DNA of 48,606 bases from Thermoanaerobaculia bacterium (GTDB lineage: Bacteria > Acidobacteriota > Thermoanaerobaculia > Gp7-AA8). Shown piece by piece: positions 1 to 48,606 of this stretch. The notes under the pieces were generated by a model. It did not search any database, was not told the DNA's origin, and saw only the letters and a list, made by a program, of their open reading frames with translations. Each line of letters starts with the position of its first letter. The first letter of the stretch is position 1. The translations under genes and the position numbers were made by a program. Location: positions 1 to 48,606 of the forward strand of contig JADGNX010000004.1 in NCBI GenBank assembly GCA_017883265.1, read 5' to 3'.

Positions 1-205
1 GGGGCGCGGGCACGGGCGCGGGTGGGTCATTCTGTGGGACGTCGGGATTCGATGAGTTTCGGGAGCATCTGTGCGATGCGTTCCTGAAGGGCTTTGCGTC
101 ATCGGTCACGGCGGCATATTCAATCCCGCCAACCCTCTTCCGGTGTCGCCCCACGGCGTCCGCGAGTCTTGCCCGGGCCCGAGCCTGAGCCCGGTTTTGA
201 CTCTC
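1..205. repeat. Copy A of GC-rich nested inverted-repeat intergenic element (left end cut by window start)
   Basis: Shares gggcacggg..., gggattcgatgagtttcg, tattcaatcccgc (117-130), identical 20-mer ccccacggcgtccgcgagtc (149-168) and right end gagcccggttttga(c)tctcaaatttc with copy B at 1815-2054. Confidence 0.75.
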
Positions 206-281
206 AAATTTCGAATGTTTTTGTGTCGCACTAGCTACAACACATGATTCCAAATCCTGCGGGCTGCCCTACAATCGGTTC

Positions 282-602
282 ATGGGATCGGAGAGACGAC
301 GCACGCACCGCCATCAGGCGGCGCTTCCCGTGGAGTGGGAGAGCGGCCGCGGCGTGACCCGCGACGTGAGCATCGACGGCGTCTATTTCGAAGCCGAGCA
401 GGCTCCGGCCGACGCCCTGGCGGACGTCATTCTCAGCGTTCTGATCGAGGACGCCTTCCCCGATGTCGCGGCCCGCTTCCAATGCAGGGGGACGGTGGTC
501 CGGGTCGAAATGGAGGAGGACGGCAAGTATGGAGTCGCCGTCCACTTCACGTCGATCGACTTCAAGGGGAAAGACAAAGGCAACGGCGGTTCGCTGGGCT
601 GA
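282..602 (+). CDS. PilZ domain protein
   Basis: N-terminal RRxxR-type motif (SERRRTHRHQAALPVEW) and DVSIDGVYFE matching the D/NxSxxG PilZ signature. Confidence 0.8.
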   Translation: MGSERRRTHRHQAALPVEWESGRGVTRDVSIDGVYFEAEQAPADALADVILSVLIEDAFPDVAARFQCRGTVVRVEMEEDGKYGVAVHFTSIDFKGKDKGNGGSLG

Positions 603-665
603 GGGCTGCCTCGGGCTCAAGCGCGTCGACGAAGCGCGGCGCCGCTTGTGCAATAAGCTCTCCCT

Positions 666-1781
666 ATGGTCGAGAGCGAGCGCATTGAACTGCATATTCC
701 GTTCGTTACGATCCTCAAAATCGCTCTCTCGCTCCTCCTTTTCGCAGCGATCACCAGGCTGCTGCCGGTCATCATCACCCTGATCGTGGCGGTGCTCCTG
801 GCCGTCATGCTGCAACCGGTGGCTGACTGGCTCGTGGCACGCGGTGCCCGTCGCGGACTGGCTGTCGGTGCCATCGGATTCGTGCTGGTCGCGCTCCTGG
901 TCATGATTTTCGCCGTCATCGTTCCGGTCACGGCAGCACAGGTCTCGCAGTTCATGAAGAACCTGCCGGCCATCCAGGCCCAGGTATCCAAAGCCCTTCC
1001 CGGGGAGTCTTCGGTCATCCGCGCTCTGGCAGCCCGGCTCGATGATTTCAAGACCTCGTTCGATCTACAGGCGTGGATGCGTCGCGGCCTGACAGTCGGG
1101 GTGTACGCCCTGGAAGCGGTCACCGCGGTCCTGCTTGTCCTGGTGCTGACCATTTATTTTCTCCTCGAGGGACGCGATTTCTACGCCTGGCTGGTGAGCT
1201 ACGTGCCGAGACGGTTCCGGAATCGGGTGGCGGAGACGGCGGCCGAGGCGAGCAATGTCGTCATGGCCTATATGCGGGGTCAGGTCATCACCTCCGCGCT
1301 GTGTGGCATCTGGGTCTACGCCATGCTGATGCTCCTGCATGTTCCGGCCGCCCTGCCGCTGGCAGTCGTGGCCACCCTGGCCGACATCATCCCGGTGGTC
1401 GGCACGATCATCATGACGCTGCCCGGCGTGCTGGTAGCCTTCTCCGTCTCCCCTCTGGCCGCCTTCGAAGCGCTGGTGGGCTACCTGCTCTACCACCTGA
1501 TCGAAAACTACGTCGTCATTCCGCGGGTCTACGGAAAGCAGATGCGCCTGTCCACCATTGGCGTTCTCCTCTCGGTCACCATCGGCGGCTCTCTGCTCGG
1601 GATCGCCGGAGCCGTCCTGGCTCTCCCGTTCGTCGCCGCATATCCGATCATCGAGCGTCTCTGGCTCGGCAGCTACCTGGCGCCGGAGACGATCGAAGAC
1701 CACGCTGCGCTTCACGACGAGAATGCCGACAGCGAGACGACCGACGAGGTCCTCGGGACGACGACCGAGGGGGGACATTAG
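666..1781 (+). CDS. AI-2E family transporter (permease)
   Basis: 371 aa, multiple TM helices, AI-2E/PerM-like motifs (LADIIPVVGTIIMTLPGVLVA, YLLYHLIENYVVIPRVYGKQMRLS). Confidence 0.88.
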   Translation: MVESERIELHIPFVTILKIALSLLLFAAITRLLPVIITLIVAVLLAVMLQPVADWLVARGARRGLAVGAIGFVLVALLVMIFAVIVPVTAAQVSQFMKNLPAIQAQVSKALPGESSVIRALAARLDDFKTSFDLQAWMRRGLTVGVYALEAVTAVLLVLVLTIYFLLEGRDFYAWLVSYVPRRFRNRVAETAAEASNVVMAYMRGQVITSALCGIWVYAMLMLLHVPAALPLAVVATLADIIPVVGTIIMTLPGVLVAFSVSPLAAFEALVGYLLYHLIENYVVIPRVYGKQMRLSTIGVLLSVTIGGSLLGIAGAVLALPFVAAYPIIERLWLGSYLAPETIEDHAALHDENADSETTDEVLGTTTEGGH

Positions 1782-1814
1782 ATACTTGACGCTCAAGTCT
1801 GAGAATTTCTCTCT

Positions 1815-2054
1815 CAGAGTCAAAGACCGGGCTCGGGCTCGGGCACGGGTGGCTCACGCGGTCGGGCGGCGGGATTGATAGTTTCGTTGGTGTCCAATCG
1901 GTAATTCCCGATCGTTTCTTTTCTCGCAGGCAGAAAGATGATCGTGTGGAGAGACCGGGATATTCAATCCCGCGAACCTGCTTCGGGCGTCCCCACGGCG
2001 TCCGCGAGTCGTTCCCGGGCCTGAGCCCGCGCCCGAGCCCGGTTTTTGATTCTC
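1815..2054. repeat. Copy B of GC-rich nested inverted-repeat intergenic element
   Basis: Outer imperfect inverted arms cagagtcaaagaccgggctcgggctcggg / cccgcgcccgagcccggtttttgattctc; inner arms ggcgggattgata (1868-1880) / tattcaatcccgcg (1961-1974). Confidence 0.75.
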
Positions 2055-2079
2055 AAATTTCAAATATTTTTGGCTAGCT

Positions 2080-2571
2080 CTAGTTCGGAGCTCCAGGCTT
2101 CGCTTTCCCGATTGCTCCCACGTGCGCCTCGGCGGCCCGAAGATAGTCCGCCGGCGCGAGCAGAACCTGGGTCCCGCGGATCCCGGCAGAGACGGAGATG
2201 ACGTCGAAGAGCCCGATCGACTCGTCGGCATAGACAGGGTAGCGTTTTCTCGCCCCGAAAACTGTCACGCCTCCGCGAACGTAGCCCGTCAGGGGCTGCA
2301 CCTCTTTGAGCGGGACGGTATCGACTTTTCTGTCTCCGGTGAGTCGGGCGAGCGCTTTGAGGTCGAGCTCTCTGTCGCTGCCAACCACCGCGAAGCAGAC
2401 GCCGTTGCGGTCGCCGCGCACGACGAGAGTCTTGAAGACCTGCTCGGCCGCAAGACCCACCTTGGCTGCCACCGTCTCCGCCGTCAGATCGCTCTCATCG
2501 ACCTCATAGTCCCGAAGCTCATAGGCCACTCCAAGCGAATCGAGAAGGCGCACCGCGTTGGTCTTGCTCAT
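2080..2571 (-). CDS. ybaK: YbaK/EbsC family Cys-tRNA(Pro) deacylase
   Basis: 163 aa; MSKTNAVRLLDSLGVAYELRDYEVDE... VFKTLVVRGDRNGVCFAVVGSDRELDLKALARLTG... GYVRGGVTVFG matches YbaK family. Confidence 0.87.
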   Translation of the reverse strand: MSKTNAVRLLDSLGVAYELRDYEVDESDLTAETVAAKVGLAAEQVFKTLVVRGDRNGVCFAVVGSDRELDLKALARLTGDRKVDTVPLKEVQPLTGYVRGGVTVFGARKRYPVYADESIGLFDVISVSAGIRGTQVLLAPADYLRAAEAHVGAIGKAKPGAPN

Positions 2572-2624
2572 CGAGCTTTACACACCACTAGCGAGGCTTT
2601 GCCTCAGACCGACGAGAGATTGTA

Positions 2625-2686
2625 CAAACCAGAAACCAGAAACCAGAAACCGGGAAAGGCCGTTCTGGTTTCTGGTTTCTGGTTTG
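2625..2686. repeat. Perfect 24-bp inverted repeat made of AAACCAG heptamers (copy 1)
   Basis: CAAACCAGAAACCAGAAACCAGAA (2625-2648), 14-nt spacer, exact reverse complement at 2663-2686. Confidence 0.95.
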
Positions 2687-2729
2687 GAAATGCGACTCAC
2701 CTGCAACACATTCTTACTGGTCAAGACCA

Positions 2730-3476
2730 CTAGCGGCTCTCCTCCGGACAATGGAGGTCGCGGCGCCGGTCGAGATCCTCGCGCACGGCGCGCTTGAAGT
2801 TCTCCTCCCCGGCCCGAGCGATCATTTCCCGCATGTAGGCGCCGATCTCCACCTCCTCGAGCCGCATGCGGAGTCTCTTGAACGGACGGGGGGCCCGGCC
2901 GGGAATCTGTACATGGTGCAGTCCGCCGCTGTAGGCGATGAGCATCTTGCCGTGCTGCATGGCCTCGAGGATGTCGGCGATTCCGCCGCGAACGCTCATC
3001 GGCTGGCCGTTCAGATCGAGGCCGTTGGCGCGTTTCATCCGTCCCTCGGGAAGGATCACCACCATCGAATCGGGGTCGATCTTCTGCAGCGTCGTGAACC
3101 AGGTGTGATCGCGCTCGCGCGAGATCGGTACGACCTGGTTCGCCACGAACTTGAACAGCATCCCGACGAGCGGCCGGCTGGTGGTCTTGCTCGCTACAGG
3201 CACGACTCCATGCCGTGCAAGCCGCCAGCAGAAAGAGTTCGGCACTCCGCCGAGGAACAGCGGCTCGAAGAGGCTGGTGTGATTGAGAAAGGTGACGAGC
3301 CGGATGTCCTTCCACGGCTTCTGGTCGTAGGAGCCGACCCACTGCCAGTCCTGGCGATAGAAGAGCCGGCTCAGCCCCTTCACAAAGAGGAGAAGCATGT
3401 AGACCAGCGGTGTGCGGATCAAGCGGCTGGAGCCTAGCGAGAAGGCATTGCCATAGTCAATGCCGCGCCGGTACAC
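2730..3476 (-). CDS. 1-acyl-sn-glycerol-3-phosphate acyltransferase-like (PlsC family)
   Basis: FLNHTSLFEPLFLG (NHxxxxD-like acyltransferase block I), VVILPEGRMKR (block III-like). Confidence 0.75.
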   Translation of the reverse strand: MYRRGIDYGNAFSLGSSRLIRTPLVYMLLLFVKGLSRLFYRQDWQWVGSYDQKPWKDIRLVTFLNHTSLFEPLFLGGVPNSFCWRLARHGVVPVASKTTSRPLVGMLFKFVANQVVPISRERDHTWFTTLQKIDPDSMVVILPEGRMKRANGLDLNGQPMSVRGGIADILEAMQHGKMLIAYSGGLHHVQIPGRAPRPFKRLRMRLEEVEIGAYMREMIARAGEENFKRAVREDLDRRRDLHCPEESR

Positions 3477-3507
3477 GATCCACGGAAGCGGCGGTTACAA
3501 TCCCGCC

Positions 3508-4146
3508 ATGGCCGAAGACTTCCTTCCCTTGAGGTCCCGACGGGCGGAGCGAAAGGCGCGAAGCCAGAAGTACCAGCACCTGGCAGGCGCCGTGATTCTG
3601 CTGTTCAGCGCGGTGCCCGATCTGAAGCCAGGCAAACCTCATTTCATTCTGGCCTGCTGCGAAGTCGCTGCCGCAGTCGGCCTGATGGCGGCCGTGGCGA
3701 TCGAACGGAAGCACGCGCAACACGGTCATCAATCGAGTGTCGGATGGCTGGAGATCGCTGGCGGCGTCATGCTGACTGTTGAAGCGGTGGAGAAGACGCG
3801 AGGCCCTCACCACGTCAGTTTCGTGATCCTGCAGTTCCTGCTGCCGCTGGTGATGCTTCTCTTCGGAGTGTTCGGCGTGAAGCTCGGCAACTTCCGGACG
3901 GTGGCCGACCTTGGGGAACACTTCGGATTGCGGACGCGCTTCAGGCGACATCGCGTCGCCTGGAGCGAAGTGCGCGCCTATCGCATCACGCCTCGCTTTC
4001 TGGAGCTGGAGGGGGAAAACGGTCCTTTGCGGAGGATCAAGATCTCGGACATCGCAAACCGCACCGAAGCAGACACGTGGATGAGGGAACGATTTCAGGC
4101 TCGCGGCATCCCGGAAGCTGGTCAGGATGCGACCGCGTCGTCCTGA
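3508..4146 (+). CDS. Hypothetical membrane protein
   Basis: Complete ORF (ORF track from 3460; ATG at 3508 follows a plausible spacer); four hydrophobic segments; no recognised family. Confidence 0.65.
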   Translation: MAEDFLPLRSRRAERKARSQKYQHLAGAVILLFSAVPDLKPGKPHFILACCEVAAAVGLMAAVAIERKHAQHGHQSSVGWLEIAGGVMLTVEAVEKTRGPHHVSFVILQFLLPLVMLLFGVFGVKLGNFRTVADLGEHFGLRTRFRRHRVAWSEVRAYRITPRFLELEGENGPLRRIKISDIANRTEADTWMRERFQARGIPEAGQDATASS

Positions 4147-4153
4147 GGCGAGC

Positions 4154-4858
4154 TTATTTCTGAAAAGCCCGCCACATCTGCCATGTCGACAGCGCGATGC
4201 CTGCCGCCACGATTGCCGTCAACAGCTTGTGCTTGAGGATGAGATCGAGCGCGCTGACCGGCCGCTGCGCCGGCTGCTGCCCCCTGGGCGCCATGCCGAG
4301 CCGGGAGACGGGAGCCTCCGGGTGAAGCGCTGCCTCGACGTGCCCTTCGAAGTCACGGAGTGAGCGGACCTCCGAATCCTGCGAGACCGCCTGGCCCGTC
4401 TGCGTATCGACGAGAACGGCGTTGGTGGCGACCGAGGAGACGATGGGACTTCCCGCGGCGTCGCGATTGACGCTGTAAGTACCCTGATCGTAGTAGAGAA
4501 CCGACGGTCCGAGTCTCGATTGCTTCACGAAGAGAACGTTCTCGGCGCCGGGCTGAAATTGCGGCACGCCGATGGTGTGCTGGTGCAGGGAGCCGATGCT
4601 TCCTCCCGGCGTGGCCACCGTCACCTCGCTGGCCTGCGCCCCTTTGAAGGTCTTGCTCACGGCGAAGGTGGAGTAGGTGATGATCCACTTATGAGAGGTG
4701 TCCCATTCGGATCGGGTTCGGATGCATTTTCCCATCACGATGGAATCGGCATTGCCGACCTTCTCGTCGAAGGACACGGCCCGGGCGATCGATGCCTGGG
4801 CGGCGAGCGGCATGAGGATAAGGGCCGCGGCGGAGAGGATCCGAAGGAGATTTCGCAT
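4154..4858 (-). CDS. Hypothetical secreted protein with C-terminal TM segment
   Basis: Signal peptide MRNLLRILSAAALILMPLAAQAS; C-terminal LLTAIVAAGIALSTWQMWRAFQK. Confidence 0.7.
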   Translation of the reverse strand: MRNLLRILSAAALILMPLAAQASIARAVSFDEKVGNADSIVMGKCIRTRSEWDTSHKWIITYSTFAVSKTFKGAQASEVTVATPGGSIGSLHQHTIGVPQFQPGAENVLFVKQSRLGPSVLYYDQGTYSVNRDAAGSPIVSSVATNAVLVDTQTGQAVSQDSEVRSLRDFEGHVEAALHPEAPVSRLGMAPRGQQPAQRPVSALDLILKHKLLTAIVAAGIALSTWQMWRAFQK

Positions 4859-5007
4859 GGGTTCTCGAAGTTATTGTAACGATACCTAAGCAAGGGATGT
4901 TCCACAAAGTCGGATTCAGGGCACGAGCCTGCAGCCATTTTTCCCGCCGCGAGGGACGGGTCGCTTATAGCAAGCCCATCCGTATCCTATTTTCACCCCT
5001 TCACTCT

Positions 5008-5493
5008 TCATTCGGTCTGATGGACCTGGACCCGCGCGGCGTGTCTTCGCTCCGCTTCTTCGACGGAATGGGAGGCGGTCATCGAGCTGTCGCGTGCGGC
5101 GATGTGGGCCAGGCGTTCGTAGTAGGAGTGAAGGGTCTCCAGATCCTCCTCGCTGAGCCCCTCGATATCGATCAGGCGGTTGCTCGCTCCCTCCACAGCG
5201 GCCACTAGCTCATTGAGCTTCAACTGAATGGCCAGAGACTCTTTGTTCTGGGAACGCTGAATGAGGAAGACCATGAGAAAGGTGACGACGCTGGTGACCG
5301 TGTTCCAGGCCAGTTGCCAGGTATCGGAGTAGTGAAAGATCGGCCCGCTGGCGATCCAGACCAGTGTGGCCAGGAGGGCGAGGCTGAACCCCCAGCTCCT
5401 GCCGACCTGGTTGGTCACACTCTGCGCAAAGCGCTCCATCCATCCTCTGGTTCGCCGCTCGGTCAGACTTTTCATGCTCGTCTCCTTCGTCAA
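5008..5493 (-). CDS. Low-affinity iron permease family protein
   Basis: FSLALLATLVWIASGPIFHYSDTWQLAWNTVTSVVTFLMVFLIQRSQNKESLAIQLKLNEL is characteristic of this family. Confidence 0.88.
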   Translation of the reverse strand: MTKETSMKSLTERRTRGWMERFAQSVTNQVGRSWGFSLALLATLVWIASGPIFHYSDTWQLAWNTVTSVVTFLMVFLIQRSQNKESLAIQLKLNELVAAVEGASNRLIDIEGLSEEDLETLHSYYERLAHIAARDSSMTASHSVEEAERRHAARVQVHQTE

Positions 5494-5541
5494 GGAGGAA
5501 AGGATGACGGATGACCGGTGAAGAAGGAAGGAAGAGTCGGC

Positions 5542-7284
5542 TCATTCCGCCGCGACGATGTCCAGATCGTTGGCAACGTCGATGTTCTCGAAATGGCTCC
5601 CGAGGAATTGAACGGCCAGATAGATCTCGGCTACGAGCACGGCCGCCGCCGGACATGTGGCGATGGCCAGAGCTGCGCCGAAATCGGTCATCTGCCGGGC
5701 GATCCAGATCGCCGGAAGGAAGACGGCTGCGGCGGGAAGAAGCGCGAAACCCAGTGTCAGCAGATGGCCTCCCAACAAAACGAGACGCTGGCCGAACGGC
5801 GCAAAGCCGCGCGACTCTTCTCTCGATCGGGAGGCCCAGGCGGGGAAGAAGATGACGATCGCATTCTGGATGAGGAGCTGGATCACGACGATCGGCACGA
5901 GGACCAGCAGCGCGGCGATGACCGCTTCGGGCGAGGCCATGCGCGTAACGAACCGGCCTGGCGATCCGGATCCCCGGAGGAGCACGGCCGCTGTGATCAG
6001 CAGAGCGGACTGAATCGCTACGATCAGAGCAGCCGGCGCCGCGACCTCCGCGGCCACCAGGCGGGCGCCGGCGATCGGATAGCTCTTGATGACCTCGAGT
6101 CGGCGCAGGTCCATCCGCAGGTCGTTCCGGAACATCATCGGCCCGCCGATGGCCATGGCGGCGGCGAGCGAGAGCATGATCGAGCCCCACAGCATGAACA
6201 TGTTCGGATCGTTCATCCAGAACATTGCGCCAAGGGCTGCGAGCACGGTCAGGACCATGAGCAGCACGAAGATCCCGGAGATCCGGACTGCCGCCGTCAG
6301 ATTTTTCCAGATGATCGCGACTTCCGCCGGTCCGGTCGATGAGAGATGGAAAAGAGGCCTTGCCGAGCGCAGCGAAACCAGCTCGCCCGATCGGTACCCA
6401 GCCAGCCGCTGGACGCCGGCGGCCCTTCGTCTGGCTTTGGCGATCGAGCCTTCTTCGAACGAGACGTTGAGCTGTGCGGCCAGGAGAAAGAAGATCGACC
6501 CGAGGAGGAGAAGGCCGACTGCGCCAGCGAAGAGATGGGTGAGCGCAGCAGGGAAAAGAACCATGGCGAAGAGCCGCGGTATGAAGAAGAGAATACTCAG
6601 CGGAGCGCGGTGAAAGGGAGCGAAGAGCGGAGTGAGGGTGTTGGGCGAAAAGTTCTCCAGATGCTGCCCCATCAGCTTCAAATCGAGGCCGCCCATCTCG
6701 TGGTCGATTAGAAAGTAGATGGCATTGATCAGCACGATGACGATCACGCTGCGGGCTATGAAGCCGATGCCGCGCTGCCGGAGACGGGCCCGTCCCATGG
6801 CCACGAAGAGGAGGTACGTGTTCCAGACCGTGAAGGCCACCCAGACGCCGATGAACCTCGACCGCGGAAAGGCCAGGAATGTCATGATGGCGGAGCTCAG
6901 GAAGATCTGCGCCTGCGAGCGGATCATCTTGTAAGCCAGCAGTTGCCGGCGGGTCAGAGGAGCCGGAAAGAGGAACTGGATCTCCGAGGCGCTGAACTCG
7001 ATTCCGCCCGAATCGCCGGGAAGGGCCCACGCTCCGATCCCGAGAAGAATCACGAAGATGCCGACGCAGACGATTGCCATGTCCGGGGCCACACGGCGGA
7101 AGATCTCCGGCATACCGCGACCGACACCGATGCTCAGTGACCGGCGGCCGAACATCATTCCGAAGTAAAGAATCGCTGCAACTGCAGAGATTGCGTAGCG
7201 CGGCTCGCGGAGACGCCGCAGCCGCTGCAGGATGCGGTTCTTGAAAGAGTGTGTGGCCACAAAGATGAAGGCGCCGGCCGTCAC
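5542..7284 (-). CDS. ABC exporter permease component
   Basis: Large multi-TM protein directly downstream of an ABC ATPase; likely GTG start at 7284 overlapping the upstream stop by 4 nt (ORF track start 7377). Confidence 0.78.
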   Translation of the reverse strand: MTAGAFIFVATHSFKNRILQRLRRLREPRYAISAVAAILYFGMMFGRRSLSIGVGRGMPEIFRRVAPDMAIVCVGIFVILLGIGAWALPGDSGGIEFSASEIQFLFPAPLTRRQLLAYKMIRSQAQIFLSSAIMTFLAFPRSRFIGVWVAFTVWNTYLLFVAMGRARLRQRGIGFIARSVIVIVLINAIYFLIDHEMGGLDLKLMGQHLENFSPNTLTPLFAPFHRAPLSILFFIPRLFAMVLFPAALTHLFAGAVGLLLLGSIFFLLAAQLNVSFEEGSIAKARRRAAGVQRLAGYRSGELVSLRSARPLFHLSSTGPAEVAIIWKNLTAAVRISGIFVLLMVLTVLAALGAMFWMNDPNMFMLWGSIMLSLAAAMAIGGPMMFRNDLRMDLRRLEVIKSYPIAGARLVAAEVAAPAALIVAIQSALLITAAVLLRGSGSPGRFVTRMASPEAVIAALLVLVPIVVIQLLIQNAIVIFFPAWASRSREESRGFAPFGQRLVLLGGHLLTLGFALLPAAAVFLPAIWIARQMTDFGAALAIATCPAAAVLVAEIYLAVQFLGSHFENIDVANDLDIVAAE

Positions 7285-8039
7285 GGGTCTCTCCGCTGCG
7301 TTTCTTCGCTGTCGCTGGTGATTCGAAGGAAGGCGTCCTCCAGCGAAACCTCGCCGGAGCCGCGCGCGATCTGCCATTTCAGCTCGGCCACGCTGCCGAA
7401 AGCGACTCGCGTGCCGCCCTTGATGACCAGGATGACGTCGCAGAGCTCCTCGACCAGATGAAGGAGATGGGAGCTGAGGATCACGGCCGCCCCGGCCGCG
7501 GCGCGCTGGGAGATCGAGGCCTTCATCTTACGGATGCCGAGCGGATCGAGGCCGGTGAGCGGCTCGTCGAAGATCAACACGCGCGGTGAATGAAGGAACC
7601 CGCAGGCGATCATCAGCTTCTGTTTCATGCCGCGCGACAACTCACCGGGCAGAGCCTTCCGTTTATCCGAAAGCTCGAGCTCCCGCAGCAGCGGCTCGGC
7701 CCGCTCGCTGGCCCCTTCCACCTGATAGATGCGGGCTATGAACTGGAGGTGCTCTTCGACCGTCAGGTAATCGAAGAGACGCGGCTCGTCGGGCATGAAG
7801 GCCAGCTCGCGCTTCGCGGCGACGGAGTCTTCCCGAAGGTCGTGACCGCAGATCCGGATCTGGCCGCTGGTGGGAGGGTGGATTCCGGCCAGGGCGCGAA
7901 GCGTAGTCGTCTTTCCCGCGCCGTTCGGTCCGACCAGCCCGACGATCTCCCCCTCTTTGACCGAAAAGGACAGCTCATGCACCGCCACAAGAGACCCATA
8001 GCTCTTCGAGAGATTGATCACTTCGACCAGGTTGGACAT
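7281..8039 (-). CDS. ABC transporter ATP-binding protein
   Basis: Walker A GPNGAGKTT, signature LSRGMKQKL, Walker B VLIFDEPLTGLD. Confidence 0.95.
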   Translation of the reverse strand: MSNLVEVINLSKSYGSLVAVHELSFSVKEGEIVGLVGPNGAGKTTTLRALAGIHPPTSGQIRICGHDLREDSVAAKRELAFMPDEPRLFDYLTVEEHLQFIARIYQVEGASERAEPLLRELELSDKRKALPGELSRGMKQKLMIACGFLHSPRVLIFDEPLTGLDPLGIRKMKASISQRAAAGAAVILSSHLLHLVEELCDVILVIKGGTRVAFGSVAELKWQIARGSGEVSLEDAFLRITSDSEETQRRDP

Positions 8040-8114
8040 GCGAGGCCATGATACGGCGGCGCATCAGGAGTTTCGCTCCGGTGTTGAGGAGCGGTCAGTT
8101 AGAATGCCTCGCTC

Positions 8115-8771
8115 ATGGCATCGCACCGGACCACATCTCGGCTGCCGCCGGGCATCGGCAAGTCGCCCCGAACTCCGGTTCTTCCGTCGATCTCCTCGCA
8201 CTTCAACATGATCGAGCCGGTCAAACCGCCGGCGCGAGGCGAAGCGGGGAAGCCACGTCCACGAACGGTGTTACCCCCACCGCGCTCGGCTCCGCGCAAG
8301 TCGCCTCCTGCGTCGAAGGCTTCCGCCTCTCCGCCACCCCGCGCAGCTGAGCGCCATGCTTCGGCGCCGGGTCAGGCCACGCCGGCCATCCTCATCATCG
8401 ACGACGATGTCGCCATTCGCGATCTTCTCCGGCGGGTCGTCAGCCGGAATGGATGGCACGCGGAGACTGCCAGTGACGGAGGCGAGGGCATCGAGATGAT
8501 CGGATCGGCAGCTCCCCCCGGGTACGCCGTGGTCCTTCTCGATCTGATGATGCCCAACATCAATGGCTTCGAGGTCATCGAGCACTTCAAGACTCACAAC
8601 CCCGCCATGCTGAGGCGCATCGTCGTCGTCACCGCGTCGCCGAGAGTCGATCGCGCCAGGATCTACTCGGAGCTCATCGGCGGTCTGATCGAGAAGCCCT
8701 TCGACATCACGGAGCTCGTCAGTTACCTCCAGCCGATCGTGGATGGGCTCGATTCCCCGGGGCGAACGTAG
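8115..8771 (+). CDS. Single-domain response regulator with Pro/Ala-rich N-terminal extension
   Basis: C-terminal receiver ILIIDDDVAIRDLL... VVLLDLMMPNINGFEV... VTAS... EKPFD. Start uncertain (8115 or 8208). Confidence 0.85.
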   Translation: MASHRTTSRLPPGIGKSPRTPVLPSISSHFNMIEPVKPPARGEAGKPRPRTVLPPPRSAPRKSPPASKASASPPPRAAERHASAPGQATPAILIIDDDVAIRDLLRRVVSRNGWHAETASDGGEGIEMIGSAAPPGYAVVLLDLMMPNINGFEVIEHFKTHNPAMLRRIVVVTASPRVDRARIYSELIGGLIEKPFDITELVSYLQPIVDGLDSPGRT

Positions 8772-8806
8772 CCTTTTTTCGCCGCCCCGCGGCCTGGGGT
8801 CGAACG

Positions 8807-8836
8807 AAAAAAGGCGGGCCTGCTGGCCCGCCTTTT
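8807..8836 (-). terminator. Rho-independent terminator downstream of groEL
   Basis: aaaaggcgggcc-tgct-ggcccgcctttt hairpin; T-rich tract on the minus strand after the stem; lies between groEL stop and the convergent response regulator gene, possibly bidirectional. Confidence 0.85.
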
Positions 8837-8860
8837 CGATGAATCGTCAGTGGAAAAATC

Positions 8861-10902
<2,042 letters not shown>

Positions 10903-10984
10903 AAGTGTATCTCCTTTCAGTAACTTGCCTTCGGTTGTGGATTGCGGAGTGCCCGCGATTGGGACGTGCTTCGTGAATGGTGTT

Positions 10985-11011
10985 TTAGCACTCAGCTGCT
11001 ATGAGTGCTAA
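10985..11011 (-). promoter_or_regulatory. CIRCE element (HrcA operator) upstream of groESL
   Basis: TTAGCACTC-N9-GAGTGCTAA, perfect match to the CIRCE consensus, ~83 bp upstream of groES. Confidence 0.97.
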
Positions 11012-11180
11012 CAATATGGCGCCATTTTTATTCTGTCAAGGCCTGTTTCTTGTCGCCTTCTTTCGCTCCTGCCAAAGTCATCCGGAAATCGAGTCGAAGC
11101 GGTGGCGGGCGCCTCCGCATCCCTCTCCTTCAACGCGCGCCTCGCTCAGTCGTCTTCAGACAGGAAATAGGAGGTTGTAC

Positions 11181-11753
11181 ATGAAACTTCTGGGATCACT
11201 GGCGCTGCTTCTGGTTCTGGCCGGGTGTGCTTCTGACCCGCAATCCGGGATGGGTGGGCGTGACGGCGACGATCGGGGTCGCCGGGCCGAGCCGCCCCGT
11301 GCCAGCATCGCACGCGACGCTATGGAACTGGCCTCGCTCCCTCCTGGCAACTGGTGGCGAAGCGATCGATTTGCCGGCGCCTTGAATCTCACCGATGCCC
11401 AGAAGCGACGACTCGATGAGCTCGACGCTTCTGCCGCGCCATCTCTTGCCGACTACAGGCGCATCACCGGTCAGGCGCAGCACGACCTGGCGACGCTCCT
11501 CGATTCGGAGCGTCCGGCCACGGCCGATGTCCTCATCGCCGGAGCGCGGGTTCGCGATGCACGGGATAAGGCGTTCGATGCCGAGATCCGGCACCTGGCT
11601 GATGTCCGCGATGTTCTTTCTCACGAGCAGTGGCTGGCTCTCGAGGATCAGATGCGGGCCATGCGCGATCAGCCCCGCGATAACGGACAGGGTCGCGGCC
11701 GTCGTGGCGGGATGGGGGGGATGGGCGGACGCCGGCCCGGCGGACCGTGGTAG
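11181..11753 (+). CDS. Putative lipoprotein, Spy/CpxP-like (LTxxQ-type) helical periplasmic protein
   Basis: Lipobox MKLLGSLALLLVLAGCAS; LNLTDAQKRRLDEL and LSHEQWLALEDQM resemble LTxxQ motifs. RBS-like aggaggt before ATG at 11181. Confidence 0.65.
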   Translation: MKLLGSLALLLVLAGCASDPQSGMGGRDGDDRGRRAEPPRASIARDAMELASLPPGNWWRSDRFAGALNLTDAQKRRLDELDASAAPSLADYRRITGQAQHDLATLLDSERPATADVLIAGARVRDARDKAFDAEIRHLADVRDVLSHEQWLALEDQMRAMRDQPRDNGQGRGRRGGMGGMGGRRPGGPW

Positions 11754-11811
11754 GAAAGAGGAGCGCCTCCAGACGCCCGACGTCAAATTCTCTCGATCCG
11801 GCGTGGCGATG

Positions 11812-11848
11812 AAAAAGGCCGAGGGGCGACACGGTTGTGTCGCCCCTC
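11812..11848 (-). terminator. Rho-independent terminator of RND efflux operon
   Basis: gaggggcgacac-ggtt-gtgtcgcccctc 12-bp perfect stem followed by T-run (ggccttttt) on the minus strand; 3 bp beyond the RND stop. Confidence 0.88.
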
Positions 11849-11851
11849 GTG

Positions 11852-14800
11852 TCAGGCTGTCGGCTCGGGAAGCGGGTCGACGCGCCTCAGCATGGCTCCG
11901 ACCGGCGCTTCGTCGTGGCGCAATGCCGCGAACTCGTCGGCAATCGCATCACCGGATCCTCTGCGCCAGGTCCGGAGCCGCTCCATATAGAGGAAAAAGA
12001 CCGGGGTCACGAACAGCGTCAGGGTCTGGGAGAAGAGGAGACCGCCGACCACGGCGAGGCCGAGCGGGCGGCGCGATTCGGCGCCCGCGCCGATTCCGAG
12101 TGCGATGGGCAGAGTTCCCATGAGTGCGGCCATCGTGGTCATCATGATGGGCCGGAAGCGGACGACGCAGGCGTCATAGATGGCGCGCTCCGCCGTCTCC
12201 CCTTCCTTCTGCCGCTCGACGGCGAAGTCGACCATCATGATGCCGTTCTTCTTGACCAGACCGACCAGCATGATGATGCCGACGAATGCGTAGATCGACA
12301 GATCGACGTGGAAGAGCATGAGCGTCAGCAGAGCTCCGAACCCTGCGAACGGCAGCGCTGAGAGAATCGTGATCGGATGGATGAAGCTCTCGTAGAGGAT
12401 GCCGAGCACCATGTAGATGACGGCGATGGCCATGATTAGAAGCAGCCCCAGACCCTGGAGGGATGATTGGAAGGCCTGTGCGCTCCCCTGGAAGCCGGTG
12501 GTCACCGTGGGCGGCAACGTCGTCCTGGCCAGTTTGTTGATCTGCGCGATGGCGTCGCCGACCGACACGCCCGGTTTGAGATTGAACGAGATCGTGACCG
12601 AGGGTGACTGGCCGGAATGGTTGATGGTCAATGGGCCGACGCTCGGCTCCAGATGGGCGAACGAGCTGACCGGGACGAGCTCGCCCGAGGCCGCGCGCAC
12701 ATAGAGGAGCGAGAGCGAGTCTCGATCCTGCTGATACTTCGGATCGACCTCCATGATGACCTGGTAGGAATTGGTCGGCGCATAGATCGTGGAGATCTGA
12801 CGGGTGCCGAATCCCGAGTAGAGAGCATCTTCGATCTGATTGGTGCTGAGACCGAGCGCTGCGGCTCGATCGTGGTCGATGGTCACCGTGACCTGGGGAT
12901 TCCTGATCTGAAGATCGCTGGCCACGTCGACGAGGCCCGGGAGCTTCCGGACGGCCTCGACCATCTTTTGTGACGCGGCGTACAGCTCGTTCGTATCCGG
13001 CCCCTGCATGGTGTACTGATAGAGCGACTGACTCGAACGCCCTCCCAGTCGGATCGGCGGCGGGTTCTGCAGGTAGCAGCGAATCCCGGGGATGGCGTTC
13101 AGCTGGGGCCGTAGCTCATCCATGATCTGATCGACCGACAATTTGCGCTCTTTGCGTGGCTTCGTGCGTATGGAGATGATGCCGGTGTTTCCTCCGACCC
13201 GCGAGAAAAAGCCGGCCGTGTTCGGATCGCGAAGGACGATCTGCATGGCCTGCAGTTGATGGCGAACCATGTCATTGAACGAGATGCCCTGCGCGGCCTC
13301 GGTGGAGATGAAGATCTGATCCTGGTCCTCGCTCGGCAGAAAGCCCTTCGGGACCACCAGGTAGAGCCAGACCGTGCCGGCCAGAATGACCGCCGAGACG
13401 AGCAATGTCGTGAGCCGGTAATGAAGCACCGCTCGGAGCCCTCGCTCGTAAAGATGGAGCATCCCTTCGAAGAAGCGTTCGAATGTCTGATAGAGCCTGC
13501 CGTGGCTCTCTCCCTTGTGGGATTTGAGGAACTTCGCGCTCAGGAGAGGGGTGAGTGAGAGCGACACGAAGCCGGAGACGAGAATGGACGCGCCGATGGT
13601 CACGGCGAATTCGTGGAAGAGACGGCCGAGGATGCCGCCCATGAAGAGGATGGGGATGAAGACTGCAGCGAGGGAGATGGTCATGGAGATGATGGTGAAT
13701 CCGATCTCCTTCGATCCGCTGAATGCAGCCTCCATAGGCGGCTCTCCCATCTCCATATGCCGGACGATGTTCTCCAGCATGACGATGGCATCGTCGACGA
13801 CAAACCCAACCGAGAGCGTAAGAGCCATGAGCGACAGGTTGTCGAGGCTGTAGTTGAGCAGGTACATGACCGCGAACGTCCCGACAATGGACATCGGCAG
13901 CGCCAGGCTGGGAATGACCGTCGCGGAGACGTTACGCAGGAAGAGGAAAATCACCAGGATGACGAGGAAAAGGGTCAACACAAGGGTGAACTTGACGTCA
14001 TTGACCGAGGCGCGAATCGACTCGGCACGATCGCGGTGGATGTCGAGGTTGACCGAGGCGGGAAGCTGGCTTCGGAACTTCGGGAGGAGCGAGCGAATGG
14101 AGTCTGCCACTTCCACCGTGTTGGTCCCCGGCTGTTTCTGGATGGCCAGAATGAGGCCGCGCTTGTCGCGAAACCACGCCGCGGTCTTGTCGTTCTCGAC
14201 GCTATCGATGACGTTGGCGATCTCGCCGAGATGGACAGCGGATCCCTTGCGGTAGGCCACGGTCATCGGACGGTAGTCGGAGGCCTTGAAAAGCTGTCCG
14301 TTGGCCATGACGGTGAAGGCCTGGTACGGTCCGTTCACGATGCCGGTCGGAAGGTTCACGTTGCTGTTCGCAATGGCCGTGGACACTTCGTCGATGCCGA
14401 GGTTGTGGCTGGCCAGAGCCTTCGGGTCGACCTGCACCCTCACGGCGTATTTCTGAGCGCCGAAGACCTGGACCTGTGCCACGCCCGACACCGTGGAGAT
14501 GCGCTGAGCCATCATGGTCTCGCCATATTCATCGAGCTGGTAGAGGGGCATGCTGTCGCTGGTCAGCGCAAGGTACATGACCGGCTGATCGGCCGGATTC
14601 ACCTTGTTGTAAGAGGGGGGCGTCGGCATGTTCGGCGGAAGCTGGCGCGCTGCCGCGGCGATGGCCGATTGCACGTCCTGAGCGGCGGCGTCGAGATTGC
14701 GGCTCAGATTGAACTGGAGCGTGATCGATGTGGTCCCCAGTGAGCTGGCCGAAGTCATCGAATCGAGTCCGGCGATGGTGGAGAACTGCCGCTCCAGAGG

Positions 14801-14995
14801 CGTGGCCACGGCCGAGGCCATGGTGTCCGGACTGGCTCCCGGAAGCGAGGCGTTGACGTTGATCGTCGGAAAGTCGACGTTCGGAAGATCGCTCACCGGC
14901 AGCTGGCGATAGGCCATGGCGCCGAAGAGGACGATGGCGACCATGACCAGCGTGGTCATGACCGGACGGCGGATGAAGATGGCTGCGATATTCAT
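11852..14995 (-). CDS. HAE1-type RND multidrug efflux transporter permease
   Basis: 1047 aa; FIRRPVMTTLVMVAIVLFGAMAYRQLPVSDLPNVDFPTI..., characteristic of MdtB/C / AcrB superfamily. Confidence 0.97.
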   Translation of the reverse strand: MNIAAIFIRRPVMTTLVMVAIVLFGAMAYRQLPVSDLPNVDFPTINVNASLPGASPDTMASAVATPLERQFSTIAGLDSMTSASSLGTTSITLQFNLSRNLDAAAQDVQSAIAAAARQLPPNMPTPPSYNKVNPADQPVMYLALTSDSMPLYQLDEYGETMMAQRISTVSGVAQVQVFGAQKYAVRVQVDPKALASHNLGIDEVSTAIANSNVNLPTGIVNGPYQAFTVMANGQLFKASDYRPMTVAYRKGSAVHLGEIANVIDSVENDKTAAWFRDKRGLILAIQKQPGTNTVEVADSIRSLLPKFRSQLPASVNLDIHRDRAESIRASVNDVKFTLVLTLFLVILVIFLFLRNVSATVIPSLALPMSIVGTFAVMYLLNYSLDNLSLMALTLSVGFVVDDAIVMLENIVRHMEMGEPPMEAAFSGSKEIGFTIISMTISLAAVFIPILFMGGILGRLFHEFAVTIGASILVSGFVSLSLTPLLSAKFLKSHKGESHGRLYQTFERFFEGMLHLYERGLRAVLHYRLTTLLVSAVILAGTVWLYLVVPKGFLPSEDQDQIFISTEAAQGISFNDMVRHQLQAMQIVLRDPNTAGFFSRVGGNTGIISIRTKPRKERKLSVDQIMDELRPQLNAIPGIRCYLQNPPPIRLGGRSSQSLYQYTMQGPDTNELYAASQKMVEAVRKLPGLVDVASDLQIRNPQVTVTIDHDRAAALGLSTNQIEDALYSGFGTRQISTIYAPTNSYQVIMEVDPKYQQDRDSLSLLYVRAASGELVPVSSFAHLEPSVGPLTINHSGQSPSVTISFNLKPGVSVGDAIAQINKLARTTLPPTVTTGFQGSAQAFQSSLQGLGLLLIMAIAVIYMVLGILYESFIHPITILSALPFAGFGALLTLMLFHVDLSIYAFVGIIMLVGLVKKNGIMMVDFAVERQKEGETAERAIYDACVVRFRPIMMTTMAALMGTLPIALGIGAGAESRRPLGLAVVGGLLFSQTLTLFVTPVFFLYMERLRTWRRGSGDAIADEFAALRHDEAPVGAMLRRVDPLPEPTA

Positions 14996-16128
14996 GATGC
15001 CGATCCCACCGACTGCTTTACCTCCACCTTGCTCTTGGGCGTGAGGCGGAGTTGGCCGTCCATGACGACCGTTTCACCGGGTGTGAGGCCACTCTGGATG
15101 ATCGAGTCCTGCCCCACGGTCTGGAAGACGTTCACCGGCCGCATCTCGACGCCGTTGTCCGACTTCACCACATAAACATACTGCCCTTTCTGTCCCAGCT
15201 GCACGGCGCGGCTGGCCACGACGGTCGCTCCGGCGCGGGTCTGAAGAGTCATGCTGACATTGACGAATTGTCCCGGCCAGAGCGCGCGGTCGTGATTGGC
15301 GAAGGTGGCCTTGAGAGTGATCGTGCCGGTCTGCGGATCGACGGCGTTGTCGACGAAGCTGAGCGTTCCCCTGGCCACGGCCTGTCCGCTCTCCTTCGGC
15401 GTGGCGCTGACGGCGATGCCTGCTCCGCCGTGCGCTCGAATCGAGTTCAGCGCGCTTTCCGGAACGGCGAAGTTGACGTACACCGGAGCGACCTGGTTGA
15501 TCGTTACCAGCGAGGTCGTGTCGTTCGCTTTCACCAGGTTCCCGGCGTGTACCTGAAGGCTCCCCGTCCGGCCATCCATGGGAGAGCGGATATCGCAATA
15601 CGAGAGTTGGAGCTGAGCATTCTGAATCGTGGCTCGATCGGCAGCCACGACGGCGCCGGAAGCCTCGGCCGAGGAAGTGATCCTGTCGTACTCCTCATGC
15701 GTCACATAGTCCTTCTTGATCAGCTCGACGTAGCGTCTGGCCTGCGCTTCGGCGTTGCGAAGGCTGGCCTCGTCGCGGGCCAGGTTGGCCTGCGCCTCCG
15801 ACAGCGCGGCCTGATAAGGACGCGGATCGATCGTGAAGAGGCGTTGTCCCCGCGCTACGTCCTCCCCCTCCCGGAACCAGACGCGCTCGAGTTGTCCGTT
15901 GACCAGCGCCTTGACGGCCACGATCGAGAGCGGCTGTACGGATCCGATGGCCGATACCGAGATCGGCACATCGCGCTGTTCGACTTTTCCCACTGTCACC
16001 GGGACCGCTTCTTCTTTCGGCTTTTCCTTCGGTTTGGAGCAGGCCCCGATGCCGACGGCCAGCAGCGAAGTTGCCAGCAGAAGGCCGAGTCGTCTTCTCA
16101 TCATTGGTCTAGTCATCCTGATCATCAT
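14992..16128 (-). CDS. RND efflux membrane fusion (periplasmic adaptor) lipoprotein
   Basis: LGLLLATSLLAVGIGACS lipobox, VNGQLERVWFREGEDVARGQRLFTIDPRPYQ. ORF track runs to 16455 but the start is likely between 16107 and 16128, since the upstream part overlaps the outer-membrane gene. Confidence 0.93.
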   Translation of the reverse strand: MMIRMTRPMMRRRLGLLLATSLLAVGIGACSKPKEKPKEEAVPVTVGKVEQRDVPISVSAIGSVQPLSIVAVKALVNGQLERVWFREGEDVARGQRLFTIDPRPYQAALSEAQANLARDEASLRNAEAQARRYVELIKKDYVTHEEYDRITSSAEASGAVVAADRATIQNAQLQLSYCDIRSPMDGRTGSLQVHAGNLVKANDTTSLVTINQVAPVYVNFAVPESALNSIRAHGGAGIAVSATPKESGQAVARGTLSFVDNAVDPQTGTITLKATFANHDRALWPGQFVNVSMTLQTRAGATVVASRAVQLGQKGQYVYVVKSDNGVEMRPVNVFQTVGQDSIIQSGLTPGETVVMDGQLRLTPKSKVEVKQSVGSAS

Positions 16129-16160
16129 CGTCGTGTCCGTTGCGGTCGCTCCTGAAGGCA

Positions 16161-17636
16161 TCATCGAAGGGTTCCGGTGGTTGCCGGCGTGCCAGCGGCC
16201 GCGGTCTCCGGCGTGAGGCTGCCCATTCCGTGCGCCAGTTGGGCCAGCGACAGCAGCCAGTCGGTGCGCGCCTGGACCTCCTGCGCGCGAGCGTTGGCCA
16301 GCGCCGACTCGGCCGTCAATACATCGAGAATCGTCCCCAGCCCCTCTTTGTACCGCCCGGTGGCGACGTCGAGCGATTGCTGCGCGCTGGTGAGAAGATC
16401 GCGGCTGGTTCGAACGCGTAGCGATGCGGTGCGAACGCCGAAGTACCCGGTCCATACGTCGAGGCCGATCTGCTGAGCCAGACCGCGAGTCTGCTCGTCT
16501 GCGATCTGGGCGTCCAGCTCGGCCACCCGGATGTCGTAGGCATTGCGGAAGCCGCTGAAGAGCGGAAACCGCAAAGCCACCACGGCCGACACCGGATTGA
16601 ACGAGTCGCCTGAGCCCGGATTGCCGACGAAGGTCGTTCCGATCGAAGAGCTCAGCCCGATCGAAGGCAGATAGCTGCTCCGCACTTCGGTGATACGGGC
16701 ACGTGCGCGCTCACCGGCCGCACGACTGGCGGCAAGATCGGGACGCTCCGCTGTGGCCCGAGCCAGCAACGACTCGATCGGCTCGGCCATCTCTGTGGCC
16801 GGAATGTCGGCGGGAAGCGTACCGAAGCTGAAATCGGTTTGCGGCGGCAGACCCATGAGGGTGGCGAGCGTTCCGGTGCCCACCTGAAGGCTACCGCTGA
16901 GCGTCTCGGCCGTCAGCCGCGCTTGAGAGTAGGCGGTCCTGGCCTGCAGAACGTCGGCGATCGTAGCCACTCCTGCACGATGCCGGGCTTCTGCCGCATC
17001 GAGGCTGGTCTGCAGCTCCTTGAGCGTGGCCTCCTGGGAAGCGACCAGAGCCTTCACCGCGAGCAGCTGGAAGTACGCGTTTTCCAGGTTGAGAATGACG
17101 TTCTGAATCGTCGCATTGTGGAGGAAATCGGCCGCGATGAGAGTCTGCCGGGCCTCCTCCACCACCGCAGCGCGCCCACCAAAATCGAAGAGCAGGTAGG
17201 TAAGGGTGAGCGACGCTCCATACGTTGTCGGCGTTGAGGCATTGGTCAATGTTGCAGCCTGGCGGCCGGCGCTGACGGCGAGATCGACCTGAGGGAGAAA
17301 TGCCGACCGCTCTGATCCCAGCTGTTCTTCCGCCGCACGCGCCTGCAGCCAGGCCGTCCGCGTGGAGGGATTGTTGGCCAGAGCTATGTCGATGGCCTGC
17401 GCCAGGCTGAGGGCCATTCCCGCCTTGTAGCCGGGAGGAAAGGCAGGGGCCACGGATGATCGGACCGGCGGGGATGCGTTCGCCGGCGGCGTCCACGGGA
17501 TCTCGGGAGCGGGCGAGGCGCCCGGACCGACATGTTGCGGCGCCAGAAGCGGCAGCCTGCGCGTCACCTCGGCGCATGAAAGCGTCAGCAGCGCGGCGCC
17601 GAGAGCGACCGCCATTGGGAACGATCTGCCAGTCAA
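16161..17636 (-). CDS. TolC/OprM-type outer-membrane efflux protein
   Basis: 491 aa lipoprotein-like N-terminus; LAQAIDIALANNPS..., two OEP repeats. Confidence 0.93.
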   Translation of the reverse strand: MTGRSFPMAVALGAALLTLSCAEVTRRLPLLAPQHVGPGASPAPEIPWTPPANASPPVRSSVAPAFPPGYKAGMALSLAQAIDIALANNPSTRTAWLQARAAEEQLGSERSAFLPQVDLAVSAGRQAATLTNASTPTTYGASLTLTYLLFDFGGRAAVVEEARQTLIAADFLHNATIQNVILNLENAYFQLLAVKALVASQEATLKELQTSLDAAEARHRAGVATIADVLQARTAYSQARLTAETLSGSLQVGTGTLATLMGLPPQTDFSFGTLPADIPATEMAEPIESLLARATAERPDLAASRAAGERARARITEVRSSYLPSIGLSSSIGTTFVGNPGSGDSFNPVSAVVALRFPLFSGFRNAYDIRVAELDAQIADEQTRGLAQQIGLDVWTGYFGVRTASLRVRTSRDLLTSAQQSLDVATGRYKEGLGTILDVLTAESALANARAQEVQARTDWLLSLAQLAHGMGSLTPETAAAGTPATTGTLR

Positions 17637-18286
17637 GAAGCGATCCTCCGAGCCACGCGCGGCGTGGACGGCCTAGTTCGGATGCCGGTCAGAAAGATCT
17701 CCGATACGAGCGCCGCATCCTCTGCCACGGGCGTGCGGTCCTCGGTCAGAAGGCGCTGATTGACGATGCCGAAGTTCGCGTCGAGAAATATGGCCGCAGT
17801 CTTCTGCGGGTCGACCGCCCGAAATATACCCGCTTCGATCCCCGCCGCGATGACGTCTGCCACACTCGACTGCATATGCCGGTATCGCTCGCTTTGAAAA
17901 CGGCTGCCGTAAACGCGGGTGGACGTGCGCTCATAGAGAAGGATGCGGAACAGATCCCGCCGGTCGTCGAAGTACGTAAGGTAGCGCGAAGAGAACGCTT
18001 CGAGTTTCCGGTCGGCAGCGACATCGGCGGCCAGCGCTTCATCGAGCCGGGCCAGCATCGGCGAAAGAGCCGACTCCCTGACTGAGTCGAGGAGCTCCTG
18101 CTTGTCCCGGTAGTGGAGGTAGACAGTCCCTTTGGCGATTCCGGTTTCCTGCGCCACGCGCTCCATCGTCACTGCAGCCAGGCCGTCGCGGCACATGAGG
18201 CGGATCACTGCCTCCTGAATGCTCCGTCGCTTGTGGGCCTGCCAGAGTGTGGATGAGGTGGTTTTCGGCTGTGGTTCGATAGTCAT
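17633..18286 (-). CDS. TetR/AcrR family regulator of the efflux operon
   Basis: HTH IQEAVIRLMCRDGLAAVTMERVAQETGIAKGTVYLHYRDKQELL; stop overlaps start of the outer-membrane gene by 4 nt. Confidence 0.93.
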   Translation of the reverse strand: MTIEPQPKTTSSTLWQAHKRRSIQEAVIRLMCRDGLAAVTMERVAQETGIAKGTVYLHYRDKQELLDSVRESALSPMLARLDEALAADVAADRKLEAFSSRYLTYFDDRRDLFRILLYERTSTRVYGSRFQSERYRHMQSSVADVIAAGIEAGIFRAVDPQKTAAIFLDANFGIVNQRLLTEDRTPVAEDAALVSEIFLTGIRTRPSTPRVARRIAS

Positions 18287-18321
18287 GACCGCTCGGTCAT
18301 AATAGATTACCGTAAGGTCAT
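18285..18321. promoter_or_regulatory. Candidate tandem TetR operator
   Basis: Perfect palindrome atgaccg-ct-cggtcat (18285-18300) overlapping the tetR start, and related attaccgtaaggtcat (18306-18321), 21 bp apart. Confidence 0.7.
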
Positions 18322-18404
18322 ATTCCGTCACGAAACGGTTGCGAAGGTCAGGGCTGAATCGGCTCGAGAGTTTCGGAAATGCGACGCTTGAAAGTGGACT
18401 CTTC

Positions 18405-19517
18405 TCACGCAATCGAGCTGAATGCGCTGAACTCCTGCTTCTGGGAGTCTGCCACCGCCTTGTAAGTGATCTTTCCCTTGTAGACGTTCAGCCCTTCGGC
18501 CAGTCCGGGATCGCGCGACAGGGCTTCCTTGAATCCGAGCCTGGCGATCCGTCGCATGTAGGGGAGCGTGGCGTTGGTGAGGGCGATGGTGGAAGTCCGT
18601 GGGAGTGCCCCTGGCATATTGGCAACACAATAATGGATGACGCCGTCGACCTCGTATGTGGGATTGGAGTGCGTTGTGGCGTGGGCCGTCTCGACGCATC
18701 CTCCCTGGTCGATGGCCACATCGACGATGACCGATCCTTTCTTCATCTCGTGGATCATGGCTCGGGTGACGAGCTTCGGTGCCGAAGCGCCTGGAATCAA
18801 CACCCCTCCGATGAGCAGATCCGCGCGTCTGCATGCCACTTCGATATGGGCCTTATTGGAGGCAAGGGTGGAAACGCGCCCGGAGAAGATGTCGTCCAGA
18901 TACCGGAGCCGATCGAGGTTCGTGTCGAGAATGGTCACGTGCGCGCCGAGGCCGACGGCCATCTTCGCGGCGTTGATGCCGACGATGCCACCGCCGATGA
19001 TCACGACGTCGGCGGGAAGCGTTCCCGGAACACCGCCGAGGAGAACGCCGCGGCCGCCGTTGGGCTTCTGCAGATAGTAGGCCCCGACATGGATCGACAT
19101 CCGGCCGGCGACTTCGGACATCGGCGTCAGTAGCGGTAGCGAGCCGCCACGGCCAGTGATCGTCTCATAGGCGATTCCGGTGATGTTCTTGTCGAGAAGC
19201 GCCCGCGTGAGATCCGGGACCGGAGCGAGATGGAGGTAGGTGAAAAGGAGCTGTCCGTTCTTGAGGCGCTTGAGGTCGACATCCACCGGCTCTTTGACCT
19301 TGACGATGATCTCGGCGGTGTCATAGACCTCATCGGCCGTGGCCAGAACGGTGGCCCCGGCTGCGGCATACTCTTCATCGGCGAAACCGCTGCCGTTTCC
19401 GGCCCCTTTCTGAACGAAGACCTCATGGCCGTCGACCGTCAGGTCGCGGACCCCGGCCGGAACCATTCCTACGCGGTATTCGTTGTCCTTCACTTCACTC
19501 GGCACGCCGATGCGCAT
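18405..19517 (-). CDS. ald: Alanine dehydrogenase
   Basis: [23 protein letters not shown]...; [37 protein letters not shown]. Confidence 0.97.
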
Positions 19518-19690
19518 CTTGTCGTCTCCGTCTGCCTTGATGGCGCACCCGGCGCGCCTTTGCGGCGCGTATTCTAGCGCAGCGGTGTATGCGAATCGCC
19601 GTGCAACTCGACGGCGATTCACGAGGATCCACCGAGTGCATCAATGATGCCCTTCCGAGACCCTTTTTCACTTTGCGAGCGCGGCCGCTG

Positions 19691-21181
19691 TCAGTGCCGC
19701 TTGAGCGAGTGTCGCCCTGTGATCGGTGGAGCGGGATCGCCGATGGCCCAGCCGATGTCCTTCAACTGATCGATGGTCAGGTCGACGCCGTGCGAGAGAT
19801 CGCTGTTGATGAACGGCTCCATGAGGAGATCGGGTACAGCGGAGATGTCGAAGTGATAGATCGACGATCCCTGCGACACGGTTGTCGGCGTGAAGACGTA
19901 GAGATTGCCGGCATCGTCGGAGCCGGCCCGAATCACCGTGCGCATCGTGGCGCTCACGCTGCCCGGAAGTTGCGCTTCCAGGAGCGCTCCGTAATCGCGC
20001 ATGACGCTGAACGCCGGGATGGTGATGGTGGAATCGGTCCCTCCCATCGTATTCGGCAGCCCCTCGTCGATGTTGTCGGCGACGATCGCGCCGACGGCCC
20101 CGGCGGTCTGAGCGTTCTTGACCTTGACCGTGAAGTTGCATCCGCTCCGATCGATCAGGGCGATCCTGCCGGCCAGGCTGGCGCTGTTGGTCGGAGCCGA
20201 ACAGCCGAAGTGACCCACCATTCCGCTCGCGTCGGGAGGATCGTTGACGACGACTACCGTGGCGCTGAATCCCGATACCGGCACCGGTCCGCTGAAGTCG
20301 GCGATCTGGCTGAGCGTTTGCCGGGCCACCGCGGAAGGCGAATCGAGGGTCATGACGGGGCCGCTGTGGAGGATCCCTGGGGCGGCGCTCCGGACCCACG
20401 GTCCATCCCAGACCAGATGCCCGCTCGTGCTGGATGCGGCACGCGTGGCGTCGGTCATCTGTGTCCAGTGAAGGCCGCTGGTCCGGTCCAGCATGAAGCT
20501 GTCCCATATGCTTGGATGGCCCGGAGCAGTGACGTTGCCGTTGGCATCGGTCGTCTGGCCCAGGAAAGCGCCTGATCCCGGATCGGTACCTCCGACAAAG
20601 CCGAGTCCATGGCCGAACTCATGGAGCAGGACGATCAGAAGGTCGATGTTGGTTCCGGCATTTCCATCGAGGCCGTAGTACCACTTCACACCGGTGAAGC
20701 AGCCGGTATCGATGGAGCTGTTGAACCGCGCGCTGATGGACTCGGCAGTCGTCGCGCTGAGGTGCTGCCCGGCAAGCTTGTCTCCGAGAGCGATCGGATA
20801 CCAGGTATCGGCGAGCGGCGCATTGGGGAAGCCGGCGACGTAGACCGTCGGCCCGGCGGCGCCGAGCGTGGCGCTGGTGGCGCTGCACGTGAGCGGGTCG
20901 AAATTCGCGCGAATGACGATCTCTACGTTGCTGTTGAGAAGGTTGGACCAGACATCCGCGGCCGCCTTGAACACGTTGAGCCGCTGCTGGCCGAGCGTGG
21001 TCCCCGCGTTGCCGCCGACCGGGGTGACCGCTGTCGTGTCGTTGAACCCTTCGTTGGGGCCGTCGTTGTTCTTGATCGTGATCGTGGCCTTTGCCTCGGC
21101 CACCGAGGGGAGAGTGGCTGCCGCGGCGAGCGAGAGAGTCAGGGCGATCAATGGAAAGCGATTCATGATCGTCATCCTCAC
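19691..21181 (-). CDS. Secreted putative zinc metalloprotease with PA domain
   Basis: Signal peptide; HEFGHGLGF (HExxHxxG); PA-like segment LAGRIALIDRSGCNFTVKVKNAQTAGAVGAIVADN. Confidence 0.78.
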   Translation of the reverse strand: MRMTIMNRFPLIALTLSLAAAATLPSVAEAKATITIKNNDGPNEGFNDTTAVTPVGGNAGTTLGQQRLNVFKAAADVWSNLLNSNVEIVIRANFDPLTCSATSATLGAAGPTVYVAGFPNAPLADTWYPIALGDKLAGQHLSATTAESISARFNSSIDTGCFTGVKWYYGLDGNAGTNIDLLIVLLHEFGHGLGFVGGTDPGSGAFLGQTTDANGNVTAPGHPSIWDSFMLDRTSGLHWTQMTDATRAASSTSGHLVWDGPWVRSAAPGILHSGPVMTLDSPSAVARQTLSQIADFSGPVPVSGFSATVVVVNDPPDASGMVGHFGCSAPTNSASLAGRIALIDRSGCNFTVKVKNAQTAGAVGAIVADNIDEGLPNTMGGTDSTITIPAFSVMRDYGALLEAQLPGSVSATMRTVIRAGSDDAGNLYVFTPTTVSQGSSIYHFDISAVPDLLMEPFINSDLSHGVDLTIDQLKDIGWAIGDPAPPITGRHSLKRH

Positions 21182-21645
21182 TGGAGCGGCGCCGGCGCTG
21201 CGAGGGGAACTGCTGCGGGGCTGGCTGGTCCAGCGAGGAGCTTCCTCGCGGCATCGATGTTGTCGACGCAGAAGTGGCCGATGGTGCCGTCGGGTTTCCG
21301 AACGATGATGCTGACCATGGAGAAACGCCCCTGAAGATCGAGCAGCTTCGAGCCGGCCGTTCCGCTGGTGACTCGATCATCCGAGCGCCGGCCGAAGAGG
21401 CGCTCCAGGATCTGGTCGGTCGTGATGCTGCGGGCCTCGGGCGAGGTCGATGCCGGCGACGCGGTGCCCGCCGACGCTGCTCCCGGGACTGCGGCGGCCG
21501 GAACCGCAGCGATTGCCGCATTCGCAGATGAGTCAGCCGTACGCGAGACCGATTCTGCGGTCGCGGGGCAATCTGTGGAGTCGCCGAAGAGGGTGGTCGC
21601 GGCAAAGAGCAACGCCACGGGAATCAAAGAAGAGATCAATTTCAT
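21178..21645 (-). CDS. Hypothetical secreted protein translationally coupled to the metalloprotease
   Basis: Signal peptide MKLISSLIPVALLFAATTLFG; 4-nt stop/start overlap with 19691-21181. Confidence 0.65.
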   Translation of the reverse strand: MKLISSLIPVALLFAATTLFGDSTDCPATAESVSRTADSSANAAIAAVPAAAVPGAASAGTASPASTSPEARSITTDQILERLFGRRSDDRVTSGTAGSKLLDLQGRFSMVSIIVRKPDGTIGHFCVDNIDAARKLLAGPASPAAVPLAAPAPLQ

Positions 21646-21663
21646 GAGCGGCTCCGTTTTAAG

Positions 21664-21720
21664 AAAGAGTGAAGAGTGAAGAATGAAACGCGGTACCCTC
21701 GTTCACCCTTCACTCTTCCT
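21664..21720. repeat. GAAGRGT heptamer array, inverted arms
   Basis: gaagagtgaagaatgaa (21671-21687) vs ttcacccttcactcttc (21702-21718), 15 of 17 complementary. Confidence 0.85.
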
Positions 21721-21764
21721 TTTCTGGTTGTCCTTCCTTGTTACGTTGGTCCTGCGTTGCGCGT

Positions 21765-21847
21765 TGAAGGGTCAAGCGTGACTATGAAGGGTCAAGGGTC
21801 AAAACGCGTAGTTATTTCACCCTTCACGCTTCACTCTTCACCCTTCC
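21765..21847. repeat. GAAGGGT/GAAGCGT heptamer array, inverted arms
   Basis: gaagggtcaagcgtgactatgaagggtcaagggtcaa ... ttcacccttcacgcttcactcttcacccttc, ending 2 nt from the tdk stop codon. Confidence 0.85.
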
Positions 21848-21848
21848 G

Positions 21849-22445
21849 TCACACGGGCATCGTCAGTTGCACGTCCTGGTCTTCGACCGGCTGCGCCTTG
21901 TAGATCTCGTAACAGGCGCGGCAGCGCGCTTCGTAGGAGCTATCTCCGACTTCGACCTGGGCGTTGCCGCCCGAGAGGCGCTGTGAATAGTGGGCCGAGC
22001 CGCGGCATCGGACGCAGACCGCGTGCATTTTCGAGACCTCCTCGGCCACCGCCAGCAGCGCTGGCATCGGACCGAACGGCCTTCGCATGTAGTCCTGATC
22101 GAGGCCGGCGGCGATGACTCGGATGCCGGCGTCGGCCAGCTGCATGCAGACGTCCACCACACCGCTGTCGAAGAACTGGACCTCATCGATGCCGACGACC
22201 TGAACACCGATCTCGACTCGGGCCAGGAGCTGCTCGCTGGTGGGGACGGAAAACGCCTTCAGCCTCCGGTCGTCCCTGGAGACGACTTCTTCGGTGGCGA
22301 AGCGGTCGTCGAGGAGCGGCTTGAAGACTTGAACGCGCTGGCGGGCGATGACCGCGCGGCGCAACCGCCGGATGAGCTCCTCCGACTTGCCGGAGAACAT
22401 CCCTCCGGCGATGATTTCAATCCAACCGCCTTTGTAGGCTTCCAA
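21849..22445 (-). CDS. tdk: Thymidine kinase
   Basis: GWIEIIAGGMFSGKSEELIRRLRRA; Zn-ligand cysteines; DEVQFFD. Confidence 0.97.
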   Translation of the reverse strand: MEAYKGGWIEIIAGGMFSGKSEELIRRLRRAVIARQRVQVFKPLLDDRFATEEVVSRDDRRLKAFSVPTSEQLLARVEIGVQVVGIDEVQFFDSGVVDVCMQLADAGIRVIAAGLDQDYMRRPFGPMPALLAVAEEVSKMHAVCVRCRGSAHYSQRLSGGNAQVEVGDSSYEARCRACYEIYKAQPVEDQDVQLTMPV

Positions 22446-22480
22446 GAGACCCCCGATGCCGTAGCGTGGGGGAGAATAAC

Positions 22481-22513
22481 AAAAAGCGCCCCCGCGACGA
22501 ATCGCGGGGGCGC
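22481..22513 (-). terminator. Rho-independent terminator of the OmpA-family gene
   Basis: gcgcccccgcga-cgaa-tcgcgggggcgc 12-bp perfect stem, T5 on minus strand. Confidence 0.88.
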
Positions 22514-22541
22514 CGGGAGTGAACAGCTTTCGGACTTGTCT

Positions 22542-23975
22542 CTACGGGATGATGAGTCGAATCACGACACGGCGGTTGCGCAGGCGTCCTTCCGCAGTGG
22601 TGTTATCTCCGACCGGTTCCTGCCCGTCGCGTCCTTCCACCGAGATGCGTGTGGCATCGATTCCGTGGCGGCTGACGAGGTAGTCGCGAACCGCTTCGGC
22701 GCGACGACGGTCGAGGTCGGTGTTGGCACCGGTGTTCTCCCTGCCGTCGGTGTAGCCGATGACGATGGCGGTCGACGACGGTTCCTGCTTCATGCGTAGA
22801 GCGACGTCGTCGAGGATGGCCTTGGCGATGTTGGTCAGGCGCGCGGAGCCAGGCTCGAAATGAATCTCATCCGTGCGAAGCTCCTGAGGCACGTGCGGCG
22901 GTGCAACCGGCGGCGGCGGCGGAGGAGTCGGCGGCGGTGGTGGTGGCGGTGGCGGTACGTAGACTGGAGGAGGCGGCGGGGGAGGAGGCGGGGGCGCCAG
23001 ATGGAAGGGGGTAAAGGTGAGGCCCACCAGTCCGCTCAGGCCGCAGTCATCCAGCTCGGTGATCCGGCACTCTTTATGGTCGTTTCCGAACTTCGAAGCG
23101 TTCCATCGCGCTCCGGCGTTGAGGGCCCAACCGCTGGCGCCGAACCAGTGACGGAAGCCGGTCACGAGGAAGACAGGAGACTTCGCCTTGTGGTCGCCGC
23201 CGTTGTACCAGACGCTGTTGACTTCGCTGATCCAGTTCGTGGCGGCCCAGAAATGAATCGGGACATTGAGTCCACCGTCGAGACGGAGCTCATTCGGGAG
23301 GTCGACGGAGGAGCCGGTGTTGCTGTTCGCGAGGTCGCGTTTCCCCATGACGGCGTAGGTGCCGCTGAGGGTTCCGATTCCGCGGGTGTAGTGCAGACCG
23401 ATGCCATAGTTCGGGTTTCCGGTCGCGATGCCGCTGTTCTTGTCGCCCGTCGGTGCATCGACGAAGAGGGACAAGGCCAGCTTGGAGGTCGACATTGCCG
23501 GATCCATGAGGCCGAACTTGGTGGCCAGATGGAGATCGCCGACACCGCTGTCTGTGAAGCGGCCGATGTAGCGGAAGCCATTGATGTAGCCGGCGCGATC
23601 GCCGCCGCTGTTGGTGATCCGGTCGAAGGGAAGAGAGGCGGAAACGTCCCACCGATCCGTCAGGCCGTATCCGATCGAGGCGTTCAATCGGAAGAGGTCA
23701 TAGCCCATATCGTGAGGTGAGCGGGCGCTCGGTGGAGCGAAGTCGGGGGCCGGTGCGGCGAGAAGGCCCCAGTTGTTGTAATAGATGCCGAACGACCAGT
23801 CACCCCGGTGGAGCGTATCCGCTGTCACCGTATTGAAGAGGCCCATCTCACCAGTAGCAGTGGGGGCGACCGCACCACTCTGATCGGCGAACGTCAGAGA
23901 CTGAGCGAAGGCCCCGGGAACCAGGATCAGAAGACACAGGATTGCAAGGAGTAGCCGATGTTTCACACGCAACAA
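22542..23975 (-). CDS. OmpA-family outer-membrane protein with polyproline linker
   Basis: Signal peptide, beta-barrel-like region, PPPPPPPPPPVYVPPPPPPPPPTPPPPPP linker, C-terminal OmpA domain (IVIGYTDGRENTGANTDLDRRRAEAVRDYLVSRHGI). Confidence 0.9.
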   Translation of the reverse strand: MLRVKHRLLLAILCLLILVPGAFAQSLTFADQSGAVAPTATGEMGLFNTVTADTLHRGDWSFGIYYNNWGLLAAPAPDFAPPSARSPHDMGYDLFRLNASIGYGLTDRWDVSASLPFDRITNSGGDRAGYINGFRYIGRFTDSGVGDLHLATKFGLMDPAMSTSKLALSLFVDAPTGDKNSGIATGNPNYGIGLHYTRGIGTLSGTYAVMGKRDLANSNTGSSVDLPNELRLDGGLNVPIHFWAATNWISEVNSVWYNGGDHKAKSPVFLVTGFRHWFGASGWALNAGARWNASKFGNDHKECRITELDDCGLSGLVGLTFTPFHLAPPPPPPPPPPVYVPPPPPPPPPTPPPPPPVAPPHVPQELRTDEIHFEPGSARLTNIAKAILDDVALRMKQEPSSTAIVIGYTDGRENTGANTDLDRRRAEAVRDYLVSRHGIDATRISVEGRDGQEPVGDNTTAEGRLRNRRVVIRLIIP

Positions 23976-24085
23976 TTCACACCTCCTAAAAGATTCGCAC
24001 CGTACCGTCAGGCGACCTATAATGACCGAGCGTAACGCGATACAAAACGTGTGCCAAACGGAGCGACCAATCCTTCGTTAAAGAC

Positions 24086-25351
24086 TTGAACATCATGAGT
24101 TTACCACAACCTGAGCCTCGCAGCCGCAGATCCTGTCGCGTGGAGAATACGCTTTTGACAATCCGGATAGCTGCCCTCGTATCTCTTCTCTGTCTCGCCG
24201 TTCCTCCGGTTCTCCGTGCCCAGGAAGCGACCCCGCCGAGTAGCAGTGGAAGCCGCGACTCGCTCCCGTATGTCAACCTCTATCTCCCCGAGGGACAGGC
24301 CAGCGTCCGGCTTCGTAAATTGATCCGGAATGTGCTTTTCGAGAGCCAGATCGATTACAAGTTTGTCACCGGCGACATCTCGACCTTCCTACGCTATAAG
24401 TACTACGCCCGAGACTTCACATATAAGATCGCGGTGTTCGATAGCATCGGCTTCTCCGGCGTGCAGAGCAGCAGCCTCGATTTCGACCGCGTCCGCGGCG
24501 GACTGCTTCTCTTCGAGCTCCCGAGGAACTACAACGAGCGCTACTTCCTTCTTCTTCAGGATGACCGTTTGACCTTCGGCAACAGCGCCGACGCCGACAA
24601 CCGGAAGAACAACATCTATACGAAGATCGCGTACCAGTACGGGACCCCCTTCGACGAGCGGATGAACGCCATCGTCGGCGAATCGCGGGGCCGCATCACG
24701 CCGGTTCTCACCGCCTTCCGGGAGATCGGTCCGCAGAAGACGGGCATCGCGCTCGCTCTGACCGAGTCGGCACGGCTGGCCACAGGCGACTACCGCTACA
24801 CGAAGGTGGAAGGGGAGGCGCTGCGGCGCTGGGACACGACGCCTACCTCGTTCGTCGTGACTCGATTCCATCTCGGCACGATCCTCGGCAAGCAGGATCT
24901 CTGCGCTCTGTCCACCCCCCCGGCCACATGCATCGGCAAGACGATCGCTCAGGTCGACCGCTATAGCGTGCCTCGCTACGAGATGTTCAAGCTGGGCGGG
25001 CGCGACGCGCTGAAAGGCGTCAAGGATGATTCGAGCCTCGGTACGGACGAGCTTCACCTGACCAATGAGTATTTCGTTCCGGTCTTTCGCAACCGCGACT
25101 TCCGCAGCTGGATCCTGCACTGGAACACGCTGTACGGCATCGGCTACCTCGGCGTCGGCAACTTCGGCTTTTCCGCCTCCGATGTCGTGAAGAGCAGAAC
25201 CGCGGTCGTCGATGCAGGGCTGGGGACCGAGACAAGCCTGACGGTGCGCGACTTCGAAGTTCTCGTCAGCGTCATCGTGGCCAAGCCGTTTCACGCCCCG
25301 GACAATCTGAAAGGAAAGTCGATCCGCTTTTCCATCAAGACAGTGCGGTGA
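24086..25351 (+). CDS. Putative outer-membrane beta-barrel protein with Omp85/BamA-like C-terminal region
   Basis: Signal peptide ending VLRAQ; GGRDALKGVKDDSSLGTDELHLTNEYFVPVF, GLGTETSLTVRDFEVLVSVIVAKPF. Confidence 0.6.
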   Translation: MNIMSLPQPEPRSRRSCRVENTLLTIRIAALVSLLCLAVPPVLRAQEATPPSSSGSRDSLPYVNLYLPEGQASVRLRKLIRNVLFESQIDYKFVTGDISTFLRYKYYARDFTYKIAVFDSIGFSGVQSSSLDFDRVRGGLLLFELPRNYNERYFLLLQDDRLTFGNSADADNRKNNIYTKIAYQYGTPFDERMNAIVGESRGRITPVLTAFREIGPQKTGIALALTESARLATGDYRYTKVEGEALRRWDTTPTSFVVTRFHLGTILGKQDLCALSTPPATCIGKTIAQVDRYSVPRYEMFKLGGRDALKGVKDDSSLGTDELHLTNEYFVPVFRNRDFRSWILHWNTLYGIGYLGVGNFGFSASDVVKSRTAVVDAGLGTETSLTVRDFEVLVSVIVAKPFHAPDNLKGKSIRFSIKTVR

Positions 25352-25556
25352 GCACTGGCCTGGTGCCCGTCGGCCCCCTTCCCCTCGGGGACTGAGCGAA
25401 CTTCGCTCGCCGTCGGCTCGTCCTCACTGCCCGTGGCCTGGTGGTGGAGATACACACGGCGCGTGAGCAGAAGGAGGGCGGCCACAAGTACGATCATGGC
25501 GGTCATGGCAGCCAGGCGGCGAAGCATGCTTCCAGAGCTTCGCAACCGACATGCCA

Positions 25557-25606
25557 TAGAAAGAGTGAAGGGCGAAGAGTGAGGGGTGAAAGTGAGGTGA
25601 CGCTGC
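25557..25606. repeat. GAAGRGT-type heptamer array
   Basis: atagaaagagtgaagggcgaagagtgaggggtgaaagtgaggtga, directly upstream of the oxidoreductase start. Confidence 0.75.
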
Positions 25607-25621
25607 ATCTACAATGAAGCG

Positions 25622-26650
25622 ATGAAGGCGATCGTGATCCGCGAGCATGGCGGCTTCGAGAAGCTCGAGGCGGCGGAAGTGCCGGAGCCTCTCCTGGCTC
25701 CCGGCGAAGCGATGGTTCGAGTTCGCGCCGTTGCGCTCAACCATCTCGATATCTGGCTCCGGAGGGGCGTTCCGGGCCACAAGTTTCCACTGCCGATGAT
25801 CCCTGGTTCGGACGTCAGCGGCGTCGTCGAGTCCGTTCCCGCGGGGAGTTCGTTCGCGCCTGGCGACGAGGTGATCGTGGCCCCGGGCTACTCCTGCGGT
25901 CATTGCCAGGCTTGTCTCTCGGGGCACGATCCCCTCTGCCTTCAGTTCGGAATGTTCGGCGAATCCCGCGACGGGGGTTGTGCCGACCGGATCGCGGTTC
26001 CGGCCAGGAATCTCCTTCGCAAACCGGCGCGACTCTCCTTCGAAGAAGCGGCGGCGCTACCGCTCGACTTTCTCACCTCGTGGCACATGTTGATCGCACG
26101 AGCGGAGCTTCGGCCGGGCGAGACCATTCTCGTGCACGCCGGTGGATCGGGAGTGGGCAGCGCAGCGATCCAGATCGGCAAGCTGTGGGGCGCTACTGTC
26201 TATGCCACGGTGGGCTCGCCGGAGAAAGCCGCTCACGCCCTCGAGCTTGGTGCGGACGCCGTCATCGAGTACCGGACGGCCGACTTTCTCGCCGAGGTGA
26301 GGAAGCTGACCGCGAAAAGGGGAGTCGATATCGTCGTGGAACATGTCGGCGCCGACACGTTCGAGCGATCGGTTCGCTCGCTGGCCCGGGGCGGACGCCT
26401 GGTCACCTGCGGAGCGACCACTGGCTCCGACGTGACCCTCAACCTGAACCTGCTCTTTTTCAAACTGCTCTCGATTCTCGGCTCTACGATGGGTAGTCTC
26501 AGCGAGCTGCATGAAATCATGGGCCATGTGGAAAGAGGGCGGCTCCGCCCGGTAGTCGGGCGCGTTCTTCCGCTCGCAGCGGTGGCCGACGGACATCGCC
26601 TGCTCGAGGATCGAGCCGTCTTCGGCAAGGTGGTCCTGACGGTCCCCTGA
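25622..26650 (+). CDS. Zinc-binding alcohol dehydrogenase / quinone oxidoreductase family (MDR)
   Basis: GHCQACLSGHDPLCLQF zinc-loop; ILVHAGGSGVGSAAIQIGKLWGATVYATVGS Rossmann motif. Confidence 0.93.
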   Translation: MKAIVIREHGGFEKLEAAEVPEPLLAPGEAMVRVRAVALNHLDIWLRRGVPGHKFPLPMIPGSDVSGVVESVPAGSSFAPGDEVIVAPGYSCGHCQACLSGHDPLCLQFGMFGESRDGGCADRIAVPARNLLRKPARLSFEEAAALPLDFLTSWHMLIARAELRPGETILVHAGGSGVGSAAIQIGKLWGATVYATVGSPEKAAHALELGADAVIEYRTADFLAEVRKLTAKRGVDIVVEHVGADTFERSVRSLARGGRLVTCGATTGSDVTLNLNLLFFKLLSILGSTMGSLSELHEIMGHVERGRLRPVVGRVLPLAAVADGHRLLEDRAVFGKVVLTVP

Positions 26651-26709
26651 GGCGCCAGGACTGACCAACACTTCCCAAACGCATCCAGTCTTCCACCACC
26701 GGAAGAGGC

Positions 26710-26822
26710 TGGGCGCGGGCTCGGGTCTCGGGCCGGGGAAAGGCACCTCGGTCAACTCAGGCAAACAACGTCCAACCGAATGATCCCACCGGGGGCCCGC
26801 GCCCGACCCCGACCCCGGCCTT
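26710..26822. repeat. Short/degenerate copy C of GC-rich inverted-repeat element
   Basis: gggcgcgggctcgggtctcgggccgggg ... ccgggggcccgcgcccgaccccgaccccggcc. Confidence 0.55.
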
Positions 26823-26880
26823 TTCGTTACACTCTAAGAGACGAATCTCAGACTTCAGCTTCAAGAATCATCGACTGACC

Positions 26881-28710
26881 ATGCCGCCCATCCAGATCCT
26901 TCCGTCCGATCTCATCAATCAGATCGCCGCTGGCGAGGTGGTGGAGCGTCCGGCCTCGGTGGTCAAGGAGCTGGTGGAGAACGCGATCGACGCTGGAGCC
27001 TCGAGTATCGACCTCATCCTCGAGAATGGTGGCCGCAAGCGGATCGAGTTACGCGACGATGGCTGCGGAATGACGGCGGATGACGCTCTCCTGGCCATCC
27101 AGCGGCATGCCACGTCGAAGCTGACCTCATTCGAGGATCTCATCCGCGTCCGGACGCTGGGCTTCCGCGGCGAGGCTCTGCCATCGATCGCCAGCGTCTC
27201 GCGGTTCTCGATGGTGACCTATGACGGACGGAGTGAGCACGCCATCGAGATCGAGCACGATCCGATGACCGCGACGACGACCGACCGGCCCGCGGCGCGC
27301 GATCGTGGCACGACGGTGTCGGTGCGCGAGCTGTTCGAGAACGTCCCGGCACGCCGTAAGTTTCTCAAGAGCGCCGATGCCGAGTTCCGTTCCATCATCG
27401 CGGTCGTCACGTCGTACGCGCTGGCCTCTCCTCATCGCTCGTTCCGGGTCGAGCACAATGGACGATGCGTGCTCGACCTGCCGGCCGCTGCTTCTCTGCG
27501 CGACCGTGTAATCGCCGTTCTCGGCGATGAGATCGCGCCGCTGCTGGCCGAGATCGGGAGCGAGCACGAGGGTATTGTCGTGCGAGGCTTCGTCACCCGT
27601 GGCGTTCGATTCGGCAGCAGGCGCAATCAGTTCTTCTTCGTCAACGGCCGGCTGGTCAAGGATCGTGTTCTGACCCACGCCGCCAATCGGGCCTCAGAAG
27701 CCTTCGATTCCGACGGCTTTCCGGCTCTCGCTTTGTTCGTGGATCTCGAGCCGGAGCGCGTCGACGTAAACGTCCATCCGGCCAAGACGGAGGTCCGCTT
27801 TCGCGACTCCGGAGCCATTCACGTCCTCGTCGAGCACGCCGTCAAACGTGGCCTCGGTGGAGCGGAAGAAGGGAGTGCGCTGCTGGGTGGCGCGGCCTCT
27901 GACATCCTGGCGGAATCGTCTCCGGCGCTGGTGGCGGCTGGAGCGTACACTGGCGGCGAGCAGTCGCTCGATGGCTTAGCGCATCAGCGATCGTTCATTC
28001 CTCCCGCTCCCCAGAGCCCGCCCCTTTCCTGGCATCCCGCGGCCACTCCGCTCTTCCGCGACCGCACTGCCCTGGTGCAGCCGCCGCGTGAGCAGCCCAC
28101 TCTCACAGAGCCTGATGCGCCTCCCGACCTCGGCGATCTCCGCGGAAGGGTGATCGGTCAATACCGGATGAGCTACATCCTTCTGGACACCCCGGGTGGT
28201 CTTCGGCTCGTCGATCAACACGTGGCACACGAGCGCGTCCTCTACGACCGCTTCTTCGCCTCGACAGCCGGAACGGCAGTGGACAGCCAGCGTCTCCTTA
28301 CGCCGCATCTGGTTCAGACCGGCGCGGCGGAAGGAGCGGCCCTCGAATCTCACCTCGATGAGCTGCGGCTGGTTGGTTTCGAGATCGAGCGCTTTTCCGG
28401 CAATGCCTTTGCTGTCGCCGCCATTCCATCGCAGCTACTGCGGCACGATGTGGAAGCCTTCTTCCGCAAGCTCCTCGACGCCTCGCTGGACGAGAGGACC
28501 CCGCACCTTCATCGCCTCCGGGAGAAGGTCTGCGCCTCTCTTGCCTGTCAGGCCGCAATCAAGGTCCACCGCCAGCTGGGCGGAGAGGAGATGGCCTCTC
28601 TGGTCGCGCAGCTCCTCGATTCGTCGAATCCCTTCGCCTGTCCCCACGGGCGGCCGATCATCGTCGACATCCGCCACCTGGACATCGAGAAGCACTTCCA
28701 CCGGAAGTGA
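26881..28710 (+). CDS. mutL: DNA mismatch repair protein MutL
   Basis: IQILPSDLINQIAAGEVVERPASVVKELVENAIDAGA; C-terminal ACQAAIKVHRQLGGEEM...CPHGRP. Confidence 0.98.
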   Translation: MPPIQILPSDLINQIAAGEVVERPASVVKELVENAIDAGASSIDLILENGGRKRIELRDDGCGMTADDALLAIQRHATSKLTSFEDLIRVRTLGFRGEALPSIASVSRFSMVTYDGRSEHAIEIEHDPMTATTTDRPAARDRGTTVSVRELFENVPARRKFLKSADAEFRSIIAVVTSYALASPHRSFRVEHNGRCVLDLPAAASLRDRVIAVLGDEIAPLLAEIGSEHEGIVVRGFVTRGVRFGSRRNQFFFVNGRLVKDRVLTHAANRASEAFDSDGFPALALFVDLEPERVDVNVHPAKTEVRFRDSGAIHVLVEHAVKRGLGGAEEGSALLGGAASDILAESSPALVAAGAYTGGEQSLDGLAHQRSFIPPAPQSPPLSWHPAATPLFRDRTALVQPPREQPTLTEPDAPPDLGDLRGRVIGQYRMSYILLDTPGGLRLVDQHVAHERVLYDRFFASTAGTAVDSQRLLTPHLVQTGAAEGAALESHLDELRLVGFEIERFSGNAFAVAAIPSQLLRHDVEAFFRKLLDASLDERTPHLHRLREKVCASLACQAAIKVHRQLGGEEMASLVAQLLDSSNPFACPHGRPIIVDIRHLDIEKHFHRK

Positions 28711-29117
28711 TCATGAGGGGTACGCGGGTCACTGCCCACGAGCTGGGCCACCGGGGAGAGCGTCGCGCCGTCTGGTACTTCCGGCTGCGCGGATATCGCA
28801 TCGTGGCGCGCAACCTTCGGACGGCAGCGGGGGAGATCGATCTCATCGTACGGCGCTTCGCCACGCTGGCCTTCGTCGAGGTCAAGACGCGTCAGAGCCA
28901 TGGGGCGGGCGCGCCGCACGAGGCGGTGGACCGCGACAAACAGCGTCGCATCTTCGCGCTGGCCGAGGACTTTCTTCGACGATACGACGCACGCAAATGC
29001 CGGATCCGCTTCGACGTCATATCCGCCTTCTGGGACGGACGCCGCATCGCGCTCACCCACTACGCCGACGCCTTCCGGCCGATGTCGGATCCGGCCAGGC
29101 CGTGGCAAATCCGCTGA
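28707..29117 (+). CDS. yraN: YraN/UPF0102 family endonuclease-like protein
   Basis: LGHRGERRAVWYFRLRGYRIVARNLRTAAGEIDLIVRRFATLAFVEVKTR; start GTG 28707 or ATG 28713. Confidence 0.93.
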   Translation: MIMRGTRVTAHELGHRGERRAVWYFRLRGYRIVARNLRTAAGEIDLIVRRFATLAFVEVKTRQSHGAGAPHEAVDRDKQRRIFALAEDFLRRYDARKCRIRFDVISAFWDGRRIALTHYADAFRPMSDPARPWQIR

Positions 29118-29124
29118 AGGTACA

Positions 29125-29943
29125 ATGCTGCATCCGTCCCTCATGAGCGTTACGCCGGTAGACACGTCGCTGTCGGATCGAACGGTCGTCACCATCGTTC
29201 GCAAGCATCACCGGCTCGTCCGGCTGGCGCACTGGCTCAATCTGCCGATCCTCTTCATGCTGGTTGTGAGCGGACTCGGCATCTACTGGGCTTCTCCGGT
29301 CTTTCTCCATCCGGCGGACCGCGTGACAGCAAGCCGGGACTATCTGGCCGACGCCGGCGCCGCGGTGGCCCGCCACCTCCCGAGCGACGTGCCGCGGGAC
29401 CAGCTGCGGTTCTGGTTCTATCGCCACTTCAGCGTCGGGGTGTATGCGCTGGCCCCGGCTCTCCGTCTGCATTGGCTCTTCGCCTATCTGTTCATGGGGT
29501 GTGGTCTCCTCTACCTCGCCGGCCTTGTCAACGGTGGCGGATACCGCTCCCTCATCCCGCGGCGGAGCGATCCGCGGGAGGCCCTGGCGATGATGCGCTA
29601 TTACTTCGGCCTCGTGCCGATGCGACTCGTCGGGCGCCCCTGGCTCCATCCGCGCGTCCACGGCAAGTACAACGCGCTCCAGCGCGGGGCCTATCTCTCG
29701 ATGCCGCTTTTCGGCCTGCTGGCGATGGCAAGCGGGTGGGCCATGCACAAGCCCGCCCAACTCGGCTGGCTCGAGCGCCTTTTCGGATCGTATGACGGCG
29801 CGCGCATCGTCCACTTCATCGCCATGTGGGTGTTCATAGCCTTCCTCGTCCCGCACATCGTCCTCGTCATCGGCGACGGCTGGGACACCATGCGCTCCAT
29901 GATCGTCGGCTGGTCGAAGCGGATTGGGGAGCCTCATGAGTGA
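29125..29943 (+). CDS. Cytochrome b/b6-type membrane subunit (cytochrome b561-like)
   Basis: HHRLVRLAHWLNLPILFMLVVSGLGIYW, multiple TM His residues (RIVHFIAMWVFIAFLVPHIVLV). Start 29125 or 29143. Confidence 0.85.
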   Translation: MLHPSLMSVTPVDTSLSDRTVVTIVRKHHRLVRLAHWLNLPILFMLVVSGLGIYWASPVFLHPADRVTASRDYLADAGAAVARHLPSDVPRDQLRFWFYRHFSVGVYALAPALRLHWLFAYLFMGCGLLYLAGLVNGGGYRSLIPRRSDPREALAMMRYYFGLVPMRLVGRPWLHPRVHGKYNALQRGAYLSMPLFGLLAMASGWAMHKPAQLGWLERLFGSYDGARIVHFIAMWVFIAFLVPHIVLVIGDGWDTMRSMIVGWSKRIGEPHE

Positions 29944-31036
29944 TGAAGAGAAGACGCCCGAGGCGCCGCTTGCCGCGGAAGCAAAGACCGACCAGGTCCC
30001 CTCATCGCCCGATTCGCCGGTGATCGCGTCGGCGACAACGGAGTCCGAGCGGGAGTCGCTACCCGATTTGCCGGCAACGGAGTCATTCTCAGGATCCGAG
30101 CCGGAATCGGAGGAGGCGGATGGGGCGGCCATCCTCGACGAGACCATGTCAGTTCGCCGTTTGCCGCGGGGCCTCATCGCGCAGATCCTCGCTCCCGAAG
30201 ATGAGACTCCGGTATGGATCGACCCGAAGCGTCTCGGCCGCCAGAGCCGGCGCGATTTTCTTCTCTTCGGCGCCGCCACCGCCGTCTCCGCGGCCGGCGT
30301 CTGGTGGTTGCTTCCAGACGGAACGAAGCAGCAGTGGCTCTCACCTGCTGCGGCCTCCAGGATCGATTCGATCGAAGCGCGCTTCGGCGTTACGGGGCAG
30401 AGACGGGAACGGTTTCTGGGACGGGTCCTCACCTTCGACGATGACGTGGCCGAGGCTCTGTATTCCAGGAATCGGCGGGTGCGGGCATATCGCCCTTCGG
30501 ATGTCACACCGCTCCGAAACAACTACAACGGCCGGACTCCGACGGGCGGTTATCTCGTGTCGTGGAAGCTCACCCTGTCCGGACTTGCCACGGGGAAGGA
30601 AACGACGCTGACCGCCGGCGACCTCTCGCGATTTCCTGTCCGGGACCAGGTCACACGGCTCTGCTGCGTCGAAGGATGGAGCGCTGTCGCGTTCTGGAGC
30701 GGTATTCGGTTCGCCGAGTTGCTGCGCGCTTACCCGCCGGCCCCGGCGGCACGCTGGGCAGCGATCGAGTCGGCCGTCAACCTGGACGGCGCCGGACAGC
30801 CCGACCCGTATTACGTATCAATCGACCTCGATACGGCACTGCATCCGCAAACCCTTCTTGCCACAAAGCAGGACAACCGGCCGCTTTCGCTCGCCCACGG
30901 AGCACCGCTCCGGCTCGTGGTGCCGATGAAGCTCGGCCTCAAGAACATCAAAGCCGTCACTTCGATCCGTTACACCGCCGATGAGCCGCCCGACTACTGG
31001 AACGAGCGCGGCTACTCGAAGTACGACGGGCTCTGA
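29936..31036 (+). CDS. Molybdopterin-dependent oxidoreductase, sulfite-oxidase fold (YedY/MsrP-like)
   Basis: Internal Tat-like motif SRRDFLLFGAATAVSAAGVWWLL; TRLCCVEGWSAVAFWSGIRFAELL Mo-cofactor cysteine region; overlaps the cytochrome b stop. Confidence 0.87.
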   Translation: MSDEEKTPEAPLAAEAKTDQVPSSPDSPVIASATTESERESLPDLPATESFSGSEPESEEADGAAILDETMSVRRLPRGLIAQILAPEDETPVWIDPKRLGRQSRRDFLLFGAATAVSAAGVWWLLPDGTKQQWLSPAAASRIDSIEARFGVTGQRRERFLGRVLTFDDDVAEALYSRNRRVRAYRPSDVTPLRNNYNGRTPTGGYLVSWKLTLSGLATGKETTLTAGDLSRFPVRDQVTRLCCVEGWSAVAFWSGIRFAELLRAYPPAPAARWAAIESAVNLDGAGQPDPYYVSIDLDTALHPQTLLATKQDNRPLSLAHGAPLRLVVPMKLGLKNIKAVTSIRYTADEPPDYWNERGYSKYDGL

Positions 31037-31226
31037 TCCCATGGCCTGTTGACCGATTCCGTTTCTGCTCCTTCCAAGGCCGGCCGAGTCGCTCCGCGAC
31101 GCGACAAGAGCCACCAATGAAGATTCTTGTTCCGCGCCAGCCCGGCCCCTTGTCTCAACGATCAACCATCGAGCCAGGCGCCGCCTGATGCGGCGTTCCT
31201 CCGAAAGTGACTCGAGGAGGTTTGCA

Positions 31227-32027
31227 ATGCGGGAACTGACGTCCCCCGTTGCGGCTCCGACACCAGGCTGTCGGAGCTGCGATCTCGGTACTGTATGTTT
31301 CGACCCTTCCGCGGCCGAACACGCGCTTGTATCCAGAAAGAGGACCGAAGGCACACCGAGTCGTGTGGTTCTCTCGAGCGATCACCCGATCCTGCGCAGC
31401 GCTCTTCGTCTGCTGATCGACACCCGCGAGGGCTACGAGGTCTCGCTCGAGTGCGGGATCTGTCCGAATGCGCTCAGCCTCATCAGCGGTGGCGATATCG
31501 ACGTCCTGCTGCTGGAATTCGATCTCAACGACAACTCTCAGCATCGGCTGGCCGGACTGGAAGCCATTCTCGCCTCGGCGCCGTCACTTCCGGTTCTCAT
31601 CCTGACGACGGAGCCGGATGCCGAGGCCTGCTCTGCAGCCTTTCGATTCGGCGTTCGAGGGATCATCCTGAAGAGCAAGAAGCTGGACGACCTCTTCACC
31701 GCTCTCGACCGGGTCCGGCGTGGCGACACCTGGCTGGAGGGAGCGGCGCTGCACAAGCTTCTCGGCCAGAGCTCGAGCCAGAAGAAGGGTCCTGCCGAAG
31801 ACTCCCGGATCTCGCTTCTGACGCGGCGGGAGCGCGAGATCGTGAACGTGGTCGCTGCCGGAAGAACCAATCGGCAGGTCAGTCAGGCGCTCTTCATTTC
31901 GGATGTGACCGTCCGGCATCACCTCTGCACGATTTTCGACAAGCTTCGGGTCTCGAGTCGCGGGGAGTTGATCGTCTATGCCTATCGCAACGGTCTGGCC
32001 GATCGGAATTCTCTCAATGCCAACTGA
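31227..32027 (+). CDS. LuxR/NarL-family regulator with FNR-like cysteine N-terminus and degenerate receiver
   Basis: RBS cgaggagg before ATG 31227; CRSCDLGTVC; receiver-like VVLSSDHPILRSALRLL...DVLLLEFDL...; HTH LLTRREREIVNVVAAGRTNRQVSQALFISDVTVRHHLCTIFDKLRVSSR. Confidence 0.88.
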   Translation: MRELTSPVAAPTPGCRSCDLGTVCFDPSAAEHALVSRKRTEGTPSRVVLSSDHPILRSALRLLIDTREGYEVSLECGICPNALSLISGGDIDVLLLEFDLNDNSQHRLAGLEAILASAPSLPVLILTTEPDAEACSAAFRFGVRGIILKSKKLDDLFTALDRVRRGDTWLEGAALHKLLGQSSSQKKGPAEDSRISLLTRREREIVNVVAAGRTNRQVSQALFISDVTVRHHLCTIFDKLRVSSRGELIVYAYRNGLADRNSLNAN

Positions 32028-32318
32028 CCGTCGTTTTTCCTGACAAACGGCGGATTGCGCGCACCTTCCGATCGAGCGGCGGGCGTTTCGTCACAGCCTT
32101 TTCTGTTCTGACCGGCCCCCCGGCGTTGTCTCACCCACCACACCACCTTTGGAAAAAGGGTTGGGGGCGCTGTAGGTCCCCGACACAGAAACCGGCTGCA
32201 TCTGTCAGCTGCTTTCTCCCGCCCCCACCAAGTGGCCTCAGGCCTTGCGGGGCTGGCCGATGACATGCAAACTATTGGCTCCTGATGGAGCGCACACCTT
32301 CAGCAAGGAAAATGAGCC

Positions 32319-32921
32319 ATGAGCGTTTACAACCCCACATCCAGCAGAGTCCGAAGCGATCGCGCGCCGAGGATGGCGGAACCGCGAGCGGCCATCATCG
32401 CCACGTATGCGGAATGGACAGCCATGTCGGCTCTCCGCTCATCGGCCCCGATCCGGTCGCGCAGCGATGTTTACAGAGCGCTGCGAGCCGTCAACTTCAA
32501 GGTGCTGTTCGATATGAGCCTTGGACCGATCGGCCGGGACGACTTCGATGAGTGGCACGAAGAGGCCGCGCGCGCGATGCTGGCACGTGAGCCGCGACTC
32601 ACGGTCGGCTGGGCCACGAAGATCCTGAACGTTTACCTGAAAACCCGCGTGTACGTGGCGGCCGAAGGACGCGAAAATCTGATGGACATGATCCATCCTC
32701 CAATCGACGGCGGCTTGTGGCTCGGTCTGTCGAGACAATTCGCCGGTCAGCCCGAGATTCTGGCCATGACGAACTGCGTCTCGCGCATCAAAGGCATCGT
32801 CGACTACGACTGCTATCGCCGGATCATCGACGGATGCCTCGCCGCCGCCGCACTGCTCGCGTGCAGGCTGATCGAGGTCGAGCAGCTGTGGACCGGCACG
32901 GAGTTCTCTCAATCGGCCTGA
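32319..32921 (+). CDS. Hypothetical protein, no recognised family
   Basis: 200-aa ORF, good codon usage, no overlapping better ORF; GWATKILNVYLKTRVYVAAEGRENLMDMIHPPIDGGLW. Confidence 0.65.
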   Translation: MSVYNPTSSRVRSDRAPRMAEPRAAIIATYAEWTAMSALRSSAPIRSRSDVYRALRAVNFKVLFDMSLGPIGRDDFDEWHEEAARAMLAREPRLTVGWATKILNVYLKTRVYVAAEGRENLMDMIHPPIDGGLWLGLSRQFAGQPEILAMTNCVSRIKGIVDYDCYRRIIDGCLAAAALLACRLIEVEQLWTGTEFSQSA

Positions 32922-32927
32922 CGAAAA

Positions 32928-32954
32928 GCAGACGGCAGACGGCAGACGGCGCAG
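32928..32954. repeat. GCAGACG heptamer tandem repeat
   Basis: gcagacg gcagacg gcagacg gcgcag, 6 bp after the stop of 32319-32921. Confidence 0.85.
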
Positions 32955-33010
32955 ATTGATTCGCGCGCCGACAGCTCTTCAGCCTCCGTGAAGTCGGATT
33001 GAAAATGAGA

Positions 33011-33041
33011 AGCGCCTGAACCGGCATCGGCTCAGGCGCTT
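33011..33041 (-). terminator. Candidate terminator downstream of tRNA-Gly
   Basis: agcgcctga...tcaggcgct 9-bp stem, T-rich following sequence on minus strand (ttctcatttt). Confidence 0.6.
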
Positions 33042-33055
33042 CGATGGAATTGCGT

Positions 33056-33130
<75 letters not shown>

Positions 33131-33226
33131 GAATGAGTCAGCGTAGAGTAGCGGCGCCGGAGCGACGCTGTCAAGCCGGTTCGCCGGTCGAAACCGGGTC
33201 ATTGGGTTCGGGTATTCCGCAGCCGA

Positions 33227-33287
33227 CAAACCAGAAACTAGAAACCAGAACGTCTCTTCTAGTTTCTGGTTTCTAGTTTCTGGTTTG
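33227..33287. repeat. Perfect 24-bp inverted repeat made of AAACCAG/AAACTAG heptamers (copy 2)
   Basis: CAAACCAGAAACTAGAAACCAGAA (33227-33250), 13-nt spacer, exact reverse complement at 33264-33287. Confidence 0.95.
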
Positions 33288-33291
33288 GTCC

Positions 33292-34638
33292 TTACGGTCT
33301 TTCGACTGTGATCCCGTAAGCGTGCAGTTTACGGTAGAGGTTCGAGCGCTCCACGCCGAGGGCATCGGCGGTGCGGCTGACGTTGCCGGCGAAGTCGCGC
33401 AGGCGGGAGAGGATGAACTGCTTCTCGAACTCGTCGCGCGCTTCGCGGAGCGTCGCATCGTGCGCGATCGTCGTCGAAGACTCGCGCCGCGCTGCGAGCT
33501 CGATCTCCTCCGGCTCGACGAGGTCGTTCGGCGAGAGGATGGCCAGCCGCTCGATCACGTTGCGCAGCTCGCGGACGTTGCCCGGCCAGTCGTGCCCGCG
33601 CAGCCGTGACTGCGCCCCTGCCGAGAGCCTCTTCGGGGGTTGTCCACTCTCGGCGGCGAAGCGCCGGAGGAAGTAGTCGGCCAGAAGGACCACGTCGCCG
33701 CTCCGCTCGCGCAGCGGCGGAACATGGATCGGGATGACCGCCAGGCGGTAATAGAGGTCGCTGCGGAATCGTCCGGCCTCGATCTCCGATTCCAGATTCT
33801 TGTTCGTGGCTGCGATCACCCGGACGTCGACGGTGATGGTCTGCTGGCCTCCGACTTTTTGAAATGTCTGCTCCTGCAGGACGCGCAGCACCTTGGCCTG
33901 CGTCTTCACGCTCATGTCAGCGATTTCGTCGAGAAAGAGCGTCCCTCCGTCGGCCAGCTCGAACTTCCCTTTCCGGTCCTCGGTGGCGCCGGTAAACGCT
34001 CCGCGGCGGTGACCGAACAGCTCCGACTCGATCAATTCCTCGGGAATCGCCGCGCAGTTGACGTCGATGAAGGAGGCCTCGCCTCTGGCCGAGAGCCGGT
34101 GGAGCGTCCTGGCCACGATCTCCTTTCCGCTGCCATTCTCTCCACTGATCAGGACGCGACTATTCGATGGGGCGGCGCCGCGGATCTGCTGATCGAGCTT
34201 CTTCATGGCGTCGCTCTCGCCGATGAGGAGCTCTTCGAGTGTCAGATGCTGCTTGAGATCCCGCACCTGCTCGCGCAGCTTTCGATCGGCCACAGCGTGA
34301 TTGACGGTCAGGAGGACTCGCTCGAGCGAGAGCGGCTTCTCCAGGAAGTCGTACGCCCCCAGACGCGTAGCACGCACGGCGGTGTCGACGTTTCCATGTC
34401 CGGAGATGACTACGATCGGCGGCGCACCGACGGCGCGCAGGCGCTCGAGGACGCTCAGGCCGTCGATTCCTGGAAGCCAGAGGTCGAGGATGATGAGATC
34501 GAACTCCTCCCGCGCGAACTGGGCCAGCCCCTCCTCGCCCGAGCCGCAGAGAAACGTCTTGTGTCCTTCGTCGTGAAGGATGTTGGCGAGCGTGGTCCGG
34601 ATGCCGCTCTCGTCGTCGATGATGAGGATCTTGGCCAT
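33292..34638 (-). CDS. Sigma-54-dependent response regulator (NtrX-like)
   Basis: Receiver ILIIDDESGIRTTLANIL, ESELFGHRRGAFTGA, Fis-type HTH FAGNVSRTADALGVERSNLYRKLHAYGI. Confidence 0.95.
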   Translation of the reverse strand: MAKILIIDDESGIRTTLANILHDEGHKTFLCGSGEEGLAQFAREEFDLIILDLWLPGIDGLSVLERLRAVGAPPIVVISGHGNVDTAVRATRLGAYDFLEKPLSLERVLLTVNHAVADRKLREQVRDLKQHLTLEELLIGESDAMKKLDQQIRGAAPSNSRVLISGENGSGKEIVARTLHRLSARGEASFIDVNCAAIPEELIESELFGHRRGAFTGATEDRKGKFELADGGTLFLDEIADMSVKTQAKVLRVLQEQTFQKVGGQQTITVDVRVIAATNKNLESEIEAGRFRSDLYYRLAVIPIHVPPLRERSGDVVLLADYFLRRFAAESGQPPKRLSAGAQSRLRGHDWPGNVRELRNVIERLAILSPNDLVEPEEIELAARRESSTTIAHDATLREARDEFEKQFILSRLRDFAGNVSRTADALGVERSNLYRKLHAYGITVERP

Positions 34639-34643
34639 GGGCT

Positions 34644-36797
34644 TTACGCCGGCAGTTCGATCTCGAAGCGCGTTCCCTTCGGCTGGTTGTCGTGAACGGA
34701 GATACGGCCGTCATGGTCGTTGACGATACGGTGAACGATGGCCAGCCCGAGGCCCGTGCCGCGCCCCTTGGTGGAAAAGTAGGGAAGGAAGAGCTTTTCC
34801 TTGTCGCTGTCGGGAACGCCGCGGCCCTGGTCGGCCACGTCGATGATGATTCTGCGAGCACGCCTGCGCGCGGTGATCCGGACAGTGCCGTGGTCGGTGG
34901 CCTCGATGGCGTTGCTCAGGAGGTTGACCAGAGCGCGGCGGATCTGTTCGGGATCGACCACCACCTCGATCGAGGGATCGACGTCGATGGCCACGGTGAC
35001 GCCCGGTTTCACGTCGTGGTAGAGCGCCGCGGCCTCGGCCGCGATGTCCGCCAGCCGGGCCTGACGCAGGTGGACGGCAGGCATCCGGGCGAAGCGCGAG
35101 AACTCGTCGACCATCCGCTTCAGATGATTGACCTCGCTCACGATGGTGCCGCAGCCCTCGTCGACTGCGGCAGCGGTGTCCGCATCTCCGTTCCGATACT
35201 TCTTGGCGATCCGTTCGGCCGAAAGCTGAATCGGGGTCAGCGGGTTCTTGATCTCATGAGCGATTCTCCGCGCGGCTTCGTTCCACGCGGCCAGTTTCTG
35301 GGCCTGAACGAGCTGGGTGGAATCTTCGATGGCTACAACCCATCCCTTCTGTCCGGCAGCCGATTCCAGACGGGCCGCCGACACTTCGAGGTAACGCAGC
35401 TCGCCGCCGCGGATGAGCGTCACTTCGCGGGTTCGCATCTGACGCTCGTCGAGATGTCTGAGGACGTCGCCCAGAACGGCGAGATCGCCCGAGAGGACTT
35501 CGTCGAGCGATGCGCGCGGCGCGAGCTTGTCGATCTGCAGAATCCGCAGCGCGGCCGGATTGCTCGAGAGGATCTCGAGGGCCTCGTTGAAGGCGATGAT
35601 GCCGGTCGAGACGCTGTCGAGCACTGAGAAGAGATAGGCGCGCTGATCGTCCAGACGCCGGTTGAGCTGTTGCAGCACCTCGTTCGAATCGGTCAGCGCT
35701 TCTCTTTGCGATTCGATCTGCTGCGACATCTGATTGAACGAGTCGATGAGGCGTCCCAACTCGTCGGTTCCCGACACGTCGATGCGATGGCCGTAGCCTC
35801 CCTCTGCCAGCCGGGTCGTGGCCTCTGCCAGAGCCTTGATGGGGACTGTGATTCGCCGGGAAGCGTAGATCGAAGTCCAGAGTGTGAAGAAGAGAATGGC
35901 CAGGGTGACCGCAAGGAAGAGAGATGTCTGCGAGGCCTTGAGGGCCGGGCGTTGCGAGTCCAGCTGCTGGAAGCTCTTGTGAGCGATGACGTTCTCGTCG
36001 ATCATCCGGCCTATGGTGTCGGGGATGAAGACACCGGCCAGAGCGGTCAGTCTTTCCTTCGACCCCCCCGCCACCGGCACCGCGCAGCGGATCCATTTGC
36101 CGCTGTTTCCGATGTCGATCTTCTGCTCGAAGCCGCGAGTCATGACGTCGTCGAAGAAGTGCTGCGGCGGCTCTCCGATCTCCTGCAGCGGTGCTCGCGG
36201 ATTGGCCACCAGTCCGATGATGGCGCCATCGCGGTAAACGCCGACGACGTCGACGTTGTGAAACTCCCGCACGTGCGCCAGGACCTTATCCGTGCGCGCC
36301 GGGTCACCGATCCCCTCGCTTGCGGCGATCTCTCTGGCGGCCGAGAGGGCCTCGGCAGCCATGCGTCCCTGGGCGGCCGCGGCGATCGCTTCGCTGTTCT
36401 GCAGCAGCGTTCGCACTGCCGGGTTGAACCACCGGTCGATGGAGACCCGCAGCAGATCGGAGGCGAACAAAAAAAGGATGACTACAGGGACGAGCGATGT
36501 GGCCACCCAGGTGATGACCAGGCGGGTCCGGAAACGCGAACCGACGATTCCGCGTTGCCGTTCGAGGATCAGTTTGACCACTCCCCGCAATATTACGAAG
36601 ACGATGCCGAGAATGAGGATGAGATTGATGTCGAAAAGAACGAAAAGAAGCACCCGGCTGCTCAGCGCTTCAGGGGAAAGCTCCTTGGCTTTCTGAATGA
36701 GGTAATAGACCAGCGAGGTGACCGCGAGGATCAGCAGAGGCAGCGCGATGATGAATCGCGGATCCTTGCGATACCGAAGTATCTCCTGCGGCTTCAT
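34644..36797 (-). CDS. Sensor histidine kinase (NtrY-like; HAMP, PAS, HisKA, HATPase)
   Basis: IAHEIKNPLTPIQLSAERIAKKY; GRGVPDSDKEKLFLPYFSTKGRGTGLGLAIVHRIV; likely start MKPQEILRYRKD at 36797. Confidence 0.94.
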   Translation of the reverse strand: MKPQEILRYRKDPRFIIALPLLILAVTSLVYYLIQKAKELSPEALSSRVLLFVLFDINLILILGIVFVILRGVVKLILERQRGIVGSRFRTRLVITWVATSLVPVVILFLFASDLLRVSIDRWFNPAVRTLLQNSEAIAAAAQGRMAAEALSAAREIAASEGIGDPARTDKVLAHVREFHNVDVVGVYRDGAIIGLVANPRAPLQEIGEPPQHFFDDVMTRGFEQKIDIGNSGKWIRCAVPVAGGSKERLTALAGVFIPDTIGRMIDENVIAHKSFQQLDSQRPALKASQTSLFLAVTLAILFFTLWTSIYASRRITVPIKALAEATTRLAEGGYGHRIDVSGTDELGRLIDSFNQMSQQIESQREALTDSNEVLQQLNRRLDDQRAYLFSVLDSVSTGIIAFNEALEILSSNPAALRILQIDKLAPRASLDEVLSGDLAVLGDVLRHLDERQMRTREVTLIRGGELRYLEVSAARLESAAGQKGWVVAIEDSTQLVQAQKLAAWNEAARRIAHEIKNPLTPIQLSAERIAKKYRNGDADTAAAVDEGCGTIVSEVNHLKRMVDEFSRFARMPAVHLRQARLADIAAEAAALYHDVKPGVTVAIDVDPSIEVVVDPEQIRRALVNLLSNAIEATDHGTVRITARRRARRIIIDVADQGRGVPDSDKEKLFLPYFSTKGRGTGLGLAIVHRIVNDHDGRISVHDNQPKGTRFEIELPA

Positions 36798-37363
36798 GGG
36801 CCGGGGGCCTCGCCGGATACGCGAGCTTCTCTCCAGTGCGTGGCGACCTCCCACGGAACCACGTACATCAGCCAGCCGCGCATCACGTCCGCCTTGACCC
36901 GCACTTTGACTTTGTATGGACGACGGTTTCCTATGTCGAAGAGATCGGCCTCTTCGATGGTGGTCATGCGCCGCTCCAGCGCGCCGAGGTCGTTGAAAGT
37001 CTCCGAGCGGACCAGACGGCGGTCCCGCCGGTAGTTGAGGAGGTATTCCTGGGTGCGCGAGTTGAAGGTGGCAATCACTTCGATCCGCGATCTCCCCAGT
37101 CCTTCATCGAACCAGTTTGGCCGGTCGCGGAAAATCTCGATGATGTAGGTAAAGCTGGTGGGAATGCCGCTCTGCAACCCTTTGATCAGTTGCGGGTCGT
37201 CGAACGCGTCATGGAGAGCGAAACGGACGGTCACCAGACCGTGCGCCGCATTGGCGGTCAGATCGACGATCCTCGGCTCGGCTGCCGACGCTGTGGTGGC
37301 CAGGAGCAGAGCAGCGAGAAGGAAAGGGAAGAGCCTGCGCACGGTGTGTGGCTTTTTTACCAC
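36794..37363 (-). CDS. DUF4390-like secreted protein
   Basis: Signal peptide LFPFLLAALLLATTASAA; FTYIIEIFRDRPNWFDEGLGRSRIEV; 4-nt overlap with the kinase. Start inferred (GTG near 37363; ORF track 37537). Confidence 0.7.
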   Translation of the reverse strand: MVKKPHTVRRLFPFLLAALLLATTASAAEPRIVDLTANAAHGLVTVRFALHDAFDDPQLIKGLQSGIPTSFTYIIEIFRDRPNWFDEGLGRSRIEVIATFNSRTQEYLLNYRRDRRLVRSETFNDLGALERRMTTIEEADLFDIGNRRPYKVKVRVKADVMRGWLMYVVPWEVATHWREARVSGEAPGP

Positions 37364-37424
37364 AGGTGCCGGGTGGAGCGCGAGCGGCCGGCGTCCCGCG
37401 CCGGCTACTCTTTGCGGGATGGTC

Positions 37425-38318
37425 TCACGCGAAGCTGCCGAAAGCAGCCGGAGGCGTGACCATCTCTCCTGCTTCCTGCCGGAGCTGGTTTCGGCTCGCT
37501 TCGAGAACTCGGGCCACAAATCGCGAATGAAGTGCATGTCCGGCCCGGTTCGCGGTGATCTCGCCGACGAGCGGGCGGCCGACCAGTGCCAGGTCGCCGA
37601 GAAGGTCGAGGATCTTGTGACGAACGAACTCGTCGCGGAAGCGGAGGGGACCGTTGATTACGCGCTGATCGTCGAGGGCGATGCAGTTTTCGACCGAGCC
37701 GCCTCGAGCCAGACCGGCTGCACGCAGCTTCTCGACCTCGCGCACGAAACCGAAGGTTCGCGCCGGTGCGATCTTCCGCGAAAAGCTGTCGTGATCGAGC
37801 TCGAACTGACACGACTGGCGCCCGATCGCGGGATGGGAGAAATCGATCTTGTAGCGCAGGACCAGCTTCCTCGACGGAACCATGCGGATGCTCTTGTCGC
37901 CATCGACGACTTCGATCGGCTCGTCGATGCGGAGAACTCCGATCTCCTCATTCATCCGGCGGACGCCGGCGGCGTCGATGAGATGGATGAAGGGAAGGGC
38001 GCTGCCGTCGACGATGGGCACTTCCGGACCGTCGACATGGATGTCGAGGTCGGTGATGCCGCTGGCGACGACCGCTGAGAGGAGGTGTTCGACGGTTCCG
38101 ACCGCGACGTCGTCACGACCGACCGTCGTGGCATACTCGAGGGCCGTGGTGCTGGCCTGCAGGGCCGGAATGCGCATGTTATGGAGGTCGGCACGAACGA
38201 AGGTGATCCCGCTTCCTGCATGGGCCGGTTTCAGCTCCAGGCGCGTATAGATTCCCGAATGGAGTCCGATTCCGGTGATTCCGACGGCTGCATTGATTGT
38301 CTTGCGATGTACGTGCAT
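37425..38318 (-). CDS. lpxC: UDP-3-O-acyl-N-acetylglucosamine deacetylase
   Basis: TVGRDDVAVGTVEHLLSAV; GITDLDIHVDGPEVPIVDGSALPF; HKILDLLGDLALVG. Confidence 0.97.
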   Translation of the reverse strand: MHVHRKTINAAVGITGIGLHSGIYTRLELKPAHAGSGITFVRADLHNMRIPALQASTTALEYATTVGRDDVAVGTVEHLLSAVVASGITDLDIHVDGPEVPIVDGSALPFIHLIDAAGVRRMNEEIGVLRIDEPIEVVDGDKSIRMVPSRKLVLRYKIDFSHPAIGRQSCQFELDHDSFSRKIAPARTFGFVREVEKLRAAGLARGGSVENCIALDDQRVINGPLRFRDEFVRHKILDLLGDLALVGRPLVGEITANRAGHALHSRFVARVLEASRNQLRQEAGEMVTPPAAFGSFA

Positions 38319-38507
38319 GGGTCCTTCAAATCCTCACAGATCACAACTGACAACGACCGGAGGAGCGAAGGGAGTGCCACGGTTGGATCGTGTGGGATAT
38401 CAGTGCTAAGTCACGCTCACAGAAGATATTAGCTGCGATTCCTCATCGCCGCTGTTATCACTAACTGTAGTGAGTGTGGGTCAGTAGTGTGGCGGAAAAG
38501 CCACAAT

Positions 38508-38640
38508 GAAGAAAGAGTGATGGGTGAAGGGTGAAGGTTGAAGAGTGAAGGTGAAGAAGCAAAGTGGAACGGAACAACCCGGCCACAAGGAGGAGTGAAA
38601 GAGGGACGGGTGAAAGAGTGAAGAGGCTGAGAAGATGAAG
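38508..38640. repeat. GAAGRGT-type heptamer array (long, degenerate)
   Basis: gaagaaagagtgatgggtgaagggtgaaggttgaagagtgaaggtgaag ... gggtgaaagagtgaagagg, ending ~11 bp from the smpB stop. Confidence 0.75.
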
Positions 38641-38650
38641 AGCGCGATTC

Positions 38651-39124
38651 TCACCGCATGCCTTGCTTGATCGCGGCCGCCGTTTCGCGGGCCGCCTCGC
38701 GGGTCTTCTCGCTCTCGCGCTTGTCGTGAAGCTTCTTGCCTCGCACGACGGCGATCTCGGCCTTCGCCCGCCCTTTCCTGAAGTACATGCGGAGGGGAAC
38801 GATAGTCAGCCCCTTCTCGACCACATCTGCGAACAACTTGATCAGCTCGCGCTTATGGAGAAGGAGCTTCCGCGTTCGTTCCGGTTCGTGGTTCTCGCGG
38901 TTGCCGTGGCTGTAGGGAGAGATGTGGAGGCCGAAGAGCAGCGCTTCACCGTTCTTGAAGATCACATAGGCGTCTTTGAGGTTGGCCCGACCGTCCCGCA
39001 GCGACTTGACCTCCGTCCCCGTCAGGACCAGGCCGGCCTCGTGCTTGGAGAGGATGTGGTAGTCGTGGAACGCCTTCTTGTTCGATGCGATGAGGCGTTC
39101 GTCTGGATTGTCCGGCTTCGCCAT
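38651..39124 (-). CDS. smpB: SsrA-binding protein SmpB
   Basis: NKKAFHDYHILSKHEAGLVLTGTEVKSLRDGRANLKDAYVIFKNGEALLFGLHISPYSHGN. Confidence 0.98.
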   Translation of the reverse strand: MAKPDNPDERLIASNKKAFHDYHILSKHEAGLVLTGTEVKSLRDGRANLKDAYVIFKNGEALLFGLHISPYSHGNRENHEPERTRKLLLHKRELIKLFADVVEKGLTIVPLRMYFRKGRAKAEIAVVRGKKLHDKRESEKTREAARETAAAIKQGMR

Positions 39125-39146
39125 GGGGCGGTGATTCTAACCCCCT

Positions 39147-40202
39147 TCAGATTTCCCGGAAGATGTACGGCCGCAGCACCTCGATGTTGTCATCGAGCTT
39201 CTTCGGATCGAGATAACGCAGTGTGGCCGCGACGGATGAGAGAAGCGAGTTGCCGTCCTGCGGCGTGTAGCAGAAGCCGACTACCTTGCGGGAGGAGGGG
39301 ACGGCCAGAGTGGAGATCGGGATGACGGTCGTTGAGAGGATGCGTCCGAAGTAACCGTGGTCGCGGCCGAAGGAGAAGATCTGGTTCGACGACCGCTTGT
39401 TCGTGATGGCCACCCGTGGATTGTTGCGCAGGAGAGCCTTGACCTCTTCCAGCCTCGTCTCCTCGGTCAACTCCAGATCGAACCAGAGGGTGTGCATGTA
39501 CTGGGTGTTGATCTTGATCGCGGACGAGTAGAGGTTCAGCTTCTCGCCGAGGGTGGCAAACAGGTGATAGGAATCGCGTGCGTGGTGCGTCCCGAATTCC
39601 GGATCGTCATGCTTGCCGGCCTCCGGCGCGGCCAGAAAAGATTTGGTGTCGGATACGTCATTGGCCCGGCGCATACAGACGAAGCGTCCGCTCTCCAGGC
39701 CGACCTTTCCGCTGCGCATGGCGATGGTCTGGATGAGGACCGAGATGTTGTGGGTGTTGCATGAAACGATCTGGATGAAGCGGTCGTCAGCATCGATGGC
39801 CTTGTCGTTGATGCCGCGGGCGTACGGCTTGCCGAAGCCGAACTCGGATCCCTGGGCCAGGAAGCCGCGCGGGCCCTTGATCCGATCGTAATACCTGGCC
39901 TTCATGGCGTTGCCTGCGGGAGTGCAGTCGACGACCACAGTGGCGCGGGCCAGAGCCTCCTCGTGCTCGAAGGAGACCCGGTGTCCGAGGGCTTCGAACT
40001 CGCCTCGGGCCTGCTCGTCGACGACCAGCTTGGCTCCCTTGCGGATCAGGTGCTCGACCATGGCCCGATCGTCGGCCTTCGGAGTCCGCTTGTGAAAGGT
40101 CACCTCATCGATGTTCCACTTCTCCTTGAAGTCGGTGAAGAGTCCGATCAGCGGCTCGCCGATGGTGCCCGTGCCCACCACATGAACGATGCTCTTGGCC
40201 AT
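39147..40202 (-). CDS. Type II (archaeal-type) glyceraldehyde-3-phosphate dehydrogenase-like protein
   Basis: VVGTGTIGEPL N-terminus; ATVVVDCTPAGNAMKARYYD; IVSCNTHNISVL resembling the archaeal SCNT catalytic segment; YMHTLWFDLEL. Confidence 0.75.
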   Translation of the reverse strand: MAKSIVHVVGTGTIGEPLIGLFTDFKEKWNIDEVTFHKRTPKADDRAMVEHLIRKGAKLVVDEQARGEFEALGHRVSFEHEEALARATVVVDCTPAGNAMKARYYDRIKGPRGFLAQGSEFGFGKPYARGINDKAIDADDRFIQIVSCNTHNISVLIQTIAMRSGKVGLESGRFVCMRRANDVSDTKSFLAAPEAGKHDDPEFGTHHARDSYHLFATLGEKLNLYSSAIKINTQYMHTLWFDLELTEETRLEEVKALLRNNPRVAITNKRSSNQIFSFGRDHGYFGRILSTTVIPISTLAVPSSRKVVGFCYTPQDGNSLLSSVAATLRYLDPKKLDDNIEVLRPYIFREI

Positions 40203-40420
40203 AGTTGCTCCCGTGAGGCCGGGATTGTAAAGCAGTGATTCCCGATCGTGATCAGCGATTCACTCTGGCCCGCACCCCGCTGCCGTTCGAAACCCGTGGC
40301 GACCGATGGCCGGCTGGTCGAGAGGAAGGAGCCTGAATCACACCCGCGAAAGCATCAAGCCCTCCCGAATCGGCGCCTGGCTTGACCCCTCTGACAGCCC
40401 TTCGCTACAGTGGCCCGCCT

Positions 40421-41269
40421 ATGTCATGGTTCCGGAAGGAGAAGAAGCCGAAAGAGCCGGTCGAGCAGCGCCCCGTCACCATTCCTGAGGGTCTCTGGAT
40501 CAAGTGCGAGGATTGCAAGGAGATCGTCTACCGCAAAGAGGTGGAGCAGAACCTCAATGTCTGCACCCGCTGTGGCTACCACTTCCGCCTGACTGCCGCA
40601 GAGCGCTTCGAGATCCTTTTCGATGACAGCCATTTCAAGGAGTTCGCCGGAAACATCCGCTCGGGCGATCCCCTCGAGTTCCGCGATACGAAGCGCTACC
40701 GCGACCGGCTCAAGGTCTACCAGCAGCGGGTGGGACAGGGGGACGCGGTTCGCTGTGCCGAAGGATCCCTCGAGGCCATGCCGGTCGTCATCTGCGCCAT
40801 GGAGTACGCATTCATGGGCGGCTCCATGGGATCGGTCGTCGGCGAGAAGATCACGCTGGCCGCCGAGCGGAGCGTGGAGAAGAAAGAGCCGCTGATCGTG
40901 GTCTCCTGTTCCGGCGGAGCGCGCATGCAGGAGGGAATCCTCTCGCTCATGCAGATGGCGAAGATCTCCGCTTCGCTTCATCGCCTGGCTGCCGCCGGTC
41001 TGCCCTACATCTCTGTACTCACCGACCCGACGACCGGTGGAGTCACGGCCTCGTATGCCATGCTGGGCGATCTGAACATCGCAGAGCCGAAGGCCCTCAT
41101 TGGCTTTGCCGGTCCCCGTGTCATCGAGCAGACCATTCGCCAGACGCTGCCCGAAGGCTTCCAGCGCTCGGAGTTTCTCGTCGAGCACGGAATGGTCGAC
41201 ATCATCACCCCGCGGGCTGAGATGAAGCCAACCATCGGCCGTTTTCTCCGCATGTTCAACGCGCACTAA
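40421..41269 (+). CDS. accD: Acetyl-CoA carboxylase carboxyltransferase subunit beta
   Basis: WIKCEDCKEIVYRKEVEQNLNVCTRCGYHFRL zinc finger; GGARMQEGILSLMQMAK. Confidence 0.98.
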   Translation: MSWFRKEKKPKEPVEQRPVTIPEGLWIKCEDCKEIVYRKEVEQNLNVCTRCGYHFRLTAAERFEILFDDSHFKEFAGNIRSGDPLEFRDTKRYRDRLKVYQQRVGQGDAVRCAEGSLEAMPVVICAMEYAFMGGSMGSVVGEKITLAAERSVEKKEPLIVVSCSGGARMQEGILSLMQMAKISASLHRLAAAGLPYISVLTDPTTGGVTASYAMLGDLNIAEPKALIGFAGPRVIEQTIRQTLPEGFQRSEFLVEHGMVDIITPRAEMKPTIGRFLRMFNAH

Positions 41270-41276
41270 CGCCGGT

Positions 41277-42626
41277 TTGACTGGAATCACGACTGAATCC
41301 GCCTTCGACGACGCCGTCCGCTACCTCGATTCACTGCAGGGAAGCGGTATCCGGCCGGGCCTCACCCGCATGCGGAAGATCCTCGCCGCGCTCGCTGCTC
41401 CGCAGCATGCAGTTCCCTCGGTGCTCGTCGCCGGAACCAACGGGAAGGGGTCGACCTGCGCGACACTTGAGTCGATCCTGCGGGCCTCCGGTTACCCTGT
41501 CGGGTTCTACAGCTCCCCGCATCTCATCGACCTGCGGGAGCGCTGGAGGATCGGGGGCCAGCCGATCGATCCGGCTCTCTTCGTCGACGCCGTCGACCAC
41601 CTCCGCCGGGGAGCATCGCGCGCCGGCATGGTGCCGACTTATTTCGAAGCGCTGACTCTGGTCGCGTTTCTGGCGTTCAGGGATGCAGGGTGCGACATCG
41701 CTGTCCTGGAAGTAGGCATGGGTGGCCGGCTCGACGCCACCAACGTCGTCCGGCCGATGGTCTCCCTCATCACCGCAATCGGCTTCGATCACATGGAGTA
41801 TCTCGGGCGGACCATCAGAGCGATCGCCCGGGAGAAGGCAGGCATCATTCACCGGCATACCGTCGCGGTCACGTCGAATGTCGATCCGCAGATCCTCGAG
41901 GTTCTGGGGCGGCGCGCAGCGCGTTTCGACGTGCCGCTGCATCTCGCGGCCCAGGAAACGAAGGGGGAGACCGTTGGTGAGTCCGACACCTCACAGACAA
42001 TCCGGCTGGTGACGCCCACTCGCAGCTACGAGCTTCAGACACCGCTGCGCGGCCCCCATCAGATCGAGAACATCGCATTGGCAGTCCGCGCTGCGGAGGA
42101 GCTGTCGGTCCGCTTCGAGGCCATCCACCCCGCCGCCATCGCCGCGGGCGTTGCCAGGACTGAATGGCGCGGGCGCCTCGAGCGCGTCGCGCTGAGGCAG
42201 AAGACCTTCTGGATCGACGGAGGTCACAATCCCGGCGCGGCAGCAGCCATCGCCTCCTTCATCGACAGCAGCATCGCCGCGCCGCGCCTTCTCGTCTTCG
42301 GCATCATGGCGGACAAGGACGTCGAGGCCGTGACGAAGATTCTGATGCCCCGCTTCACCCGCGTCATCACCACCGAGCCGTATCCTCCGCGCTCGGCCAG
42401 CGCCGCGGCATTGGCCGAGCTGGCGCATTCCTACGGCATCGAGGCGGAGTCCGCCCCGCTGGTCAACGATGCACTCGAGGCGGCCCTGGCCGCGCCGGAG
42501 CCGACGGTCGTCGTCTGCGGCTCGCTCTATCTGGCTGGTGCGGCGCTCGATTTCCTCAATCGCCATGACGCGGCTCCGACGGCTGCGAGGACCGTCGACA
42601 GGAACCACGCCGCCGCCACGAGGTGA
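41277..42626 (+). CDS. folC: Bifunctional folylpolyglutamate synthase/dihydrofolate synthase
   Basis: VAGTNGKGSTCATLESIL; ISLITAIGFDHMEYLG-type motif; DGGHNPGAAAAI. TTG start as given by ORF track. Confidence 0.96.
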   Translation: MTGITTESAFDDAVRYLDSLQGSGIRPGLTRMRKILAALAAPQHAVPSVLVAGTNGKGSTCATLESILRASGYPVGFYSSPHLIDLRERWRIGGQPIDPALFVDAVDHLRRGASRAGMVPTYFEALTLVAFLAFRDAGCDIAVLEVGMGGRLDATNVVRPMVSLITAIGFDHMEYLGRTIRAIAREKAGIIHRHTVAVTSNVDPQILEVLGRRAARFDVPLHLAAQETKGETVGESDTSQTIRLVTPTRSYELQTPLRGPHQIENIALAVRAAEELSVRFEAIHPAAIAAGVARTEWRGRLERVALRQKTFWIDGGHNPGAAAAIASFIDSSIAAPRLLVFGIMADKDVEAVTKILMPRFTRVITTEPYPPRSASAAALAELAHSYGIEAESAPLVNDALEAALAAPEPTVVVCGSLYLAGAALDFLNRHDAAPTAARTVDRNHAAATR

Positions 42627-44761
42627 CGATGCCGGCCGAAGGTGATCGTCACGCGCCACGAGCCGGCGGGGACGATGACCCCCAGGCGATCGAGATCGAC
42701 CGGCAGGGTGCGGAGCGTGAGGACGGATTCAGACGATCCGGTCGTGCCTCGAACCGCCACTGCCGTCCAGGCGCTCCAGTAGCTCTCGCCGAGACGGAGA
42801 AGGGCCTCTCCATCGCAGACCACGGTTAGATTGATGCGGCCGTCGGATCGGGTGAGCGACGTTACCCGACCGGCGGCCAAACGCCGGCCGGGCGCCGGGA
42901 TGACGGCATCGACGCCGGGGCGGAAGGAGGGAGTCTCGATGGCCTGGACGGCCTCCTGAACCGAGTGGGCCGGCAGAGCGTTGGCGATGAAACAGGCATC
43001 GGGTACCGTTCCGAGGACTGCGACGATGGTCGGAAATGCGCGCCCCGACGCGTCGGCGTGGCTGACGATTGCTTCGCATCCCGAAAGGGCGGCGTAGCGT
43101 GCGGCAAGCCACGGCGGAGCGGCCGAGAATCGCTCGTGCGCGATGCGCGAAAGAAACGAGTACATCCCCTCCGGCGATCGGTCGAGGGCGTAGCGGATCC
43201 CTCCGGCCATGCCGAACAGAGGATGGATCAGCCGCGCCCGGGTCCGGTATTCGTCGCGCGTCGTGATGGCAGAGGGGAGAGACAGCGATTCATTCGCCGT
43301 AACGACGACGCGGTGTCCTTCGAGCGCGCTCGCCGCTGCCAGCCCCTCGCGATACGGTGCATAGCGATCGATCGGCAGTGACCTGACGCCCCAGTAGACG
43401 AGTGGGAAGAGCATGAGGATGGCGATGCGTGAATTCGGCAACAGTGGGAGGGCCCGGACCATCAAAGCGCTGGCTGCTGCTGCCACGGCGATGGCTGCGA
43501 CCGCATCGAGAGACCCTTCCCTGCTTCGCTGAACCAGATCGAAAGCCACGAGCGGCAGAGGAAGCGCGCATGCCAGGAGGAGAAGCGGACGGCGCCCGGC
43601 CGTCGTCAGCCATCCGCCGACGAGGACGAATAGCGCCACGATCAAAGGGAGCGCCAGTTTCTCGGGATAGCGGCCGAGGCGGAGTACGCCGATCGAATCG
43701 ACTGCGGCGCGAACGATCGGGTTGCTGCTCCCGAGCGCCAGAAAAAGCATGGCCGCGGCGAGGAGCTGATAGCGCCGGGCCGCACTCTTCCGGAAGACCG
43801 CCGGGATGACCGCTCCGCCGACGAGGAGCGATGCGAAAAGCGGAGGGTATTGGCCGGGGGCGGGGTGAAAGCCGTGCACGCCGAGATCGGTGATCAGACC
43901 ATGAAATGGACCGGCGACCACCTCGGCAATCCTCCACGGCGGCAGCGAGGCCGCCAGCACTGAGCGGGACGAGAAGGGGTGAACGCTGCGCTCGACCTCG
44001 TGCGAGATCTCGCTGAAGGCGATGAGCTGCGGCGAAACGATCCCGATGGCTGCGACGATGGCCAGCGAGCCGAAGATCGCCAGTCGCGCAACGGGTGTCG
44101 GGCGCGAAGGATTCGCAGCAGCGTCCGGCAGGTCGGACGCCAATGCGCTCTCATGGCGAGCGCTCGCCCAGCCGGCGATGAAGATGATTCCGATCCCCGC
44201 TGCCGCGCCGCCAACAGTGACCGGCTCGCCGGCCAGACCGAGCAGTCCACAGGCGCCGCCGAGGCCGAGGCTCTCGCGAAACGAGGGGCGCCGGATGAAG
44301 CGTTCCGCGCAACAGAAGGCCAGAGGGACAAGCGCTACTGCGGTGATGAGGTTGTAGAACGCCGTGGCGGAGATGGCCAGGCCGCTGATTGCGTAGAGAA
44401 AGGCGACAAACGACGATGCCGGCTCGCTGCTGCCTGTCTCACGGCAGAGCGCGCGCATCGCCAGGAACGCGAGAGCGAGATGGAGCAGGAAATGGAGATT
44501 GAAGGCGACGTGAGACGGGAAGAGTAGATAAAGGATGTTGTCCGGATAGAACGTCAGCGCGTTCGGGTTTCCCGCGAGAGGCTGACCTCCTCCTGCGCCG
44601 GAGTTCCAGAAGGGGATTTCGGCATTCCGGTATGCGATTGCCGAGACGGCCTTGAGCGGGAAGTGCGTCGAGAAATTGTCGCGGAAGTAGAAGAGGCCCC
44701 AGGAGCTGATCGCAGCGGCTGCCAGGATGGCCAGCGTGGCCAGAAGTGCTCTCTTCAGCAT
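42527..44761 (-). CDS. Large polytopic membrane protein, YfhO-like
   Basis: 744 aa, ~12+ hydrophobic helices; IPFWNSGAGGGQPLAGNPNALTFYPDNILYLLFP resembles YfhO-type proteins. Confidence 0.75.
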   Translation of the reverse strand: MLKRALLATLAILAAAAISSWGLFYFRDNFSTHFPLKAVSAIAYRNAEIPFWNSGAGGGQPLAGNPNALTFYPDNILYLLFPSHVAFNLHFLLHLALAFLAMRALCRETGSSEPASSFVAFLYAISGLAISATAFYNLITAVALVPLAFCCAERFIRRPSFRESLGLGGACGLLGLAGEPVTVGGAAAGIGIIFIAGWASARHESALASDLPDAAANPSRPTPVARLAIFGSLAIVAAIGIVSPQLIAFSEISHEVERSVHPFSSRSVLAASLPPWRIAEVVAGPFHGLITDLGVHGFHPAPGQYPPLFASLLVGGAVIPAVFRKSAARRYQLLAAAMLFLALGSSNPIVRAAVDSIGVLRLGRYPEKLALPLIVALFVLVGGWLTTAGRRPLLLLACALPLPLVAFDLVQRSREGSLDAVAAIAVAAAASALMVRALPLLPNSRIAILMLFPLVYWGVRSLPIDRYAPYREGLAAASALEGHRVVVTANESLSLPSAITTRDEYRTRARLIHPLFGMAGGIRYALDRSPEGMYSFLSRIAHERFSAAPPWLAARYAALSGCEAIVSHADASGRAFPTIVAVLGTVPDACFIANALPAHSVQEAVQAIETPSFRPGVDAVIPAPGRRLAAGRVTSLTRSDGRINLTVVCDGEALLRLGESYWSAWTAVAVRGTTGSSESVLTLRTLPVDLDRLGVIVPAGSWRVTITFGRHRHLVAAAWFLSTVLAAVGAASWRLRKSSAAPAR

Positions 44762-44892
44762 GGGAAGGGAGCATTATGTCGCGCTCCTCGCCGTCTGACC
44801 TATGCGGTTTGATGACAACCCCGGGCGCGCCGTCATAAGATCGCAGGAGCGCCGCTCTTTCCGAGGGAGCGCGAACGGGGAGAGACCGACCG

Positions 44893-46173
<1,281 letters not shown>

Positions 46174-46203
46174 CCGGCCGATCGCCGGTAAGTCTGAGCT
46201 CCC

Positions 46204-47841
46204 ATGTCCCGCCGTGCCGCCGTCGTTCTGCTCCTTTACGCGGTGCTGGCCGTCGTCGTCATCCCGGTATTTCCGCATTTCGTTTCGCCGAACGAGGTGA
46301 GTCGCTGGGTGCTGGCTGCGGCTCTGGTCGACCGTCAATCGGTTGATGTGACAGCTTACGCGCCCCTCGTTGGGAGCCGCTTTGAAGATCTCTCGCAGGT
46401 CGGCGGGCGGCTCTACTCGAACAAGGCGCCGGGAGGGACACTGGTCGGCCTACCTGGCTATGCCGTGGCCCGGCTTGTTGTCGGTCCTGCCTCGGGAGCG
46501 ACGATGCGCATCAGCCTGACGACGATGCGCCTCTGCGCCGCGACTGTCCCTGCCCTCTTTCTCGGCTTTCTCTTCATTCGCGCGGGGGTGCGGCTCGGAG
46601 CCACTGACGATCGCATCGCTTTCGCCCTCTGCATCCTATTCTTCGGCACTCCGCTCTTCGCCTACGGCCTTCTGAACTTCGCGCACGCTCTCGGCGCTGC
46701 GGGCCTCTTCGGATCGTGGGTCCTGCTTTTTACCGTTCCGCGCTACCCGGAGGTCGCACCGCAGTCAGAGTCCGCCGGTCGGCGCGACACGATTCCACTC
46801 CTCGACCGCCAGCCGCAGCTTGCCGCCGGCGCGTTGATCGGTCTGGCCGTGCTTTCCGAATATCCGGCGGCCGTGGCTGCGGTCGTGCTGCTGGCATGCG
46901 CGCTGCCGCGGCTGCGAGCAGCGGGTCTCATCAAGGTGGCCGCTGGCGGGGCGCCGTTCGCCATCATCCTCGGTCTATACAACGCGCGGGCGTTCGGCAG
47001 TCCTTTCATCCTCTCTTCGGGAAATGAGAGGAGCCCCGAGTTTCGAGCGCTGGCCAGCCATGGCCTGTTCGGGATCGGGCTGCCATCGCTGTCCAATCTG
47101 CTGGGCCTCCTGGCCGATCCGGGGAGGGGACTCTTCGTCTTCTCTCCTGTGCTGCTCGTGGCCCTCGCTCTGTTGCCTTCCATGAGACGGCGCATCGACC
47201 GCGGGGCGTTCCTCGCGCTGACGCTCGCCCCGCTCGCTCTTCTACTGACCTACGCCGGCTACCCGAACTGGCACGGTGGGTGGACCGTCGGTGGGCGTTA
47301 CCTCGTCGCGGTCATGCCGTTCCTCGTAGCGCCACTTCTCGTCCGCCCGGAGGCCGCCCGCTCCTCGCGGCAACCTTTGGCCATCGAGCCGGCACTGGCC
47401 GGCGCTTCGATTCTCGCGGTCGTGCTCACCTCGCTCGTCTTTCCCTTCGTGCCCAATGCCTTCCACTGGCCGTGGGCTTCTTTTGCCATGCCGATCCTCA
47501 TGCGCGGCTATGTGGCCCCCAACCTCTTTCATCTGATCTCAACGCCGCTGGCGCTCGTCGTTCCGTTCGCGCTCTCTATGGCGGCATTGATGACTGGCGT
47601 CGAGCGGAGGTGGTGGCTGAGCGCTCTCGCCGGTGCCGTGCTCTGGATGGCGATCGGGATGGCCGGCTCGCGCCAGCCGACGCTCGGTGAGCGGCTTCAG
47701 CTCGGCTATGTCGAAGAGGTCTACTTCGAGCGCAACGGCTCGCTGGAGGAAGCAGCTCCTCCCGACCTCGGCGTTCCACCGCGCCTCAGGCTGCGCGAGG
47801 GGAATGAGCTGCGACTGCCACCGCCGTCCTGGCCCTTCTGA
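46204..47841 (+). CDS. Polytopic membrane protein, GT-C glycosyltransferase-like
   Basis: 545 aa, many TM segments; GRLYSNKAPGGTLVGLPGY motif. Confidence 0.65.
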   Translation: MSRRAAVVLLLYAVLAVVVIPVFPHFVSPNEVSRWVLAAALVDRQSVDVTAYAPLVGSRFEDLSQVGGRLYSNKAPGGTLVGLPGYAVARLVVGPASGATMRISLTTMRLCAATVPALFLGFLFIRAGVRLGATDDRIAFALCILFFGTPLFAYGLLNFAHALGAAGLFGSWVLLFTVPRYPEVAPQSESAGRRDTIPLLDRQPQLAAGALIGLAVLSEYPAAVAAVVLLACALPRLRAAGLIKVAAGGAPFAIILGLYNARAFGSPFILSSGNERSPEFRALASHGLFGIGLPSLSNLLGLLADPGRGLFVFSPVLLVALALLPSMRRRIDRGAFLALTLAPLALLLTYAGYPNWHGGWTVGGRYLVAVMPFLVAPLLVRPEAARSSRQPLAIEPALAGASILAVVLTSLVFPFVPNAFHWPWASFAMPILMRGYVAPNLFHLISTPLALVVPFALSMAALMTGVERRWWLSALAGAVLWMAIGMAGSRQPTLGERLQLGYVEEVYFERNGSLEEAAPPDLGVPPRLRLREGNELRLPPPSWPF

Positions 47842-47842
47842 C

Positions 47843-48606
47843 TTACGGTCTTGTGGAGGCCCTTCGATTCGGCAGTCCAGAAGCGCTGGAGGGGATGACG
47901 GGAGCGCCGGCGCGGTCGCGGAAGATGCGGTGCGAGTAGATGTGCTTCTTGTGCAGCTTGTAGAAGAACATCGTCTTGAGGATGCTGAGGCCGTATCGCA
48001 CCGAGCGCCAGAAGCCGATCTGCGAGGCTTCGTCGAAGTAGCGCGTGGAGATCGGTACTTCCCGGATCAGCAGATTCTTGGCCACACCCTGAGCGATGAT
48101 CTCGGTGTCGAATACGAAGTTGTCCGAGTTGGCTTCGAAGTTCACGGTATCGAGGTAGCGCTTCGAATAGGCCCGGAAGCCGGAATGATATTCGGAGAGG
48201 AAGATGTAGAAGGTGGCGTTTTCCACCATCGTCAGAAAGAGATTGGCGACGTACTTCCACTTCGGCATGCCCCTTTCGATGGGGCGTCCTCCGAGCATGC
48301 GCGAGCCGAAGACGGCATCGGCATCGCCGCGAAGCAGCGGCGCCACGAGCTGCGGGATGATCTTGGGATCGTATTGATGGTCGGGGTGGACCATGACCAT
48401 GATCTCTCCCCCCATCTCGTCCATGGCCGTCCGGTAGCAGGTCTTCTGATTGCCGCCGTATCCGCGATTCTGAGGGTGCACGATGGTTCGGATGCCGAGC
48501 TCCCGAGCGAGCTCGACGGTACGGTCGCGCGAGCGGTCGTCCACCAGAAGAATATCGTCCACCCACTCTTTCGGGATGTCCTCGTAAGTGGCGTGCAGCG
48601 TCTTCT
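47843..48606 (-). CDS. Family 2 glycosyltransferase (DPM1-like), 5' end beyond window
   Basis: DDILLVDDRSRDRTVELARELG...HPQNRGYGGNQKTCYRTAMDEMGGEIMVMVHPDHQYDPK; reading frame stays open to the window edge (KTLHATYEDIPKEWV-). Confidence 0.92.
   Translation of the reverse strand, partial: KTLHATYEDIPKEWVDDILLVDDRSRDRTVELARELGIRTIVHPQNRGYGGNQKTCYRTAMDEMGGEIMVMVHPDHQYDPKIIPQLVAPLLRGDADAVFGSRMLGGRPIERGMPKWKYVANLFLTMVENATFYIFLSEYHSGFRAYSKRYLDTVNFEANSDNFVFDTEIIAQGVAKNLLIREVPISTRYFDEASQIGFWRSVRYGLSILKTMFFYKLHKKHIYSHRIFRDRAGAPVIPSSASGLPNRRASTRP

Follow-up and report, generated by a model that had tools for sequence, protein, structure and literature searches.

The gene at positions 31227-32027 (+) encodes a response regulator of the NarL/LuxR type with a conserved, cysteine-containing N-terminus. 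Judged from its sequence, it is probably an orphan NarL-type regulator that was turned into a direct redox or metal sensor by means of its cysteines within one small lineage of the Acidobacteriota. The window, i.e. the whole stretch of 48,606 nucleotides that was analysed, originates from a Thermoanaerobaculia bacterium with a genome bin of 3.93 Mb (95.6% complete). The translation comprises 266 amino acids, opening with MRELTSPVAAPTPGCRSCDLGTVCFDPSAAEHAL, and the assignment as Cys-tagged regulator is based on this translation, on Pfam and on three full-length relatives. A receiver domain (REC, aa 51-160, 31377..31706, +; PF00072 Response_reg, E 5.9e-10) is followed by a LuxR/GerE helix-turn-helix (aa 197-252, 31815..31982, +; PF00196, E 3e-15), which agrees with the normal LuxR domain of the original prediction. 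Both matches exceeded the curated cut-offs, and the fold search gave the same result.

For the translation start, a ribosome-binding site GAGGAGG (31214..31220, +) was found six bases 5' of the ATG. Across this site and the start, 22 of 23 bases are identical to the paralogue on contig C404 of the same genome. Thus, the start at 31227 is supported, and a true start downstream of the cysteine motif finds no support. This short stretch is also the sole notable similarity between the upstream regions of the window gene and C404; beyond it, no common operator was found 5' of the four genes known to date. The whole-gene dN/dS of the window copy versus the other members amounts to about 0.16-0.23, a rough value with dS near saturation. 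The window gene is therefore not decaying.

The N-terminal motif C15-x2-C18-x2-G21-x2-C24 is encoded at 31269..31298 (+), exactly where a C-x2-C-x5-C pattern had been predicted. The examination of relatives, proposed as a check of this pattern, revealed that all three cysteines are kept in the three full-length relatives (67-69% identity). The consensus of the four members is G-C-x-S-C-[DN]-x-G-x2-C-F-D-x-S-A. At the cysteine codons, synonymous changes between TGT and TGC occur with retention of the amino acid, and dN is lower than dS; this fits a translated sequence under selection. Among the three paralogues of the window genome the N-terminus is about 40% identical outside the motif and 52-67% identical inside. 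Since the three cysteines are invariant in four genes with such divergent flanks and with synonymous codon changes, the motif is beyond chance. Translation and conservation of the motif are supported, as is purifying selection on it.

The N-terminus was further compared with PDB, Pfam and NCBIfam. All matches of the tail were either irrelevant or at chance level, and no Fe-S or zinc-finger family was among them. A stretch of a CO dehydrogenase, ACKFCELGTTC, was rejected as relative of the tail (E 1.1, chance level), and the match to DGF-1_N lay below the cut-off. With Pfam, NCBIfam and PDB sequences leaving the N-terminus uncovered, the earlier remark that no described family with this architecture was known holds for these collections. 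In a structure model calculated from an alignment of two sequences, nearly all of residues 1-41 had a pLDDT below 50; this model does not place the N-terminal cysteines.

The three full-length relatives are two paralogues of the same genome, located on contigs C77 (67% identity to the window protein; L032:2455-3276) and C404 (69%; L033:7025-7819), and a gene of another genome of the same family, G013:C192 (68%). Both paralogues have kept the phospho-accepting aspartate. No further members with this N-terminus were detected by alignment search in 19 genomes of the order, 149 of the class and 396 of the phylum. In its tight DNA form, the motif occurred in these four genes only among the class and phylum genomes, with zero matches for a reversed-pattern control. 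Six peptides of the window protein were scanned against 84,980 species and matched only in the Thermoanaerobaculia MAG Chersky.31_28 (L001), whose match agrees with G013:C192 in coordinates and identity; one of the peptides, HHLCTIFD, is common to all four members. In viral contigs the family alignment detected no relative, and the motif pattern alone gave 14 short matches at pattern level. Thus, the distribution is narrow and comprises two genomes of one family among the genomes searched.

In the phylogenetic tree the four members, all fairly closely related, form one clade with a support of 100/100, and two untagged regulators (L043, L045) are the sister group. Because of this fully supported clade beside untagged relatives, a single gain of the cysteine set on a long stem branch is the simplest explanation. 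A chimaeric bin was considered as cause of the three paralogues and rejected, as the three contigs agree in GC (about 0.63) and in tetranucleotide profile (r 0.92-0.96); this is a weak argument, since the profiles of further genomes from the family come almost as close.

Six cysteines are invariant in all four members: C15, C18, C24, C79, C135 and C234. The columns were compared in a multiple alignment with 66 other Acidobacteriota regulators. C79 (31461..31463, +), located before receiver helix alpha-2, occurs in none of the 66 others, and C135 (31629..31631, +) in receiver helix alpha-4 occurs in one of them. Both are candidates for a fourth ligand or a redox thiol. C234 (31926..31928, +), likewise absent from the 66, belongs to the recognition helix and is aligned with a lysine of NarL 1a04. 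We take this lysine to be K192, a residue contacting DNA; therefore, a modification at C234 should affect DNA binding. C-x2-C-x5-C was found in none of the 66 regulators, the N-terminal columns being less certain due to upstream extensions with unverified starts. Extra cysteines in ECGIC and EACSAA had been proposed as source of a fourth ligand. The second cysteine of ECGIC, which is C79, and C135 are indeed conserved; the first cysteine of ECGIC is not.

Three kinds of chemistry can be discussed for these residues. We put an Fe-S cluster first, because three clustered cysteines with FNR spacing, which require a fourth ligand, are accompanied by several conserved candidates for it and by no conserved histidine. 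That the N-terminal cysteines together with an internal one hold such a putative cluster is a tentative proposal, to which we give somewhat less than an even chance; thiol switches or zinc ligands are equally conceivable roles for these residues. C-x2-C pairs are common zinc ligands, and the tail with its low model confidence might fold on metal binding. C15, C18 and C24 could then bind Zn2+ together with C79, C135 or D26, and the site would fold the tail or an interface of the dimer without taking part in redox sensing. However, only three cysteines are clustered and no zinc-finger family was matched. The N-terminus of the four members has no conserved histidine either, which makes a classical zinc site less likely. 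Hence, we consider structural zinc improbable.

A thiol-disulfide switch without cluster would use the N-terminal cysteines and C79, C135 and C234 for intra- or intermolecular disulfides, formed on oxidation and altering the oligomeric state or DNA binding. RitR, Rre1, HP1021 and PedR are models for this, and several thiol switches are known among response regulators and LuxR-type regulators. The six invariant, lineage-specific cysteines, one of them on the DNA-recognition helix, fit such a switch, and so does a peroxidase gene near the regulator in two loci. On the other hand, the tight C-x2-C-x5-C with its conserved central glycine and the following F-D resembles a metal site more than a two-cysteine switch, and three clustered cysteines exceed the need of a disulfide. 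Taken together, a thiol switch is rather unlikely, yet clearly ahead of structural zinc.

The genomic neighbourhood was also examined. The window gene comes after a cytochrome b561-type gene and a molybdopterin oxidoreductase gene (Oxidored_molyb) at 29128-31036 (+), a position that had been seen as suiting a redox role. The pair was also detected in at least five further genomes of the family (G013, G017, G004, G009 and G001) with about 57-67% identity, and the regulator adjoins it in none of the stretches examined. Two of these stretches reach a contig edge within two kilobases. Thus, the link of the regulator to the cytochrome b/molybdo-oxidoreductase pair is weak. Directly 3' of the regulator, a protein of 200 amino acids is encoded at 32319-32921 (+); neither Pfam nor PADLOC returned a match for it, and homologues are absent from the remaining 18 genomes of the order. 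Further downstream on the opposite strand (33292-36854, -), a sigma-54-type regulator and kinase pair similar to NtrX/NtrY was found, with no sign of a link.

The orthologous copies of C77 and G013 are both arranged tail-to-tail with a CCP_MauG di-haem cytochrome c peroxidase gene and, on the same side, a gene for a PKD-domain protein (L032:6065-8695 and L034:2362-4962). At the C77 locus regulator and peroxidase are separated by a kinase gene and a TIG-domain gene. The peroxidase is present in two of the 19 genomes of the order, namely those holding the regulator, and no match was obtained in the other 17. More distant homologues of it occur in two other Acidobacteriota genomes, and a match to the motif is absent there. 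This co-occurrence, with its small numbers, suggests a role of the regulator in the response to peroxide or redox changes. It rests on two orthologous loci, and shared ancestry may be its cause. The kinase beside the C77 copy was rejected as dedicated partner: it has close homologues in genomes without the regulator, and G013 contains an orthologous regulator but no match to the kinase, so that it is probably not dedicated.

The phospho-site of the receiver was analysed by alignments and with the structure model. S51-D52 (31377..31382, +) replaces the acidic DD pair, as had been noticed before; SD was found in all four members, and Asp-Asp is usual in homologues. The glutamate predicted at the phospho-acceptor position (31515..31517, +) is E97. 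In the model it is the last residue of strand beta-3, and its column is occupied by aspartate in 55 of 66 homologues. A local phmmer alignment to NarL leaves a gap at the E97 stretch and pairs D99 with the aspartate of NarL. Despite this gap, E97 is assigned to the phospho-site because the D-x4-D distance without gaps, its place in the modelled strand and the multiple alignment all lead to this position. The residues T127 and K149 are of the normal type. The canonical combination (DD, D, T/S, K) is thus absent from the window copy, which does not exclude membership in the NarL/LuxR family, because degenerate sites are known there.

A replaced phospho-aspartate, the feature of aspartate-less receivers (ALR), was found in the window copy only. 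The glutamate is not conserved: no other member shares it with the window copy, and the three relatives carry aspartate. Phosphorylation independence, as inferred originally, can therefore not be assumed for the four-member family, three members of which keep the phospho-aspartate. Ordinary phosphorylation is consequently possible and counts against the Fe-S reading. In a further reading, the protein would be a common NarL-type regulator driven by phosphorylation, its tail a lineage-specific extension with no sensing role and the window copy a phospho-mimic or a divergent paralogue. Aspartate, threonine and lysine of the phospho-site are kept in three of the four members, and related regulators of Acidobacteriota often have degenerate receivers. 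Glutamate is in general the commonest replacement in aspartate-less receivers (26%), where it mimics phosphorylation sometimes, but not always (PMC4395418). Nevertheless, all three N-terminal cysteines are selectively kept in a fast-changing tail, along with three more invariant, lineage-specific ones. For this reason an ordinary regulator seems as improbable to us as the zinc site.

Several related NarL-type regulators of Acidobacteriota (L077-L079, L083, L087, L088) also possess degenerate receiver sites with an altered acidic pair and an intact helix-turn-helix. Their phospho-aspartate is replaced by Gly, Ala and others. They possibly represent a larger family of phosphorylation-independent regulators.

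Returning to the Fe-S reading, C15, C18 and C24 would hold an oxygen- or peroxide-labile cluster together with one internal cysteine. Presence or loss of the cluster would change dimerisation or DNA binding, with C234 located on the recognition helix. Phosphorylation would be optional and probably absent in the window copy with its Glu for Asp. At the orthologous loci of C77 and G013, the nearby di-haem cytochrome c peroxidase may be a target. In its full form, this proposal implies that an Fe-S cluster at an FNR-spaced site arose independently on a NarL-type regulator, that oxygen or peroxide is sensed directly with the kinase being dispensable, and that the paralogues are at different stages of phospho-site loss. 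We regard this full form as possible but doubtful, a little less probable than the cluster itself. If the cysteines do bind a cluster, a response regulator that binds DNA would carry an Fe-S sensor of its own and would parallel FNR by convergence, on the scaffold of a two-component system. The output of such a system would have been redirected to redox sensing by a single component. Within one genome, the three paralogues (Asp, Asp, Glu) would offer a natural series for the loss of phospho-control once a direct sensor is gained.

Compared to known systems, the window protein corresponds over aa 43-258 to NarL/LuxR-type regulators such as NarL, VraR and LiaR, with receiver and GerE helix-turn-helix. 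Its best PDB matches are LiaR/VraR 5hev (E 5e-18) and NarL 1a04 (E 8e-18), and the same was obtained by fold. In contrast to these proteins, it is extended at the N-terminus by about 42 residues containing C-x2-C-x5-C, and it has SD for DD, a cysteine in the recognition helix and, in the window copy, glutamate for the phospho-aspartate. In WhiB-like proteins the last three cluster ligands are arranged as C-x2-C-x5-C, but the Cys-tagged regulator has no further upstream cysteine and no match to this family.

The spacing of the three N-terminal cysteines, conserved in all four members, is that of FNR (C20-x2-C23-x5-C29), the [4Fe-4S] oxygen sensor of the CRP/FNR family, as originally recognised, and the cluster of FNR is bound by C20, C23, C29 and C122 (PMC6828653). 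Past the spacing the likeness ends: no meaningful match to FNR or any other Fe-S protein was obtained, and the residues around the motif are not common to the four-member family. The similarity once seen in EH-L is limited to the window copy; the relatives have DRAR, EWAR and ERAH. A CRP-like sensor domain and an FNR-type helix-turn-helix are absent, as searches of Pfam, NCBIfam and PDB gave receiver and LuxR-type matches only. An equivalent of C122 by homology is also lacking; C79, C135 or C234 could be the counterpart as candidate fourth ligand.

A precedent for a receiver gaining an Fe-S site in one genus is FixT of Caulobacter, which has lineage-restricted cysteines and is reported to bind an Fe-S cluster and to function as oxygen/redox sensor (PMC7078487). 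FixT, however, is a lone receiver without helix-turn-helix, which carries the four-cysteine motif C53/C56/C59/C64 inside the receiver and inhibits the kinase FixL (PMC7078487). In the window protein, three cysteines precede the receiver and scattered single ones lie inside. Thiol-switch response regulators have been described with RitR (PMC5965902), HP1021 (PMC8266642) and Rre1 (PMC9321951), and PedR is a redox-responsive LuxR-type regulator (PMC13421787). RitR, HP1021, Rre1/RpaA/RpaB and PedR are controlled by cysteine oxidation, some independently of phosphorylation; the conserved cysteines of our four members are candidates for a comparable control. These systems use thiol chemistry rather than a clustered three-cysteine site, with one linker cysteine in RitR and one cysteine in PedR, and an N-terminal C-x2-C-x5-C is not mentioned in the passages considered. 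A DNA-binding response regulator with an FNR-spaced N-terminal motif was not found in the literature searched, which did not include most subscription papers. Receivers with Fe-S clusters (FixT) and with thiol switches (RitR, HP1021, Rre1) are already known, and the window protein is probably a variation on this theme with an N-terminal, FNR-spaced cysteine motif.
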